This document shows positions 1 to 64,000 of a DNA stretch of 64,000 nt, one piece after another. Origin of the DNA: an uncultured Desulfuromonas sp. GTDB taxonomy: Bacteria; Desulfobacterota; Desulfuromonadia; Desulfuromonadales; Desulfuromonadaceae. The stretch's first letter is position 1. Each line of letters starts with the position of its first letter. Below the pieces are notes generated by a model. That model made no database searches. It saw only the letters and a program-made list of their open reading frames with translations, and was not told the origin of the DNA. The stretch lies in assembly GCF_963678835.1 (NCBI RefSeq), contig NZ_OY787469.1, positions 2,666,001 to 2,730,000 on the forward strand, written 5' to 3'. The translations under genes and the position numbers were made by a program.

Positions 1-492
1 AACACAAGCCGGCTGTTTGCCTACTGCCAATCGTTCAACGCAGAACGTACACTTGTCGGCCTTGGGCTCATCACCCTCTTCGTTGACATAGCGTGCGCCG
101 TAAGGACAGGCATCCGCACAGGCCCCACATCCCCAACAGCCCTCTTTGTTGATCTGCACCGTGCCGTTAAACGGATCTTTCCAAGTTGCCGCGACATCCA
201 TGGTCACTTTTTTGCCGGTCTTTTTATCGACAAATGTGCGCGATTCTATGTCATACGGACAGGCTTCAACGCAAGACGGTTCATTACAGTGGTTGCACAA
301 CCCCGGATAGTAGGTATAAGACATGCCGTGCGGTGTTTTTGCCGGACCCAAACGCTTGACCCAGTTGCGTTGTTGGTCACGATCTTCCGAATCCTTGCCA
401 ATGGGCACTTCCCATTCAGCGCGGCAGGCAACGGCGCAAGCATGGCAACCGATGCATTTTTCCAAATCGATAATCATGGCGTACTGACTCAT
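1..492 (-). CDS. 4Fe-4S ferredoxin-type electron-transfer subunit of molybdoenzyme (partial, 3' end outside window)
   Basis: Translation of the minus strand from the ATG at 492 stays open to base 1 (164 codons). It shows cysteine clusters of the PsrB/PhsB/NrfC/DmsB type: CIGCHAC near residue 13, CNHCNEPSC near 65, CWGCGAC near 115 and CTFC near 148. This subunit normally holds four [4Fe-4S] clusters and passes electrons between a membrane quinol-oxidising anchor and the catalytic subunit. A strong GGAGGA ribosome site precedes the start. It lies 39 nt after the catalytic gene on the same strand, so the two are one operon; a NrfD/PsrC-type membrane anchor is expected beyond base 1. The 3' end is missing because of the window edge, not because of a mutation. 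Confidence 0.88.
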   Translation of the reverse strand, partial: MSQYAMIIDLEKCIGCHACAVACRAEWEVPIGKDSEDRDQQRNWVKRLGPAKTPHGMSYTYYPGLCNHCNEPSCVEACPYDIESRTFVDKKTGKKVTMDVAATWKDPFNGTVQINKEGCWGCGACADACPYGARYVNEEGDEPKADKCTFCVERLAVGKQPACV

Positions 493-531
493 GATTCCTC
501 CATTATGTTAAAAATTAAGATGATCGATAGC

Positions 532-2766
532 TCAGGCGGGAATGTCCAACGTTTTTCCCTGTTTGACGATGCGAACAAAACTGTTGCGCATGCCATGAGT
601 GCCTGTTTCCGGGTCAACGGAACGGTTGCTGATCAGTGCGTTGTCATCAATACCGGCCCCGGCAGCAACAGACAGTTGCGGATTGCGGCTGCCGTAACCA
701 TGAGCAGTAAAAATGACGTCTTTACGGATACCTGGTGTCGTTTTCAGAATAGACGCACTGGCGCTCTCAATACCGACCTCATTGACCAAGGTGATCTCAT
801 CGCCATCTTTCAAGCCCATGGCGGCCGCAACCTCATCATTAATCCATATCGGATTCTGTGGAATTTCATTGTGCAGCCAGGCATTGTTCTGAGTACGATT
901 AAAGGAATGTACCGGAACACGACCATAAATTAATCGTGCATGGCCCTTAGGCGCCTGGGGAACCTCAATGTAAGTAGGCGTTCCCGGGAACCCGGCATCC
1001 TCAACTTTACTGTTGTGGAAATCAACGTCATATTGCACGTCGTAAGGATCCTGACCCGGCTGAATATGGATGCCGTCTTCCTGCTCCAATTGTTTCAACG
1101 ACAACCCAGCTCCGGCAAGAATGGTTTCCACCATCTCTTTGGATGATTTGGCCGGGATATGTTCTTCGTAATACATCCGTTTGGCCAACTCATTAGTGAT
1201 CCAGACCGAATCCTTGCGGTCATGATCGGCCGCCGTCGGCGACACCAGCGGCACACGCGCTGAAATATATTGCTGATGCGGCTGAGAGTAGTCCCATTGG
1301 GTGCCTTTTTTGACGTAATCATACCGTTCCAGATAGCTGGTTTCCGGCAAAAGAATATCAGCATACATGGTGATATCCGTCGGCATGACGTCACACACCA
1401 TGACAAAATCCATCTGCTCAATCATCTTAATGGTCAATTGCGGGTCGGGAATGGTCTGCATGGGGTTCTGCCCCCAGACAATCAACCCCTTGATCGGGAA
1501 CGGGTCGCCCGACAGCGCAGTTTCTCGAATCAGGTCCGTCGGAGTTCCCGGCGGTGAAAAGGGATATTTATGCAGCACATGATGCAGTGCCTCTTCATGC
1601 GGATTCATCACATGAGGCCAGCGGCAGCGGCCCACTTTGGGATTCTTCGGCTTGACAAAGCCCCCTTTAACGCCGATGGCACCAAGAAGCCCGGTCAGGC
1701 AGCCCAGCCCGCGTTCGCGTTGAAAATCGTTACCGTTCCAACTGGAATGGCGTCCGGGATGAATCGAGACATTAGGTGCGTTGGCCGCCAACATGTCGGC
1801 CACTTCTTTGATCTGACTGGCGGGAACATCGCAAATTTTAGCGGCCCAGTCCAGTGTGGCATGGGAGATATTTTCGCAAAACTCGTCAAAGCCGTAACCG
1901 AAATCCTCGACATACTCTTTGTCGTATTTTTCCTCTTTGACCAGATAGTTCATAATGGCCAGCAACAGTGCCGTATCCGTACCCGGTTTAATCTGTACCC
2001 AGATATCGGCTTTGGCCGCTGAAGCGGAAAAGCGTGGGTCAACGACAATCAGCTTAGCGCCACGCTCCAAACCTTTGAGGTATTTTTTAAGATGGGAGAC
2101 ATGCACGTTTTCGCCGAGATGGGTGCCAAGCATGAAAATCGCCTTGGCATTGGCCATATCCACTTCTTCTCCGGCAGGCGTGCCGAGAGTCTGGATATAA
2201 GCGACATCGCGAGAACCGCGACATTGAAAAAATGATGCCTCTGAGTTGTTCGGCGTACCGACAACATATTCAAAATAATCCATGGGATACTTGGCCGACG
2301 AGCCATGAGGGAAAATGGCCAGCGATCTTTCGTCGTACTCATCGATAATCGCATTCATGCGCGAGGCACATTCATCGAGAGCTTCTTCCCAGGAGATGCG
2401 CTTCCATACCGGAGCGCCCCTCTTGCCGATATTTTTCATCGGATATTTTAACCGATCCGGATCATATAGCAGCTTAATCCCCGCATTGCCACGAGCACAG
2501 ATGCTTGCCCCATTATCAATGCTCTTCGGATTACCTTCCAGTTTTACCAATTTACCTTCTCTGACCTTGCCGACTAACTGACAACGCCAGAAACACATCC
2601 CGCAAATACCGCCGGTGACGCTCTTGGTCCCGGCAAAACTGCCGGGTGCGGTATAAGGCTTGCGCACAAAAGGTTCCTCAGCCTGAGCCATTCGCGCCAA
2701 TGGCACGGCCGCTGCAGCGCAACTTGCCGATTGTAAAAACTTACGCCGGGTCAACTTGATTGACAT
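532..2766 (-). CDS. Molybdopterin oxidoreductase catalytic subunit, polysulfide/thiosulfate reductase (PsrA/PhsA)-like
   Basis: A 744-residue member of the DMSO-reductase superfamily. The N terminus has a twin-arginine signal (TRRKFLQSA followed by an Ala-rich stretch), so it should fold in the cytoplasm and be exported. A CGMCFWRC segment plus CARG about 27 residues later forms the N-terminal [4Fe-4S] site. FFQCRGSRD near residue 180 may contain a cysteine ligand to molybdenum; that placement is inference. I chose the ATG at 2766 over the one at 2775 because AAGGAGG ends just before 2775 but is well spaced for 2766. The gene overlaps the upstream chaperone gene by about 26 nt. Substrate cannot be fixed by eye; sulfur compounds are the best guess from family and organism, with other oxyanions possible. 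Confidence 0.85.
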   Translation of the reverse strand: MSIKLTRRKFLQSASCAAAAVPLARMAQAEEPFVRKPYTAPGSFAGTKSVTGGICGMCFWRCQLVGKVREGKLVKLEGNPKSIDNGASICARGNAGIKLLYDPDRLKYPMKNIGKRGAPVWKRISWEEALDECASRMNAIIDEYDERSLAIFPHGSSAKYPMDYFEYVVGTPNNSEASFFQCRGSRDVAYIQTLGTPAGEEVDMANAKAIFMLGTHLGENVHVSHLKKYLKGLERGAKLIVVDPRFSASAAKADIWVQIKPGTDTALLLAIMNYLVKEEKYDKEYVEDFGYGFDEFCENISHATLDWAAKICDVPASQIKEVADMLAANAPNVSIHPGRHSSWNGNDFQRERGLGCLTGLLGAIGVKGGFVKPKNPKVGRCRWPHVMNPHEEALHHVLHKYPFSPPGTPTDLIRETALSGDPFPIKGLIVWGQNPMQTIPDPQLTIKMIEQMDFVMVCDVMPTDITMYADILLPETSYLERYDYVKKGTQWDYSQPHQQYISARVPLVSPTAADHDRKDSVWITNELAKRMYYEEHIPAKSSKEMVETILAGAGLSLKQLEQEDGIHIQPGQDPYDVQYDVDFHNSKVEDAGFPGTPTYIEVPQAPKGHARLIYGRVPVHSFNRTQNNAWLHNEIPQNPIWINDEVAAAMGLKDGDEITLVNEVGIESASASILKTTPGIRKDVIFTAHGYGSRNPQLSVAAGAGIDDNALISNRSVDPETGTHGMRNSFVRIVKQGKTLDIPA

Positions 2767-3364
2767 GCTCCTCATCCTCCTTCGTGAAGAAATGGATCAG
2801 TTTCATCATGACTCGAAAATACGGGTGGCGGCTTTCGTCAACGACACGTTGGCGAAACAGGCAAAACCACGGTCGAAAAAACTCCGCAAGAAATTGCTCA
2901 GTTTCACAAAATTTGCCGTCTTTTAACAAGAGGGATAAAAACCGCAATTCATGATTCAAATGATCCGGAATATCATTAGGGCCACGCAGGTCATAGCCTT
3001 GCTGGCGGTAAAACACTTTGGTTTTTTCAGCACTGGGTCCAAAAAGGATGCCTTCAGAGTCGGTGTAGATTGAACCGTAAGGAGGAGCAATCACATGGGG
3101 AACCGCGTTGATGAACAGGCGGGTATATTCTACCTGTAAGGCTGTCAAGCCCGCTTCAGAGAGGATATCATCAGCCGTCGGTAATGCATTGAGCTCTTCG
3201 GTCCAGCCAAGTTCATCGAGAATTGAAACCAGTAAATGCCAATGGTCTGACGTTAACCAGCTTTTATCAGGATATTCCATAGACTGCGCCATAAATTCAA
3301 GCAATCCGGCTAAACGCATAGCGATCAGATCGTTCTGTTGCTCAGAGGCACGACATTGCGTCAT
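2741..3364 (-). CDS. TorD/DmsD-family molybdoenzyme maturation chaperone
   Basis: A 207-residue mostly helical protein, first gene of the molybdoenzyme operon. Features fitting the TorD family are the segment with PPYGSIYTDSEG near the middle, the EHVNQ-type C terminus and the length near 200. Such chaperones bind the TAT leader and apo-form of their partner catalytic subunit until the molybdenum cofactor is inserted. The start has a strong SD (GGAGGAG) 6 nt upstream. Its 3' end overlaps the start of the catalytic gene, implying translational coupling. The family is recognised from overall pattern and neighbourhood rather than a single diagnostic motif. Confidence 0.78.
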   Translation of the reverse strand: MTQCRASEQQNDLIAMRLAGLLEFMAQSMEYPDKSWLTSDHWHLLVSILDELGWTEELNALPTADDILSEAGLTALQVEYTRLFINAVPHVIAPPYGSIYTDSEGILFGPSAEKTKVFYRQQGYDLRGPNDIPDHLNHELRFLSLLLKDGKFCETEQFLAEFFRPWFCLFRQRVVDESRHPYFRVMMKLIHFFTKEDEEHVNQVDPA

Positions 3365-3581
3365 AACTCCTCCCTGATAAAAAGTTGCTGATATGCATCA
3401 TGTTTTCCACGATGGACGGATATCGATTGTTCGTTCGATTATTCGTTCTTTTATAACATCAGTGTTTATAATTAATCAAATTGGATATTCCAATATTTAT
3501 ATGCTTAATGATTACTATTTGTGATAATCTGAAGTGAATTGGTGGTGCTGATTGAGAAAAGCGCGTGAGACAGGACATCCG

Positions 3582-3614
3582 AAAAAGGCCCCTCCATCGA
3601 ACGATGAAGGGGCC
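3582..3614 (-). terminator. Rho-independent terminator of the flagellar-rod-like gene
   Basis: A GC-rich hairpin with arms at 3587-3599 and 3602-3614 (one mismatch) is followed on the minus strand by a run of five T. It lies about 30 nt after the stop of the gene ending at 3643. Confidence 0.8.
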
Positions 3615-3642
3615 TGTAAAAGATGAGGTAAGAAAACTGGGA

Positions 3643-3978
3643 TCAGGCAAATGTGTCGAGCAGATCTCCTGACATGGAATCCGCAACAGAAACCGTTTTC
3701 AAGTTGGCAGAATAGAATTGTTTGGTTTGCATCATATCCACCATCTCTTTAGCCAGATCAACTTTGGAGGTCTGATTTTCGGCCGTTTGGGCATCACCTG
3801 TTCCATTAACTGGTTTCTGCAACTGTGCCCGCACACCACCCTGCTCGTTTTCCGAAAGAGTAACTTGAGATGGGGCATAACCTTCTGTTTCGCTGTTCGC
3901 AACATTATTTGCTGTGGAATTAAGGCGCAATGTCTGTGCCTGCAGACCGGACATGGCGCTACTCATGGCGTCAATCAT
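3643..3978 (-). CDS. Short FlgC-like flagellar basal-body rod-type protein
   Basis: A 111-residue protein with the two ends typical of flagellar rod/hook proteins. The N-terminal segment has LQAQTLRLNSTANNVANSET, and the C-terminal helix runs VDLAKEMVDMMQTKQFYSANLKTV. These ends form the coiled coil that packs in the flagellar axis. It is slightly shorter than FlgC (about 135-150 residues) and no other flagellar gene is near, so it is an orphan. I chose the ATG at 3978 because GGGAG lies 8 nt upstream; a longer reading from a TTG at 4002 has no such site. It has its own terminator, so it appears monocistronic. It may be a rod paralogue or a protein that borrowed the fold; role unproven. Confidence 0.72.
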   Translation of the reverse strand: MIDAMSSAMSGLQAQTLRLNSTANNVANSETEGYAPSQVTLSENEQGGVRAQLQKPVNGTGDAQTAENQTSKVDLAKEMVDMMQTKQFYSANLKTVSVADSMSGDLLDTFA

Positions 3979-4124
3979 GTCGTTTCTCCCTGAAGGTATC
4001 AAGAGTAATATAGTACTATTTAGAGTGACAATCCTTGTAATGTCAAATAAAAATTCAACTTTAACGTCCTGTTTCTACGTCATAATATTTCTAGAACTCC
4101 TAACCGTTTGACTTTGCAGACCAA

Positions 4125-4152
4125 TTGACAAGCATTGCATTTTTATTATTTT
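4125..4152 (+). promoter_or_regulatory. Possible sigma-70 promoter for the hemerythrin gene
   Basis: A perfect TTGACA (4125-4130) is followed 16 nt later by TATTTT (4147-4152). A GAACC/GGTTC palindrome lies in the putative leader near 4184-4198. This is pattern matching only. Confidence 0.3.
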
Positions 4153-4283
4153 CTACCAATAAATTTGAAAGCAGTTCTCGGCTGAACCTCGAGGGTTCTC
4201 ACCTTAAATACACTTGTCATCAGCAGACAATCCCCCTAAACTGGCTGTCTGTGGCTATCAATGATCAGACATTATGAGGATTT

Positions 4284-4685
4284 ATGGCATTCATCGAATG
4301 GAACCAGAATTTTGCTGTCAATGTTGACCAATTTGACGATCATCACCGGCACCTCATCGACCTGCTGAACAAGACTCATGACCAGATTACCCGTCGTCTG
4401 GAAAAGGAAAAACTTGGTCAGGTTCTGGTCGAATTAATTGAATACGCCAAATATCACTTCAGAGCCGAAGAAGTGTGGATGAAAAATCTTAACTATCCGC
4501 GACTCAAACAACACTGTGCAGAGCATCACTATTTCGTCAATCGCGTTCAAGAAATGTGTGAAGACTATACCAGTGGTAACACAGCTCTGGCTCAAGAGCT
4601 GTTATCCTTCATGAAAAACTGGCTTTCCAGCCATATTTTGGGAACCGACCGGGAATATACACATTTTATCGCATCAAAGTCGTAA
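4284..4685 (+). CDS. Bacteriohemerythrin
   Basis: A 133-residue single-domain hemerythrin. The di-iron ligand pattern is visible: histidine in DDHHRH near residue 20, HFRAEE near 56, the HCAEHH pair near 73-77, and HILGTD near 116. Such proteins reversibly bind O2 at a non-heme di-iron site and serve in oxygen sensing, delivery or protection in anaerobes and microaerophiles. Length is typical for bacteria. A GAGGA ribosome site precedes the ATG. A second hemerythrin-like reading frame follows immediately, in a different frame. Confidence 0.9.
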   Translation: MAFIEWNQNFAVNVDQFDDHHRHLIDLLNKTHDQITRRLEKEKLGQVLVELIEYAKYHFRAEEVWMKNLNYPRLKQHCAEHHYFVNRVQEMCEDYTSGNTALAQELLSFMKNWLSSHILGTDREYTHFIASKS

Positions 4686-4746
4686 TTCTACGTTTTTCAA
4701 ACTTGCCCTATACACTGAAAAAGATCACCATCGCCATCTGTTCTTT

Positions 4747-5067
4747 TTGTTCAACAAAGCGTACGAAGATTCTGAATCCGACACGCTAAAAGATTCGCTG
4801 GGTGCGTTATTAAATGAATTAATCGATTACACGATTTATCATTTTCACGCTGAAGAAACCTGGATGGAAGAGCACCATTTCCCCAAACATGAAAAGCATT
4901 GTCAGGAACATGCCCGCTTTATGACACGAATCAGCGAACTGCATGCCGACTATCTCAGTGGTCAGACCCAAATCAACCTTGAGGTTCTCGCCTTTATGAA
5001 GAACTGGATTGAAGAACATATTATGATCTCCGATGCTGAATACGGTCGCTTTCATAAAATACACTGA
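4747..5067 (+). CDS. Second hemerythrin-like gene with no clear start (possibly decayed)
   Basis: From 4747 the translation gives most of a hemerythrin: HFHAEE, HCQEHA and HIMISD carry the later di-iron ligands. The first ligand region (KDHHRHLFFLFN) lies upstream of 4747 in the same frame, which stays open past 4681. No ATG or GTG with a ribosome site is found there. The expected N-terminal residues of the family are not recognisable. Either translation starts from a poor codon with coupling to the upstream gene, or this is a damaged paralogue. It is in the +1 frame relative to the first hemerythrin, so an ancestral tandem fusion broken by a frameshift is possible. Confidence 0.6.
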   Translation: MFNKAYEDSESDTLKDSLGALLNELIDYTIYHFHAEETWMEEHHFPKHEKHCQEHARFMTRISELHADYLSGQTQINLEVLAFMKNWIEEHIMISDAEYGRFHKIH

Positions 5068-5220
5068 CCTTTTTCTTCAATCTTTTACACAAAATATCTC
5101 GTACTAATCCCCTTCTTACATAGACCTGGTTACATGAATAAAATCTTCTTTCTATAGGTTGGCCGTTCAGGGACCTCATCCGCTTCGGTCACATATTGCT
5201 GGACTCCAGGAGCCTGTTGC

Positions 5221-6918
5221 ATGAGGCGATTCGTCACTATTCAGGATCTTATGAAACCGGATTCGTTTGTCCTTTATCTTTACAAGATGGCGGTTCAACG
5301 CTCTACCGGAATAACCAGGCCATCATCGTCGACTAACTCCGGCTCATGCCAGTGGGGCAAAGGCTGTTCGTTCATTCCTGTTGCCGCTGGAGTTCTCGGG
5401 CTGTGTCTGTTGCTGGCAGCCTGGACTCTGACCCTCAATCAGCTTCAATCGAATCGGCGCTCTCTGATCGACCATGTCACCACGGAACAACACAACCTGG
5501 TTTCCATTATCAGTAAAAATCTTACTCAAGCCATCGACGAACATCGGCCGTTAGAGAGCATTGTCCGCAGAGCACTGGACACTCAGAACACGGAAGAACT
5601 GAACCATATTCCTGAACTGCTTTCAGGGCAGCATTTTTTCAACCGCATGCTGATTTGCAGCCAGAACGGCACACCGCTTTATCAGAGTTCGCCGGGGGCC
5701 TATTCTGCCAAGCAGCAGAACCGAATCTCAGAGCTTATGAGCGAACAGCACGGTAAAAGCACGCCATTTGTCTTCAATGCAGAACTGGTCAGACCCGATG
5801 CCCCGTGGCAGATACCACTGTTGTTCCCTCTTATCACCAACCGTTTGGGTCAGATTACGATGATTCTTGAAGCGGATCTCGGCTACCTGCTCAATCTGTA
5901 TCAAGACGTTATGATCGGCCACACCGGCACCATTCGCATTCAAACCCCCGACGGACAGCCACTGGTTCACATCGAACAAGGAGCTCTGATGGCTGCCCCC
6001 GCCACGTCATCCAACATCTATTGGGAAAAAGATCGTCAGTTTAATCAAACAAAGACAGTATCTTATCTTGATCACGGCCATTCATCACTGACCAGCTACC
6101 GCCATCTGTCTGCTTATCCACTCACCATCAGCGTCGGCCAATATCAGGATGAAATTCTGAAGAAATACACCCACTGGCGGCAACAACAACTGATGAGTCT
6201 CAGTGTTGTTACCCTGCTCAGCCTGATCGGGTTCAGTTGGCTGGTATGGGTTACGCACCAGAACCAGCATTATCTGAAGGCTCTGCTTATCGCTAACCAA
6301 CAAAATGCCCAGTTGATCAATCAGCTTGAGCATGAGCATCAGCAAGCCGTCGATGCCGCGTCACGTGATCCACTGACCAACCTGTACAATCGGCGCTTAT
6401 TTATCGAACTGGGGCAAAAACAACTGCAGTATGGCAAACGCAAAAACCTTCACTGTGCCGTGCTGTTTCTGGACATGGATCGTTTCAAAGAGATCAATGA
6501 CACCTACGGCCATCATATTGGCGACCTGCTGTTAAAAAAAGTCGCTGACCGGTTGCGCGACACCCTGCGCGAAGCCGATATTATCGCCCGTTACGGTGGC
6601 GATGAATTCGTCATCTTACTCGACAGCATCACCCGTGATGAACACACCTTTCAGATCACGGAGAAACTGGTTCATACCCTGTCGCGGCCTTATACCAACC
6701 TTGAAAAATTAACGATTCACACCACGCCAAGTATTGGTGTGGCCATATTTCCTAGGCATGCCGAAGATATCCAGACTCTGTTGTTACAAGCCGATGTCGC
6801 CATGTACTGGTCTAAAGAAAACGGCCGCGCCCAATGGACCTTGTTTCATCCCCGCCTGGCCCGTTCATCAACCGTCAGACACACTGCTCTGTCAATCGAC
6901 ACCACGGAAATCTCATGA
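5221..6918 (+). CDS. Membrane diguanylate cyclase with periplasmic sensor domain
   Basis: A 565-residue protein with a transmembrane segment near residues 51-72, an extracytoplasmic domain of about 250 residues, a second membrane helix near 324-345, and a C-terminal GGDEF domain. GGDEF is at residues 459-463, and RxxD at 450-453 matches the product-inhibition I-site. The GHHIGD segment keeps the aspartate typical of c-di-GMP synthases, not the change reported for cGAMP-making Hypr enzymes. The start has CAGGAG 8 nt upstream, though an internal ATG is also possible. Its stop overlaps the start of the PhnD-like gene (ATGA). This suggests the binding protein and the sensor domain work together, which is inference. 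Confidence 0.88.
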   Translation: MRRFVTIQDLMKPDSFVLYLYKMAVQRSTGITRPSSSTNSGSCQWGKGCSFIPVAAGVLGLCLLLAAWTLTLNQLQSNRRSLIDHVTTEQHNLVSIISKNLTQAIDEHRPLESIVRRALDTQNTEELNHIPELLSGQHFFNRMLICSQNGTPLYQSSPGAYSAKQQNRISELMSEQHGKSTPFVFNAELVRPDAPWQIPLLFPLITNRLGQITMILEADLGYLLNLYQDVMIGHTGTIRIQTPDGQPLVHIEQGALMAAPATSSNIYWEKDRQFNQTKTVSYLDHGHSSLTSYRHLSAYPLTISVGQYQDEILKKYTHWRQQQLMSLSVVTLLSLIGFSWLVWVTHQNQHYLKALLIANQQNAQLINQLEHEHQQAVDAASRDPLTNLYNRRLFIELGQKQLQYGKRKNLHCAVLFLDMDRFKEINDTYGHHIGDLLLKKVADRLRDTLREADIIARYGGDEFVILLDSITRDEHTFQITEKLVHTLSRPYTNLEKLTIHTTPSIGVAIFPRHAEDIQTLLLQADVAMYWSKENGRAQWTLFHPRLARSSTVRHTALSIDTTEIS

Positions 6919-7796
6919 CAAAACGCGGTTTTTTTAGCATGTGTTTGCTGATGGTCGGTTTGGTGTGGCCATACGGCCTGCTGCAGGCCGAGACAACAGA
7001 TCACACCGCTTTGCACTTTGCCATGATTCCTAAGAAAAACATCGATCAACAGATTGACGAGATGTGTCCGTTATTGCGCTTGCTTGCAGACAAACTCGAA
7101 CGCCCGGTCAACGTGGTTCGCGTTAGTTCCTACCAGGCGGTGATCGAAGGCTTACTCTCTGCTGATATTGATCTGGCCATCATGGGACCGGCGTCCTATG
7201 CTTATGCCAAACAACGTGATGGCCGGATCGAAGCCTTTGCGTCGCTGACACGAAAGGCTGGCATTTTTACTCCGGAGGGCAGCTATTATCAGTCGGTCCT
7301 GGTTACTCTGGCAGAGAATGGCGCCAAGACCATTTCAGAGCTGCGTGGCACAAAAGTCGCATTTACCGACCCGAAAAGCACCTCAGGTTCGGTGATTCCC
7401 CGTCATGAATTCAGCAGAAAAATCAACACGTCCCTTCAGAATTATTTTGGCGGTATGAGCTACACCGGCTCCCACGACCGTTCGATCCGGGCCTTGGTTA
7501 ATTATCAAATCGATGCCGCCTTTGTTTCCAGCTCCCGTCTGGATGAAGCGGTGCGCAAAGGGATTGTCACACCGCAACAGGTCAGAATTCTGTGGCGCTC
7601 GCAACCGATCCACTTCGATCCGTTTGTGTTCCGCGGCCATTTACCCCAATCACTCAAAGAGCAGATCCGCCACATCATGTTTTCATCGCCTGAAGCGTTA
7701 CGACCGATGTTTGACAAAAAAAATGCTACCGGTATCGTTGCTGTCAGTGACAACGACTATACGAACATACGCGCCATCACCCGTCAGGAGCACTGA
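6915..7796 (+). CDS. PhnD-like periplasmic phosphate/phosphonate-type substrate-binding protein
   Basis: A 293-residue exported protein with a signal peptide (MTKRGFFSMCLLMVG, cleavage probably after LLQAE). The mature part has AMIPKKN, LLRLLADKLERPV, DLAIMGPASYAYA and VAFTDPKSTSGSV, all typical of the PhnD/PtxB/TctC-like binding proteins that read small oxyanions. I chose the ATG at 6915, overlapping the stop of the cyclase as ATGA, over upstream in-frame codons. There is no ABC permease or ATPase next door. A sensory accessory role for the upstream diguanylate cyclase is therefore more likely than transport. Ligand unknown. Confidence 0.8.
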   Translation: MTKRGFFSMCLLMVGLVWPYGLLQAETTDHTALHFAMIPKKNIDQQIDEMCPLLRLLADKLERPVNVVRVSSYQAVIEGLLSADIDLAIMGPASYAYAKQRDGRIEAFASLTRKAGIFTPEGSYYQSVLVTLAENGAKTISELRGTKVAFTDPKSTSGSVIPRHEFSRKINTSLQNYFGGMSYTGSHDRSIRALVNYQIDAAFVSSSRLDEAVRKGIVTPQQVRILWRSQPIHFDPFVFRGHLPQSLKEQIRHIMFSSPEALRPMFDKKNATGIVAVSDNDYTNIRAITRQEH

Positions 7797-7799
7797 TTC

Positions 7800-8702
7800 A
7801 TGCCTGATCCCATCACCGCGATTCTTCCATTGGTATTCACCTTTGCCTTAGGAGTCGTGTTGCGCTCATGGCGGGTGTTTGCCACTCAAGATGCCGATAT
7901 CCTGCTCAAACTGTTTTTTTACCTGTGCTTGCCGGCGCTGATCCTGTTGTCGGTCAGCACCATGCCGTTGCGCGTCGGCCTGCTGTTTTTACCCGGCCTT
8001 GCCGTCACCATCATTCTGATCACCTTTGCCTTAGGTAGCAGGATTACGCCGTTTCTTAATCTGCCCCGAGCCACACTGGGGGTGTTTTATGTCGGCATCC
8101 TGGTCATGAACGGCGGATTTACCTTTCCCTATGTACTGTCGGCCTACGGGGCTGACGGCATGGCCCTCGCCTCGCTGTTTGACTTCGGCACCGGCCTGAT
8201 GGTGTTCACCTTTGTCTACTATCTGGCCTGCCGTCATGGTCAAAGCGGCAGCACACATCGCCAGCTGCTGACGAAATTCCTTCTTTCTCCGCCCCTGCTG
8301 GCCCTGATCATCGCCTTGATCCTCAATGTCACGCACACGGCATTACCGTCATTGGTGCTCAATTGGTTCACGCAGCTCAGCAACATGACCACCCCGGTGG
8401 TGATGCTGGCCCTCGGCATTGCCTTTCGGCCGCATTTGCTCCGCCTCGGTTCCTTGGCCAGCGTCATCCTATTACGCATGGGCCTCGGCTTTGTTCTGGC
8501 CCAGTTATGTGTTCATCTGATGGGAATTGACGGGATGATGCGCCATATCGTGGTGATGATGGCGTCGGCACCCAGCGGTGTCAACACCCTGGCCTTTGCC
8601 ACGCTGGAGGGACTGGATAAAGAGTTTGCCGCAGCCGTGGTCTCGTACACCACCCTGATCGGCATGATCTGGTTTCCATTGTATCTGTCACTTGCCGTTT
8701 GA
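7800..8702 (+). CDS. AEC-family (auxin efflux carrier-like) membrane transporter
   Basis: A 300-residue integral membrane protein with about ten hydrophobic segments. It matches the AEC/BART family of secondary carriers, with helix-breaking GG/NGGFTFPYVLSA-type segments in the first half and APSGVNTLAFATLEGLD in the last helices. Bacterial members move malate, malonate or similar organic anions; the substrate cannot be assigned here. It starts 3 nt after the binding-protein gene and its stop overlaps the possible start of the next gene, so it belongs to the same transcript. Confidence 0.82.
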   Translation: MPDPITAILPLVFTFALGVVLRSWRVFATQDADILLKLFFYLCLPALILLSVSTMPLRVGLLFLPGLAVTIILITFALGSRITPFLNLPRATLGVFYVGILVMNGGFTFPYVLSAYGADGMALASLFDFGTGLMVFTFVYYLACRHGQSGSTHRQLLTKFLLSPPLLALIIALILNVTHTALPSLVLNWFTQLSNMTTPVVMLALGIAFRPHLLRLGSLASVILLRMGLGFVLAQLCVHLMGIDGMMRHIVVMMASAPSGVNTLAFATLEGLDKEFAAAVVSYTTLIGMIWFPLYLSLAV

Positions 8703-10474
8703 ATCACACGGCAACCAACACCATGAAGCTTAAAAATACGACCATGGCCACACATCAACGCGACCTACTGCTCATCGATGGCTCCGCACCGTTCTTCACC
8801 CCGTTTCTTGACGGTCAGCGAAAAAACTGGTCCAAAGCGCCGTTGACCGAACTGCAAAAACACGGTCGCATCGATGATGACCTCAAGCAGACCATCCTCG
8901 ACGCCCTGACCATCTACTGCCACAAAGTGCGCGACATCGGCTACACTGCCATCACCTTTGATGACCTGGCCCACCTGACACTATTTGATTTCTATCCCTA
9001 CATGCTCAGCCGTACGGTTCACTCCTACCAGGAGTTTTTCCGTCAGGTGTTTGCCATTGCCAATGATGCCGGTCTGGCGATCTATATCACCACCGATATC
9101 ATGTTCTGGAACCGCTTCATCGAAAGCCATACCAAACGGCGCGACGCAAAAATGCGCGAGCTGTTTTCTGAGGCGGTTGAACGGTTATTTGATCTATTTC
9201 CCACAGTCTCAGGCATTGTCACCCGCATCGGCGAGTCCGACGGTGTCGATGTTACCTCGCTATTTAAAAGCCGCATGGTGATCCGCTCGCCGCGTCAGTG
9301 CAACCGCTGGCTCAAAGAGCTGCTGCCGGTATTTGAATCCCACGGCAAAACTCTGCTCTTTCGCACCTGGGGACTCGGTGCGTTTCGCGTCGGAGATATG
9401 ATCTGGAATGAAGCCACGGAAAAGGTCGCTTTCGGCGATATCGATTCACCGTCTTTTATCGTATCGCGCAAATATGCCAGCGCCGACTTTTTCCGTTATC
9501 TGCCCCTCAACGAACGCATTGTCCATTCGCAGCATCCGCACATTGTTGAATTTCAGGCCCGTCGTGAATACGAAGGGTTTGGCGTGTTTCCCGCCTATGT
9601 TGGTCAACAGTATCAGGGCTATCGCGACCAATTGGCTGACAACCCACTGCTGCGCGGCATCTCTGTCTGGTGTCAGACCGGCGGCTGGTCCCACTTTGAC
9701 CGGCTGACCTTTCTCGACAACTCATCGCCGTGGAATGAACTCAACGCCGTCGCCACGCTGCAGCTCTTCACCCGTAACGACACTGCCGAGTCCATCCTGC
9801 GTAACTTCTGCCAACAACGCTTTCCAAACGAAGACCAGCAGACTTTGATCGCACTGGTCCAGCTTTACGACAAGCTGATTGATCAAATCTGGTACTTTGC
9901 TCCATTCGCCAGCCAGTCCCTGTGGTTTCGCCGCTTACGCGTGCCGCCGTTACTGTGGATCTTCTGGGATACCATCCTCGTCAATCGCGCCCTGCGCCTG
10001 GTGTTTCGCACCTTCATGGACGATAGCAAACAGGTGCGCATCAACGACAAACTGCTGCGCAGCGACATCCGCCAACTACGCATCCTGACCAAAAAACTCA
10101 GCAAAAATCCGCAACAACTGATCCTCGCCGCCGACACCTTTGAACTGCTCTACGCCCTGCGCCGCTTCTACCTCGGCAAAGCCGGCAACAAACGGGAAAA
10201 AAAAGTCTGTACCCGACTGAAGAAATATCACACCAAGCACCCCAAAGGCTTTCTCGTCGAATGCGACTTCTCGCCATTCCGCATCCGCTGGATCACCACC
10301 GGGCTGTTCTTCGGCATCATCCTGCGCAATCAATCCCGTTATCGGCTGCTTGACCGCTTTGCCCTCATCCCCCTCACCGGCTGGATGTTTCCGCTGGTCA
10401 AACGCTGGCAACGTCACCGCATTCCTGATCTGGCCGAGCGACAGGCTGTCGGATTGGAAGTCTTTTTCCGCTAA
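8699..10474 (+). CDS. GH67-like TIM-barrel protein of unknown function
   Basis: A protein of up to 591 residues. The central part, with TDIMFWN, RIGESDGVD, LLFRTWGLGAF, EFQARREYEGFGVFPAYVG, and a following Trp/Gly-rich segment, reads like the (beta/alpha)8 barrel of alpha-glucuronidases (GH67). The C-terminal 150 residues are basic and hydrophobic and do not match that family by eye. No signal peptide is seen. The start is uncertain: TTG at 8699 overlaps the AEC stop, while ATGs at 8723 and 8744 lack a good ribosome site. An IS is inserted at its stop codon such that the target duplication regenerates the TAA. Enzymatic activity is not claimed. Confidence 0.55.
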   Translation: MNHTATNTMKLKNTTMATHQRDLLLIDGSAPFFTPFLDGQRKNWSKAPLTELQKHGRIDDDLKQTILDALTIYCHKVRDIGYTAITFDDLAHLTLFDFYPYMLSRTVHSYQEFFRQVFAIANDAGLAIYITTDIMFWNRFIESHTKRRDAKMRELFSEAVERLFDLFPTVSGIVTRIGESDGVDVTSLFKSRMVIRSPRQCNRWLKELLPVFESHGKTLLFRTWGLGAFRVGDMIWNEATEKVAFGDIDSPSFIVSRKYASADFFRYLPLNERIVHSQHPHIVEFQARREYEGFGVFPAYVGQQYQGYRDQLADNPLLRGISVWCQTGGWSHFDRLTFLDNSSPWNELNAVATLQLFTRNDTAESILRNFCQQRFPNEDQQTLIALVQLYDKLIDQIWYFAPFASQSLWFRRLRVPPLLWIFWDTILVNRALRLVFRTFMDDSKQVRINDKLLRSDIRQLRILTKKLSKNPQQLILAADTFELLYALRRFYLGKAGNKREKKVCTRLKKYHTKHPKGFLVECDFSPFRIRWITTGLFFGIILRNQSRYRLLDRFALIPLTGWMFPLVKRWQRHRIPDLAERQAVGLEVFFR

Positions 10475-12170
10475 CCCGAATTTCTCACCACTGTTTTTTG
10501 AGGCGTGATTTTCGCGAAAATCACGCCTATTGTTCTGTCCAATAGTCAAATTGGCTCTTCCTGTGGAATGCAGTCTCCATCAATGACTCAAATGGGTCGG
10601 CGTTGAGCAATATGTTTATGAAAAAAGGCGCACCTCTCCCAGGTTTCGTTTTTTTCTCCTCTTGATTTTGTCTGACTATTCCCCTTGGCCTTAACAGCGT
10701 ATCGGTATTTTTTGAAGATTCCCCAAAACTTGGCGCAGCAAGTCCGCATAGGGATAGCTTTCTGAAAATGACAGCCAGATCTTGCGCACGCTGATTTTGA
10801 TCCGGGTGCCAATCTTCAGTAATTTCAGACGGATTGTTTCGCTCTGTGCTTTGGCCAATTCCGTTTCTTTTAATCCGATGCGCCGCAGAGTTTGTAACAG
10901 AACATAGGCAAAGCTGGAAAAATACAGGCGCAATTGGTTGGCACGCATTTCATGACAGGACGTCCGGTCGGCAAACAGGGCCAGTTGTTGTTCCTTGATC
11001 CGATTTTCCATGTCGCCGCGGGCGCAGTAAATGTCTTCATACAAGCTGCGGGCATCCGCTTTTTCCTCGCTCAGTGTCGTTACGACAAAGCGGGGATTTT
11101 CTCCCTTGGACAAATATTCCGCTTTGCCCACAACGCGCCTGGACCGGCTCCAGCTATTGCGGGTCTGGTAGTGAAAGTCTTTGAATACCCGTGCGGCTTT
11201 TTCTGTCTGCTCATGCTCTTGTTTCGCCTGTTCCATCTCCTCTTCTAGCAGTGTCTTCAAGCGAGAGTTTTTCGCCAATCCCAAGACATAGTCCACGCGG
11301 TTTTCTTCGTGCTCGCACCAAGTCATAATCTCGTCGCGACAAAAACCACTGTCTCCACGCACAACGATGCGAACATCCGGCCATGATTGGCGAATGCGTC
11401 GGACAATGCGTTCCAGTTCTTCTTTTGTTCCGGCGGCACCATCCTGATCCGCCGTACGCAAGCGGGCGCACAACAGCTGTTCCCCACAAAAAATATACAG
11501 CGGCAAATAGCAGTAGCTTCGATAATAGCCATGATAAAAACGCCCCTGCTGAGTACCGTGGATTAGATCATCTGTAGCGTCTACATCCAAGACAATCTCT
11601 TCTGGAACTTCACTGAATGACTTCTGAAAGAAATCAATCAAAAGCTCGTCCATAGCGTCACTATTGGCGACAATCTTCTTGTAGCGCGATGAACTTGAGC
11701 CCGTCGCAGGTGTCAGTTCAAGACGGTTGAGAGTGCTTTTCCCGGCTCCCATTTTTCCATTGGACTTACCACTTAAAACACTGAGCAAGGCATCATGGCG
11801 CAAAACATCATGGTCGTTGAGGTCTTCGTAGCCTAATGCCAGCGCCATGATGCGCTGGCTAATCAAGGATTCGAGGCTGTGGGTAATCATCTCTGGATTG
11901 CGATAGTCCGTGAAGCATTGACTCAAACGACGCAATATGCCGGTGCGTTTTTCGACCTCTCGAAGAAGGATGCCACCGCCATCGGAACTGATCTTGATGC
12001 CATCGAATTGACCAATAATTTCACGCCGACCAAAGCTATGAAACTCAAGTTGCTCTGTGTTACACTCTGTTTTCATAAGGCTGTTCCTTTCGCGCTATGT
12101 AAGTGATTGGTCTCACTACATTTATGCCACGAAATACAGCCTTATTCTATTTATTGGTGAGAAATTCGGG
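10475..12170 (-). mobile_element. IS1380-family insertion sequence, complete
   Basis: A 1696-bp element with perfect 16-bp terminal inverted repeats at 10475-10490 and 12155-12170 (outermost bases CCCGAATTTCTCACCA). It is flanked by the 4-bp direct repeat CTAA at 10471-10474 and 12171-12174. The left copy contains the stop codon of the upstream gene. Inside the left end is a perfect 13-bp palindromic hairpin at 10501-10528. One transposase gene fills most of the element. Confidence 0.92.
10691..12076 (-). CDS. IS1380-family transposase
   Basis: A 461-residue DDE transposase. The N-terminal FDGIKISSDGGGILLREVEKR and ALGYEDLNDHDVLRHD segments, the LDVDATDD segment and VVRGDSGFCRDEIM (second acidic residue region) are typical of IS1380/ISEcp1-type enzymes. 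The third acidic region is near DMENRIKEQQLALFADR. The frame is intact and inverted repeats are perfect, so the element may still be mobile. Confidence 0.9.
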   Translation of the reverse strand: MKTECNTEQLEFHSFGRREIIGQFDGIKISSDGGGILLREVEKRTGILRRLSQCFTDYRNPEMITHSLESLISQRIMALALGYEDLNDHDVLRHDALLSVLSGKSNGKMGAGKSTLNRLELTPATGSSSSRYKKIVANSDAMDELLIDFFQKSFSEVPEEIVLDVDATDDLIHGTQQGRFYHGYYRSYCYLPLYIFCGEQLLCARLRTADQDGAAGTKEELERIVRRIRQSWPDVRIVVRGDSGFCRDEIMTWCEHEENRVDYVLGLAKNSRLKTLLEEEMEQAKQEHEQTEKAARVFKDFHYQTRNSWSRSRRVVGKAEYLSKGENPRFVVTTLSEEKADARSLYEDIYCARGDMENRIKEQQLALFADRTSCHEMRANQLRLYFSSFAYVLLQTLRRIGLKETELAKAQSETIRLKLLKIGTRIKISVRKIWLSFSESYPYADLLRQVLGNLQKIPIRC

Positions 12171-12693
12171 CTAAGAGCGCTATTTGAACCTCGTGACACG
12201 AAGAAAGACGTGACTTTTTTTTCTTTCACAGTAGATCAACAGATTTCTTCTGCTAAAAAAACAATTTAAAATCAAACGGATAGCCTATTGAAAGCCTATT
12301 TCACGCGGGGCATGATACCGTCCACCATGCCCCATATCTTCATGAAGCCGATTTTCCTTATTGTTTAACGTCAATTTTTTACACCCTGTAAAAAAAATTC
12401 CAAAAAAATACAAAACCCACATCGAATATTCATTTTAACCATTTCAGCAACTTAGCTCATTAGAGGGGAAGCGATGTAGTTAGAACGCACATTCAGTTAT
12501 CTGTATAGTCAAAATCAGATATATACAAAAGCAAAACGATACCATATACTTCAGTGCTGATACATAGAAAAACCAAATAGAAAGATAGGATGGAAAGCCG
12601 TTACAGACTGCCACTTTCTGAGCGGCTACAGGCATAGGAGCCCTCTTCTTGAGACGCTTCTGTATATTGTTTTTCTTTACAAAGGATAGGTTG
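12171..12693 (+). other. 523-bp intergenic leader before the porin-cytochrome cluster
   Basis: AT-rich, without a credible gene. The first part is the old 3' flank of the GH67-like gene. The distal 130 nt holds the GEMM-like riboswitch described separately and a short spacer to the barrel gene. A U-rich run follows at 12668-12678. I see no confident promoter. Confidence 0.6.
12550..12645 (+). promoter_or_regulatory. GEMM-I-type cyclic dinucleotide riboswitch (c-di-GMP or cGAMP) upstream of porin-cytochrome operon
   Basis: Hand alignment shows the GEMM-I core: AAACC near 12571, a short arm closed by a GAAA-type loop, then GGATGGAAAGCC ending at 12599. A second arm follows in which AGCC (12596-12599) pairs with GGCT (12623-12626), enclosing CAGA (12605-12608) paired with TCTG (12617-12620). 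The AGC just after the inner stem matches the tetraloop-receptor position of GEMM RNAs. The first arm pairs imperfectly, the weak point of the call. An A occupies what I align to position G20 of Vibrio Vc2; this change is reported for cGAMP-sensing GEMM-Ib RNAs of Geobacter relatives, which often precede cytochrome genes. Confidence 0.55.
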
Positions 12694-14106
12694 ATGACAG
12701 GAATGAGGAGGCAAAGGCAGGCGCTTCGAATACCTCGGCCTGCTGTGGTAACCTGGACTGCACTGTTCATTCTCCTGCTGGTGACAACAACCGGCTGGGC
12801 AATGGAAGTTGGAACGTTCGATTTATCATTACGCAGTACCACCCAGTTCCGCTATGCTTGGTCTGATGATCCGGCAGACGGTACTGCGGCGATGGATGAT
12901 GATGATCAGGACTTCAGTCAGCATCTGGGGTTGGATGTTTCGTGGAAAGAGATAGGTCTCACCTTCTCGGCCATGGGACGCTACCTGAAAGATCTCGACG
13001 GCACCCCGGAAGGATCTCTTTATCAGGATTACACAGACACGTATGACCGCCGCCAGGATTTTGAAGCGTACTACATGTACCTGGAAAAAACGGACCTGTT
13101 CACGGACGGTCTCAATGTCCGCGCCGGTCGTCAGTACAGTTACGGTGCTGAAACAGTTCATTTTGACGGTCTTCACGTCAGCTATGAACAACCGGACTGG
13201 GCCGGACTCGTCGTTGAAGCATTTGGCGGCAGACTGGTTCAACACTACACGGATCTGACCCGTGAGGAAGTCGGCGGTTACAATCTGGCCATCCATCCGA
13301 CTTCCCGTCTTGCATTAACGCTCGACGGCGTTTTCGCAGACAACAACTCAACCGAAGGTGGTCTTTACTGGCAGCCGCTCGAAACGGTTCAAGTCAATGC
13401 ACGATTGGCTTTTATCGATGATGAGCGGCGTTTTTATGATATCAACAGCCAGTTACTGCTTCCCTGTACAGAGACCGTGATCAATGTCGGCATTTACCAC
13501 CGCTATGCCGTCGATCTTGAAAGCGACTATCTGTTCGACTACACCTACACTCTCGAAAACGCACTGAGCACCAAGCTGACCAGCCTGTACCTGATGCAGG
13601 AAAAACCCTACACCGATTACGACTTCAGGGTCAGTCAGCCGATTCCCCAGTCCGAAGGTCTCACCGTCTACGCCCGTTACACCAAGCGTGTCATGAGCAA
13701 CAATCAAGAGGATCTCTATAACACAGATTTTGACCGGGTCAGTGCCGGTATCACTCTTGAAGACTGGATGGGGCTCGAAGGTTTCTATCTGGATGCCGGT
13801 TACAGCTTCTGGAAAGAAGACCGCTCCGTGTTCTATGAAGGGGAATCCTCTTCATACTATGCCGATCTGCGCCAGGCTCTGGCGGACTTCGAAATCGGCC
13901 TGGCGTTCTATCATAAGACCGAAGACGTCAACAGCCGTATCGAAGACGAAGCGTCAACGCGCTATCAGGCATCACTTAAATATCGTTACATGGACCATTC
14001 CTGGGTGGGGCTCCTCTATCAATACGATGAGGACGACTTCTTTGACGACGAATTCGGTGTAAGCTCCATCAATACGCTGACGTTGACCCTCCATCAGGAA
14101 CTTTAG
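12694..14106 (+). CDS. Outer-membrane beta-barrel protein, putative porin of a porin-cytochrome conduit
   Basis: A 470-residue exported protein. After a signal peptide (hydrophobic VVTWTALFILLLVTTTGWA) the sequence consists of alternating amphipathic strands rich in Tyr, Asp and Gly, ending with strand TLTLTLHQEL, as usual for outer-membrane barrels. AAAGGA lies 7 nt before the ATG at 12694, which I prefer to an upstream alternative. It is followed 11 nt later by a multiheme lipoprotein cytochrome and then a giant multiheme cytochrome. In Geobacter relatives this arrangement forms a conduit that carries electrons across the outer membrane. It shows no obvious sequence identity to MtrB that I can see; the role rests on context. 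Confidence 0.75.
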   Translation: MTGMRRQRQALRIPRPAVVTWTALFILLLVTTTGWAMEVGTFDLSLRSTTQFRYAWSDDPADGTAAMDDDDQDFSQHLGLDVSWKEIGLTFSAMGRYLKDLDGTPEGSLYQDYTDTYDRRQDFEAYYMYLEKTDLFTDGLNVRAGRQYSYGAETVHFDGLHVSYEQPDWAGLVVEAFGGRLVQHYTDLTREEVGGYNLAIHPTSRLALTLDGVFADNNSTEGGLYWQPLETVQVNARLAFIDDERRFYDINSQLLLPCTETVINVGIYHRYAVDLESDYLFDYTYTLENALSTKLTSLYLMQEKPYTDYDFRVSQPIPQSEGLTVYARYTKRVMSNNQEDLYNTDFDRVSAGITLEDWMGLEGFYLDAGYSFWKEDRSVFYEGESSSYYADLRQALADFEIGLAFYHKTEDVNSRIEDEASTRYQASLKYRYMDHSWVGLLYQYDEDDFFDDEFGVSSINTLTLTLHQEL

Positions 14107-14117
14107 AGGGAAGGCTG

Positions 14118-15020
14118 GTGATTCTTATGCGGATAAAATCATTCTATCTGGCTGGAGCTGCTGCGCTTCTCGCTCTTACGTTAACCTTAGCCGGTTGTAA
14201 AGTTGAAAGCGGGCTTAAATTCAGCCACAAATTTCACATTACCGAACAGGAAGTAACCTGTGGCGAATGCCACGTTGCCGAAAGCGGCAACTATCAGGCC
14301 CCGTCCATGGACGTCTGTGCCGAATGTCACGAGATCGACGTTGACAATCCTTCGCAAGACTGTCTGCTTTGCCACACCATTGACGGTGCAAAAAACGACT
14401 ACGAAGTCAAAGAAAGCAAAAAACCCCGTGGTTTCAGTGACCTGTCCTTCGATCATGAAGTACATGCTGACTACGACTGCACCACCTGTCACAGCGACAT
14501 TCCCAAAGAAGCCGGACTTGAAAATGGTCCGAGCATGACCTTATGCCTCAACTGTCACAAAGAGGTTGACGGTCCGCAGGAATGTTCGGCGTGTCACCAG
14601 GAAATCACAGCGGAAAAAGCGCCGCACAGCCATCAGCAGGACTGGGAGTCCCGCCATGGTCAGGCGAGCAAGCTGGATACCACCTGTGTCTACTGCCACA
14701 CCAATCGTCAGGCATTCTGTGAAAACTGCCACCGCACCCAGAAACCGCGCGATCACGTGTTTGGCTGGAAAATCGGCAGCCATGGTATGGAAGCCGGTCA
14801 TAACCGTCGTCTGTGCTCCACCTGTCATGACGCCGGCTATTGTATCGACTGCCACACCCAGCAAAAACCGGTCTCCCATAAGCGCGGTGACTGGATGAGC
14901 TACAGCCGTGAAAACGGACATGCAGAAGCAGCCATGCGTAACTTCCGCAGCTGTAATGTCTGTCACGAAACCGGCCAATGCATGCAATGCCACAACACCA
15001 TCATCTTGCGTAAGGATTGA
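14118..15020 (+). CDS. Dodecaheme c-type cytochrome lipoprotein
   Basis: About 300 residues with a lipoprotein signal (TLAGC lipobox near residue 27) and twelve CXXCH heme-attachment motifs: CGECH, CAECH, CLLCH, CTTCH, CLNCH, CSACH, CVYCH, CENCH, CSTCH, CIDCH, CNVCH and CMQCH. The start is either GTG at 14118 or ATG at 14127; AGGGAAGG lies upstream of both. It should be membrane-anchored on the periplasmic or outer face and transfer electrons between the periplasm and the partner barrel. It is the second gene of the porin-cytochrome cluster. Heme count equals motif count; extra atypical heme sites are not excluded. Confidence 0.88.
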   Translation: MILMRIKSFYLAGAAALLALTLTLAGCKVESGLKFSHKFHITEQEVTCGECHVAESGNYQAPSMDVCAECHEIDVDNPSQDCLLCHTIDGAKNDYEVKESKKPRGFSDLSFDHEVHADYDCTTCHSDIPKEAGLENGPSMTLCLNCHKEVDGPQECSACHQEITAEKAPHSHQQDWESRHGQASKLDTTCVYCHTNRQAFCENCHRTQKPRDHVFGWKIGSHGMEAGHNRRLCSTCHDAGYCIDCHTQQKPVSHKRGDWMSYSRENGHAEAAMRNFRSCNVCHETGQCMQCHNTIILRKD

Positions 15021-15073
15021 TGTTCGTTTCATAACCCGATGTTAGAAGAAAGGATTTGAGGAGGTTGTTACCT

Positions 15074-18000
15074 ATGAAATGTTCGTTAAAGACAAGCATG
15101 AGTTCCATCGTGCTGCTCTTGCTGCTGGGTCTCCCCGCGACCCTTCTGGCACACCCGGCTGTCACCTTGTATGACGCCGATGGCCAGAGAGTCATCGACC
15201 AGCTGCTCGACAGCGACACCATCACGGCAGCCAACGGATCTGTCTATAAACAGGGTCCGGCTTACAGCCCCAAGCAAACTTGTGGCAAATGCCATGATTA
15301 TGACTCCATCACCAAGGCCTATCACTTCCGTGAAGGCACCACGCCCAACGTGACCGAAGACGGCGTTGTCAACGGTGGCCTGAGCGATACCTGGGTCAGT
15401 GAAAACCGCGAAAATACCGAACTTCAGAAATACCTCACCAATGCCTACGGACACTTACTGAGTCCAGGCCAGTATGGTGCTTGGTGACCTCCCTCTTACC
15501 GCCAGTTGGCGGCAAAGAGCGTACGAGGCAGTGTTAACGATCCATTTACTTCTGAAGACAAACCCTATTTCTTTGACGCCGGTGCTGCTGATACAAAAGC
15601 CACGTGTGGATCTTGTCACCCTGGTGGTGGCCCCGGTGAAGGTATTATTAACGACGACAATACCGTTACACCGTACAACACTCCGGGGCTGACCCCGGTA
15701 CACACCTACGACCGCGACTTCTACAGCTATGACTCCAAAGACTTGGTCAAAGCCCTCTACGAAGGTGAAACCATCGACGAAGTCATCGCCGGTATCGGTG
15801 AGCCCCGTCTCCACGACTGGGACAAGTCCGGTGTCATGGAAGCCGACTGTCTGCTGTGCCATATCAACCCGGACAGCACATACGCCTACCGAGCGACTGA
15901 CGGCCTCAAAGTTCAGCCGTTCCGTCCACGTCTGGTGATCTTTGCTGGCCGTGATGAAGAAGGCAAAGTCGACGAAATCTCCCTGGGTATGCCGATTAAA
16001 ACCGGTCTCGACAATAAGACCGCTATGTACTACACCGACGGCGCTCAGCGGATGAACCGCCCCACCCCGATGATGACTATGGCGCAACTGCCCAAGGAGA
16101 TGGTCGGTGAGATGATGGAGATGTGGGTCGCCGGTCTTGCACAACTCGAAGCCAGCGGCATCAGCCTGCCTTATGCTCTCTATGCGGACCCGAGTGCCGT
16201 ATCCAAAATCTGGGATATGAACACCGGCATGCTTAAAGAGGAATACTGCGCCAACCCCAATGGCGTGATGGATGAAATGCAGCGTCTCGGCGGTGCACAG
16301 GCAGCTCTGGGTCAGTTCTTCTCCGGCTTTCTGCAATACTTTATCGGCAAAGGAATGCTGCCTGCCGAAGCCACCATGGCTGATCTTTACAGCATTATGT
16401 TCAACGACTTTATCTACGCCTACCAGATCAAATACACTGCTCCGGGCAGTGACATGCTGTTGCCGGTTCCGTTTGGTCTGCGTGCTTATGAACCCGGTAA
16501 GATCTACTCCAACTGGGACAGCTGCGATGCCTCCGTACGTGACTTTGTACGTGCCGGTGTCATCGAAGGCGAAGGTCTGCCTTACACCGGTCGCGTTGGT
16601 GCTGAATTCAATGCCGGCATGTTCGCCATGGGTATGGCCATGCAAGGCGACACCACCTATATTGATCCGACCACCGGTCAGATCGATCTCGCTTCCGTCC
16701 TGACCGACATGCAGGAAGGCAACCTGGTTGTTGAGCCGGTTCTGCACGATGTACTGCCGAGCTTCTTCGACATGATGCCGACTGCTGACCTGATGGGTCT
16801 TGACTTCAACGGCGACAATATGCCGGTCAGCTATGTTCGACTGGTCCGTGACAACGACGAGTGGCAAGCGAAAGCTTACTACAACGTCAGCGACCTTGAT
16901 GCCAACGGTGCCCTGCCCATCAATGAGATGTTCGGTGGTTCCGACGACATCGACAGCCCGAAATGGGTGACCATCTGCGGTCAGTGCCATGTTATGACCA
17001 AAGACCACGGCAACAGTGAGTGGACTAAAGGTCGTATGTATATGCTCGGCATGCCGTCTGACTGGGTTAAAAATGGTAACTACGTCAACATTACCGATGA
17101 CGAAGATGCCATTGGTTACGATGTTCATATGTCCAGCCAGAAACTCAGCTGCGGCAGCTGCCACTTGAGAAACAGCGGCAACTCCGAAGACAAGCATAAC
17201 TTCCTCAAAGGTGTGGATACCGCGCACATGGTCCGCAACGACCTCGACGCCAATTCACGTCCCAAGAGCTGCGAAGGGTGCCATCTCGGCATTGAGAGCA
17301 ATTCCGCTCCTAACCCCACAGAGAAGCACGAAGAGATCTTCGGTGAAAATACCGGCCGTCATATCGCCACCATCTCCTGCCAGGCATGTCACCAGCCGTA
17401 TCGTAAAACCTGGCGTTTCCGGACCTTTGACGACACCCTGGGTTACTACACCAACTTTGACAACCTGATGGGCTACAACGTTCTCTACGATCAGGCAACA
17501 GGTCAAATGGGTGACGGAAAAGGCATGATCTTCCCTGACCCGGCTTACGCACTGCAGCCGGTTTACGGAACATCTCCGGGTTATGGTATCCCTCACTTCA
17601 ACATGGTCAGCCAGACGATTGATGCTGATGGTAACGGCGTTCAGGCAATGGACTTCGTTTCTCAGATGGTCAACTACTTCAACATGGATGGCGAAGCTGA
17701 TCCCGGCAAGCTGGTTAACGGCATGCCGACGAACTTCAAGTTCGACTTCTGGAACTACTTCCTGCAGGTCAACTATGAAATGTACAAAGGAATGGGTGTT
17801 CCTTTAAGCTACGATACGGACCAGCCGAACAAGCACTATGCCCCGCTGTACTATGGCAACGGCATCAACGGCTATCCGCAGGTCGTTATCGGCAACCCCA
17901 TTACGATCATGACCTGGGTTGACGCCAACCCGCAACCGGATGCAGACATGTCCGATCTGCCTTATGGCGGCGCAAAAGTTCTCTACATCCGTGAGCTTAA

Positions 18001-19126
18001 CGCCATCATCAAGCAGTACAAGCGCCCTATCCAGGTCGGCATGATGGACCCCATGACCATGGCCATGATCGGTCCGAACGATGCAACATACGCCAACAAC
18101 CCCTATGTCGGTCGTGTCGTGCTCAAAGACAGTGGTTACGTACTCTATGACCACACCGGCGACATGTTCCCCGACATCTGGTGGGATGAAGACGTCAAGG
18201 CTGTTCAAGCGGCTCTGACCACCGTGCTCAAAGCTGAAGGTGAAGCAGATCCGCATCCGGTTCTGTTCATGGCAGCGCACTACTTCTCCGACAGCCACGG
18301 CATCAAGCCTGCAGAAGTCGCTCTGGGTGCAAAAACCTGTAACGACTGCCACGGCGAGTCTGCCACATCTGCCGGTTCTCACCGCATTACCGACCGCAAC
18401 ATCGTCTACATGCCGTGGTCTCCGCCCTGGTTCCGTGAAGAAAACCGTCTCATGCGCTACAACATTGAGACCGGTAACATGGAACTGACCAACCCCAACG
18501 GCCTGTTTGTTGTCGACGGTGAAGTTGACTACATCAAGCCGATGGAAGCCAACGGCCTGCGGTTCCTTGGCGCGCGTGCAGATGAAGTTCTTGAGCTGAG
18601 CCACCACCATGCAAAAGAACTCTTCCAGCTCGCCGCTATCGGCACCGTGACCGGCAACGAGATCCCCGGCATTGAAGACGGTGGTCTGACTGACGAAGAA
18701 CTGGCCGCAGGTTATGCGCGTCAGGTCATCAACGGTCCCTGGTCAGATCAGCACTACATCTACGTCCCTGAGGAAATCCGTCCCGAACTCGAGGCTTGTG
18801 GTTTTGCCCCGAGCAAAGAAGACGTCTACCTCAAGGGCCAAGGTCTGACCAGTGCTTATATCCTCAACTACGAATATGCTGAGTCTGAGGAGCACGAAGC
18901 CGCTTCGGTCATCTGCCTGCCCTTCACCGGTGCAACCGCAGAGATCTGGTCGAAGACGGAAGGGTCCACCTACTTCACCAAAGATGAATCTGCTGAAGTT
19001 GTTGGATACCAAGGTGGCTACATCCTGGTCAAAGTAGAGCATCCAGGTGAGTTTGTCGCCGTTGCACCCGGCACCGCAGGGGGCAGCTCACTGCTTGACT
19101 CCCTGTGGGGTGCATTCAAGAACTAA
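15074..19126 (+). CDS. Giant octaheme c-type cytochrome with predicted selenocysteine at residue 138
   Basis: Reads as 1350 residues from the ATG at 15074 (GGAGG 9 nt upstream; signal peptide SSIVLLLLLGLPATLLA) to 19126. One in-frame TGA interrupts it at 15485-15487. The same frame continues without a shift on both sides (GAW, TGA, PPSYRQLAAKS), and a SECIS-like hairpin lies just downstream. Eight CXXCH motifs are seen: CGKCH before the TGA; CGSCH, CLLCH, CGQCH, CGSCH, CEGCH, CQACH and CNDCH after it. Most of the protein between is heme-free. It is the last gene of the porin-cytochrome cluster and a likely terminal, surface-facing reductase. Split or Sec-containing large cytochromes in Geobacter ext clusters are, as I recall, related. 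Alternatives are a nonsense mutation or a sequencing error. Confidence 0.75.
15493..15519 (+). promoter_or_regulatory. Bacterial SECIS-like hairpin after in-frame TGA
   Basis: Stem CCGCC/GGCGG (15499-15503 with 15508-15512) has the loop AGTT, extended by CTCTT/AAGAG (15493-15497 with 15515-15519) across a small internal loop. It starts 5 nt after the TGA, with the apical stem 11 nt after it. A G among the first two loop bases and this spacing match the accepted bacterial SECIS description bound by SelB. Confidence 0.7.
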
Positions 19127-19153
19127 TCATCGTTCACTTTGAAGCACGTAAAA

Positions 19154-19357
19154 GGGCTGTCCCAATCGGGGCAGCCCAGGCTGTTGACAAACAGGCTCCC
19201 CGAGCCCAAGGACGGGCGAGCCAAAAACAAGGAGAGGTTTAACACCTTGTTTTTGTAAGTGAAGCAAAACCGCGTTTTTGCGAAACGGCCATGACAAAGT
19301 CCCTGGATGGACTTTGTCATCAAACTGGGCTGTCCCAATCGGGGCAGCCCTTTTTTT
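19154..19357 (+). terminator. Cluster of hairpins with duplicated 24-bp terminator after the cytochrome operon
   Basis: The same 24-bp hairpin (GGGCTGTCCC ... GGGGCAGCCC) occurs at 19154-19177 and 19327-19350; the second copy is followed by seven T and is a good terminator. Between them lie further hairpins: arms CAAAAACAAGG/CCTTGTTTTTG near 19221-19256 and ATGACAAAGTCC/GGACTTTGTCAT near 19291-19320. The array ends transcription of the cytochrome cluster. Confidence 0.7.
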
Positions 19358-19536
19358 CGTCCTTTACTGCGCAATCCCGCGAGTTCAATCAAACAACGGT
19401 AAACCTCTTGACGTACAGCAAAAATGACTCGCAGAAAATAGTGCCGATTTCTTTTGTAATAGCCGAACGATCTCGCTTGAAGAAATCACTCATTTGACAC
19501 GACTCTAGCCATCATGGCTGACAGCTAAGTTTTGTT

Positions 19537-19650
19537 TATCAAGCCGCTCCCTGCGGGCATGAAATCTATCGCCACCTGACTCGGCAAGGCTACGATTGCA
19601 TCGTTGTTGCGCCAACGCAGATTCCAAGAAAAAGCGGCGTCAACAACTGG
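19537..19650 (+). pseudogene. IS110-family transposase fragment
   Basis: Forward translation gives YQAAPCGHEIYRHLTRQGY followed by DCIVVAPTQIPRKSG, a conserved internal stretch of IS110 transposases. No start, catalytic remainder or end is present. It marks the edge of the defence island beside jetD. The rest of the 19358-19776 gap shows no gene. Confidence 0.7.
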
Positions 19651-19776
19651 GAGCTTTTCTGCTTCGTAGCGGTTTTCGCTATTGTGGAAAGATTCAATGG
19701 AACAAGGTGCATTGGAACTGGAGTTCCTGCATCAAGATGCCGCGTCATGCACAGCATGACTACGTTTTTTATGGGA

Positions 19777-20955
19777 TCACCGCAACTGGTGCAACACCTC
19801 AAGCAATACATCAAACTGTATCCTCTCTTGCTCAAGCCTGATGCGTTCTCCCCATTTGTTTTGGCGCAGGTGATCATACAGAGCACCTTCCTCTGCATTT
19901 AAGCGGCCAAGATTTGCCTGTTCAGGGGAGTCCTCAGTTCCCCAAAGCGACCTGTGATTCAGAAGTGTCTTCTGATCCATGAGAAACGACTTAACGTGAG
20001 GAAAATAACGGCGTAATTGATTGAGGATGGCAAAGCCGTGGGTATCGATATCCCCCCAATAGTAGATGTCCTTTTCATCCAACCATGTTGCGGTTGTGAG
20101 CGTGTCGAACCCGTATCCCGCCCCGAAGATCACCATCGCATCAGGGACATGCGGAAAAGCCAGAAAATTGATCTCGTTTTCAGTGATATAAACTTTCGAT
20201 ACCGGCAACGCCAGTGAAGCGAAAGCGGCCTGGGTCAGGGTGATGTCCTGATCCGCTTCCAGCGGCAACAACGGCACATTCGGATCTAACATCCGAAAAC
20301 GTACGCGCGAAGGTTTATCGAGAAAACCATAACGACGACAGAACCCGCCGATGCCCGTGTACGCTTCATCAATAGACTCATCCGGCAGCACGAGATCGAA
20401 AAGTTCCGCCAGCACACCGCGATGCGCTTCGATCAACTTGGTATGAACCCCTGGGAGGTCAATCTGACGCAGATAAATCGAGGGGCGGGGATGCTCAAGC
20501 AACCAGGCGACAACCGCCAGTAGCTGCGACCAGGATTCAGCCAACTCCAAAACGCGTAACGGCCGTTTTGCCAGCCAGGGCAGCAATCCGGGCTGTTGTG
20601 CTCGGGTCAATTCAACCAATGCGGCAAACTGATCCGTGTCCCGCTTCTTTCCGATCAGCCGGAGTGCATCCTCCAACGTATCGATCCAGATGGTTGCGGG
20701 GATCGTGTTGTTCCCGAGGACGCGGTGGTTGACGCTGCGCCATTCAATCCGATAGGGACCGGCGGCTGCGGACAATTGGCCGATCCAGTCCCGTACCTCG
20801 GAAAAACGTTCGCTCAGTTGCCGCGAGCCAGGACCTTTGAGCGTCAGACGCCGAGGAAAGAGCGATTCGTCGTTCACCAGGGGCGCGAGCAACCGACCGC
20901 GCTCCCAGAGCCGTTGCACCTGAGCCTTGAGATCGGCGGGGGTCGTCCACGTCAT
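19777..20955 (-). CDS. jetD: Wadjet subunit JetD (DUF3322/DUF2220 Toprim nuclease)
   Basis: A 392-residue protein, last gene of the Wadjet operon. The N-terminal half is the DUF3322 arm; the C-terminal half is a topoisomerase VI-like Toprim domain with glutamates in YITENEINF (residues 257-263) and the acidic GDIDTHG motif at 301-307. JetD is the nuclease that cuts closed circular plasmid DNA once the JetABC motor has extruded and sensed its small size. Its ATG overlaps the jetC stop (ATGA). The catalytic residues are intact. Confidence 0.92.
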
Positions 20956-23900
20956 CCTTGGATCCTTTGCTTCTCGGCCCGGTATTCCTCAATGCTCAGA
21001 TTGCGTAAGACGGAATTTCGGCCATCTTCATTGTGGACAAAGCCGACACCGGCGACAAAAGGCTCAATGATATGGATTTTCTGCAACGGCGTGACGATCA
21101 GCAACTGCAGGTTGAGCTGAGAGAATAGCCGTAATCCATACTGCGCCGATTCATCTGAGCCGCGGCCGAATGCCTCGTCAATCACCACGAAACGGAATGA
21201 ACGGGATCGCACCGCGCCCCACTCCAAACCGAATTGATAGGCCAGACTGGCAGCCAGCACGGTGTAGGCGAGCTTTTCCTTCTGCCCTCCCGACTTACCG
21301 CCGGAATCGGCATAGTGCTCATATTCACTGTCGTCCTCGCGCCACCGTTCGCTGGCGGCGAAACTGAACCAGTTACGCACGTCCGTGACCTTGGTTGTCC
21401 AGCGCCGATCAAGATCCGTCGTCCCTTCCCGGCCGCGAAAGCGTTCGATGATACCGCGCACCTGGAGGAATTTCGCTTCGGAATATTGGGCATCGTCCGA
21501 GCCGGTGAGCGTCCCTTCGGTGCAGGCACGCAGATCGGCCTGAAAATCACGGATATCGGCATCATGGGTGGTCTGTGCTTCCAGGGCGATATAACGATTG
21601 GGGTTGTAGTCAATCTGGGTTAGAGACTGATTGATGCGCTGGATGCGCTCTTTGATCTCCTCCTGCTCGCGCGCCAGTTGCGACTGGAAATTGGCCACCT
21701 CGCGGATGGTGTTTTCGTTGAGCAATTCCTTGAAGCGTGCCTCAAAACGGGGCAGATCGTCCGCTTGCAACTGATCCAGCAAAGCCCGGTATTCGTCCAG
21801 GGATTCCACAGCCACATCCATCTCCTGCGTTTCCAAAGGATAGGTGGTGCTGAAGGTGCGCATGGCATCAATGATCCGGTCGCGCAGCCGCTTGATAGCC
21901 GCCTCTTCCGTATCGATTTTGCCCTGCAGCCAGTCGCGCATCTCCCGCTCGCGATTATCACAGGATTCAACCGTGAGCTGGTGGTCACCGAGGGCCGGGT
22001 CACGCAGATCGTCGAGTTGGTCAAAAACGGCGATCTGTTCAGGGGATGCGGCACGGCTCAATTCTTGTGTCTGCTGAAAAAGCTGGCGGGCATCGTCGAT
22101 TTTCTGCTCGGTCTTGGCGCGCCGTTCATAGCGCTCTTTGAGTTGTTGCTCGCCCTGAACCAACGCGGCTTCCAGGTCGGCAAGCTGCTTGCCCAACGTT
22201 TTCAGCACATCGGACGCTTCTTGCAGCTGACGACGCTCTTCGCTGAGGCGGGCAATGTCTACGGCCAGCGGTTGCCAATCCAGCTCACAAAAGTCGCGGT
22301 ATTCGTCGAGTTTGTTCAACGTCTCCAGGCGGGTTTTAAGATCACGCTGGCGCTGTTGCAACAAGGCAAGCTCATCGGCGAATTCCCCCAGTTGCTTTTC
22401 CAGTTTGCGCCCGTTCGCTTCGAGGACCGCAATTTTAGCCTCATTGCTCCAGCCCAGCACATAACGCCTGCGATCATCAAGCCGATGTCGATCATCCTTT
22501 TCATGCCGTCCGCCCGGCTGTTTAATCTGGCCGTGCGGGGTGATCGCTTTTTTTTCACGGCGAAACTGATCCTGTGTTCGGCAACAGGCCAAATCAAAGC
22601 GATGGGCAATTTCCCGTTCCAGCCATTCATAATGGGGCGAATCCGGTTTGATGGCCAGTTTGCGTACCAGTGAGTCGGCATGCAGCGTCGGCAACGGCGC
22701 AGTTTGGCGTTTTTCACGGACGCGATAATACACCAAGCGTCCCTTGAGGTGGGTGTCGTCCACCCAGGCCGCAACCTGGGCGTAATGCTGCTCCGGCACC
22801 AGCAGCGACAGACCGAAAGAACGCAACAGCCGCTCAATGGCCCCCTCCCAGGCGTGTTCTTCGTCGCGCACCCGCAGCAGCTCACCGACAAACGGCACGT
22901 CCTGTTCGGCGATCTCCAATGCCGCGCACAGAGTGCGACGCAACACGACCTGTTTTTCATCGATATTGCTGCGTCGCGCTTTTAAGCCGTTGATTTCAGC
23001 CTGGAGTTGATCGCGATCCTGACGCAAACGGGTAAAAAACACGCCGGATTCATTGAGTTCGTTCTGGGTCCGGTTTTCCTGCTCCGCCTCCTGGGCACGC
23101 AAGGTTTCGCACTGCTGTCTCAACGCGATAAACGCATCCGCGTCGGCGGGAAAAGACAGCTCCAGCGGACGGATCAGGTTCTCATAGCGTCCGGCCTTTT
23201 CCCGGCGTCGTTCCTGTTCGCGCTCCTTGTCGCGGATCTGTTCACCGAGCTGTTCAATCCGGTCGCCGCCGTTCTCAGCCATGGTACGATGCAAAGTACG
23301 CTCTTCATCTTTGCGGGCGCGTTGACTGTCCTCCAGCCGGATAATATGGGTCTGATGGCGGCCCAACTCCTCTTCGAGCAAGGTCAGGCGCTTCTCCAGC
23401 AGGCCACTCTTCAATCCGGCAAACCAGGGACGCAACGCGTCGCGGCAGGCCCGGAATGTCAAACTTTGTTCAACACGTTTGCCATGAAGCGCACCGTCCG
23501 CCACCAGCGGTTCAAGCAGGCTCACTTGCTGTTTGGCTTTGAGCACGGCTGCGTGGGCACGATTGAGGTCGTCGAAATGGTGCAGCAATGCCTCAATACG
23601 CGGCGCGACATCAAAGGGTTCAAGCATGTGCCCGCGCACGAATGCGGTGAGATTGCCGACGGATTTAAGGGAAACGGTCTGATGAAAAAGGTCCAGCGCC
23701 TGTTCGTTGTCAATGCCGAAACGACGCCTGAACCAGGCACCATAGGGCGGAAAGCTGTCGAAAATGCTGACTCCGGCACCACGCAGCCGTTTGCGCAGCG
23801 TGGTCATCTCGCTGCCGAATTGACAAAAATCACCGCTGATGGAAAGCTCTTGTTCGCAGGCGGCAAAAAATCGGGCCGGTTGTCCGGCGGTGTCTTTCAT

Positions 23901-24323
23901 CCAGAACACCTGAGCCAGGGTCACGGTTTTATCGTAACCGGCGTTGTGAAAAACACCGAGGATGACCGAATAGCTGGTGTGATCGCGCAGGGCCACGGGT
24001 TTCGCATTGCCGAGGGTTTCCTGCCGTTCCGATTTGTAAAAACCCAAGGTATAGGAACGCAGGCTGCGTTCGCGCGTTTCCGCTCCGGCCGCCTTGTTGT
24101 AAGCAATTTTCTGGCTTGGCACCAGCAACGTGGTCACGGCATCAACCAAGGTGGACTTGCCGGAACCGATATCACCGGTGAGCAAAGCGTTGCGGCCGTT
24201 CAGTTGCAACGTCCACACATGTTTATCAAAGGTTCCCCAATTAAACACTTCAAGGCGCTGCAGACGGAAGCCGGTCAGGGCATCGTCACCGATAAACTCA
24301 AGATCCAGGGTCTCCTCACTCAT
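20952..24323 (-). CDS. jetC: Wadjet SMC-like ATPase JetC
   Basis: A 1123-residue SMC/MukB-like protein. Walker A is GDIGSGKST at residues 50-58. Two long Glu/Arg/Gln-rich coiled-coil arms flank a hinge near the middle. The ABC signature KSGGQKEKL and Walker [16 protein letters not shown] lie near residues 1010-1070. It is the loop-extruding motor of the Wadjet plasmid-defence complex, working as a dimer with JetA (kleisin) and JetB (KITE). Its start overlaps the end of jetB by 8 nt and its end overlaps jetD by 4 nt, so production of the four subunits is tightly coupled. Confidence 0.93.
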
Positions 24324-24954
24324 CCGCGCTTTCTCCCGCCAACTGCCGCTGATAATCCATCAGACGCCGGTCAAACTCGGCCAACCACTGGGCATCAACA
24401 AACGCTTTGAGAATGCGCCGCACCTCAAAGGTCTGTGCCTGTCCACGCAAACGACGGACAAATCCGAGGTTGGCCACTTTGTTCAAATGGGTGTCCACCT
24501 GGTCGATCAAGCGGGTTTCATTGCTACCGGCGGGTAAAAACACCCGAATCAGTTCAACAATCTCGTCGCGTGATAAAATCAGACGCGTGTCACCGCCACC
24601 GGCATCGAATTCCGCCAATTTCTTGCGCAGCAACGCCAACAGCAGACTTACCGGAAAGGACAGTTGCCGCCGCGCCACCAGCCGGGGCAACGCATCGCCC
24701 TCACCCTGGTCGTCATTTTCCGCTCTGGAGCGCAAAAAAGCATAGCCTTCGGCCTCATCCACAATCAGTTCCAGACCGAGTAACGCCACATAATCGCGCA
24801 CACGGGCCTGCAACGCGAGCAAGCTATTCCACAGCCGTGGATTGTCGTCGAGGTAGACCACGCCTTTGAACAGCGGAATCACCACCGCCGAAAGATCCGG
24901 CGATTGGTCCGCGGCCCCTTCAGCGGTCTCGGTCGTTTCAGAGTACGGCGTCAT
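24316..24954 (-). CDS. jetB: Wadjet KITE-like subunit JetB (DUF4194)
   Basis: A 212-residue protein with an acidic N-terminal extension and a winged-helix core. It contains [23 protein letters not shown], a [10 protein letters not shown] segment and the [21 protein letters not shown] segment typical of DUF4194. I chose the ATG at 24954, which overlaps the jetA stop as ATGA, rather than an upstream in-frame start that would lie inside jetA. In Wadjet it bridges the kleisin JetA on the SMC motor. Confidence 0.88.
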
Positions 24955-26402
24955 GTTGTTTCCCTCATAAAAATAACTCGCGGCAGCCGGGCGCGACGAA
25001 CACCGCCCTCTTCCGTCTGCCATTCCACAACGTCCACATGGGTATCATCCGTGGTGCAGTGCGGCCAATCACAGGCCAAGTGCAGATAAGTGACCAGTTC
25101 CGCCAGACCGTGGCGCAAGGGGTGGTGCGCCACCACATCGTTCAACGTGACCTGGCTCTGAGTTTGCAACAGCTGGCGAATATGTCGGGTCAATTCGCCG
25201 CGATCCACCACGATCTGGGCATAAAGCGCCGCCGTATCGATGTCGGCGTCCCCCTCGGTCAACACTATCTCCGTCAGTAATGGTTTAACCGGCGGCCGGT
25301 ACAAGGGGCGTTCAAACGGCAACTCTATCTCCGGTGCGTCACCGTCAAGTTGCATGAACATGCCGCCCGGCGGTGCCTCGCGCACGCTCAGCGCCCTGGT
25401 TTCGACCTGCTGAAGAATCTCCATGATGCGACGATTTTCCAACCAGGCCTGATCATCGAGAAAGCGGCGCAGTTGCTGTGACAGCCGGGCCACGGTGCGC
25501 TGCGTGTGTTCCCCCGCTTCCAGCCAATCGTAATGAACCCGCCGCAGACGCGGCTCAGGGTGTAACTCGGCAATGGGCGGCAAGGTCAGAACCTGATCCA
25601 GCAATCCGGTCAGTTCTTCCTGACGGCTGCGCGACATGAGAAAATCCCAAAACGCCTGAAAACTTTTGCCCTGATCCGAATCGGCAATGGCGTCGCGCTC
25701 GCCCATGATCTCTTCGAGCAAAGCGCCCTTGGAGCCTTGCCATAAGGCAATGCGTTCCCGCACCCGCCGATCCAGAATCCGAAAGTTATCCTCCACCTCA
25801 CGAAAATCCGTGAGCAGGTCGCGTGCCAGCTGTAAGAATTGCTGGAAGCGATCCTTGAGTGCCGTCTCATCAAGCAGTGAAATCTCACCGGCTTTAACCC
25901 GGTCGATTTCGGCGTCAATGTCATCGCGCCGTTTGCGCAACTCAGCCAAGCGCTCGCGCGGATCATCCCGGCTACCTTCGTGCATCTGACGCAGTAGTTC
26001 AAATAAGGTGAGCAGGCGCGATTCCGTGCCGACAAACGCCCGTTGCGCGAGACTTTCCAACCAGGCTAAGGCCTTTTCCGTCGATGGCGTCAGGTCAAAA
26101 TGGGGTTCATCTGATCCCGGCGGATAAAATTTGCGCAGCCAGCCCTTGTCGTTGTCCGCCCAGTCATTGAGATAACTCTGCGCAGAGCCGGGAAAGGCCT
26201 GCGCGCCTTGCTGCTCGCGCAGCACAAACAGTTCGTCCTCCAACGCTTCGACCAGATCGGCCTGCGCCATGAACCGGGTGTTGGGAACGATAAACACCCG
26301 ATGCAGAAAACTCGCCACCAGCGGCGCCTGGCGGGCGCACAGCAGTTTCCAGGCCGGATGATTCTGCCGCAGCGTCTCCAATGTGGTGTAATCAAGGGCC
26401 AT
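24951..26402 (-). CDS. jetA: Wadjet kleisin-like subunit JetA (DUF3375)
   Basis: A 483-residue protein, first gene of the operon. It has the N-terminal LETLRQNHPAWKLLCARQAPLVASFLHRVFI pattern (shown here as family signature) and central coiled coil (ERLAELRKRRDDIDAEIDR) of DUF3375. JetA acts as the kleisin that closes the JetC ring. A run of ATCCGT repeats lies just upstream and the ribosome site is modest. The gap 26403-26522 separates it from mtfA and should carry the operon promoter, which I cannot place with confidence. Confidence 0.88.
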   Translation of the reverse strand: MALDYTTLETLRQNHPAWKLLCARQAPLVASFLHRVFIVPNTRFMAQADLVEALEDELFVLREQQGAQAFPGSAQSYLNDWADNDKGWLRKFYPPGSDEPHFDLTPSTEKALAWLESLAQRAFVGTESRLLTLFELLRQMHEGSRDDPRERLAELRKRRDDIDAEIDRVKAGEISLLDETALKDRFQQFLQLARDLLTDFREVEDNFRILDRRVRERIALWQGSKGALLEEIMGERDAIADSDQGKSFQAFWDFLMSRSRQEELTGLLDQVLTLPPIAELHPEPRLRRVHYDWLEAGEHTQRTVARLSQQLRRFLDDQAWLENRRIMEILQQVETRALSVREAPPGGMFMQLDGDAPEIELPFERPLYRPPVKPLLTEIVLTEGDADIDTAALYAQIVVDRGELTRHIRQLLQTQSQVTLNDVVAHHPLRHGLAELVTYLHLACDWPHCTTDDTHVDVVEWQTEEGGVRRARLPRVIFMRETT

Positions 26403-26522
26403 CCGTATCCGTATCCTGATTGGGGATAAAAACTTTCGCAGCTACCCGCCGAGGGTGGTGCCATCCATCCTCCGTCTTAACATTGGCAGCGACATGAAGT
26501 GTGTCGTATCTTGCCCTTCACA

Positions 26523-27311
26523 TCAATTATTTTCAACCATCCGTTGACCAGGGTCTTGCTGGTAATACTCCTTTAAAACGCGATAAAGATCCGGTGCCTG
26601 TCGTATCAGCACCTGCGGCTGATCAAAAAACTGCTCCGTGGCCACAGCAAAAAATTCCGCCTCGTTGGTGGCACCATAGGCATTGAGGAATGATTTCTTG
26701 CCCCTATCGGCATCGTTCTTGAGTCGAAGATATTCACGGGAGCAGATGTCAATCCAGTCGCGGTATTCATCCCTGTTGCTCAAAGGTGGCGTGCCATCGG
26801 CTGTGCCGTCAAGCATATCCAGTTTATGGGCGAATTCGTGGTAAATCACATTGTGGCCCGATTCCGGGTGGCGTCCTTCACGCAGTGCCGCATCCCAGAT
26901 AATGATGACCGGCCCTTGCAGAAACGCCTGGCCGAGAATCGGCGACTGACGATCCGCCTGAATGCTCGGCCGTTCAAAAAAGCCCGGTGTACGTTGTGGT
27001 GGCACAACCGTCGTTGGATAAACGATGATAGATTGAACATTTCGATAATAATTGTGGGGCAGCCCCAAAAGCAGCAGACACGCCTGGGCCGAAATAGTCA
27101 CGCGAATTTCGTCGTCAACGTCAAGGCCACCCGCACCTTCCCATTGCTTTTCAGCAATAAACACCTGAATCAGGCCACGCAGCTGGGCACGCTCGGCGTC
27201 AGTCAACATGGCATCATGGGCCACGTTACGGCGGATAATTTCTTCCCAAGCAGGCGGGAAAGCAGCCTGAGTCAGTTTTTTGCGGCGGCGTTTGCGAAAC
27301 AAATCAAACAT
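26523..27311 (-). CDS. mtfA: MtfA-family zinc metallopeptidase
   Basis: A 262-residue protein close in length to E. coli MtfA. The zinc motif is HEFAH within VIYHEFAHKLDMLDG, with a downstream glutamate in EFFAVATEQFF. MtfA is an aminopeptidase-like enzyme that in E. coli binds the Mlc repressor and so influences sugar uptake; its role here is unknown. I chose the ATG at 27311 (GGGAG upstream) rather than a start 51 nt earlier that overlaps hsdR. It follows hsdR by 29 nt on the same strand, so it may be read through from the restriction locus. Confidence 0.88.
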   Translation of the reverse strand: MFDLFRKRRRKKLTQAAFPPAWEEIIRRNVAHDAMLTDAERAQLRGLIQVFIAEKQWEGAGGLDVDDEIRVTISAQACLLLLGLPHNYYRNVQSIIVYPTTVVPPQRTPGFFERPSIQADRQSPILGQAFLQGPVIIIWDAALREGRHPESGHNVIYHEFAHKLDMLDGTADGTPPLSNRDEYRDWIDICSREYLRLKNDADRGKKSFLNAYGATNEAEFFAVATEQFFDQPQVLIRQAPDLYRVLKEYYQQDPGQRMVENN

Positions 27312-27340
27312 TGGAACTCCCGTTTTTGTTTTTACGAATA

Positions 27341-30300
27341 TCAGTTCGACCAGCCGGAACAAAGAACTTCAGCCTGTTTCAACACCAGTTCTACAGCTTC
27401 ATCTTGTTTATCGGGCGGATATTTGTAGCGACGCAATGTCCGTCGCACCAGATTACGCAATTTGGCGCGCACGCTGTCGCGCACCTGCCAATCAACCGAA
27501 GTACTGTTGCGCAGTTTTTCGGTAATCTCCACCGCAATTTTTTTCAAGATTTCGTCGCCCAATTCCCGTACCGCGCTTTCGTTGTTAGCCAACGCATCGT
27601 AAAAAGCCACTTCATCGGGGTTCAAGCCCAACTCTTCGTCACGATTGAGCGCTTGTTGAAAGTCTTTAGCCATCTGAATCAGCTCTTCGATCACCTGAGC
27701 GGTCTCGATGGCTCGCGCGTGGTAGCGATTCAGCGTGGCCAGCAGGCGTTCGCTGAATTTCTGCTCCATCACCACATTGTTGCGGGTTCTGGCCTTGATG
27801 GTGTCGCGCAATAGTTTTTCCAACAGTTCCAGCGCCAGATTGCGGCTTTTCATATTGCGCACGTCGTCCAGGAATTCGTCGGAAAGCAGCGCAATATTCG
27901 GTTTGTCCAGCCCCGCCAGCGCAAAGACATCGGCCACGCCTTCGGCAATCACGGCGTTATCGAGAATCTGCTTCAGGGCGCTGTTTTTCTGTTCTTCGGT
28001 CAGCTTGCTGTCAACGGTGGTGTGCTTAACGATTGCAGCGCGGATGGCTGAGAAAAAAGCGATCTCCTTACGCAATGGTTCAGCTTCGTCAAGGGTGCCA
28101 CAGAGGGAAAATGCACGGGTAATGGCTGCCATAGCGTCGAGAAAACGTTTCTTGCCGTCCTTGATGCCAAGAACGTGATTGGCCGCCAGCACCAAAATCT
28201 GGTGGGCTTTGGTCTGGTAGTCGCTGTAATCAAAACCATGGAACAGACCGCGCACCACATCGAGTTTTTCCAGCAGCACGGCCAGCGCCTCTTCCGCTGC
28301 CAAGGTCGGTGTCCCTTTCCCTTGGGCATTGACATAAACCTTTAGGGCTTGTTTCAGTTCGTTGGCAATGCCGATATAATCCACCACCAAACCGCCAGGC
28401 TTATCCTTGAACACCCGGTTAACACGGGCGATAGCCTGCATCAGGTTGTGGCCGCGCATCGGCTTATCCACATACATGGTGTGACAGCTTGGACAGTCGA
28501 AACCGGTTAACCACATGTCACGCACAATGACCAGTTTCAGACCATCCTTGGCGTCCTTAAAACGCTTCTCCAGCCGCTTCTTGGTCGTCTTGTTATAGAT
28601 GTGCGGTTGCAACAGGGGCCGGTCGGCTGCCGAACCGGTCATGATGATCTTGATCGCGCCTTTCTCCGGGTCGGGGTCATGCCAATCTGGCCGCAACTTA
28701 ATAATCTCATTGTAAAGATGCACGCAGATCTCACGGCTCATGCAGACAATCATGCCTTTGCCTTCGACCACACTGGTGCGCGCCTCAAAATGGTGCACCA
28801 AATCTTCGGCGACTTCCTTCAACCGAGGCTCCGCTCCCACCAGTTTTTCCAGCGTCGCCCACTTGCTCTTGGTGCGTTCGCGCTGGCCGACATCCTCCTC
28901 ATCCTCAATGACGTCCTCGACCTCATCGTTCAGTTCTTCAATCGCTGCGCGGTTGATGTCGAGTTTGGCCAAGCGTGACTCAAAATAGATCGGCACTGTG
29001 GCCTTGTCATCAACTGCATCCTGGATGTCGTAAATGCTGACGTAATCGCCGAACACCGCACGGGTGTCCTTATCTTCCTGAGAAATGGGCGTACCGGTAA
29101 AGCCGATGAACGAGGCATTGGGGATGGCGTCACGCATATGCTTGGCAAAGCCGTAGATATACTGACCGGTCCTGGTATCGAGGCGTGCTTTAAAACCGTA
29201 TTGGCTGCGGTGCGCTTCGTCGCTGATAACCACGATATTGCTGCGTTCACTCAGGATGGGATGCGCCTCTTCCTCTTCCAGCAGTGAAAACTTCTGCACC
29301 GTGGTGAAAATGATCCCGCCCGATGGTCGTGCTGCCAGTTCATCGCGCAGATCGGTTCGGCTATCCACCTGGACAGGTGTCTGCCTGAGTAATTCCTTGG
29401 CGCCGACAAAAGTTTCAAAGAGCTGACCGTCAAGGTCGTTACGGTCGGTGACGACAACAATGGTCGGGTTGTTCATTTCCGGCTGCTGCAACAGCTTCCC
29501 GGCGTAACAGCACATGGTGATGCTCTTGCCCGATCCTTGGGTATGCCAGACCACCCCGGCTTTGCGCGATCCGGGTTGAACTTCTTTGCCGTACGTGGCC
29601 CGTTGATCGGAGATTTCAAACTTTTGCGCCGGAGCCGAGGCGATCAGTGTTACTCGCACCGCTTCGCGCACAGCATGGAACTGATGATAACCGGCAATCT
29701 TTTTGATGAGGTTGCCATCGTCCAATTCGAACAGAATGAAGTAGCGCAGATAATCGAGCAGCAGCTCGCGATCAAAGAAGCCCTTGACCACTTTCTCCAG
29801 TTCATATTCGAGTAGCGGCTTGTCATCCTCATTGCGAATTGTCCGCCAAGGCATAAAACGTTCTTTATTGGCGGTGAGGGAACCAATGCGGGCAGTCAAA
29901 CCATCGGAGACCACCAATGCCTCGTTGTAGACAAACAGATCGGAAATTTCCTCCTTGTAGGTTTGCAACTGATCATAGGCTTTCCAGATATCGGCATGAA
30001 TGTCGGCAGGATTTTTCAGCTCAATCACAGAAATCGGCAGCCCGTTGATAAACACGACAATATCCGGGCGACGCAATTGTTTAGTCCCAGCCACGGTAAA
30101 CTGATTGACCACCAGAAACTCATTGCGTTCGACATTGTGGAAGTCGATGAGAAACACTTGATCGGTCCGGATTTCATCACCATCACGGAATTCGACCGGC
30201 ACCCCCTCAAGAAGCAGTTTATGGAAGGCGCGGTTGTTGTGGATCATCACCGGGGATTCGGGCTTGGTAATGGTCTCGGCGGCATCTTCAAGAGATTCAA

Positions 30301-30484
30301 GGGGGATATGCGGATTGATCTTTTGCAGAGCGGTGAGCAGGCGACCTCTCAGGACAACCTCCTGATAGTCGCTGCGCTCCGGCGTATCGCCATCGTGGGC
30401 AATGTCAGGGCCAAAGGCGTAGTCGTAGCCACCGGCACAGAACCAGTCCAGACAAATTTGTTCAAGCTGGTCTTCAGTAATCAT
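27341..30484 (-). CDS. hsdR: Type I restriction endonuclease subunit R
   Basis: A 1047-residue translocase/nuclease. The N-terminal nuclease domain has RRPDIVVF ... VIELKNPAD, matching the PD-(D/E)xK site. The helicase part has Walker A GSGKSITM near residue 320, the DEAH box in ISDEAHRSQYG, and FIGFTGTPI. The C-terminal helical region binds the methylase complex. It lies about 9 kb from hsdM/hsdS on the same strand, separated by accessory defence genes and an IS. A related but decayed hsdR start occurs at 32924-33190. Confidence 0.93.
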   Translation of the reverse strand: MITEDQLEQICLDWFCAGGYDYAFGPDIAHDGDTPERSDYQEVVLRGRLLTALQKINPHIPLESLEDAAETITKPESPVMIHNNRAFHKLLLEGVPVEFRDGDEIRTDQVFLIDFHNVERNEFLVVNQFTVAGTKQLRRPDIVVFINGLPISVIELKNPADIHADIWKAYDQLQTYKEEISDLFVYNEALVVSDGLTARIGSLTANKERFMPWRTIRNEDDKPLLEYELEKVVKGFFDRELLLDYLRYFILFELDDGNLIKKIAGYHQFHAVREAVRVTLIASAPAQKFEISDQRATYGKEVQPGSRKAGVVWHTQGSGKSITMCCYAGKLLQQPEMNNPTIVVVTDRNDLDGQLFETFVGAKELLRQTPVQVDSRTDLRDELAARPSGGIIFTTVQKFSLLEEEEAHPILSERSNIVVISDEAHRSQYGFKARLDTRTGQYIYGFAKHMRDAIPNASFIGFTGTPISQEDKDTRAVFGDYVSIYDIQDAVDDKATVPIYFESRLAKLDINRAAIEELNDEVEDVIEDEEDVGQRERTKSKWATLEKLVGAEPRLKEVAEDLVHHFEARTSVVEGKGMIVCMSREICVHLYNEIIKLRPDWHDPDPEKGAIKIIMTGSAADRPLLQPHIYNKTTKKRLEKRFKDAKDGLKLVIVRDMWLTGFDCPSCHTMYVDKPMRGHNLMQAIARVNRVFKDKPGGLVVDYIGIANELKQALKVYVNAQGKGTPTLAAEEALAVLLEKLDVVRGLFHGFDYSDYQTKAHQILVLAANHVLGIKDGKKRFLDAMAAITRAFSLCGTLDEAEPLRKEIAFFSAIRAAIVKHTTVDSKLTEEQKNSALKQILDNAVIAEGVADVFALAGLDKPNIALLSDEFLDDVRNMKSRNLALELLEKLLRDTIKARTRNNVVMEQKFSERLLATLNRYHARAIETAQVIEELIQMAKDFQQALNRDEELGLNPDEVAFYDALANNESAVRELGDEILKKIAVEITEKLRNSTSVDWQVRDSVRAKLRNLVRRTLRRYKYPPDKQDEAVELVLKQAEVLCSGWSN

Positions 30485-31294
30485 TGGATGAGCTCCCCCC
30501 TGGAACTGAATTCATTGATTGACAACAATACGCATTGCCGGTAGAGTTTGTCTTAAGGACTGGGGATTCCTGGTCGACAGTTGGCCTCAGCGGATACGTT
30601 GGGGCCTTTTGTTTTTTCAGGGGAAGCATTTTAGCCCCCAACCATCAAACCGCCCTCTACCGTTCCTATAAAATTTGTTCTCAATGATGTCGTAGGCACG
30701 GTTCGGTTGCTCTGGACGCAATATCCTCATCCCGATAGGTCGTGCAATCAAATCTGCCATTTGTAGTCCTGCTGAATTACTTTTCTTGTCAGCAAAAACC
30801 ACCTCGAAAGGCAGAGCACATCGATGTCTATTTTGCCCATCACAAACTCGACGAAATTCTAATTCCAACTCTGAGTCTTCTTGCGATCCGCGTTTTTCCA
30901 CAACAATGTGGGTTTTCTGTTCCGTAGCACCGACTCCACGCAAATAATAGAAAATCCTTTCAAGTCCAAATCCTAAAGCGAGATGATACGGATTTTCTGG
31001 ATTCGTATATTTTTCACGCAAAGGTTCCTTTCGAATAACAGATGCGATGAATGTGAATTGAGTTGCCGCAACAATATCGGTCAGCTCGTTTAAAAACGCC
31101 TCTTTTTTCTCACGAGTTTTCAGGATAGAAAAATCACCTCTATCTTTGCGGATGTCAGTTTCGTGTAAGATAACTTGATCGTGGCCGAAATGCTTAAATT
31201 TAAAATGCTTGAATGTAGGTACCAACCCGTCGGCATAATCGACTTTACGAAAAATGCAAAAAGCCAGCACAAACACAGGGTAGTTTTGGTCAAT

Positions 31295-32757
31295 AGTCGA
31301 TCGTTCAAAAGCCCATATTTCAGACAGCGAGACTTAGACTCTGGTAGTGACAACCTGCCAGAGAGCCAAACAGCTCTTTTAAAATTTGCAGCCAACAACT
31401 CAGGGCCTTCAAGATCAACCTGAGGTTGTAGCCAATGGCGGCCATTAACGCATTGACTTTGTCGCCCAACAAACCTCGAAGCAGATTCCGCCCAAGACGC
31501 CCTTCAGTTTTCTGGTGACCAATAACAGCTTCTATGGCACTGCGGCGTTTGAGTTCTTTTTTGATTGCTGGTGCGATGTTGCGACGCTGACCGGAAATAA
31601 AAACATCGGTGTCAGTCACGCCATGTCCACGGTAGCCCCGATCAACATAGCAGCGCTTTGGCCTGATTCCGGTAAGCTCCGTAACCTGATCAAGAGCGCC
31701 TTTGAGGGTGTGACCATCGTAGGGATTCCCTTCAAGGCCCTGAGTACCGACAATGAACCCTTCTTTGTTGGTGACGCAGACACTGACCTTGTTGCCGAAT
31801 TCGTATTTCTTATGAGCCTTGCCTTTGCTGATACAGGCAACATGGGGTTCATGCAGGCTGTAGAGCTTGTGACTGTCACGGGGATTTTGACTCAGTAATC
31901 GTTTGGCCTGGGTAAGAGCATCTTTGAGTTCTGTAGCAACGATATCTGTTTTGCGCTCTATGTCGCGGACAACGCGTCCAAGATAGGTCTTGAGTGTCTT
32001 GATCGACTTTCGCATCCGCTTGAACTGCTTGGCATGAGCGTAACGCCCTGCCTTGAGGGTCGCTTGAGGCCCTTTACGCTGGTAGCTTTGTCGCAGGGAT
32101 ATGCCCTGTGCCTTGGCCAGCTTCACCAGATGCTCGCGGCTGCGATTGAGAAGTTTTGAGTCTGTTGGATGCGTGATGGCTTTTGGCTGAACCGTGGTAT
32201 CGACACTGACCCGTTTTAAACTACTGGCTTTAACGACACCAACCGAGAGACCAACAGCGAGTGTTTGTTGAAGCAGAGCTTCCATTCCCTTGCTCTTGAT
32301 GCGCTTACGCCATTTGCTCAGGCCGCTGCGGGCAATGGGTGGACGATGCTGGAAGAAGGTTTCACCGCACAGGTATTGCCAATAGGGATTTTCAGCCCAG
32401 CGGTTGACCACATCATCTTCACTCAAGCTGTAAAGGCTTTGCAGAAGCGTCAAACCGACCATCATTCTGGTTGGAATTGCAGGACGGCCTTCACTGGAAA
32501 ACAGCGAAGAAAACTGTTCATCAAGATGATCCCAGTCCATTTGGTCCGCTAACCGGACCAGGGCGTTGGCTGGATTACAAATTGTCTCCAGCCTGACTTG
32601 GAAAAGTTCATCTTGCGGTGGATTTTCTTGTTTCTTTGGTCGCATGGTTTTGCCGGGGAAATAAGGGTAATTGATTGTTTTCTTGCAAATCAATATACCA
32701 TATTTTTATTAATTCTACTGCAATTACATGCAGTTAACTTGTTTTGAACGATCGACT
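31295..32757 (-). mobile_element. IS5-type insertion sequence, complete, inside DUF3800 gene
   Basis: A 1463-bp element with perfect 16-bp terminal inverted repeats at 31295-31310 and 32742-32757 (outer bases AGTCGATCGTTCAAAA). It is flanked by the 4-bp target duplication CAAT at 31291-31294 and 32758-32761. It carries one transposase gene. Confidence 0.9.
31320..32693 (-). CDS. IS5-family (DDE) transposase
   Basis: Up to 457 residues; an internal ATG at 32645 (MRPKKQENPP) is a plausible alternative start. The N-terminal SSEGRPAIPTRMMVGLTLLQSLY with a following FFQHRPP segment, the VSVDTTVQPKAI acidic site, CYVDRGYRGHG and the C-terminal IEAVIGHQKTEGRLGRNLL (catalytic Glu region) are typical of IS5-related DDE transposases. 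The frame is intact. Confidence 0.88.
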   Translation of the reverse strand: MICKKTINYPYFPGKTMRPKKQENPPQDELFQVRLETICNPANALVRLADQMDWDHLDEQFSSLFSSEGRPAIPTRMMVGLTLLQSLYSLSEDDVVNRWAENPYWQYLCGETFFQHRPPIARSGLSKWRKRIKSKGMEALLQQTLAVGLSVGVVKASSLKRVSVDTTVQPKAITHPTDSKLLNRSREHLVKLAKAQGISLRQSYQRKGPQATLKAGRYAHAKQFKRMRKSIKTLKTYLGRVVRDIERKTDIVATELKDALTQAKRLLSQNPRDSHKLYSLHEPHVACISKGKAHKKYEFGNKVSVCVTNKEGFIVGTQGLEGNPYDGHTLKGALDQVTELTGIRPKRCYVDRGYRGHGVTDTDVFISGQRRNIAPAIKKELKRRSAIEAVIGHQKTEGRLGRNLLRGLLGDKVNALMAAIGYNLRLILKALSCWLQILKELFGSLAGCHYQSLSLAV

Positions 32758-32923
32758 CAATAGTCTTCAGACCGTGGTCGCCACTTTCGTCCACAAAAAC
32801 AATATATTCGCTAAAATGCCCCACAATTCACCCCACCCGACAGATCTGCTTTATGGCATCGTAAACCCAACCGGTGACAGTTGTGGTTTCCTTTAGGATC
32901 TTTCCGTACTTCTCCGACGCAAT

Positions 32924-33190
32924 CTATGTGCGGATCTTTTCAATCACCTCTGATGTGATCCGTTCCTTGCCCAGGGCCTTCAGCGCCTGAACAATCAGCC
33001 CACTCTCTCGGTGCTTAAAGCCGATCTCTTTCAGTGCGGTGTTCTTGAACTCCAACGTGTAACTGAGGATGGAATATTTGCGATTCGGGCTGTCACCATC
33101 CGGGGCAATATCCGGCCCAAAGGCGTGAAGCCAGCCTCCTTCTTGAAACCAGTCAAGACAAAGTTGTTCGATTTGCCCCTCCGTCATCAT
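32924..33190 (-). pseudogene. Remnant of a second hsdR gene (N-terminal part)
   Basis: The 88-residue product starts like the intact hsdR: MTEGQIEQLCLDWFQEGGW and FGPDIAPDGDSP versus TEDQLEQICLDWF and FGPDIAHDGDTP. After about residue 40 similarity is lost. The frame continues past a TAG for about 35 more codons (IASEKYGKILKE...), so the gene is truncated and rearranged. Its ATG overlaps the stop of the AlbA-type gene and has a strong AAAGGAGGGG site, so it was once the next gene of the RM operon. Confidence 0.75.
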
Positions 33191-34989
33191 TGCCCCTCCT
33201 TTGCAGTGATATAGGCTTGCTCGGGATGGTTCGGTTTCGTCGGATAGCGATAACGCAATTTTTTCGTTTTCACCATCGGTTGCAGATAATCTTTACGTAA
33301 AACCTCCGTAGAACGATTCAGCAAACGATGCAACTGCTCCAAGGTCAGAGGAGATTGAGCGCATAGAGCTAAAATGACCCGCTCCATTTCCGTTTTTGGC
33401 GCTCTTTTCTTAGTTGCAACCGGCGCGGCTATCGATTGCAAATCCCCCGAACCCCCAGAGCTATCCCCCAGACCTCCGATGCGACCCCCCGAACCCCTAG
33501 AGCGTAGTTCCTCCCAGTCGTCTTCATAACGGGTTTCAGGCAGGCAGTAGATCGTTCCACGACCAGAGCCGTCCTGCAGCAGAAACCCTTTTTCGGTCAG
33601 CGAGGCGAAGAGTTTTGTTAAATCATGGGGATGAATATCCATCATGCCGATCATACGGCTGTGATCAACGGTTTTCTCAATCTGGGCCGTAACCAAAATC
33701 AGTCTGGCCTCCTGACTGAGACGATCAAACTGTTTGCCCAAACTATTCCGCAATATCTCCAACGTCTGTTCAGAGGGAACATCCTTTTCGCGCAAGACAG
33801 GCTGTCGCCAATGTTGACTGCTCCATCCCTGATAGATTTTCGGCAAACCGGAACCGGCGTTTTCCCCCAGACCAATATAGCGAAATAGATCTTGCAAAAG
33901 GCGGTTACGACAATCACTTTCGCCGCCTCTGATGGCAAATTCCCGTGGAATCCGCATTCCACCCGGATTGCGAAAACCGAACATGTCAGGGCGTTTAACA
34001 ATCAGGATTGACGCTCTTCCCGTATAGTCTGCATGAACCAAGGTATTCACCAGCGCTTCACGTAGCGCTTTATGAACCAAGGTATCGTCCTGGCGTTGAT
34101 CCCCATCCAAAAGAAAAGGAATTTTCAAATCGGCCGTCAACTTACGAATCACCTTGCGATAAAAATCAAACACATTTCCGGACCAGGATCCGTCCAAAGT
34201 CAGACGATCTATCCAGCGTGGCTCTGTTTTCGCTTCAGGGCGCTCTTGATAATCGAGCATGTAGTTGGGAAAGGCTTCCTTGATAGCGGGCAAGCGGCCA
34301 AACATTAACAATCCTGCACGGGTCAGACCAGAATGCCCGGCTTCACGATCTTTTCGCCACGCTCCGATATTATAGAGAAAATCCTGGGCATCCACCTGAT
34401 TCCAGGGATGATCAGGCTCACGATTGGAGTAAATCTGGCGGTAAGCGTTGAAGCTGTCCAGATCCAAATCATCGACTCCGTAACCCTTCAACACCTCGTT
34501 ATCTCTCGTATCCTCTATCTGTTCCGCCAGCATGCGCCGGACGGATTCTTCGTCCACCAGACAATCAGAACTGTTCAACCGTTTGTAGGTGCCTGTAATC
34601 GGATTATTCCGAAGATAAACAGGCTTTTGCTTGCGCGGCGCGCGAGGGACATGGATCTGGAGAATGCTTTTCCCATCGATACAACGTTCCATTACCCAGC
34701 GTTCTCGCAACAGATTACAACTGACCTTTTGCCGGTTGTTTAAACCTGTCCACAGTTCATCCTTAACTTTGGCGAGATCAGCAATGCCGATTGGTTCAAA
34801 GTGTCCATCGGCATGCTCTTTAATGCCAAGAAAAATATCACCGCCCTCGGTATTGGCAAAGGCACTGTATGTCGGCCAGAAATCTTTGGGTAGTTCCCCT
34901 TTACGATCTTTTCCGGTGGCAAGTTTGCATTCAATATCAAAACTTTCTTTCAACGCCGTAATGTCATCAAGGGTGGTTATTTCAAGCAT
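33187..34989 (-). CDS. AlbA_2/Schlafen-type putative DNA-binding protein with HATPase-like domain
   Basis: A 600-residue protein. The N-terminal domain has ECKLATG, FWPTYSAFANTEGGDIFLGI and RPVYLR-like features of the AlbA_2/Schlafen family. It is followed by the ATPase-like middle part (ALREALVNTLVHADYTG, GFRNPGG, NRLLQDLFRYIGLGENAGSGLP) seen in many bacterial members. A Gly/Ser-rich linker near residue 500 leads to a C-terminal winged-helix segment. Such proteins are frequent in phage-defence islands and type I RM loci, with nucleic-acid-processing or regulatory roles not firmly known. It lies 27 nt after the NucS-like gene and overlaps the hsdR remnant. Confidence 0.8.
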   Translation of the reverse strand: MLEITTLDDITALKESFDIECKLATGKDRKGELPKDFWPTYSAFANTEGGDIFLGIKEHADGHFEPIGIADLAKVKDELWTGLNNRQKVSCNLLRERWVMERCIDGKSILQIHVPRAPRKQKPVYLRNNPITGTYKRLNSSDCLVDEESVRRMLAEQIEDTRDNEVLKGYGVDDLDLDSFNAYRQIYSNREPDHPWNQVDAQDFLYNIGAWRKDREAGHSGLTRAGLLMFGRLPAIKEAFPNYMLDYQERPEAKTEPRWIDRLTLDGSWSGNVFDFYRKVIRKLTADLKIPFLLDGDQRQDDTLVHKALREALVNTLVHADYTGRASILIVKRPDMFGFRNPGGMRIPREFAIRGGESDCRNRLLQDLFRYIGLGENAGSGLPKIYQGWSSQHWRQPVLREKDVPSEQTLEILRNSLGKQFDRLSQEARLILVTAQIEKTVDHSRMIGMMDIHPHDLTKLFASLTEKGFLLQDGSGRGTIYCLPETRYEDDWEELRSRGSGGRIGGLGDSSGGSGDLQSIAAPVATKKRAPKTEMERVILALCAQSPLTLEQLHRLLNRSTEVLRKDYLQPMVKTKKLRYRYPTKPNHPEQAYITAKEGQ

Positions 34990-35016
34990 GATTAAAAACT
35001 CCCAGCTCCAAAATTA

Positions 35017-35934
35017 TCAACTCATCTCATAGCTTTGTTGGATCAAATACTTAGCGCGTTCAAGATCGGCGTCATTACGAATGGTCAGTTCAAGATTGCC
35101 GGTGCCGAAATGACCGATATTGGACACATCACGTGAAAATCCCGCTTCCAGCCCGATGGACTGCGGATCAACCTTTAAAAAGACCAGAATATTGCCGCTT
35201 TGCGGGTGAACCTCAACACAGGCAAAGTTTTTGATCCGCTTAAAGGCAATATAGAATTTCAAAACTTTCTTCTGCACATCATCGCCCAGAGCGAGCAAAA
35301 ACGTTTCCAGCGCCTCGTAACGGCTGCGTTGTTCACTGGATGCCTGGTTAAGATAATCGGAAACCGTTTTGTAACGATTCTTACTGCTTGCGGCCCCAGG
35401 TTCCGCTACTTTTTGCTCCCCACTATCCCCGGCGGTCACGGCATTGACCAGCTCCAGCAGCAACAGTTCATCGGCAAATTTTTTGTAGCGCAGCAGCTCA
35501 ATATTGCGGTTGATCTGCTGCACGGCGTGAATGTCGTAGCGGGTAAAATCTCCAGCAATGCAAAGCAGGCGCGGTGTGCTCCATTCGATGTTATCTCTGG
35601 TTTCCTTGCCGAATCTGTCCAGCGCCAGCAGCTCGAATTCCGCCTTGTGATCGAGCAGCCAGTCGAGATAAAAGAGCCCTTGATTGATGACGTTTTCATT
35701 CAGAGTACGTTTGTACTCGATAATCACCGGGCAACCATTTTCATCAATGCCCAAGGTATCGATCCGGCCACGGTGGGTATGGCCGGTGGAGTATTCCGAA
35801 GCAAGAAAGCGAACGCCGAGGAAGGTTTCTAAATTCTTTTCCAAGAGGGTTTGCAGCGAACGTTCAAGGGCGACGGATTTACCTTCCAGTTCGGCAATGG
35901 TTCCGTTGATTTTGAAGAGCTTGATGTCACTCAT
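35017..35934 (-). CDS. NucS/DUF91-like nuclease with C-terminal DUF5655 domain
   Basis: A 305-residue protein. The N-terminal part has GRIDTLGID ... PVIIEYKR, a D-x(n)-ExK nuclease pattern as in DUF91/NucS-type endonucleases. The second half (SSEQRSRYEALETFLLALG, KKVLKFYIAFKRIKNFACVEVHPQ, FSRDVSNIGHFGTGNLEL) matches the DUF5655 family commonly fused to it. It probably cuts DNA; the target is unknown. It sits between SLATT and the AlbA-type gene within the RM locus, 96 nt from SLATT. Confidence 0.78.
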   Translation of the reverse strand: MSDIKLFKINGTIAELEGKSVALERSLQTLLEKNLETFLGVRFLASEYSTGHTHRGRIDTLGIDENGCPVIIEYKRTLNENVINQGLFYLDWLLDHKAEFELLALDRFGKETRDNIEWSTPRLLCIAGDFTRYDIHAVQQINRNIELLRYKKFADELLLLELVNAVTAGDSGEQKVAEPGAASSKNRYKTVSDYLNQASSEQRSRYEALETFLLALGDDVQKKVLKFYIAFKRIKNFACVEVHPQSGNILVFLKVDPQSIGLEAGFSRDVSNIGHFGTGNLELTIRNDADLERAKYLIQQSYEMS

Positions 35935-36030
35935 ATGTCAACCTTTTTTGCGTGGGCCCCGGTTGAGTATTATATCCCCGGAATTCCTACATTGGCGCTA
36001 GGCCCGCATGTATCTAAATTTTTTAAGAAG

Positions 36031-36639
36031 CTATTTGAATTTCCAAAAAAGAACTGGCGGGATAACAATTAAAACGAAATATAAACCGTAAATATTGAAC
36101 ATATATTTCATCTTGAAATAAAGACCAGCAAACCAATTTAAGTCATTGAAATCTTTTGGCCTTTGCGCTCTTAGCAAATCGTAGTCAATAGTTTCATGGT
36201 TTTCGCCACAAGCCTTAAGAACATGACTATATCTGGAGGAAAGAGCTTCAATACCTGCGACGTCTGTCTCTGACCCATTATTGAATTTTTTCAACTCGTC
36301 AAGGAGGTCTCTAATATTATTACCACACACAAATAGACGCTCCGATGAAACCATGTAATTTTTACTTGCTTCAGTCAAAGACAGAACAAGTATAAATAAA
36401 GCCAACAAAACTGATGAAAATTCATATATATTGCAATTACTTACTTGGAATCCATATTTTTCCAAAAGAGTCAAGACAAGCGCGTAAATTGACAAAATAG
36501 AAATTGTATATATCGAAATGCTATGTTTTCTTCGTAATCTGTCTGATGCATTGTATCTACTATGTTTTGTAATCCACATAGTCTTGTCTAATTCGTCATA
36601 GAGGACCGTCGCGGGCGTCTTCTCTTCCATATCATCCAT
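36031..36639 (-). CDS. SLATT-domain membrane protein paired with reverse transcriptase
   Basis: A 202-residue protein with two adjacent membrane helices (about residues 40-60 and 72-90), a long cytoplasmic helical region, and a third hydrophobic helix near the C terminus (about 178-198). This is the layout of SLATT proteins, proposed as pore-forming effectors of nucleotide- or RT-linked defence systems; a SLATT subfamily linked to reverse transcriptases was predicted by comparative genomics. The start MDDMEEK has a strong GGAGG 7 nt upstream. The gene is AT-rich relative to its neighbours, like the RT gene, suggesting joint acquisition. Predicted effector: membrane damage when the partner is triggered (inference). 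Confidence 0.75.
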   Translation of the reverse strand: MDDMEEKTPATVLYDELDKTMWITKHSRYNASDRLRRKHSISIYTISILSIYALVLTLLEKYGFQVSNCNIYEFSSVLLALFILVLSLTEASKNYMVSSERLFVCGNNIRDLLDELKKFNNGSETDVAGIEALSSRYSHVLKACGENHETIDYDLLRAQRPKDFNDLNWFAGLYFKMKYMFNIYGLYFVLIVIPPVLFWKFK

Positions 36640-36659
36640 ATAGTACCTCCGAAAAATGA

Positions 36660-36791
36660 CTGGCCCCCTCGAGAAACATTATGAGTAACAAGCCTCCTTG
36701 GAAAGAACTCGGAAGCAGTGAACCCAGAGGGTTGTGTATAAGAATCACCCTTACAGCAGAGTGCAAGGATTCCCCGAAGGGAGGGGGCCAG
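36660..36791 (-). ncRNA. Structured RNA segment between reverse transcriptase and SLATT genes (candidate ncRNA)
   Basis: A 132-nt intergenic stretch is closed by a perfect 11-bp inverted repeat (36660-36670 with 36781-36791, CTGGCCCCCTC). Nested pairings inside include TCCTTG/CAAGGA (36695-36700 with 36764-36769), ACTC/GAGT (36707-36710 with 36759-36762), an AACCC-AGA-GGGTT hairpin (36721-36733) and, on the minus strand, a CCC-UUCG-GGG tetraloop (36772-36781). The pairings are compatible with one elongated fold. It is GC-rich between two AT-rich genes. It could be the template or cofactor RNA of the RT; alternatively an attenuator, as a short T run follows on the minus strand. Confidence 0.5.
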
Positions 36792-36795
36792 CCTT

Positions 36796-38193
36796 CTAAG
36801 AAATTTCTCCAATGTCATTTTCTAGGTGCAATAGATTCTGAAGTTTTGTTCTCTCAAAAATTAAATCTATATCTTCTGGAGAATAAGTCGATTCAGGGTT
36901 AATTTTTCCCATCTTGTTAAGATATGCAATTTTCTCCTCATACGTGACATATAAATTATAATTATGAATATAATTTCCATGAGAATTGTACTTTGCCTCA
37001 AAATATGCCCTTGCTAACCTCTTTAAGCCTTCTGGTCTTGTATTGCCAAATTCAACCAAACGGTCGAAGAATGAGTCGATGATTCTGTCCATTCGATGCA
37101 AAAGTGCCTCATCATTTATTTCAAGGAAGTAAAACAACCAACCGTACCTTTTAGTCTCACTAATCGCGCCAGTTATTTTTTCATTCAAATTTTCAATAAA
37201 AATATTTTTATATGCATCGTCGTTAATCCATTTATATTTCTTTATGGTTATCTGATAATTATTCCTAAAAGAAGTAATCAATGAAGCAACAGAGTTTATA
37301 AATTTAACAATGCTCGAGTCGCGTATTGTAATTTTTGGCAACTCAAATCTATAACCGAGATATTCAAAAAATCTTTCGTCACGCTTACATACGGTTTTAG
37401 CTGGGTGTAGCTTAAGGTCAATACCATTAGCTTGTGCTTCGATGATACCTCTTAAGCACGTTTTATCTTCTCCAATATTAAACAGAATGATGTCATCAAC
37501 AAAACGATAATATCCAGCCGCCAATTTAGACAATTTGGTATCGAATTCTCGCATGTAAATATCTGCAAGAATATTCGATATAGACAAGCCTTGTGGAACG
37601 CCTATTTTGTTAAGAACTTTTCTTTCGGCTCGTTTCGAACCGAAACTTGTGGTTGGGTTTTTAATGGAACTTTCTAAAATCCTCAAAAATGAAGAAGCTG
37701 CACGCTCCCCAACGCAACTCAGCAACTTGTCGTGGGGAATTGAATCATAAAATCCGACAATGTCCGTTTTATAATAGCAAAGTGTATTTTCAGCCCCATG
37801 CAAGGTGAAAAAATCATTGATGCTTTTCACGTAATTATTGGGAAGCTTCCGATTAACAGATTCAGGGAATGCCTGCTGAAGTAAATTTTTGACTACATGA
37901 AGAACGACTCTATCCCTAATTGTAGCTATTGAAATAACGCGAGGAGATTTGCCCTTGCCCTTCATCTGCAACTTCAGGAGATAAGGCGAAAATTTATATG
38001 TCCCCTTTAAGCATTTCTCTTTTATGAGATCAAAGTGTTCGTGTTTTTGTTCTGAAAATTTATCTACCGTTGTCCCGTCAATACCCCGTGTCTTTTTACG
38101 TGAGACGAAGTCGAAAGCTTCCTGGAGTTTTGACAGCTCGAAGGCCTCAGCTAAAACTTCGGCCGTAATCGGTTTAGGCATGATGACATTCAT
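36796..38193 (-). CDS. Defence-type reverse transcriptase (unknown-group/Abi-like)
   Basis: A 465-residue RT. It has RGIDGTTVDKF near residues 36-46, motif A KTDIVGFYDS (Asp144), motif B GVPQGLSISNILADIYM (198-214) and motif C FVDD at 231-234, so the polymerase site looks intact. It lacks a maturase or endonuclease domain and the retron NAxxH and VTG signatures; about 200 C-terminal residues resemble no family I know. Its ATG overlaps the hsdS stop (ATGA), so it is translationally coupled to the type I RM specificity gene. A structured RNA segment and a SLATT gene follow. Low GC content compared with flanking RM genes suggests separate origin. Confidence 0.85.
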   Translation of the reverse strand: MNVIMPKPITAEVLAEAFELSKLQEAFDFVSRKKTRGIDGTTVDKFSEQKHEHFDLIKEKCLKGTYKFSPYLLKLQMKGKGKSPRVISIATIRDRVVLHVVKNLLQQAFPESVNRKLPNNYVKSINDFFTLHGAENTLCYYKTDIVGFYDSIPHDKLLSCVGERAASSFLRILESSIKNPTTSFGSKRAERKVLNKIGVPQGLSISNILADIYMREFDTKLSKLAAGYYRFVDDIILFNIGEDKTCLRGIIEAQANGIDLKLHPAKTVCKRDERFFEYLGYRFELPKITIRDSSIVKFINSVASLITSFRNNYQITIKKYKWINDDAYKNIFIENLNEKITGAISETKRYGWLFYFLEINDEALLHRMDRIIDSFFDRLVEFGNTRPEGLKRLARAYFEAKYNSHGNYIHNYNLYVTYEEKIAYLNKMGKINPESTYSPEDIDLIFERTKLQNLLHLENDIGEIS

Positions 38194-39563
38194 ATTACTT
38201 GCACCTGTCCCATCCGAAATGAATTTTCTGTGGCCAAAGATAGCTCACCTGACAACAACTTAGGCAGCAGGGCATCTCTTGTATAAGAAAGTTGCTGCAC
38301 CTCAGCATTTAAGCTTTCAATATATGAATAATAAGGTTGCACTTTCTCTGAGAAACAACTTCTCAGCGCATGCCTCGCACAGGCGAATTTCCAACCTGCG
38401 ATAGCATTTTTATCCCCACGCGGCATTTTTGCGCCCTTCGATGTACGCATCATAAAATCAAAAAACTCATCCTGATAAAACAGGTTGTACAGAAATTCGA
38501 TGCAGTCTTCCTCGAACGATTCAAAGCACAGGACGTCGTTTGATCGCCCACCATCAAAGCGAGCGAGCCAAATTTTCTTAAAGTATGGCCTGATATTCGA
38601 GATTAGAACTTGCCCCCTGGAAAAGTTCGGCACCTTTGGCACAGAAGGCAGAGAGGAAGCAAAGCCTACCCCCCCTTTGTTCTCAAGCATATTTTCCGTT
38701 GAAATGTAATTATCAACACTGAGCGTGGAAACGTCGATCTTGCCCGTAGCAAACTTTGAAACATCCGAAACGGATTTCACCTCCCACCCCACCGGAATCA
38801 ACCCCAACTCTGAATCCACCAGCTCATCCGGAAACAGCGCGGCGGTGGCGGCGAGTTGTTGGTATTGCTCGGGGGGGAGTTGGTCGAGTTCGGGCTCAAG
38901 TTTACCGCTGATGGCGCACATGGCGGCGCGCTCGGGGTCGCGGCCTGCGGCTTTGGCTTCGATCTTGGCTTTGACCGGCTCGAAATCAACAAACCAGCTT
39001 TTGAAGTTGGTCTGGGCGATCTGTTCGAGGGTTTGGTTGATTTGCCGGTTGAGTTCGATTTTATCGTCCAAGGACTTCAAGATATCGATGGTTGATCTTT
39101 GTTCTTCCAACGGTGGGATTTGAATAGGGAAATTGGGCAAATCCTTTAGAGCTATCCGGTCCACGGTACTGCCATGGATGGTTCTAGCGATAATCAAGCT
39201 TTGAAAATCAGGGGCTAAATACGCATATAGCAGATATTCGGGGAGAACCTTATTCAAGTTTGGTCTTAACAAACCCATTCTGCGGCCGAGACAGCAGCGC
39301 AACCCTTCAGGAATAATTGCTGCGTCACCAAGCCTGGTTTCATAAGAAAAAACGACATCGCCAGCTTTTGGAGTTACTCGTTTGGTCCATTTGGCAAAGT
39401 CTTCTTCACTCAGATGTTCTGACTTCGACAAATCCAAGCTGCCATTATTGAGCGAGGCAATACCGAGGAAAACAGGGCCTTCATCAATTTTCTTAGGTGT
39501 TGCGTGGGGGCCATCAAAGACCTCAGCTATCGCACCTATTGTTGTCCAATTATCAGACGTCAT
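38190..39563 (-). CDS. hsdS: Type I restriction-modification specificity subunit S
   Basis: A 457-residue subunit with two target-recognition domains. The first conserved spacer is PLEEQRSTIDILKSLDDKIELNRQINQTLEQIA, listed here as pattern LEEQR...LDDKIELNRQIN. The second is near the C terminus (YIESLNAEVQQLSYTRDALLPKLLSGEL). Its TRDs set the bipartite DNA site recognised by the M2S complex. I chose the ATG at 39563, which overlaps the hsdM stop by 11 nt. The second TRD half (38210-38780) is more AT-rich than the first, consistent with TRD swapping. Confidence 0.92.
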   Translation of the reverse strand: MTSDNWTTIGAIAEVFDGPHATPKKIDEGPVFLGIASLNNGSLDLSKSEHLSEEDFAKWTKRVTPKAGDVVFSYETRLGDAAIIPEGLRCCLGRRMGLLRPNLNKVLPEYLLYAYLAPDFQSLIIARTIHGSTVDRIALKDLPNFPIQIPPLEEQRSTIDILKSLDDKIELNRQINQTLEQIAQTNFKSWFVDFEPVKAKIEAKAAGRDPERAAMCAISGKLEPELDQLPPEQYQQLAATAALFPDELVDSELGLIPVGWEVKSVSDVSKFATGKIDVSTLSVDNYISTENMLENKGGVGFASSLPSVPKVPNFSRGQVLISNIRPYFKKIWLARFDGGRSNDVLCFESFEEDCIEFLYNLFYQDEFFDFMMRTSKGAKMPRGDKNAIAGWKFACARHALRSCFSEKVQPYYSYIESLNAEVQQLSYTRDALLPKLLSGELSLATENSFRMGQVQVI

Positions 39564-41205
39564 ACCCAAGCCCCGCCAAATTCCGCTTAATCTCCCCTTC
39601 CAACTCCGCACTCTTGGCAAACTGCTCCTGCAACTGCGCCGTCAACCGCGCCATCTTCTCGGCAAAGGGTTCGCCATCCTCCACCTCAGCCGCCGCGCCG
39701 ACATACCGCCCCGGCGTCAACACGAAATCGTGCTTCCTGATCTCCTCTAGCGTCGCCGAGCTGCAGAATCCAGCCTCGTCGGAGTAGCCCTTCCCCTGCT
39801 GCCAGGCATGGAAGGTATCGGCGACCTTGGCAATATCCTCCGGCTTGAAATCACGTAGCACGCGATCCTTCATGTAGCCGAGGTTGCGGGCGTCGATAAA
39901 GAGCACCTTGCCGGAGCGGTCGGCCAGAGTGCCCCGCGCCTTCTTGTTGCGGGTCAAAAACCAGATGCAGGCGGGAATCTGGGTGTTGGTGAACAGCTGC
40001 CCCGGCAGGGCGACCATGCACTCGACCAGATCGTTCTCCACCAGCGCCCGGCGGATATCCCCCTCGGTGTTGGTGTTGGAACTCATGGAACCGTTGGCCA
40101 GCAGCAGGCCCATGGAGCCGTTTGGGGCAAGGTGGTAGAGCATGTGCTGTAGCCAGGCAAAGTTGGCGTTGCCGGAAGGCGGCTTGCCATACTGCCAGCG
40201 CGGGTCGTCGTCTTTGACGCCGGTATCCCACTCCTTCATGTTGAAGGGGGGGTTGGCCATGACAAAGTCGGCGCGCAGGTCGGGGTGCTGGTCGTTGGTA
40301 AAGGTGTTGGCCGGTTCCTTGCCGAAGTTGAAGTCGAGACCACGGATCACCATGTTCATTGCCGCCAGCTGCCAGGTGGTGTGGTTGTACTCCTGGCCGT
40401 AGATGGAAACATTGCCGAGCTTGCCGCCGTGCTCCTTGATAAACTCCTCGCTCTGCACAAAAAAGCCGCCCGAGCCCATGGCCGGGTCGTAGACCCGTCC
40501 GAAGAAGGGTTGCAGCATCTCGACGATCAGGCTGACAATCGACTTGGGGGTATAGAACTGGCCCCCCTTCTTCCCTTCTGCGAGGGCAAACTGACCAAGG
40601 AAATATTCGTAGACATGACCGAGGATATCCTTGGCCTGGAGCAAGGCGTGCTTGAAGGGAATGGTGGCAATCAGGTCGATCAGCTCTCCGAGCTTGGCCG
40701 GGTCGATCTGCAACCGGCCGTAGGACTTATTGAGCACCCCTTTGAGCTTGGGATTGTCTTTCTCAATGGCGTCCAGTGCATCATCAATCAACCGACCGAT
40801 GCCGCGCATCTCATAGGTGGTTGTTTTACCGTTTTTGATTTCAATCTTTGTGCCGGGCGGCAGTTTGGCGTTATTTTGCAGGTTCTCCCAGCGGCCCAGA
40901 GCCGGGACCCAAAACACGTTCTTTTCCGTGTAATAATCGCGCACTTCCAGCTCGACGGCGATCTCTTCCTGATATTCGGCAGCGGAGGCAAAATCCGCAG
41001 GGTCGAGATAGTAATCATGACTTTCGTCCTGAAACTGCGCGATCAGCTCCTGGCGACGAATATCAAAGGCATCGGAAACATATTTGATGAACAGCAGGCC
41101 GAGAACGGCATGCTTGTACTGAGCAGCATCAAGGGTGGAACGCAACTTATCGGCCGCGTTCCACAATTTTTTTTCAAGGTTTTGCAGAAATTCCTGTTCG
41201 GACAT
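39553..41205 (-). CDS. hsdM: Type I restriction-modification DNA methyltransferase subunit M
   Basis: A 550-residue N6-adenine methyltransferase. The N-terminal helical domain (LEKKLWNAADKLRS ... LLFIKYVSDAF) is followed by the SAM-binding motif DPAMGSGGFF near residue 240 and the catalytic NPPF in DFVMANPPFNMKEWD. It methylates host DNA with HsdS and forms the restriction complex with HsdR. It is the first gene of the RM transcript; the 5' flank to 41340 has no gene. The GC content is higher than that of the RT and SLATT genes. Confidence 0.93.
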   Translation of the reverse strand: MSEQEFLQNLEKKLWNAADKLRSTLDAAQYKHAVLGLLFIKYVSDAFDIRRQELIAQFQDESHDYYLDPADFASAAEYQEEIAVELEVRDYYTEKNVFWVPALGRWENLQNNAKLPPGTKIEIKNGKTTTYEMRGIGRLIDDALDAIEKDNPKLKGVLNKSYGRLQIDPAKLGELIDLIATIPFKHALLQAKDILGHVYEYFLGQFALAEGKKGGQFYTPKSIVSLIVEMLQPFFGRVYDPAMGSGGFFVQSEEFIKEHGGKLGNVSIYGQEYNHTTWQLAAMNMVIRGLDFNFGKEPANTFTNDQHPDLRADFVMANPPFNMKEWDTGVKDDDPRWQYGKPPSGNANFAWLQHMLYHLAPNGSMGLLLANGSMSSNTNTEGDIRRALVENDLVECMVALPGQLFTNTQIPACIWFLTRNKKARGTLADRSGKVLFIDARNLGYMKDRVLRDFKPEDIAKVADTFHAWQQGKGYSDEAGFCSSATLEEIRKHDFVLTPGRYVGAAAEVEDGEPFAEKMARLTAQLQEQFAKSAELEGEIKRNLAGLGYDV

Positions 41206-41340
41206 TCAAATCTCCAGGCATGGCTTAGAATTTACACGGATCATTTTTACAAGTGGTTAAATTACACCTAACTACAGCATAAGTAAATGATTCTAATATG
41301 TTATTCAACTGGTGAGCTTTTGGCAATATATCAAAAAGAC

Positions 41341-41637
41341 AGCGGGAATCGCCTACTACGTCATTCGCTTCACGCTCATTCCTGCGTAGGCTCCCCTTCG
41401 CTCGCTGACGCGGCCATCCCAGTGCTCTGTCAATACTAAAAGTTCGCGTGTATGGCACAGCATCGTGCCGTTCACACAAGGCGCGAAAACGCAGAAGTGG
41501 CCAACCCACTTCAAGGTTTTGCAACGCCGTGGGAATGGTGCGATGCGAAGCCAGACCCGAATTATTTAGGATTGTCAGAGCACTCACCGCTTTTCTGACG
41601 TTTAGTCAGCGCTCGCTACGCTTCGATTCCCGCCGCT
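41341..41637. repeat. Repeat copy A: MITE-like element with ends resembling the ssrA 3' end
   Basis: About 297 bp starting AGCGGGAATCG and ending CGATTCCCGCCGCT, which are inverted copies of each other. The ends match the T-arm/acceptor sequence of ssrA (GATTCCCGCCGC). The interior is nearly identical to copy B (43863-44161). No gene is supported inside it or in 41206-41340. Confidence 0.7.
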
Positions 41638-41707
41638 GGCTTCAGCAATAAAAAAACCGGGAGCAGCCATTATTGGCTACTCCCGGTTTTTATTTGGTGG
41701 AGGCGGC
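41587..41707. repeat. 121-bp perfect direct repeat, distal copy (possible attachment site)
   Basis: Identical base for base to 44336-44456. It contains the end of repeat A, the ssrA terminator hairpin (41657-41686) and the last 13 nt of ssrA (41695-41707), after which the sequences diverge. The pair brackets the HepT/MntA genes and the IS4-type element. Such a duplication of a tmRNA 3' end is the usual scar of site-specific integration, but no integrase is visible. Confidence 0.75.
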
Positions 41708-41742
41708 AGTTAATGTATGAATATGACATGGCCCTCAGACCA

Positions 41743-42096
41743 CTACACCCCAACTCTTTTTTTCAACGTGTTCAACATCAACAAAAGTTCAGGCACATCA
41801 TCACGAATAATGCTCCAAAGCGTATCGTTATCGATACCAAGATAGCCGTGAATAAGGCGGTTGCGAGTCGCAATGATCATCCGCCAAGGAATTTCAGGAT
41901 GATTGGAACGTATATCGTCGGGGATGTGAGTAGCGGCTTCACCAATCAACTCAAGATTGCGCAACGTGGCGTCGTAGTTCAGGCCACTTTCCACAAAAGC
42001 AATCTGATCAAGCCCCTCCGTGTAGCAAAGAACCTTTTCAGCAAATGCAATCATATCGTCAAGATAGAACTTCCATTGGCGGCGACTGTCAGACAT
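41743..42096 (-). CDS. hepT: HepT-family HEPN ribonuclease toxin
   Basis: A 117-residue all-alpha DUF86 protein. The active-site pattern RNRLIHGY (Rx4-6H) is intact near residue 80. HepT toxins are RNases kept inactive by the partner nucleotidyltransferase MntA, which adds AMP to a tyrosine next to the motif; GY here could provide it. I chose the ATG at 42096, overlapping mntA by 8 nt; the frame also contains a start six codons earlier. It lies inside the segment bracketed by the ssrA-end repeats. Confidence 0.85.
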   Translation of the reverse strand: MSDSRRQWKFYLDDMIAFAEKVLCYTEGLDQIAFVESGLNYDATLRNLELIGEAATHIPDDIRSNHPEIPWRMIIATRNRLIHGYLGIDNDTLWSIIRDDVPELLLMLNTLKKRVGV

Positions 42097-42379
42097 CGAC
42101 ACGCTCCTGCTCAATAGAGGAACGCAGTTCAGCCCGAAGAGCTTTTTCCGTCACCAGATCAACGGGTCGGCCTAAGAGATCTTCGAGATAAAATTGGACG
42201 CCAAAATAGCGCTTTGAAGTGGCGGGACCATCAAAGGCAACCAACACATCGACATCGCTGTTGCTACCAGCTTCATCGCGCGCGGTTGAACCAAAGAGCG
42301 CCAGACGGGAGACGCCGTAGCGATCCTGCAATTCCCGCTTACTTTGTGCTAAAAGTTCAAGGGCGCGCTGTTTTTTCAT
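42089..42379 (-). CDS. mntA: MntA-family nucleotidyltransferase antitoxin
   Basis: A 96-residue minimal nucleotidyltransferase. LFGSTARDEAGSNSDVDVLV (about residues 28-47) carries the GSxxR and DxD catalytic elements, and a third Asp lies in PVDLV. It is the antitoxin of the HepT/MntA pair, acting by AMPylating the toxin. GGAG is retained 6-9 nt before the ATG, but an IS is inserted immediately beyond it, so the native promoter has been displaced. Confidence 0.88.
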   Translation of the reverse strand: MKKQRALELLAQSKRELQDRYGVSRLALFGSTARDEAGSNSDVDVLVAFDGPATSKRYFGVQFYLEDLLGRPVDLVTEKALRAELRSSIEQERVDV

Positions 42380-42389
42380 GATGAACTCC

Positions 42390-43710
42390 CACTACTGTCC
42401 GGTTAAAAAATCGGTCAAAGCTTTAAGCTGTTGATAATAATCGTTCTTTGACATAACTGTTCCGTTTTCGATTTGAATTCATCCCGCCAATATGGGGAGA
42501 TACCATCCATTAACGTAGGAGGTATCAATGAATTCAGGTCAAACCGTTTTCAGGCAACTGCTGCAGTTTCTGCCACGTCACGATTTCAATCTGTGCGTTC
42601 GCCGCTACCGTGGCGATTACAGAGCCAGAAAGTTTTCGACTTTCGATCAATTTCTGTGTCTCGCCTACGCCCAAATGGCTGGCCGTGAAAGCTTGCGCGA
42701 TATCGAAACCTGTTTGAACTCTCATCGTGAAAAGCTCTACCACATCGGTTTTCGTGGTTCCGTGTCCCGTTCAACTTTGGCTGATGCCAGTGAGCGCAGA
42801 GACTGGCGCATCTTTCAAGACTTCAGTCATGTTTTGATTCGCATGGCACAGCAACTTTACTGTGGTGAACCGTTTGCCCTGGAACTTGCTCAACCGCTGT
42901 ATGCTTTCGATTCAACAACGATTGATCTCTGTTTGACACTGTTTCCATGGGCCGAGTTTCGGACAACAAAAGCCGCCGTGAAAATGCATACGCTGCTTGA
43001 TCTGCGGGGAACTATCCCAACGTATGTCGCCGTCACGACAGGCAAGGTGCATGATGTTCGAATGCTCGATTCTCTGCCGGTGACCGAGGATGCCATTTAC
43101 ACGATGGACAAGGCCTATACCGATTTCTCGCGACTTTATGCACTGCATCAACAAGGGGCCTTCTTTGTCATCAGAGCAAAAGACAATTTGCGCTATAGGC
43201 GGATCTATTCCGCAATCAAAGACAAGTCTGCCGGGATAAAAGCCGACCAAACGGTCGTCCTGGTCACGCCAAAATCGAAAAAAGACTATCCGGAAAAGCT
43301 CCGCCGGATCAGTTATGTTGACAAAGATCGAAACAAGCATCTGGTCTTTTTGACCAACAATTTTACGGTTTCAGCAGCGACAGTTGCTGAAGTCTATAAG
43401 CAGCGCTGGCAGGTGGAACTGTTTTTCAAATGGATCAAGCAACACCTGCGGATCAAATCGTTTTACGGGACATCGATCAACGCCGTAAAGAGTCAGATAT
43501 GGGTAGCAATGAGCATTTATCTTCTGGTTGTCATTGCGAAGAAAAAGCTCAAAATCCCATGTGAGCTCTACACTTTTTTACAAATCCTGGAGGTCAATCT
43601 GTTTGAGAAAAAGCCCATTTCATCGATGGTTGCTGATGCTCTCAAACAAATTCAAGACCTCCAAGATAGCAACCAGCTGAATTTATTCAGCTATTAACCG
43701 GACAGTAGTG
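42390..43710 (+). mobile_element. IS4-family insertion sequence upstream of mntA
   Basis: A 1321-bp element with 17-bp perfect inverted repeats at 42390-42406 and 43694-43710 (outer bases CACTACTGTCCGGTTAA). ATGAACTCC is duplicated at 42381-42389 and 43711-43719 (9 bp, possibly 10 with an ambiguous base). It carries one intact transposase gene on the plus strand. Confidence 0.9.
42528..43697 (+). CDS. IS4-family transposase
   Basis: A 389-residue DDE transposase. Acidic sites are visible in YAFDSTTIDLCLTLFPWA, YTMDKAYTDFSRL and the C-terminal Y-(2)-R-(3)-E-(6)-K signature (VYKQRWQVELFFKWIKQHL), which is diagnostic for IS4. The N terminus (QTVFRQLLQFLPRHDF) is also typical. A good GGAGG precedes the start at 42528. 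The frame is complete, so the element could be active. Confidence 0.93.
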   Translation: MNSGQTVFRQLLQFLPRHDFNLCVRRYRGDYRARKFSTFDQFLCLAYAQMAGRESLRDIETCLNSHREKLYHIGFRGSVSRSTLADASERRDWRIFQDFSHVLIRMAQQLYCGEPFALELAQPLYAFDSTTIDLCLTLFPWAEFRTTKAAVKMHTLLDLRGTIPTYVAVTTGKVHDVRMLDSLPVTEDAIYTMDKAYTDFSRLYALHQQGAFFVIRAKDNLRYRRIYSAIKDKSAGIKADQTVVLVTPKSKKDYPEKLRRISYVDKDRNKHLVFLTNNFTVSAATVAEVYKQRWQVELFFKWIKQHLRIKSFYGTSINAVKSQIWVAMSIYLLVVIAKKKLKIPCELYTFLQILEVNLFEKKPISSMVADALKQIQDLQDSNQLNLFSY

Positions 43711-43862
43711 ATGAACTCCGTCGTAACTTTGATTTCGCAGCCCTATGGGATGCGTGTTAAACAATTGTCTACACAGAAGCAGGTCGTGTCAACTTAAAGG
43801 TCGTTAGAGGCTTTTTTGCGGACGACTATCCTCTTTCGATCATCCTGCTAACTTTCAGCATC

Positions 43863-44161
43863 GGCGGCGGGAATCGCCTACTACGTCATTCGCTTCACGC
43901 TCATTCCTGCGTAGGCTCCCCTTCGCTCGCTGACGCGGCCATCCCAGTGCTCTGTCAATGCTAAAAATTCGCGTGTATGGCACAGCATCGTGCCGTTCAC
44001 ACAAGGCGCGAAACCTTGAAGTGGCCAACCCACTTCAAGGTTTTGCAACGCCGTGGGAATGGTGCGATGCGAAGTCAGACCCGAATTATTTAGGATTGTC
44101 AGAGCACTCACCGCTTTTCTGACGTTTAGTCAGCGCTCGCTGCGCTTCGATTCCCGCCGCT
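43863..44161. repeat. Repeat copy B: MITE-like element
   Basis: About 299 bp beginning GGCGGCGGGAATCG and ending CGATTCCCGCCGCT, nearly identical to copy A over its length with an internal difference around 44012-44030. It is followed by a small terminator-like hairpin with T run near 44176-44198. The stretch 43720-43862 before it shows no gene. Confidence 0.68.
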
Positions 44162-44247
44162 GCATTGCAGCATTAAAAAAGGGTGCGACCCTTTTGGGCT
44201 GCTAGCACCAAACGCTCCCCTTGCGATCATCCTGCTAACTCTCAACC

Positions 44248-44393
44248 CCGGCGGCGGAAATCTCCTACTACGTCATTCGCTTCACGCTCATTCCTGCGTA
44301 GGCTCCCCTTCGCTCGCTGACGCGGCCATCCTTGGCCGCTTTTCTGACGTTTAGTCAGCGCTCGCTACGCTTCGATTCCCGCCGCTGGCTTCA
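44248..44393. repeat. Repeat copy C: internally deleted MITE-like element
   Basis: About 146 bp with the same two ends as copies A and B (GGCGGCGGAAATC ... CGATTCCCGCCGCT) but lacking the middle 150 bp. It abuts the ssrA terminator. The sequence just before it (CGATCATCCTGCTAACT) also precedes copy B, so that flank belongs to the repeat. Confidence 0.66.
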
Positions 44394-44456
44394 GCAATAA
44401 AAAAACCGGGAGCAGCCATTATTGGCTACTCCCGGTTTTTATTTGGTGGAGGCGGC
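44336..44456. repeat. 121-bp perfect direct repeat, ssrA-proximal copy
   Basis: Partner of 41587-41707. It spans the end of repeat C, the ssrA terminator and the last 13 nt of ssrA. This copy is continuous with the full tmRNA gene. Confidence 0.75.
44399..44435 (-). terminator. Rho-independent terminator of ssrA
   Basis: Stem of 13 or more base pairs with CCGGGAG/CTCCCGG ends (44406-44435), followed on the minus strand by seven T. The plus strand also carries a T run, so it may work both ways. Confidence 0.85.
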
Positions 44457-44796
44457 GGGAATCGAACCCGCGTCCGAAAATCTTTCACTTAAGGCGTCTA
44501 CATGTGTAGTCTGTGTTTTAAATTTAACCGCATGCAGCCCCCACAGACAGGCTCTTACATGTGGCGGTTCCGTTTAGATCTCGCTGTTGAACCACGGACT
44601 TGAACAACAACCAGCCTACTAAATTGACGTCGCTAGAATCCCGCAGGCGAAGAGACTAGAGACGTGGCAGACTTAAGCTGCCAGTGCGTACGAAACGTCA
44701 GTATCGGCGTTTGTATAAGATGGGCTTTTTAACGGAGCCTGCCCACTCCGACATGCAACCTTAGCTTCCAATCCCCGTCGAAACCTTGGCGCCCCC
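44444..44796 (-). ncRNA. ssrA: Transfer-messenger RNA (tmRNA)
   Basis: On the minus strand the gene runs from GGGGGCG to CGCCTCCACCA. These pair as a 7-bp acceptor stem with a G-U at the third pair, the alanine identity element. The T-arm GGTTCGATTCCC is next to the 3' end. The tag frame reads GCC GAT ACT GAC GTT TCG TAC GCA CTG GCA GCT TAA, i.e. ADTDVSYALAA, with the usual ALAA end recognised by ClpXP. smpB lies 70 nt upstream on the same strand. The 3' end is a classical integration target, and its last 13 nt are duplicated 2.75 kb away. Confidence 0.95.
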
Positions 44797-44866
44797 TTTC
44801 ATTTTTTAAGGACATAACTACACTAACATAAAACTGTCGATTTTTCGAGGTGTTTTATCGACAATC

Positions 44867-45319
44867 TTAACGGTTTTCTTTAAATATTTTTGCCATCTCA
44901 CGGTCGGCCTGTTTCTTCTTGAGGCTTTCGCGTTTATCGTGCAATTTCTTACCGCGGCCAACGCCAACTTCGAGCTTTACATAGCCGTTTTTGAAGTAGA
45001 TTTTTGTCGGCACCAGCGACAAGCCCTTTTCTTCCACCTTGCGGACCAGCTTGTCGATCTCGTATTTGTGCAGCAACAATTTACGGATACGGGTCGGATC
45101 GTGGTTTTCCCGGTTGCCCTGCTCGTAGGGGCTGATGTTCATATTGTTGATGAACAGCTCGCCCTTCATGATACGGCAAAACGATTCCTTGATGTTGACA
45201 TTACCGAGACGCAACGATTTCACCTCGGTACCGCTGAGCACCATGCCCGCCTCGTAGGTCTCCTCGATATAGTACTCGTGGTAGGCCTTTTTGTTTGTCG
45301 CGATAATCTTAATGCCCAT
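44867..45319 (-). CDS. smpB: SsrA-binding protein SmpB
   Basis: A 150-residue protein with the full SmpB signature: [15 protein letters not shown] near residue 24, [14 protein letters not shown] near 56, KLLLHKYEI near 80 and the basic tail [23 protein letters not shown]. It binds the tRNA-like part of tmRNA and delivers it to stalled ribosomes. It sits directly upstream of ssrA, so protein and RNA partners are expressed from adjacent genes. It follows the RseC-like gene by 12 nt. Confidence 0.96.
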
Positions 45320-45331
45320 GGGCGTTGATTT

Positions 45332-45871
45332 CTAACCTTTTTTATCTTCAGCGGCAGGATTATCCTGCTCAGCTGGGGTAATCACTTCAACAATGCGTGC
45401 CAGGGAGGTCTGGACCACGGCCGGGCGTCCGAAACGAAACACGCCGAGGGTGCCGACCATAAAGGCACCGCCGATCATCAGTGCCAACAGCGCTGCCGGA
45501 ATACCGACGGGTAACAGGCTGGCGATAAAATAACCGACTGCCAGACCGAGTGCAAGCATGATAAAGGCAATGATGTATAAAAAGTTCTGTGAGTCGGCTA
45601 AACCGGCGGTGGTTTCGATTTCGACACGCACCGTATCCCCGACCCGCGCATAGGGCTGATTATCTGCCAGCAGGCGGCGTTGACCGTTCCCGCCGCTCTG
45701 ACAACAACCACCGGAGGCTCCGCAGCCACTGCACCCTTCGCTTTGCTCTCTGGCCACAACAGCCAGGCGCTTTTCGCGCAGCTCAATGACCACGCCGGTC
45801 TCGCTGAGAGTGGTCTGGTGTTCAAACAGCCGATTGACCACCTCTTTGGCCGTGGGAATCTCTTCGATCAT
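45332..45871 (-). CDS. RseC/MucC-family membrane protein
   Basis: A 179-residue protein. The N-terminal soluble domain contains a cysteine cluster CSGCGASGGCC, as in RseC/MucC proteins. Two membrane helices follow (about residues 95-115 and 120-145), then a short C-terminal domain. RseC relatives influence sigma-E signalling or help reduce SoxR in enterobacteria and are linked to Rnf complexes; the role in this organism is unknown. The ATG overlaps the stop of the amidohydrolase gene (ATGA), with GGAGGGGG upstream. Confidence 0.78.
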   Translation of the reverse strand: MIEEIPTAKEVVNRLFEHQTTLSETGVVIELREKRLAVVAREQSEGCSGCGASGGCCQSGGNGQRRLLADNQPYARVGDTVRVEIETTAGLADSQNFLYIIAFIMLALGLAVGYFIASLLPVGIPAALLALMIGGAFMVGTLGVFRFGRPAVVQTSLARIVEVITPAEQDNPAAEDKKG

Positions 45872-47145
45872 GCCCCCTCCTCAATGCTTCGATCATAACG
45901 GATGTGACCGTCAATCACCACCAGAGTCACATCGTTGGTGCGTTGCGCGTGGCACAAAAACGCGCTGAGTTGATCGAGGTCGGGCAACTGTTCAGGCTCA
46001 AGCAATTGAAACGTTGCCCGGCAACCGGGTGCCAGACAACCCACATCATCGAGGCCCATGGCTTTGGCACCGCCCATAGTGGCCATGTACAACAACTGCT
46101 TTGCACTGAGGTCACCGTTAAACCAGTTGCGGGCAAAGGCCATTTCATCCCAGATTGATAATGAATCATTGCTGGCCAGACTGTCGGTGCCGAGGGCCAG
46201 AGTGACGCCTTGCGCCAGATAATCGGCCACTGGGGCAACACCGCAATTGAGACGGGCATTGGAGCGTGGACACAGCACCATGCTGCTGTCGGACTGCGCC
46301 ACGGTGCGAATCTCGTCACGATTAAGATGGACGCCATGCACAAGGAGAGTATCCGGCCGCAACGCTCCGGCTTTTTCCAGACACGGCAAGGGGCGCTGAT
46401 GACGCGGTTTATCAAGAAACGGCGCCCAGCCGACAAAAGGGTAAAACTCATCGACCATGGGGCCACGATGCTGATGCATGAATTCAATTTCGTCGTGGGA
46501 TTCCGCGACATGCACGGTGGTGGGCAGATGACGACAACTGGTGTAGCGGTAGCTTTGCTCGAGGAGATCATCACTGAGGGTGTACGGCGCATGGGGAGCT
46601 GCCCCCCACTGGCTGGTCGGCCAGTGTTCCAGACAGTGATCGAGGTTTTGCCACTGATGATGGACGCGCACCGGATCGTGGCCAAGTACTTCAATGTAAC
46701 AGCGCCCCGGCAATTGTTCGGCCACTGTCGTGTAAAAGCCGGATTCCGACAGGATGTCGGCAATCACGCCACTGCCACTGCGGAGCGACTGCCGCAGACC
46801 ATTGAGCCATGAGGCTCTTGAATCGTCACCATTGACGCGGCGGGCGATTTTAACGCGAATCAGGCGCAGCAGCCACGAGGTAAAGCTTGCTTGTGTCGGC
46901 TCCGGAGAACTCACCTCAGCCGCCCATTGAGGGAAATCACTGAGTTCGAGATGGGTGTGGGCATTGACAAAAGCCGGCAACAGGATGCTGTCGCCCAAGT
47001 TCACCACTTCAGCCTTCGTGTAGCGTGTTGTCAGCTCTGAGGCCGGGCCAACGGCGACAATGCGGCCTTGATCCACGACCAGGGCGGCATCCTCAATGGC
47101 ATCGGTGTGGATCGGCAGGATATAACGGCAACGATATAGTTTCAT
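45868..47145 (-). CDS. Amidohydrolase-family deaminase (MtaD/aminofutalosine deaminase-like)
   Basis: A 425-residue metal-dependent hydrolase. Metal ligands are seen in NAHTHLELS near residue 60, HVAESHDE near 215, LLVHGVHL near 270 and GTDSLASND near 325. This set is typical of S-adenosylhomocysteine/methylthioadenosine deaminases and of the aminofutalosine deaminase of the futalosine menaquinone route. Which substrate applies cannot be decided without other pathway genes. It lies between panC (8 nt) and the RseC-like gene in one transcript. Confidence 0.8.
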   Translation of the reverse strand: MKLYRCRYILPIHTDAIEDAALVVDQGRIVAVGPASELTTRYTKAEVVNLGDSILLPAFVNAHTHLELSDFPQWAAEVSSPEPTQASFTSWLLRLIRVKIARRVNGDDSRASWLNGLRQSLRSGSGVIADILSESGFYTTVAEQLPGRCYIEVLGHDPVRVHHQWQNLDHCLEHWPTSQWGAAPHAPYTLSDDLLEQSYRYTSCRHLPTTVHVAESHDEIEFMHQHRGPMVDEFYPFVGWAPFLDKPRHQRPLPCLEKAGALRPDTLLVHGVHLNRDEIRTVAQSDSSMVLCPRSNARLNCGVAPVADYLAQGVTLALGTDSLASNDSLSIWDEMAFARNWFNGDLSAKQLLYMATMGGAKAMGLDDVGCLAPGCRATFQLLEPEQLPDLDQLSAFLCHAQRTNDVTLVVIDGHIRYDRSIEEGA

Positions 47146-47153
47146 AACGGATC

Positions 47154-48017
47154 TCAGGCACGCACCGGTTGTAACAGATAATGATTGTCGATCAAGCGGG
47201 TGGTTCCAAAACGCACTGCCAGCAGAATCACCGCATGCTCGTCAACCTGATCAACATCCTGCAGGGTTTCATCGTGACAGATCTGAATGTAATCGATACA
47301 CGCATCGGGCTGAGCACCGACAATATCGCGTGCCTGAGCGATCAGGGTTGCGGCATCACGTTGACCGGCTGCAGCCGATTCGCAAACACTGCGGATGGAA
47401 GCGATCAATGACAACCCCTGTTTGCGCAAATCATCACTGAGATACGTGTTGCGCGAACTCATGGCCAACCCGTCGGATTCACGGACAATCGGCATACCGA
47501 GAATGGCGATCGGCAGGTTGAGGTCTTTGACCATTTTGCGGATTACGGCTAATTGCTGAAAGTCCTTCATGCCGAACAGCGCCACATGCGGTTGAACTAA
47601 ATTGAACAGCTTGTTGACCACGGTGGTCACGCCATCGAAATGACCGGGACGGCTGGCGCCGCACAACCCCTCACTGAGTCCGGTGACCTGAACCGTGGTG
47701 GCGCTGCCTTGGGGATACATGGCCTCGGCTTCCGGGGCAAACAGAATATCGACGCCGGTTTTGGCGGCCAGCTCGGCATCGCGCTGCAGAGCACGCGGGT
47801 AGCTGTCAAAATCTTCGTTAGGTCCGAATTGCGTTGGATTGACAAAGATCGACAGCACCAGCAGATCACCGCGACCACGGCCCTCTTCCAGTAACGACAG
47901 ATGTCCTTGATGGAGAAAGCCCATGGTGGGCACAAAGCTGATTTTTTTACCTTGTTGACGTTCGGCCAACATGCGTTGTTGAAAGGCCTGAACGTCGTGA
48001 ATGATTTCCATCTGCAC
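47154..48017 (-). CDS. panC: Pantothenate synthetase
   Basis: A 287-residue enzyme that joins pantoate and beta-alanine using ATP. PTMGFLHQGHLSLL (HxGH nucleotide-binding motif) is near residue 30, VNPTQFGPNEDFDSYPR near 60, FGMKDFQQLAVI near 150 and SDGLAMSSRNTYL (KMSKS-like) near 185. It follows panB by 6 nt, the standard order for vitamin B5 synthesis. No panD is in view. Confidence 0.96.
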   Translation of the reverse strand: MQMEIIHDVQAFQQRMLAERQQGKKISFVPTMGFLHQGHLSLLEEGRGRGDLLVLSIFVNPTQFGPNEDFDSYPRALQRDAELAAKTGVDILFAPEAEAMYPQGSATTVQVTGLSEGLCGASRPGHFDGVTTVVNKLFNLVQPHVALFGMKDFQQLAVIRKMVKDLNLPIAILGMPIVRESDGLAMSSRNTYLSDDLRKQGLSLIASIRSVCESAAAGQRDAATLIAQARDIVGAQPDACIDYIQICHDETLQDVDQVDEHAVILLAVRFGTTRLIDNHYLLQPVRA

Positions 48018-48023
48018 CCTCTC

Positions 48024-48824
48024 CTAAAAACTGTGCTCGTCGCCGGGAAATGTTCCGGCACGCACTTCATCGATGTAGCTGGTCATGGCTTCTTTGATGA
48101 GCGGAGCCAGATCGGCATAAACTTTGACAAACTTGGGCGAATATTTTTCGCACAGGCCGAGAATATCGTGAATCACCAGCACCTGACCGGAGCAATGCAC
48201 CCCGGCACCAATGCCGATGGTCGGGATATCAATACTTTCGGTAATCTGTTTGGCCAGATCGGCAGGAATGCCTTCGAGCACCACGGCAAAAGCACCGGCC
48301 TCGGCCACGGCCTTGGCATCGGCAATCAGTTGCCGGGCCTGCTCCTCTTTGCGGCCCTGCACCCGGTAACCGCCCATGCGGTGGATCGACTGCGGGGTCA
48401 GACCGATATGGGCCACCACCGGAATGTCCATGTTAACGATGGCGCGAATGGTGTCGGCGACGTTTTCACCGCCTTCAAGCTTGACGGCGTGGGCTCCGGC
48501 ATCCTTGACCAGACGTCCGGCGTTCAAGCAGGCGTCACGCACATCCACCTGATAGGATAAAAACGGCATGTCGGCAATCACCAGAGCACCCTGGTTGCCG
48601 CGCATCACCGCTTTGGTGTGATAAATCATCTCTTCCATGGTCACCGGCAAGGTGGTGTCATAGCCGGAGAAGACACTGCCGACGGAATCGCCGACCAGAA
48701 TCATGTCGATTCCGGCCTGATCCATCATCCGGGCGAAGGGATAATCATAGGCCGTCAACACGGTGATCTTATCCCCTTTGGCGTACATGTTCTGAATATT
48801 GAGTACGGTGGTTTGTTTCCTCAT
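48024..48824 (-). CDS. panB: 3-methyl-2-oxobutanoate hydroxymethyltransferase
   Basis: A 266-residue TIM-barrel enzyme making ketopantoate from alpha-ketoisovalerate and methylene-THF. VLTAYDYPFARMMDQAGIDMILVGDSVG near residues 22-49 holds metal and substrate ligands (pattern YDYP ... VGDSVG); VVAHIGLTPQS near 135 and the catalytic glutamate in VLEGIP near 181 are intact. It is the first gene of the panB-panC-amidohydrolase-rseC-smpB-ssrA series on the minus strand. Confidence 0.96.
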   Translation of the reverse strand: MRKQTTVLNIQNMYAKGDKITVLTAYDYPFARMMDQAGIDMILVGDSVGSVFSGYDTTLPVTMEEMIYHTKAVMRGNQGALVIADMPFLSYQVDVRDACLNAGRLVKDAGAHAVKLEGGENVADTIRAIVNMDIPVVAHIGLTPQSIHRMGGYRVQGRKEEQARQLIADAKAVAEAGAFAVVLEGIPADLAKQITESIDIPTIGIGAGVHCSGQVLVIHDILGLCEKYSPKFVKVYADLAPLIKEAMTSYIDEVRAGTFPGDEHSF

Positions 48825-49522
48825 GGTCTCATCCTGTTTTTTGCCTGAACCATAAAAGACTCAGGCGCAATGCATTTCAATGAAAAGGCCTTCCAAGGTC
48901 ACGACGACTGGAAGGCCACAAACAGCATCATGCTTCCAATGGAAACATGACCTCGCGCCGGTGAATGCCTCCGTCCCGGTCAACTGATCCGGGCAGCATG
49001 TAAAAAAAACGTCAGCGAGCTTGCCTGTCGGCTCCCCAGACGCGTTGCGGGCCAGCAAAACTCAGCAATCAAGGCTATAGGCGTGCCCGGAAAATGTCCA
49101 GATTTTTCTGGCCGCTCCGTCAGGAGCGGCCCGGCTATTTTGACTGTTTCAGGCCGCGAGTACAAAACGAGGGACTTTTGTCGTCATTCCCGCGCAGGCG
49201 GGAATCCAGTTCAATGATGGAGCATGGCTCCCCGCCTGCGCGAGGAGAACGCGTTAAGCTCCAGTAAATATCCCCCGGTCAAATCGGGGGTTTTAAAAAT
49301 TGCCAGCCCCTCAAAGGGGCGTTAACGCAATCTTCAAAATCAAAAACACATCTTACTGTCATCCCCGAATGATCCTGTCGGGGACCCACGCCCTTAAAGC
49401 CCTGGATTCCCGCCTGCGCGGGAATGACATAAAGGAATATTGTCGTATCAGGGGGAGTCAAATTCCCAGGACCGTCGAACTTTTAGGTCCCCCGGCACAG
49501 CCGGGGGATTACTCTTTGCAAC
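48825..49522. other. Intergenic region with REP-like and terminator-like hairpins
   Basis: No credible gene. It contains ATTCCCGC-GCAG-GCGGGAAT at 49186-49205 and a second, oppositely oriented copy at 49406-49425. Other hairpins are CCCCCG/CGGGGG at 49272-49290 followed by TTTT, GCCCC/GGGGC at 49306-49320 and GGCCGCTCC/GGAGCGGCC near 49108-49130. The panB promoter should lie in the first part; none is convincing by eye. Confidence 0.6.
49488..49508 (-). terminator. Probable terminator of the glutamate dehydrogenase gene
   Basis: A perfect 9-bp GC-rich hairpin (TCCCCCGGC-ACA-GCCGGGGGA) lies 14 nt after the stop codon. The T run is weak, so efficiency is uncertain. Confidence 0.5.
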
Positions 49523-52500
49523 TTAAAGCATGCCATTAAGATGATCCAGCATGATCATCAACGGATGAAAGTTAGCCGCGGGCTGATCAAGCATCAGGGT
49601 CTGCAGACGCTTGTAACGGCGGAAGCGCACCCGCGATTGCGCCAGCAAACGATCGATATTGCCGTCGAACTGTTGCAGCACCTTTTTCGCCAGCACAAAC
49701 TCGGCATGGTGATACCCGGTGCGCAAGGCATGGCGGGTCATACGATCCCAGCGGTCACGCAACGGCACCTGCTCAACGGCACCAAGCAGATCTTTGATCT
49801 CAAACTGCGACTGGACATCACCCAAGACCACCGCCGCGGTATGGAGATCCACCCCGGCCTGTTGGTGCAAGGCCATCACCGGCAACAGGTTTTCCATCAT
49901 CGGTAACGTGGCAAATTGCAGGGCGTGCTCTTCGTTCATGCCCTGCGCCACCAGGTCAGCAACCTGTTGTTGACAGGCATTCCAGCGTTTTTCGGGCAGC
50001 ACGCTGCTGAGCAGCTTGCCGTAGTCGACAAGGTCCTGGCGCATGGTACTCAGCCGTTCGAAATCGATCAGTTCACGTGCCTGACTCAATGCCCAATCGC
50101 ACATGGAGGACAGGGTCTCTTCAAGTGCCAACAGACGACGATACTGCTCTTTGGCGGGCATCTGATTATCCAACTGCTGAATCTGGCCGCGTAAGGTGGC
50201 ACCGTCAATCAATCGGTCAAAATGGATATAGGCCTCAGCGACCTGATGCAGAGGAATATCGTAGCGGCGGCCCATCCGGTAGCAGAACGCGCACCCAGCC
50301 TGATTGACCACCAGGTTAGTGATCATGGTGGCAATGATTTCCCGCTTGAGTGGCTGACTATCGAGGTGGTCGGCAAATTGATCGGCAATGGCCTGCGGGT
50401 AGTAATCGACAAGAAACTCTGCGGCCAGAGGTTGATCCGGCAGATCGGACTCTAGAAGATCATGGTAGAGCTGCATTTTGCTGTACGCCAGCAGGATGGC
50501 CAGTTCGGGGCGGGTGTAGGCGACTTTGCGGCCCATCACCTCTTTGCTGCCCGGAAGAGCTTCGCTCTGACGATTAAGCAGATCGATGGTCGCCAGCCGT
50601 GCGGTCAGATCGATAAATAACTCGCGATCCTGCTGGCTACGCAAGCTGTCGAGGGACAGGCACTGACTTTGACCGTAGTTGTTCGCCAACACCAAATCAC
50701 ACACATCGTCTGTCACGGCTTCCAACAGGCGATCCCGCTCGTCATCATCGGCCACCTGGCCCGATTCCATGAGATGTTGCATGAAAATCTTCAGGTTGAC
50801 TTCATGGTCGGAACAATCAACTCCAGCCGAGTTGTCAATGGCATCGGTGTTGATGCGGCCACCGTTCACGGCGTATTCAATCCGAGCCAACTGGGTCATT
50901 CCGAGGTTGCCCCCCTCTCCCACCACTTTGGCACGCAGTTGGCTGCCATTGATACGCACCGCATCATTGGCCCGGTCTCCGGCGTCTTCATCTTTCTCGC
51001 TGCCGGCTTTCACATAGGTGCCGATGCCTCCATTCCACAGCAGATCGACATCCGCCATCAGCAGCAGGCGGATCAGGCTGTCGCCGTCGAGAGTTTCATG
51101 GCGCACGCCCAGCCAGTCGCGCACCTGCTCGGATAACGGAATCTCCTTGGCATCGCGATCAAACACGCCGCCACCTGCAGAGATCAGGCTGCTGTCAAAA
51201 TCACTCCACGACGAACGCGGCAGCTCAAACAGTCGCTTGCGCTCGGCAAAGGTGGTTGCCGGGTCAGGATCAGGATCGAGGAAAATATGGCGATGGTTAA
51301 AGGCGGCTTTGAGGCAAATCTGTTCAGAAAGCAGCATGCCGTTACCGAACACGTCGCCACTCATATCGCCGATACCAACGACACTGAACGGCTCGCTCTG
51401 GATATCAATGCCCATTTCCCGGAAATGGCGTTGCACACACACCCAGGCACCGCGCGCGGTAATACCGAGAACTTTGTGATCGTATCCGCGTGATCCGCCG
51501 CTGGCAAAGCCGTCGCCAAGCCAGAAGTTGTAATCACGGCTGACGGCATTGGCCGTATCCGGCAAATGGGCGGTGCCTTTGTCGGCCGCGACCACCAGAT
51601 ACGGGTCATCCTCGTCGTAACGCACCACATTTTCAGAAGGGATCACTTTGCCGCCCACCCGGTTGTCGGTCACATCGAGCAAACCGCGCATCAGGGTTTG
51701 ATAGGCTTTTTTCGACAGCGCCATGCCCTCTTCACGATCGGTCCAGGGTGTTTTAACGATGAAACCACCTTTGGAGCCCACCGGCACAATCTGGGCATTT
51801 TTGGTCATTTGTGTCTTCATTAAACCGAGGATCTCCGTGCGGAAATCATCCGGACGATCCGACCAGCGAATACCGCCACGGGCGACCATACCACCACGCA
51901 AATGGATCCCCTCCATGGCCGCATTGTGCACATACACTTCGAACAGCGGTCGCGGTACAGGCATATCCACAATGCCGATAGCACTGATCTTGAACGAGAA
52001 GAAATAGTCGTCGCTGTCTTTGCGTTTGAAGAAGTTGGTGCGTACCGTTGAGTCAATCAAGTTGAAGATGGTGCGCAGAATACGATCTTCATTGACATCG
52101 TCAACCTCGCGCAACGCTTCAATCAGCTCCATGCGTGCCGGAAACAGTGCCTGCTCATCTCGCACCACCGGGTCAGCCCATTCCACCTTGTTGATAAAGC
52201 GCGATTCAAAGTAGCGGTACAACGCCAGGGCGGCACGCGGATTATTGAGCAGCGCAAAGGCCACGGTACGTTTGGTAAACGACGAGCCGAGCTGAAAGTA
52301 GTAGTTACGATAGGCGCGGAACACATCGATCTGCTGCCAGTCAAGAGTGGTGGACACCAGCAGACGGTTGAGATAATCGTTTTCCGCCCGGCCACTGCGC
52401 AAAGCGCGCAGGGCATCGAGCAGCCGTTGGCGAATATGCAGCAGACTCTCTTCGCTCGGCAATTTATTGAGAACTCCAAAGCTCTTGATGAACAGATCTT

Positions 52501-54265
52501 GACCGTCAATCGTCAGAGTAAAATCGACTTCATCAATGATGGTCAGATCAAGGTTGACCAGGATCGGCATCAGCTCATTGAGAAAGCTTTGCCGGGTACT
52601 GTAAAACTGCAACCGGCAGGAGGAGTTGACGCCGCTGTTGACCGGCCCCCACAAATCCACCTGTTCTTGCTGTTCTTTGAGCAAGGTTTCCAGGCAATGG
52701 ATATCGCGCAAGCAGAAGCGCGGATGGATGCGGGAACGGTAATCCGGGCAGAAGGCCTCGGCATAGCGCCGCCATAGGGTCAATCCACGGTGATTGCCCT
52801 GCTCGCGGATCAAGACGGTGCGCAGTTTCTGTTTCCAACTCTGCAGCAACCCCGTCAGTGAACTGGCCAGTTGATCAAAATCAACATCTTTCGGTTTGTC
52901 GCGACAGATCAAATTCGCCTGAACAATGTAATATTCGCTGTTGAACTGCAACACCCGCATGGTCGGTTTACGGGCGTGAAACTGGTGAGACAGAAAGTTC
53001 TCCAACTGACTGAAATCGGCATTCTGACTCAAAGTGCGAGGAACAATTAGCAACAGAGCCATGGTGCTCAACTCCGTATCCATGGGGACCACCCGCACAC
53101 TGCCCTGCGGGGAAAACAGCAGCGAGTTCATAATATGCTTGAGCTGTTCAACGGAAAGGAAAAACAGGTCGGGCTCCGGGAACGTCGCCAGCAGGGCTTC
53201 AATTTTGCGATAATTATAGCTGCCTTCGGCAATGCCCAAGTGTTCCAAGGCATAGCTGATCTTGCTCTGCAGCGCCGGGACATCGAGAGCCGAACCATGA
53301 ACCGTGCGCGTGTACAAGCCCAACAGTACATGCTCAAGGATGCCGTGCTCATTGTATTTATCGCGCACACAGATTGCCGTTAACGGTTCATCGCGCCAAA
53401 CCTTGCTGGGAATGACAGTCTCCATGACCAGCAGCGGTGATTTGCGCATCAGGCAGGACTGGATCAGATCATCACACTGGCTGAGCGCCTGTGGCTGAAG
53501 ATAATTGGGATGATCAGGGTGGTCGCTGATTCCCAGAGACTTCTCTTCCACCGCCTGAACCTGACCATCGTCACAGCACTTGTCCAACTGCAGTTGCCGG
53601 TAGCCAAGCAGCAGAAAATGATCGTCCTTGAGCCACTGCCAGAAATCACTGAACCCAGCTTCTCCAGCCAGGCCTTCCAGCTCAGAGAAACGTTGCTGCA
53701 GGGCCGCAGTATCGTTACAAAACCGATGGACTTCGCGTAATACATCGGTCACCTCTTGTTCGAGTTGTTCACACCCTTCCACCTGTGCCAGTTGAACAAC
53801 GATAAACGACTCATCAGCATTAGCCAGATCGGCATCGGCCAGCGCCACAATACGCCCGTCCTTGTGCTCAACGTTAAGGCGCAAATGGACAATCTCCTGC
53901 CAGTCGAGATGCTGGCGGGTCAAATAAACCTGCAACGAGTCAAACAGGTACTGCGCATCCTCAACACTACATATTAACAAGGAGATGTGCTGTCCTTTCA
54001 CCGGCAGGCAACGGACCTCAACAGGTTGCTGGCGTGACTCCATGGTGACAAAGAAGGTGCTGATCACCTCGGCCAGTTCATCGCTGCTTAATTGCAGCAA
54101 GTCACCGGGTACCGCCTGTCCTTTCAATGATTTAAGTAATGAAAAAACCGCTGCACGTTGTGGATCGCTGAAGCGCTGCTTGAGAGAGTCGGTTAAAGTG
54201 GAAAGGTGTTCATGGAACCGGGCGATGGTCTTGCTCTGGGTTTGATACTGATGAGATTGGGCCAC
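49523..54265 (-). CDS. Large NAD-dependent glutamate dehydrogenase (GDH-180 class)
   Basis: A 1580-residue enzyme, the usual size for this class (about 1600). It oxidises glutamate to 2-oxoglutarate and ammonia with NAD. A long N-terminal regulatory part with ACT-like segments precedes the catalytic core. The core holds MEGIHLRGGMVARGGIRWSDR, the lysine region VPVGSKGGFIVK and the nucleotide-binding VVGIGDMSGDVFGNGML, around residues 820-1060. The start appears to be GTG at 54265 with a GGGGGG-rich site upstream. It stands alone between intergenic repeat regions, suggesting independent control of glutamate catabolism. Confidence 0.95.
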   Translation of the reverse strand: MAQSHQYQTQSKTIARFHEHLSTLTDSLKQRFSDPQRAAVFSLLKSLKGQAVPGDLLQLSSDELAEVISTFFVTMESRQQPVEVRCLPVKGQHISLLICSVEDAQYLFDSLQVYLTRQHLDWQEIVHLRLNVEHKDGRIVALADADLANADESFIVVQLAQVEGCEQLEQEVTDVLREVHRFCNDTAALQQRFSELEGLAGEAGFSDFWQWLKDDHFLLLGYRQLQLDKCCDDGQVQAVEEKSLGISDHPDHPNYLQPQALSQCDDLIQSCLMRKSPLLVMETVIPSKVWRDEPLTAICVRDKYNEHGILEHVLLGLYTRTVHGSALDVPALQSKISYALEHLGIAEGSYNYRKIEALLATFPEPDLFFLSVEQLKHIMNSLLFSPQGSVRVVPMDTELSTMALLLIVPRTLSQNADFSQLENFLSHQFHARKPTMRVLQFNSEYYIVQANLICRDKPKDVDFDQLASSLTGLLQSWKQKLRTVLIREQGNHRGLTLWRRYAEAFCPDYRSRIHPRFCLRDIHCLETLLKEQQEQVDLWGPVNSGVNSSCRLQFYSTRQSFLNELMPILVNLDLTIIDEVDFTLTIDGQDLFIKSFGVLNKLPSEESLLHIRQRLLDALRALRSGRAENDYLNRLLVSTTLDWQQIDVFRAYRNYYFQLGSSFTKRTVAFALLNNPRAALALYRYFESRFINKVEWADPVVRDEQALFPARMELIEALREVDDVNEDRILRTIFNLIDSTVRTNFFKRKDSDDYFFSFKISAIGIVDMPVPRPLFEVYVHNAAMEGIHLRGGMVARGGIRWSDRPDDFRTEILGLMKTQMTKNAQIVPVGSKGGFIVKTPWTDREEGMALSKKAYQTLMRGLLDVTDNRVGGKVIPSENVVRYDEDDPYLVVAADKGTAHLPDTANAVSRDYNFWLGDGFASGGSRGYDHKVLGITARGAWVCVQRHFREMGIDIQSEPFSVVGIGDMSGDVFGNGMLLSEQICLKAAFNHRHIFLDPDPDPATTFAERKRLFELPRSSWSDFDSSLISAGGGVFDRDAKEIPLSEQVRDWLGVRHETLDGDSLIRLLLMADVDLLWNGGIGTYVKAGSEKDEDAGDRANDAVRINGSQLRAKVVGEGGNLGMTQLARIEYAVNGGRINTDAIDNSAGVDCSDHEVNLKIFMQHLMESGQVADDDERDRLLEAVTDDVCDLVLANNYGQSQCLSLDSLRSQQDRELFIDLTARLATIDLLNRQSEALPGSKEVMGRKVAYTRPELAILLAYSKMQLYHDLLESDLPDQPLAAEFLVDYYPQAIADQFADHLDSQPLKREIIATMITNLVVNQAGCAFCYRMGRRYDIPLHQVAEAYIHFDRLIDGATLRGQIQQLDNQMPAKEQYRRLLALEETLSSMCDWALSQARELIDFERLSTMRQDLVDYGKLLSSVLPEKRWNACQQQVADLVAQGMNEEHALQFATLPMMENLLPVMALHQQAGVDLHTAAVVLGDVQSQFEIKDLLGAVEQVPLRDRWDRMTRHALRTGYHHAEFVLAKKVLQQFDGNIDRLLAQSRVRFRRYKRLQTLMLDQPAANFHPLMIMLDHLNGML

Positions 54266-54741
54266 GATCTGATTACCCCCCTGATTGGATAATGAAGAAT
54301 GGGAATAGTATTGTAATGTTTAGAGTTTAGATGAGTGCCCAGAGTTTGGCAAGAACGCATTCCGATTTGTATACGCGCACGAATCCCCACTGTCCTTGTG
54401 GCAAAGGAAGCTCCGTTCAGCACGGTGTATTTTCCCAGATAGCCGAACGACACGCGTCGGATCAGAGACTTTTTAAGAGGTTACTCAAGACGTTGACCGT
54501 CACGACGAATTTGCCGATAGTTCAGCCAACCGATTTCCGCCCTCAGAATGCCGACAGACAACGCAGTGATGTTCACGCGGAACGGAAAAACTGGACATTG
54601 CGTTCGGTGCGGCTGAACGGGAGAGCTTGGGAGCAAAATAACACACCACTGCAGGGCGGGCACCGTCCCGCCCGTTTGATCGGTGCCACACCAGAAATTG
54701 AGCGCGACTGAAGATTGTTATCACCGTTTTACACCAAAGCT

Positions 54742-54905
54742 GATGAGTCGCACGATTTTCCGAGCCTGCAGACGGTTGAAAACCGTCTGTGGAGCTCATG
54801 GACGAGCGACCACCATCTCTGATGGTGTAAGCAAGACGGAAATCGCATTTTCGGCTTGCGTTTATTGGGAAACACAGGATGTGTTTATCCAATATTCTCA
54901 TTGAT
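54742..54905. repeat. Hairpin-rich 164-bp segment, copy 1
   Basis: Found only in repeat units 1 and 4 (second copy at 56777-56940, offset 2035 bp, very few differences). It contains four successive hairpins: AGACGGTT-GAA-AACCGTCT (54770-54788), CACCATC/GATGGTG (54811-54827), GCAAG/CTTGC (54831-54859) and ATTGG...CCAAT with an inner AAACAC/GTGTTT (54864-54893). The difference C/T in the second loop is outside the stem. Confidence 0.75.
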
Positions 54906-56776
54906 GCGGCGAGCCGAATCTGTGACGCATAACGGAAACAGACACAGTGTCGGTGGATTTAGGTTCAGGAGGTGTTCAGCCGGTTTTTGCATACTTTTGA
55001 GCGGCCAATCAAAAGTATGTCGGCTGCCGGGACGAAACCCGGCGGTCTTGACTTTGACCTTGACCTTCAGTGGTTCGTAATACGAAACGAATCGCACCGG
55101 CAAACTTCATCCGTTATCATAGTTGGTGCCCACGTGACGCGGGCTTCCGCGCCCGCCCGTCGGGGTACTTTTGCGTCGACAAAAGTATCGCAAAATCGAC
55201 TCCCGTCATTGCACCCTATCGGGTTCCCTCACTCCATTCTCTTACACCGCGATGTCGGCAAAACTCGCTACCGCTCAAACAGGTTGCCGACAACCATCGC
55301 GCTGACGTTCATTGCGTTCGGTGCTGCTGAACGGGAGGGCTTGGCAGCTAAATTACACTCTGCCGCAAGGGTGGGCACCGTCCCACCCGTTTGAGCGGGG
55401 CCACGGAAGAAATAGAGTGAGACGTAAAAGGTTATCAACGTTTACGCTAAAGATGATGATTTGCACGATTCGCCGACCTAAAGGGCGGCGAGCCGAGCCT
55501 GTAATGCACACCGGAAATAGACACATTGTCGGTGGATTTAGGTTCAGGAGGTGTTCAGCTGGTTTTTGCATACTTTTGAGCGGCCAATCAAAAGTATGTC
55601 GGCTGCCGGGACGAAACCCGGCGGTCTTGACTTTGATCTTCAGTGGTTCGTCATTCGGAACTGATCGCTCTGGCAAACTTCATCCGTTCGCGATGTTGGT
55701 AACCACGTGACGTGGGCTTCCGCGCCCACACCTCGGGCCACATTTTGCGTCGACAAAAGTGGCGCAAAATCGACTCCCAAGGGGTTGTCATCAATCAGCC
55801 TTCACGGAGTTGTTGCGAATCTTTTTCACGTCAGCCGCGTTATCGGTCGTCGCCATAGAACGACTATAGCTCCTTCCTCTGCCTTGCTGACGCAAAAAAT
55901 CTCACGCAACACCACTCGTTCATCTGATCAATAACAACCCCATTGCGCCCTTACGGGTTCCCTCCCTGCGTTCACTAACACCGCGATGTCGGCAAAACTC
56001 GCCCAGTCGGCATCAGTCCTCAAACAGGTTGCCGACGACCATCGCGCTGACCGTTCTCTTCGTTCAGCGCTGTTGAACGGGAGGGCTTGGCTGCTTAATA
56101 ACACACGACTGCAGGGCGGGCACCATCCCGCCCATTTGATTGGTGCCACACCAGAGATAGAGCGCGACTGAAGATTGTTATCAACGTTTTACGCCAAAGG
56201 AGATGAGTCGCAGGATTCGTCGACCTAAAGGGCGACGAGCCGAATCTGTGAAGCATAACGGAAACAGACCCATTGTCGGTGGATTCAGGTTCAGGAGGTG
56301 TTCAAGCTGGTTTTTGCATACTTTTGAGCGGCCAATCAAAAGTATGTCGGCTGCCGGGACGAAACCCGGCGGTCTTGACTTTGACATTCAGTGGTTCGTC
56401 ATTCGGAACGAATCGCACCAGCGAACTTCATCCGTTCGCAATGTTGGTGCCCACGTGACGCGGGCTGCCGCGCCCGCACGTCGGGGCACTTTTGCGTCGA
56501 CAAAAGTACCGCAAAATCGACTCCCGTCATTGCACCCTATCGGGTTCCCTCTCTCCATTCTCTTACATCGCAATGTCGGCAAAACTCGCTGACGCTCAAA
56601 CAGGTTGCCGACAACCATTGCGCTGACGTTCATTGCGTTCGGTGCTGCTGAACGGGAGGGCTTGGCTGCTCAATACCACACGACTGCAGGGCGGGCACCG
56701 TCCCACCCGTTTGAGCGGGGCCACGGAAGAAATAAGAAAAAGGCGTAAAGTGTTATCAACATTTTACGCCACAGGA

Positions 56777-56940
56777 GATGAGTCGCACGATTTTCCGAGC
56801 CTGCAGACGGTTGAAAACCGTCTGTGGAGCTCATGGACGAGCGACCACCATCCCTGATGGTGTAAGCAAGACGGAAATCGCATTTTCGGCTTGCGTTTAT
56901 TGGGAAACACAGGATGTGTTTATCCAATATTCTCATTGAT
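56777..56940. repeat. Hairpin-rich 164-bp segment, copy 2
   Basis: Near-perfect copy of 54742-54905 with the same four hairpins. It replaces the short GCCGACCTAAAGGGCGGC-type segment that occupies this place in units 2 and 3. Confidence 0.75.
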
Positions 56941-57115
56941 GCGACGAGCCGAATCTGTAAAGCATCACGGAAACAGACACAGTGTCGGTTGATCCAGGTT
57001 CAGGAGGTGTTCAAGCTGGTTTTTGCATACTTTTGAGCGGCCAGTCAAAAGTATGTCGGCTGCCGGGACGAAACCCGGCGACCTTGACCTTGACCTTGAC
57101 TTTGACCTTGATCCT

Positions 57116-57565
57116 TCACACTGAACCAGGCAAAAAGCGATGTAAAAGCGCCAACGTTACCATGTAACTGAGCGGAAACAACGCCAGGTTAATACCACCC
57201 CACAAAGCCAGAGCCTGCAAATTAACCAGCCACAGTTGTTCCAGGCCAGCCAGCGGTGTTTCGAATAACTGAGCCACAAATTCACGATTGAGCGTCGTCG
57301 GGTTGCCGAACAACCGTCCGCCCCAGTAAAAGAACGGAAAAAACAGCGCTATCTGCACCGGGTATAACAGATAATTCACCAACTGAATCAAAGGGTGGCT
57401 CAAACGCCACCACCACCCCACAGCCAGACAGACCACACAACTGCCCCACACCAGCGGCATGGTGCCCATCATCAGTCCGACACTGATGCTCAAAGCAATT
57501 TTACGGGTACTCAGCCCCTGACTGAAGGCGCGGGTAACGGCTTGACGCAGCCGGGAGCGCCACAT
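57116..57565 (-). CDS. DUF2062 membrane protein
   Basis: A 149-residue protein with basic N terminus and three to four hydrophobic segments. SISVGLMMGTMPLVWGSCVV, HPLIQLVNYLLYPVQIALF and the C-terminal LALFPLSYMVTLALL match the DUF2062 family. Function unknown; members often accompany glycosyltransferases or lipid genes. Its ATG overlaps the stop of the Lgt-like gene (TAATG), and it is last in a four-gene operon. Confidence 0.78.
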   Translation of the reverse strand: MWRSRLRQAVTRAFSQGLSTRKIALSISVGLMMGTMPLVWGSCVVCLAVGWWWRLSHPLIQLVNYLLYPVQIALFFPFFYWGGRLFGNPTTLNREFVAQLFETPLAGLEQLWLVNLQALALWGGINLALFPLSYMVTLALLHRFLPGSV

Positions 57566-58611
57566 TAAATCCGCTCATCATGCACGAAGAAACTCATCGT
57601 TGCCCCAGTTACAGTACTTTTGCCGGTGTACCAGAAGATAACCACCCACACCGCCTGCAACGACAGCACCACCAAAGGACTCCACAACGATGCCAACCCA
57701 GCACCAATATGGGCCGTCAGCGTCGCACCGCCAGGAACCAGCCAGGCCACAGCCACCACGTAGGCCATGCCGACACCCCCCATCCACTGATAAGCGCTGA
57801 AGCGCTGATTACCGCGATAATCAGCGCGCAATACTTCAGAAAAGACCCTCCAGCCCTGAGTGACCACGGCTGTCAGCATAAACGCCCACGAATAGTGCCC
57901 CAATAAAAACAAAGCGCTGCCGATCACCGCGACGGCAACGTAGAGAATAGCGGTGATCGCCTGGATCGGCACCACCGGCTGGCCCTGCAAACCACTGGCG
58001 TAGGAGATCTTCTTGTTTTCACCGTGAAAGACAAAATGGAACCGCTGAAAAACTTTGCGTAACGGTGCGGAGCAATCACTCAGTGGCTTACCATAGCAAC
58101 AGCCAAAACTGATACACGCCAAGCGTCCCAATCCTTCCCCCATAGCATAGGCAATGCCAAGGGCTGCCAATGTCGCCAGCATCGGTAAACGGGGTGTTTC
58201 GCCACTCAGGTTAATCAGAAAGATCAACCACGGCGCTGCAACAATGCCGACGAAGACCGCTCCGCCGACGGTGAAAGTATGGGCTTTCCCTTCAACAACT
58301 TTGGCCACCCAGCGCGATGCCGGCACACACAGGCCCAGCAACAGGATGGCCAAAATCAGCAATGGTGCCAGTTCAATGGCCACGGAACGCAGCAAAATAA
58401 TGAGCATCAACAGCGCCATCACGTAGGCATTGGCCGTCAACAATCCATACCAGGTCAGGTTGAAGCCGTGCCATGATCCGGTCCCTTCGGTCTTAACCGG
58501 CACTGCGGCCAGCACCTGCCAGCGCTCTGCGGGAAGATAACGGCACCCCAGATACAACAAAGCCCCGCAGATCACTGTCAGGGCAATAAGAAACAACAGG
58601 TTTTCCATCAT
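57565..58611 (-). CDS. Lgt-like integral membrane protein
   Basis: A 348-residue polytopic protein. GEGLGRLACISFGCCYGKP near residue 160 and SEVLRADYRGN near 258 resemble the conserved Gly/Arg/Cys-rich and Glu-Arg motifs of prolipoprotein diacylglyceryl transferase. The rest is divergent and longer than Lgt (about 270). It may transfer a lipid group to another acceptor. It lies directly after a phosphatidylserine decarboxylase gene with a 4-nt overlap, consistent with phospholipid use. It is probably not the housekeeping Lgt; that is inference. Confidence 0.65.
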   Translation of the reverse strand: MMENLLFLIALTVICGALLYLGCRYLPAERWQVLAAVPVKTEGTGSWHGFNLTWYGLLTANAYVMALLMLIILLRSVAIELAPLLILAILLLGLCVPASRWVAKVVEGKAHTFTVGGAVFVGIVAAPWLIFLINLSGETPRLPMLATLAALGIAYAMGEGLGRLACISFGCCYGKPLSDCSAPLRKVFQRFHFVFHGENKKISYASGLQGQPVVPIQAITAILYVAVAVIGSALFLLGHYSWAFMLTAVVTQGWRVFSEVLRADYRGNQRFSAYQWMGGVGMAYVVAVAWLVPGGATLTAHIGAGLASLWSPLVVLSLQAVWVVIFWYTGKSTVTGATMSFFVHDERI

Positions 58612-59648
58612 ACGTCTCCTTGTCGGGCTGACGTGGCAACCCGTGATAAGGCAATGGTCGATCGCACCGGCACATCGGTTTCCACCAGAGGTCGGCCGAA
58701 ACCGAGGCTGAACCGGCTGCTGATGCCCTGACGTTGCTGGTTTTCCAGAAGATCAGGGCAAAAACGGATCCGTCCCGGCTCGAACAACAGCACATCGGTA
58801 CTACTGCCGGGGCGAAAAAGGCTTTTGGGCTGGCCACGCTCCAGGCGCACGCCGATGCGCTGCTCTATGACCGGTTCGTAGCCTTGGGGGTTGCTACTGT
58901 AACAGGAGTGGATATCACCAATCATCAATGCCACCACTTCAATCATGGCGACAAGACCGACCTGACTGCCCCCGTTGACATCGGTATCGATAATGGTGAC
59001 CAGACGTCGATTTTTAGAATACGGAGTGACTTCAGCCACGACAGCACCGGGATTACAGGCATGATAACGGCCTTCGAGTTCATAAATGTCGCGAATCTCA
59101 CCGCTGACCGGAACATGATTGAAGTGATATTTGTCTGGAGTCAGGCGCAACACGGCAAAATCCCCTTGGTCAAAGCGCTGCAACCAGGCAGGTTTGTCAG
59201 AGCCAAGCAACTCGACGAGGGAAAAGAATTTATCTTTGAGGAACAAGGTATCGGTCTCAACCAATGAACCAACCACGAGGCGCGCATCCGCAGTAGAAAC
59301 GACGCTTTCGACCATATTTTCCATGGGACGGCATTGCCAATAACGGATTTTGCGTTCAAAAATTTTCCGTGGTGTGTTCAGGGTTGCCGGATCATCAAGA
59401 CACTCACTGAGATCGACGCCGCATTTTTCGAGAAAGGCATCCTGGCCACTGGCTCGGCTGACCCGGTCAAGATCATAATTGATGGTGCCAAGCCACGAAG
59501 ATACGCGCGGCCCGGTCAGGGCATTAAACATCATCGGTGCATATTCGCGTAACGGGTGGTACATCCAGCGCACCAGACGGTCCGCATACAGGGTTTCGTC
59601 ACAAACCTGACCACTAGCTCGCTCGATATACTGGTGTGTCGCTTTCAT
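58608..59648 (-). CDS. Phosphatidylserine decarboxylase-family proenzyme
   Basis: A 346-residue protein. The central part (VPVSGEIRDIYELEGRYHACNPGAV ... VTIIDTDVNGGSQVGLVAMIEVVALMIGDI, here cited as pattern) and the C-terminal FRPGSSTDVLLFEPGRI match the Psd fold. GSS(T) corresponds to the self-cleavage site that makes the pyruvoyl group, though the canonical LGST is altered. It decarboxylates phosphatidylserine to phosphatidylethanolamine. I chose the ATG at 59648 (GAGGAG upstream), overlapping the preceding gene by 35 nt. It is part of the operon 62061 to 57116. Confidence 0.78.
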   Translation of the reverse strand: MKATHQYIERASGQVCDETLYADRLVRWMYHPLREYAPMMFNALTGPRVSSWLGTINYDLDRVSRASGQDAFLEKCGVDLSECLDDPATLNTPRKIFERKIRYWQCRPMENMVESVVSTADARLVVGSLVETDTLFLKDKFFSLVELLGSDKPAWLQRFDQGDFAVLRLTPDKYHFNHVPVSGEIRDIYELEGRYHACNPGAVVAEVTPYSKNRRLVTIIDTDVNGGSQVGLVAMIEVVALMIGDIHSCYSSNPQGYEPVIEQRIGVRLERGQPKSLFRPGSSTDVLLFEPGRIRFCPDLLENQQRQGISSRFSLGFGRPLVETDVPVRSTIALSRVATSARQGDV

Positions 59649-62061
59649 CGCTGTTGAAGCTCTCCTCATCGGATTGGGTTTGAGCGTTGCGCTGATCAAC
59701 ATGGATACTGAGCAATACCAGGTTGATCAGGCCCAGCAGCCGCGCCCCATGCAGGTTCTGGTGACGGGCGCTATCCATCAGTTGATCATAAGCGTCTGCC
59801 AGACTGCGCTGACCGCAGACCATGCGCAACGTGGAGCGGACACTCTCGTACTGAGCAGCCATGCGTTGCAAACGTGGCAGCTCACAACGCAACAGTTCCA
59901 GCGCCTCATCCACATGGCGCCGCCGCAATGTGGTGCGGTAGAATTCCTCCGCCGCGCGATTAAATTCAGAGGCCGGCACCTGAAGCGGCTGATCCGTGCC
60001 CAGGGTACTCATGATATCCGCGGTTAACCGTCCGGACACGGAAAACGCATCAGGACATTCAATGCGCCGTCGCAGGTCTGCCATCAGATCCTGGCAGCCC
60101 ATTTGTTCGATCAGATCAGCACCGTCTTCACTGAGCACCGCGATCAGAGCTCGGCAATATTCTTTCTGATAGACACGCAGATAACCAGGGTAACGTCGAC
60201 TATTGCGAATCTGTTTGGTTTTACGCAGAACCCGCAACAGGAAACGGTTGCGGGTGGTGCGCTTGACAAAGAAAGTCGGCAGACCCAAAGCATGACCGAA
60301 GAAAATCTGCCTCCGTTCACTCTCAACACCCGGATTGTCGGGAATATGGCGGTGATCGTAACGCCCTTCAGCCATGTATTTAAACGCCAGCGCGGTGATC
60401 AAAGTCTGCAAAGTGGTGGCCGCGCCCATATCCTGTTCGAATCCGGCAAACAGACTGTAATGACGCCCTTCAAAACCGCTGAAGCCCATGGTATCGAATT
60501 CACGCATCTTGAAAAATTGATACAGCGACATGCGCGCATCAAACACGCCCATGGCATCGAGATCGTGGCGCAACCGCTCCTGGTTGCCTGCCACGCCATT
60601 AAGGGCCGGGCTCTCTTCACTGCTCAAGAACCCTACCGGATAATCCACCAAGCGAAAATCGGGAACAAAATCACCTTTGAGGCCGAACAGCTGACTCAAC
60701 GTCCGGTCAATCCATTCCGGTCCGAACGGCGTGCGACTGTGACTGATCAGGTTGAGGCTGGCCTTTTTACGCCAACGCCGCCACAACATGCGTAAATGAG
60801 TGAAGTCGAGTTCGTGGGCGAGAAATCCCAGGGCTTTTTCCGGGTGAAAATCCTCAAAGCCGAGCCGATACGGTGCCGCACTAAAATTGGCGGCAAACAG
60901 CGGCAAGAAGTGTTCCTGAATCTTGATCGCCAAATCACCGCAATATTTCTCTTCGGCAGCACCGAACAGCCCGTGTTCCCCTTTCATGTGAGCCGTCAGG
61001 CGACGACTGCCGAGGCTGATGTGGGAGCCGTTGTTGGCCAGACTGATGTTCGACATGTTGGGCAGCACCACCAGGTTGTTGGTGATGATTCCGGCCTCAC
61101 GCAGTTTGGCCACGGCGTTGAGTTGGCTACGGCTGAGCACCTGGTGACACAGGTGCATATAGCGATGCTTCTCTTCGCCGTTGTCCCATCCCGACAGACA
61201 GGGGCTCATATACAGTTCACGGTAGAACGCATCAGGGATCATCTCATTGAGCTGTTTCTGGCGTTGCGGTGGATGCGGTGCACAGTAGATCTGCGCCTGT
61301 TGTCCGCTGGCCGTTAGGCCGAACTGTTCGTTGGCATAATCGGTCAGCAATTGCGTAAGCAGAAAGCGCTTGGCGGTCTCACGGGCCAAAGCCTTGCCCT
61401 GGCCGTTGTCGGCGGACAGTCCTACGACATGAAACGAAAAGGTCTCCGGGGAGGTATTGTCATTAAGGTAGTGATTGAGCAGACCTTCCGCTGTTGTCCT
61501 CAGATCCTGATGCAGATAAGGCTGAACACCGATCAGATCGGCCAGAGACAGTTTGACCAGATAGCTTAATGGCAGGCGTAATTTTTCTTCGCCCTGCTCG
61601 TCGGTGAAACAATACCGCTGCACGTCGGAGCGTTTGCCCAGCTCCGGATGGCGTTTGTCCGCAAGAAGATCGCGCTCAAGAACCTGCCGGGCATAACAGC
61701 TCAGCACGGATCGGTTGAAACGCACCCAACTGTTTTCCCACACCTGCTGGCCCTGATCGGTAATAAATTCTCGCAGAGCTTCAACTTGCTTTTCCGGCGT
61801 ATCTCCGGATTGGGCCCGTTTGACCATATTGGCGAAAAATCGCGATTGTTCGATGGTCTGCGGCAGGTCTACCTGGGAAGCCGGGCCAACCACAACCGCT
61901 TGCAATTCGCTTTCCGAACCGGCAGTCACATCGCCATCAGCAAACGGCAAAGTCGTCAGGGTTGTGCAGCCCATTCGTTCAAACAATTCGGGGAGATTGG
62001 GCGTGTGACGAGGATGATTGTGGCGGGTTCGGTTGAAAACCTGCAGCCGCGGTGACTTCAT
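59614..62061 (-). CDS. Conserved-looking 815-residue protein of unknown function
   Basis: I do not recognise the family. No signal peptide or clear membrane helix is seen, so it is likely cytoplasmic. Notable stretches are VLPNMSNISLANNGSHISLGSRRLT near residue 345, FEDFHPEKALGFLAHELDFTHL near 410, ISHSRTPFGPEWIDRTL near 450 and a basic region RNRFLLRVLRKTKQIRNSRRYP near 620. The C-terminal 20 residues are acidic and Ser-rich. It is first in the operon with phosphatidylserine decarboxylase, Lgt-like and DUF2062 genes, so a role in lipid or envelope metabolism is possible. The start has GGAG upstream within AGTTCCTCAT on the plus strand. Confidence 0.6.
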   Translation of the reverse strand: MKSPRLQVFNRTRHNHPRHTPNLPELFERMGCTTLTTLPFADGDVTAGSESELQAVVVGPASQVDLPQTIEQSRFFANMVKRAQSGDTPEKQVEALREFITDQGQQVWENSWVRFNRSVLSCYARQVLERDLLADKRHPELGKRSDVQRYCFTDEQGEEKLRLPLSYLVKLSLADLIGVQPYLHQDLRTTAEGLLNHYLNDNTSPETFSFHVVGLSADNGQGKALARETAKRFLLTQLLTDYANEQFGLTASGQQAQIYCAPHPPQRQKQLNEMIPDAFYRELYMSPCLSGWDNGEEKHRYMHLCHQVLSRSQLNAVAKLREAGIITNNLVVLPNMSNISLANNGSHISLGSRRLTAHMKGEHGLFGAAEEKYCGDLAIKIQEHFLPLFAANFSAAPYRLGFEDFHPEKALGFLAHELDFTHLRMLWRRWRKKASLNLISHSRTPFGPEWIDRTLSQLFGLKGDFVPDFRLVDYPVGFLSSEESPALNGVAGNQERLRHDLDAMGVFDARMSLYQFFKMREFDTMGFSGFEGRHYSLFAGFEQDMGAATTLQTLITALAFKYMAEGRYDHRHIPDNPGVESERRQIFFGHALGLPTFFVKRTTRNRFLLRVLRKTKQIRNSRRYPGYLRVYQKEYCRALIAVLSEDGADLIEQMGCQDLMADLRRRIECPDAFSVSGRLTADIMSTLGTDQPLQVPASEFNRAAEEFYRTTLRRRHVDEALELLRCELPRLQRMAAQYESVRSTLRMVCGQRSLADAYDQLMDSARHQNLHGARLLGLINLVLLSIHVDQRNAQTQSDEESFNSDESDTPVYRAS

Positions 62062-62305
62062 GAGGAACTCCTGACATCAAGTGCAAGGTATAAATGGTGA
62101 CGGTGCGCACGATGCCCGAAGTTTATGTGGATGGGATTGGATTTATGTAACGGTGCGGTTAGATTGGCTAATAAAAGACGGTGCAACGATTAGCATGATG
62201 TTTGATTTGTGCGATCTGTTGGAACGATTAACCAACCCCTTTCAAGACCGACATAAACACGCTCGAAAACGAATGGCACTAGTTTAAGGGAAAGAGCAGC
62301 AAAAA

Positions 62306-62416
62306 CGGGACTGTCCCCGCACGGGGGCTGTCCCAGGCTTTTGCGGTGCAAACCACCAGCGTTCCATAGCCCGTAAACATCTGGGACAGCCCCAGGTAGG
62401 GCTTGGGACAGTCCCG
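62306..62416 (-). terminator. Compound inverted-repeat terminator downstream of the GGDEF-EAL gene
   Basis: Two nested inverted repeats: CGGGACTGTCCC (62306-62317) with GGGACAGTCCCG (62405-62416), and GGGGCTGTCCCA (62324-62335) with TGGGACAGCCCC (62382-62393). On the minus strand it is followed by TTTTT. The GGGCTGTCCC word is shared with the hairpins at 19154 and 19327. The rest of 62062-62463 shows no gene. Confidence 0.65.
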
Positions 62417-62463
62417 AGTTTACTACAGAATCGCTTAAACTAGCGCCATTCCGCTCGAAAACG

Positions 62464-64000
62464 TTATGCTTGATCTACCGATGTCTCGACCGGCGAAAAC
62501 CAGGTGATCCCCTCACAATTGACGCAACGGCATTGACGACGATGCATAAATTTTTCAAAGTCAGCCACCGGCAATGGCCGGCTGCTGAAGTAGCCCTGGA
62601 TGTACGTACAGTGATGATCGTGAAGTAAAGTGACATGCTCTTCCGTCTCAACACCCTCCGCAGTCACCTTGAGATTCAGGCTGCGTGCCAGGGCCAGAAT
62701 CGACAGGACAACATTGGTGCTGTCGCGCGAGTCCGGCACTTCAAACATAAAGGAACGGTCGATTTTGAGAATATCAAGGGGAAGACGGGTCAAATAACTT
62801 AACGACGAATAGCCGGTGCCGAAATCGTCGATGGAGATTTCAACTCCCAGTTCGCGCAACGATTGGAGAATCTGCACCGTATCATCGATATTCTCAATAA
62901 TCATGCCCTCCGTGATCTCCAGCTCAAGCGCTTCGGCGGGCAAGTGTGATTCCTCGAGAATATCGTTGACCAAGCGCGGCAGGTAATCGAGATCAAATTG
63001 GGCGGGAGACAGGTTGACGCCCACATGGAAATCAGGATGGACCTGCCGCCAGAGCTGAGCCTGTTGACAAGCCTGGCGCAGCACCCATTCACCAATAGGC
63101 AGAATCAGCCCGGTCTGCTCGGCAATGGGGATAAAGCGATCCGGAGGTACCATGCCATCACGGCTATGCCAGCGCAGCAGTGCTTCAGCGCCGACAATCA
63201 TGCCGTCTTTGAGTCTTATTTTAGGTTGGTAGTAGAGCTCAAATTCTTCATTGTCTAACGCCTCGCGCAACATTTCGGCCAGGTTCATCCGCTCAACCAC
63301 CCGATCGCTCATCTCCTGCTCATAATAACTGAAACTGTTCCGTCGAATATCCTTGATCGAGTAGAGAGCGATATTGGCATTCTTGAGCAATTCGGACACC
63401 GTTTCGCCATCATCGGGAGCCACGGCAATCCCGACACTGGTGGTCAGGCTGATCCGTTGTGCGCCGATGACAAAGGGCGACTCAACGCACTCAAACAGTT
63501 CATCCAATAACGATCTGACCCGCTGTTTGCGCAGAATAAAAGCAAATTCGTCACCACCAATCCGGGCAACAAAGGCATTGTCATGACTGCACACTGTCAG
63601 GCGTTCGGCAAACATCTGCAGCAACTTATCAGCCAGCACCGGGCCAAGCGACTCATTGATCAGCTTGAAGGCATTGAGATCGAGTGCCATCACCGCCAGG
63701 TTGCAGGCTTCGTCGCAGGTTGTCAGATACTCTTCGAGCTGACGCGAAAAAGAAAGCCGATTTGGCAGACCGGTCAACGCGTCGAAATAGGCCAGCTGGT
63801 GCAACTGGCGTTCGGCTTCTTTGATTTGACTGATATCGGACGAAATAGAGAAGAAGTTTTTGATCGAACCATCGTGATCACGAATGGTGTCAATGGCCAC
63901 CCAGGAAACGTACGTTTCACCGTCTTTGCGGCGGTTCCACACCTCCCCTTCCCAGTGGCCCGTATCGATAAGTTGTTTCCACATCTGAGCGAAAAACGCA
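62464..64000 (-). CDS. PAS-GGDEF-EAL regulatory protein (partial, N terminus outside window)
   Basis: The frame is open to base 64000, so the N terminus is missing. The visible part begins in the end of a PAS domain (TGHWEGEVWNRRKDGE ... PAC-like), followed by a GGDEF domain with intact IGGDEF and an EAL domain. The EAL domain has EALLRW, LELEITEG, DDFGTGYSSLSYL and TAEGVETEEH, so phosphodiesterase residues appear present. The GGDEF lacks a clear RxxD I-site and may only sense GTP. The protein would tune c-di-GMP levels. The C terminus has CRCVNCEG, a possible small metal or redox site. Confidence 0.88.
   Translation of the reverse strand, partial: AFFAQMWKQLIDTGHWEGEVWNRRKDGETYVSWVAIDTIRDHDGSIKNFFSISSDISQIKEAERQLHQLAYFDALTGLPNRLSFSRQLEEYLTTCDEACNLAVMALDLNAFKLINESLGPVLADKLLQMFAERLTVCSHDNAFVARIGGDEFAFILRKQRVRSLLDELFECVESPFVIGAQRISLTTSVGIAVAPDDGETVSELLKNANIALYSIKDIRRNSFSYYEQEMSDRVVERMNLAEMLREALDNEEFELYYQPKIRLKDGMIVGAEALLRWHSRDGMVPPDRFIPIAEQTGLILPIGEWVLRQACQQAQLWRQVHPDFHVGVNLSPAQFDLDYLPRLVNDILEESHLPAEALELEITEGMIIENIDDTVQILQSLRELGVEISIDDFGTGYSSLSYLTRLPLDILKIDRSFMFEVPDSRDSTNVVLSILALARSLNLKVTAEGVETEEHVTLLHDHHCTYIQGYFSSRPLPVADFEKFMHRRQCRCVNCEGITWFSPVETSVDQA

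What the first reader, a model, noticed from the sequence alone, without database searches (positions are those of the whole stretch)
36031..38193. Reverse transcriptase / structured RNA / SLATT cassette coupled to a type I RM operon
The RT start overlaps the hsdS stop by 4 nt, and a SLATT membrane protein follows 156 nt later. The gap between them carries a strongly paired segment. RT motifs A, B and C look intact while retron signatures are absent. RT-SLATT pairing has been predicted before (SLATT families, comparative genomics), but an RT translationally coupled to an RM specificity gene with an intergenic structured RNA is not something I recognise. A model in which restriction activity or its failure triggers RT-made cDNA and then SLATT membrane damage is inference.
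Basis: partly seen in the sequence, partly recalled or inferred. Interest (0 to 1): 0.9.

Follow-up and report, generated by a model that had tools for sequence, protein, structure and literature searches.

The report
Telomerase-like DRT10 cassette inside RM operon
A bacterial defence cassette of a known family, whose reverse transcriptases copy a small RNA into repeated DNA much as telomerase does, sits as exchangeable cargo inside a DNA restriction operon.

Summary
On the minus strand the order is hsdM, hsdS, RT, a folded 156-nt gap, SLATT; the RT start overlaps the hsdS stop by 4 nt (ATGA).

The system is a known kind. The RT is UG17 (414.8 bits) and the partner is SLATT_5. That is DRT10, reported in a 2025 preprint to make protein-primed, ncRNA-templated tandem-repeat DNA. 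The window RT ends in Ser465, where DRT10 primes.

Two points go beyond the DRT10 text I read. First, the window lies in a supported clade (22 rows, SH-aLRT 99) in which all 18 rows with both genes read RT-gap-SLATT; 100 of 142 loci surveyed read SLATT-RT. Second, hsdS-hsdR is a variable cargo slot. A congener with 94.5% identical HsdM and the same downstream genes carries an unrelated 635-aa gene here, again with ATGA. The RM coupling therefore belongs to the slot, not to the RT, though hsdS-ATGA-RT recurs once in a betaproteobacterial RM locus.

The window ncRNA rests on position and folding: no covariance model is significant there, and a 12-nt repeat template is only suggestive (p 0.13).

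The parts
36796..38193 (-). UG17 (DRT10) reverse transcriptase, 465 aa, catalytic D144/D233/D234, C-terminal Ser465 as likely priming residue
   Evidence: RT_UG17 414.8 bits; alignments; AlphaFold2 pLDDT 94.0
36658..36793 (-). putative DRT10 ncRNA between RT and SLATT: long closing stem with inner stem-loops
   Evidence: fold z -2.70; stem control; covariance models place full-length hits here but not significantly
36671..36691 (-). putative template loop TTGTTACTCATAATGTTTCTC, imperfect 8-nt repeat at 12 nt (A-B-A'-like)
   Evidence: p 0.13; loop limits set by eye
36031..36639 (-). SLATT_5 membrane effector, 202 aa
   Evidence: Pfam 153.9 bits, PADLOC RTasSLATT 120.3 bits, AlphaFold2 pLDDT 92.9
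38190..39620 (-). hsdS; its stop overlaps the RT start (ATGA). The listed TTG start is the longest reading
   Evidence: Methylase_S; junction
39553..41205 (-). hsdM, 550 aa
   Evidence: N6_Mtase, HsdM_N
27341..30484 (-). hsdR, 1047 aa, far end of the cargo slot
   Evidence: TIGR00348 606.8 bits
35988..38772 (-). block with no blastn match in the congener L218: distal part of hsdS plus the RT-ncRNA-SLATT cassette
   Evidence: blastn of window 27000-41700 against L218
35017..35934 (-). PDC-S18 / DUF5655 gene, shared with L218 (97% identical)
33187..34989 (-). Schlafen/AlbA_2 gene in the same slot; broken in L218, a 39% relative lies after SLATT in L129

Best explanation
A DRT10 (UG17) anti-phage cassette of a distinct RT-ncRNA-SLATT subclade, carried as exchangeable cargo in the hsdS-hsdR slot of a type I RM operon. 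Shown here: RT and SLATT family, gene order and its clade, C-terminal Ser, and the cargo swap. Inferred from the published E. coli DRT10 systems: the RT binds the RNA between RT and SLATT, primes DNA synthesis from Ser465 and copies a short loop template again and again into tandem-repeat single-stranded DNA (unit perhaps 12 nt); this DNA controls the SLATT membrane protein, which harms the cell when phage infection disturbs it. Also inferred: the RM operon supplies transcription and, through the ATGA overlap, translation of the first cargo gene, and RM and DRT10 act as two separate layers of defence.
For: RT_UG17 is the best of 53 PADLOC matches, 414.8 bits, next 134.4. SLATT_5 partner; SLATT adjacent in 128 of 142 loci. 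RT ends in Ser; of 132 RTs of 420 aa or more, 89 end in Ser, 26 in Tyr, 14 have Ser or Tyr in the last four residues, 3 have neither. DRT10 needs RT activity, ncRNA and SLATT, and primes from a C-terminal Ser or Tyr (PMC12632851). Gap upstream of SLATT folds well. RT-gap-SLATT clade. Same RM flanks with another gene in the slot; eight informative relatives show differing contents.
Against: The window RNA is not significantly matched by any of three models (2.9, 5.5 and 7.4 bits). The template repeat is not significant in the window (p 0.13) nor over 12 clade representatives (p 0.15). Expression, cDNA and defence could not be tested. The four C-terminal residues of the RT model, 462-465, have pLDDT under 50.
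Confidence: 0.75

Rival explanations
1. RM guard: DRT10 here is functionally tied to the RM enzyme, as PrrC is to EcoprrI, so that phage inhibition of the type I enzyme or loss of HsdS releases SLATT.
For: hsdS-RT with the same ATGA overlap in two lineages that are not sisters (window and L129); SLATT-RT between hsdS and hsdR in L145. PrrC is embedded in a type IC locus and senses its inhibition (PMC12707154, passages).
Against: hsdS was found directly beside the cassette in only 3 of 142 loci; unrelated genes take the same place with the same overlap; E. coli DRT10 systems were tested and active as isolated systems with native flanks (PMC12632851).
Confidence: 0.12
2. The folded gap is a leader or attenuator that sets SLATT expression, not the RT template; the RT copies another RNA or makes untemplated DNA.
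For: No significant covariance match in the window; weak template repeat.
Against: In relatives a covarying RNA fills the same gap (24 of 35 pairs with changes on both sides), and in the tested systems the RT-bound ncRNA lies just upstream of SLATT (PMC12632851).
Confidence: 0.08
3. A silent or decaying hitchhiker in a scarred RM operon.
For: Scars nearby: 88-aa hsdR remnant and IS transposase in the window; broken slfn and shortened hsdR in the congener.
Against: RT and SLATT are open, with conserved catalytic and C-terminal residues.
Confidence: 0.05

Closest known systems
DRT10 / UG17-SLATT (preprint PMC12632851)
   Same: UG17 RT, SLATT partner, structured gap directly upstream of SLATT, C-terminal Ser
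   Different: RT precedes the RNA and SLATT and lies in a hsd operon. The gene orders of the three tested E. coli systems are in a figure I could not see; RNA and template are not proven here
PrrC in EcoprrI (PMC12707154, passages)
   Same: Defence gene embedded in a type I RM locus
   Different: PrrC is an anticodon nuclease known to sense RM inhibition; no such link is shown for DRT10
TgvAB in a Vibrio type I RM operon (PMC11411939, passages)
   Same: Two-gene defence system embedded in a type I RM operon
   Different: TgvAB is a GmrSD-type restriction system; related GmrSD_N genes occupy this slot in L219 and L220
DRT9 (PDB 9vma, 9nlx)
   Same: Fold match to the RT, TM-score 0.58-0.60 by query length; protein-primed, ncRNA-templated synthesis as cited in PMC12632851
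   Different: Makes dA homopolymer; the window RT scores 57.1 bits with Drt9 against 414.8 with UG17
Telomerase (TERT)
   Same: Only by way of DRT10: repeat addition from a short template (PMC12632851)
   Different: DRT10 is protein-primed, compact and bacterial; no comparison with TERT was made here

Membership tests
DRT10 (UG17) | UG17 reverse transcriptase | tested here: met
   414.8 bits, best of 53 PADLOC families; groups with UG17 loci
DRT10 (UG17) | SLATT protein encoded next to the RT | tested here: met
   SLATT_5
DRT10 (UG17) | intact RT catalytic residues | tested here: met
   D144, D233, D234 invariant in 52 sequences; motif RFVDD, as in 14 of 132 RTs, the other 118 RYVDD
DRT10 (UG17) | C-terminal Ser or Tyr that can prime | tested here: met
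   Ser465 is the last residue; priming itself not tested
DRT10 (UG17) | structured ncRNA directly upstream of SLATT | tested here: inconclusive
   place and folding fit; three covariance models not significant in the window
DRT10 (UG17) | A-B-A' template in the loop after the last stem-loop | tested here: inconclusive
   imperfect 8-nt repeat at 12 nt, p 0.13; the loop with the published Eco3 template gives p 0.46 in the same test
DRT10 (UG17) | tandem-repeat cDNA and phage defence | not testable with these tools
   needs experiment
PrrC-like RM guard | gene embedded among hsd genes | tested here: met
   between hsdS and hsdR
PrrC-like RM guard | lasting association with RM across relatives | tested here: not met
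   hsdS directly beside the cassette in 3 of 142 loci by profiles built from few sequences
PrrC-like RM guard | activation by inhibition of the RM enzyme | not testable with these tools
   needs experiment
Retron | RT of a retron family | tested here: not met
   only retron model listed: retron_St85_RT, 31.4 bits, cut-off 235

The most novel reading that the evidence does not exclude
The hsdS-hsdR slot is a guard slot: genes swapped into it, here a telomerase-like DRT10, are expressed in step with HsdS and fire when the RM complex is blocked or lost, so that a repeat-making RT with a SLATT effector has become the alarm of a restriction enzyme.
Probability: 0.1. Interest if true: 0.85.

Novelty: new variant of a known kind. 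Interest (0 to 1): 0.5.

Why it matters
It adds a branch of DRT10, found in Cyanobacteriota, Bacteroidota, a Geobacter bin and several proteobacterial groups, in which the RT gene stands first while the RNA stays upstream of SLATT; this is a natural test of which parts must sit together. It also shows a type I RM operon as a small exchange site for defence genes at one codon-level junction (ATGA), with a direct with/without pair inside one genus. If RM and cargo interact, the role of the DRT10 cDNA, left open in the source paper, would gain a trigger that can be tested.

Tried and rejected
Retron and group II RT readings: rejected on profile scores. A conserved hsdS-RT system: rejected, since hsdS is rarely beside the RT and the slot is variable. 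Homology of the window RNA by covariance models: three models, none significant. R1's best window hit (32976-33023, 15.9 bits) is a short hairpin that matches the closing stem only; I took it as chance. A-B-A' enrichment over the clade: not significant. SLATT against the PDB: no match at E 0.001 or better. Single-protein scans of genome contigs (RT) and viral contigs (SLATT) confirmed no relatives. Phage records: 29 with a match, none covering 80% of the RT. Order-wide UG17 search: 20 of 136 genomes pass E 1e-40, but apart from the window's RT these score 139-184 bits; the window genome's own group II RT scores 149 with the same model, so they were not counted as UG17. The distance of Ser465 to the active site could not be read, as no coordinates are given.

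Full report
Observation. The stated features are present. RT (465 aa) and SLATT (202 aa) lie on the minus strand, 156 nt apart, and the RT ATG overlaps the hsdS TGA as ATGA. One of 200 dinucleotide shuffles of the gap folds as well (z -2.70), and a perfect long-range stem of the observed length arises in 7 of 1000 shuffles. HsdM, HsdS and a 1047-aa HsdR are confirmed by profiles.

Identity. Of 53 PADLOC families matched by the RT the best is RT_UG17, 414.8 bits, against 134.4 for a generic RT model and 101.1 for Drt3a. The partner is SLATT_5 (153.9 bits) and matches PADLOC's RT-associated SLATT models. The MyRT paper (PMC8934634, passages) finds SLATT_5 with 82% of UG17 RTs. PMC12632851 (parts 1-4 of 8 of the text, and found passages that include the legend of Figure 1; figures and supplements not seen) names UG17 + SLATT + ncRNA as DRT10. 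It reports that RT activity, RNA and SLATT are needed for defence, that synthesis is primed by a C-terminal Ser or Tyr, and that an A-B-A' template gives tandem-repeat DNA. The window RT ends in Ser465; of six plasmid relatives five end in Ser and one in Tyr.

Relatives. With the window this makes 142 loci, near-copies included: 100 read SLATT-RT, 20 RT-gap-SLATT (gap over 60 nt), 8 RT-SLATT without a gap, 14 have no SLATT call. Ten of the 14 run out of sequence within 300 nt on one side of the RT; the other four are L096, L137, L188 and L199. One of the 20 (L198) rests on a truncated RT and a weak SLATT score (20.8 bits). In the window's phylum 2 of 395 genomes searched, its own included, have UG17 at E 1e-60 or better; the other copy has stops inside.

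Clade. In a tree of 121 RTs (short fragments other than L122 and rows with identical C-terminal 150 residues left out) 22 rows form one clade (SH-aLRT 99): all 18 RT-gap-SLATT rows and four rows without a SLATT call (L046, L122, L135, L137). L036 and L198 were too short to enter. The clade holds rows from Cyanobacteriota, Bacteroidota, a Woesearchaeota bin, a Geobacter bin and Pseudomonadota. It is a quick LG+G4 tree, rooted at the midpoint for drawing only, with some odd letter make-up flagged. The window's sister is L122 (uncultured Geobacter, 64% identical), whose contig ends inside the RT; the ORF upstream has no Pfam match and is not hsdS.

RNA. In ten proteobacterial members of the clade the gap has a shared predicted structure in which 24 of 35 pairs show changes on both sides. 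Model R1, built from these, finds the gaps of three cyanobacterial members that were not in it (E 1.6e-7, 1.5e-5, 6.8e-4, filters off) and weakly L138 (E 0.0075); L139 is at E 0.69 and the gaps of L126 and L136 are not listed. R2 and R3, built from RNAs of SLATT-first loci, hit the stretch at the SLATT start in further loci: R3 gives 10 hits at E 0.0012 or better of 14 listed over 83 sources, R2 gives 9 below E 0.01 of 10 listed over 82 sources; in several the hit overlaps the longest-ORF start that I listed for SLATT. In the window each model places a full-length hit on the gap and on the right strand, but with 2.9, 5.5 and 7.4 bits (E 3.3 in 12 kb; 2.4 and 0.51 in 4 kb), none significant and R1's not even near the top of its list. 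The window RNA is therefore accepted on place and folding, not on homology score.

Template. After the last stem-loop the window reads TTGTTACTCATAATGTTTCTC (36691 down to 36671). TGTTACTC and TGTTTCTC repeat at 12 nt with one mismatch, the kind of A-B-A' that DRT10 uses. Against shuffles p is 0.13; over 12 representative loops of the clade Fisher's p is 0.15. L124 alone is striking (GTTATCAT twice at 9 nt, p 0.001). The loop that holds the published Eco3 template, in L083, gives p 0.46 in the same test, so the test has little power. Loop limits were set by eye. The 12-nt unit is a prediction only.

RM link. hsdS lies directly before the RT in the window and in L129 (Betaproteobacteria bin; ATGA at 6950-6953; an HsdR gene before hsdS and a 39% relative of the window's slfn gene after SLATT). 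L129 groups with L128 and L130, not with the window, so the two links look independent. L145 reads hsdM-hsdS-SLATT-RT-AbiEi-AbiEii-hsdR. L142 has hsdM-hsdS-hsdR about 0.6 kb before SLATT. No other hsd genes were found in the 142 loci, apart from an hsdM farther down L129, by profiles built from these few sequences, which may miss divergent ones; flanks are up to 7 kb and often shorter.

Cargo slot. HsdM matches at E 1e-150 or better occur in 14 of 134 genomes of the order, at 16 places. I fetched nine of the 16: those at 75% identity or more, without the window's own and one 280-aa fragment. One (L225) ends within or just after hsdM. In the other eight the stretch between hsdS and hsdR holds: a 635-aa gene followed by the same PDC-S18 gene, slfn pieces, hsdR remnant and DUF3800 gene as in the window (L218); GmrSD_N + HEPN (L219); GmrSD_N-SLFN (L220); a 408-aa gene (L221); SIR2_2 (L222); no same-strand ORF of 80 aa (L223); DUF6933 (L224); several genes including a 203-aa one 89% identical to the DUF6088 tail of the window's remnant, an Abi_2 and a RhuM gene (L226). 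L218 is from the window's genus (HsdM 94.5%; HsdR 98.8% over residues 1-741, its reading frame shortened by a deletion). DNA identity with L218 is 93% from 34980 to 35987, 43 nt short of the SLATT stop, 93.6% in 38773-39068 within hsdS, and 91.5% from 39559 through hsdM; no match lies in 35988-38772 or in 39069-39558. So the cassette and the distal part of hsdS differ as one block. The first cargo gene starts at an ATGA overlap with hsdS in the window, L218, L221 and, by its in-frame ATG, L224: four of nine, with unrelated genes; in L219, L220, L222, L223 and L226 I see no such cargo start. The overlap is thus a property of the slot rather than of the RT.

Structure. AlphaFold2 models are confident (RT pLDDT 94.0, SLATT 92.9). 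Fold matches of the RT are led by group II intron RTs and DRT9; SLATT has no solved match at E 0.001 or better.

Reading. The most likely account is a DRT10 cassette in a permuted order, carried as second-line cargo of an RM operon. The steps from RNA to repeat DNA to SLATT rest on the published E. coli systems and are inferred here. I saw no report of DRT10 or UG17 inside RM operons in the listings, and the main text of PMC12632851 does not hold the word restriction. Defence genes embedded in type I RM loci are known (PMC12707154 and PMC11411939, passages). PMC13174585 was seen in passages, PMC12483538 in listings only. The UG/Abi survey by Mestre and others (recalled) did not come up in these searches and may hold more.

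Noticed in passing
window 32924-33190 (-): 88-aa ORF: about 40 residues like the HsdR N-terminus, then a DUF6088 (AbiEi-like) tail that is 89% identical to a 203-aa gene in the same slot of L226; a scar of earlier cargo turnover.
   Followed up: partly
window 31299-32756: Transposase gene (31320-32693) in a stretch absent from L218; the two flanking matches overlap by 9 nt in L218, as a 9-bp target duplication would give.
   Followed up: no
L218:12440-14347 (-): 635-aa protein in the place of DRT10, no Pfam, PADLOC or NCBIfam match; hydrophobic stretches near the C-terminus. A candidate unknown defence gene.
   Followed up: partly
L221:4249-5475 (+): 408-aa gene in the slot with ATGA overlap; only a sub-threshold coiled-coil-like Pfam match, no PADLOC match.
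   Followed up: no
L218:7032-9725 (-): The congener's hsdR lacks about 0.43 kb present in the window (27827-28262), so its restriction may be lost.
   Followed up: no
own genome C1:1732175-1732672 (L004): A second defence RT in the same genome, Drt8 by PADLOC (545.4 bits); the genome also has a group II intron RT (L001, 413.4 bits).
   Followed up: partly
L140, L144, L155, L156, L161, L163, L168, L200: Eight loci read RT-SLATT with no gap, scattered on the tree; where their RNA lies was not found with R2 or R3 in the seven that were searched (all but L200).
   Followed up: partly
L043-L045, L127-L134 gap RNAs (alignment A6): In these RNAs the presumed template loop is conserved (GGAT ... CTGAT), unlike the poorly conserved loops reported for DRT10; a fixed GAT ... 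GAT spacing could set a 9-10-nt repeat.
   Followed up: partly
L145 and L129: Two further RM loci with a DRT10 cassette next to hsdS, in different RM types and with both gene orders.
   Followed up: partly
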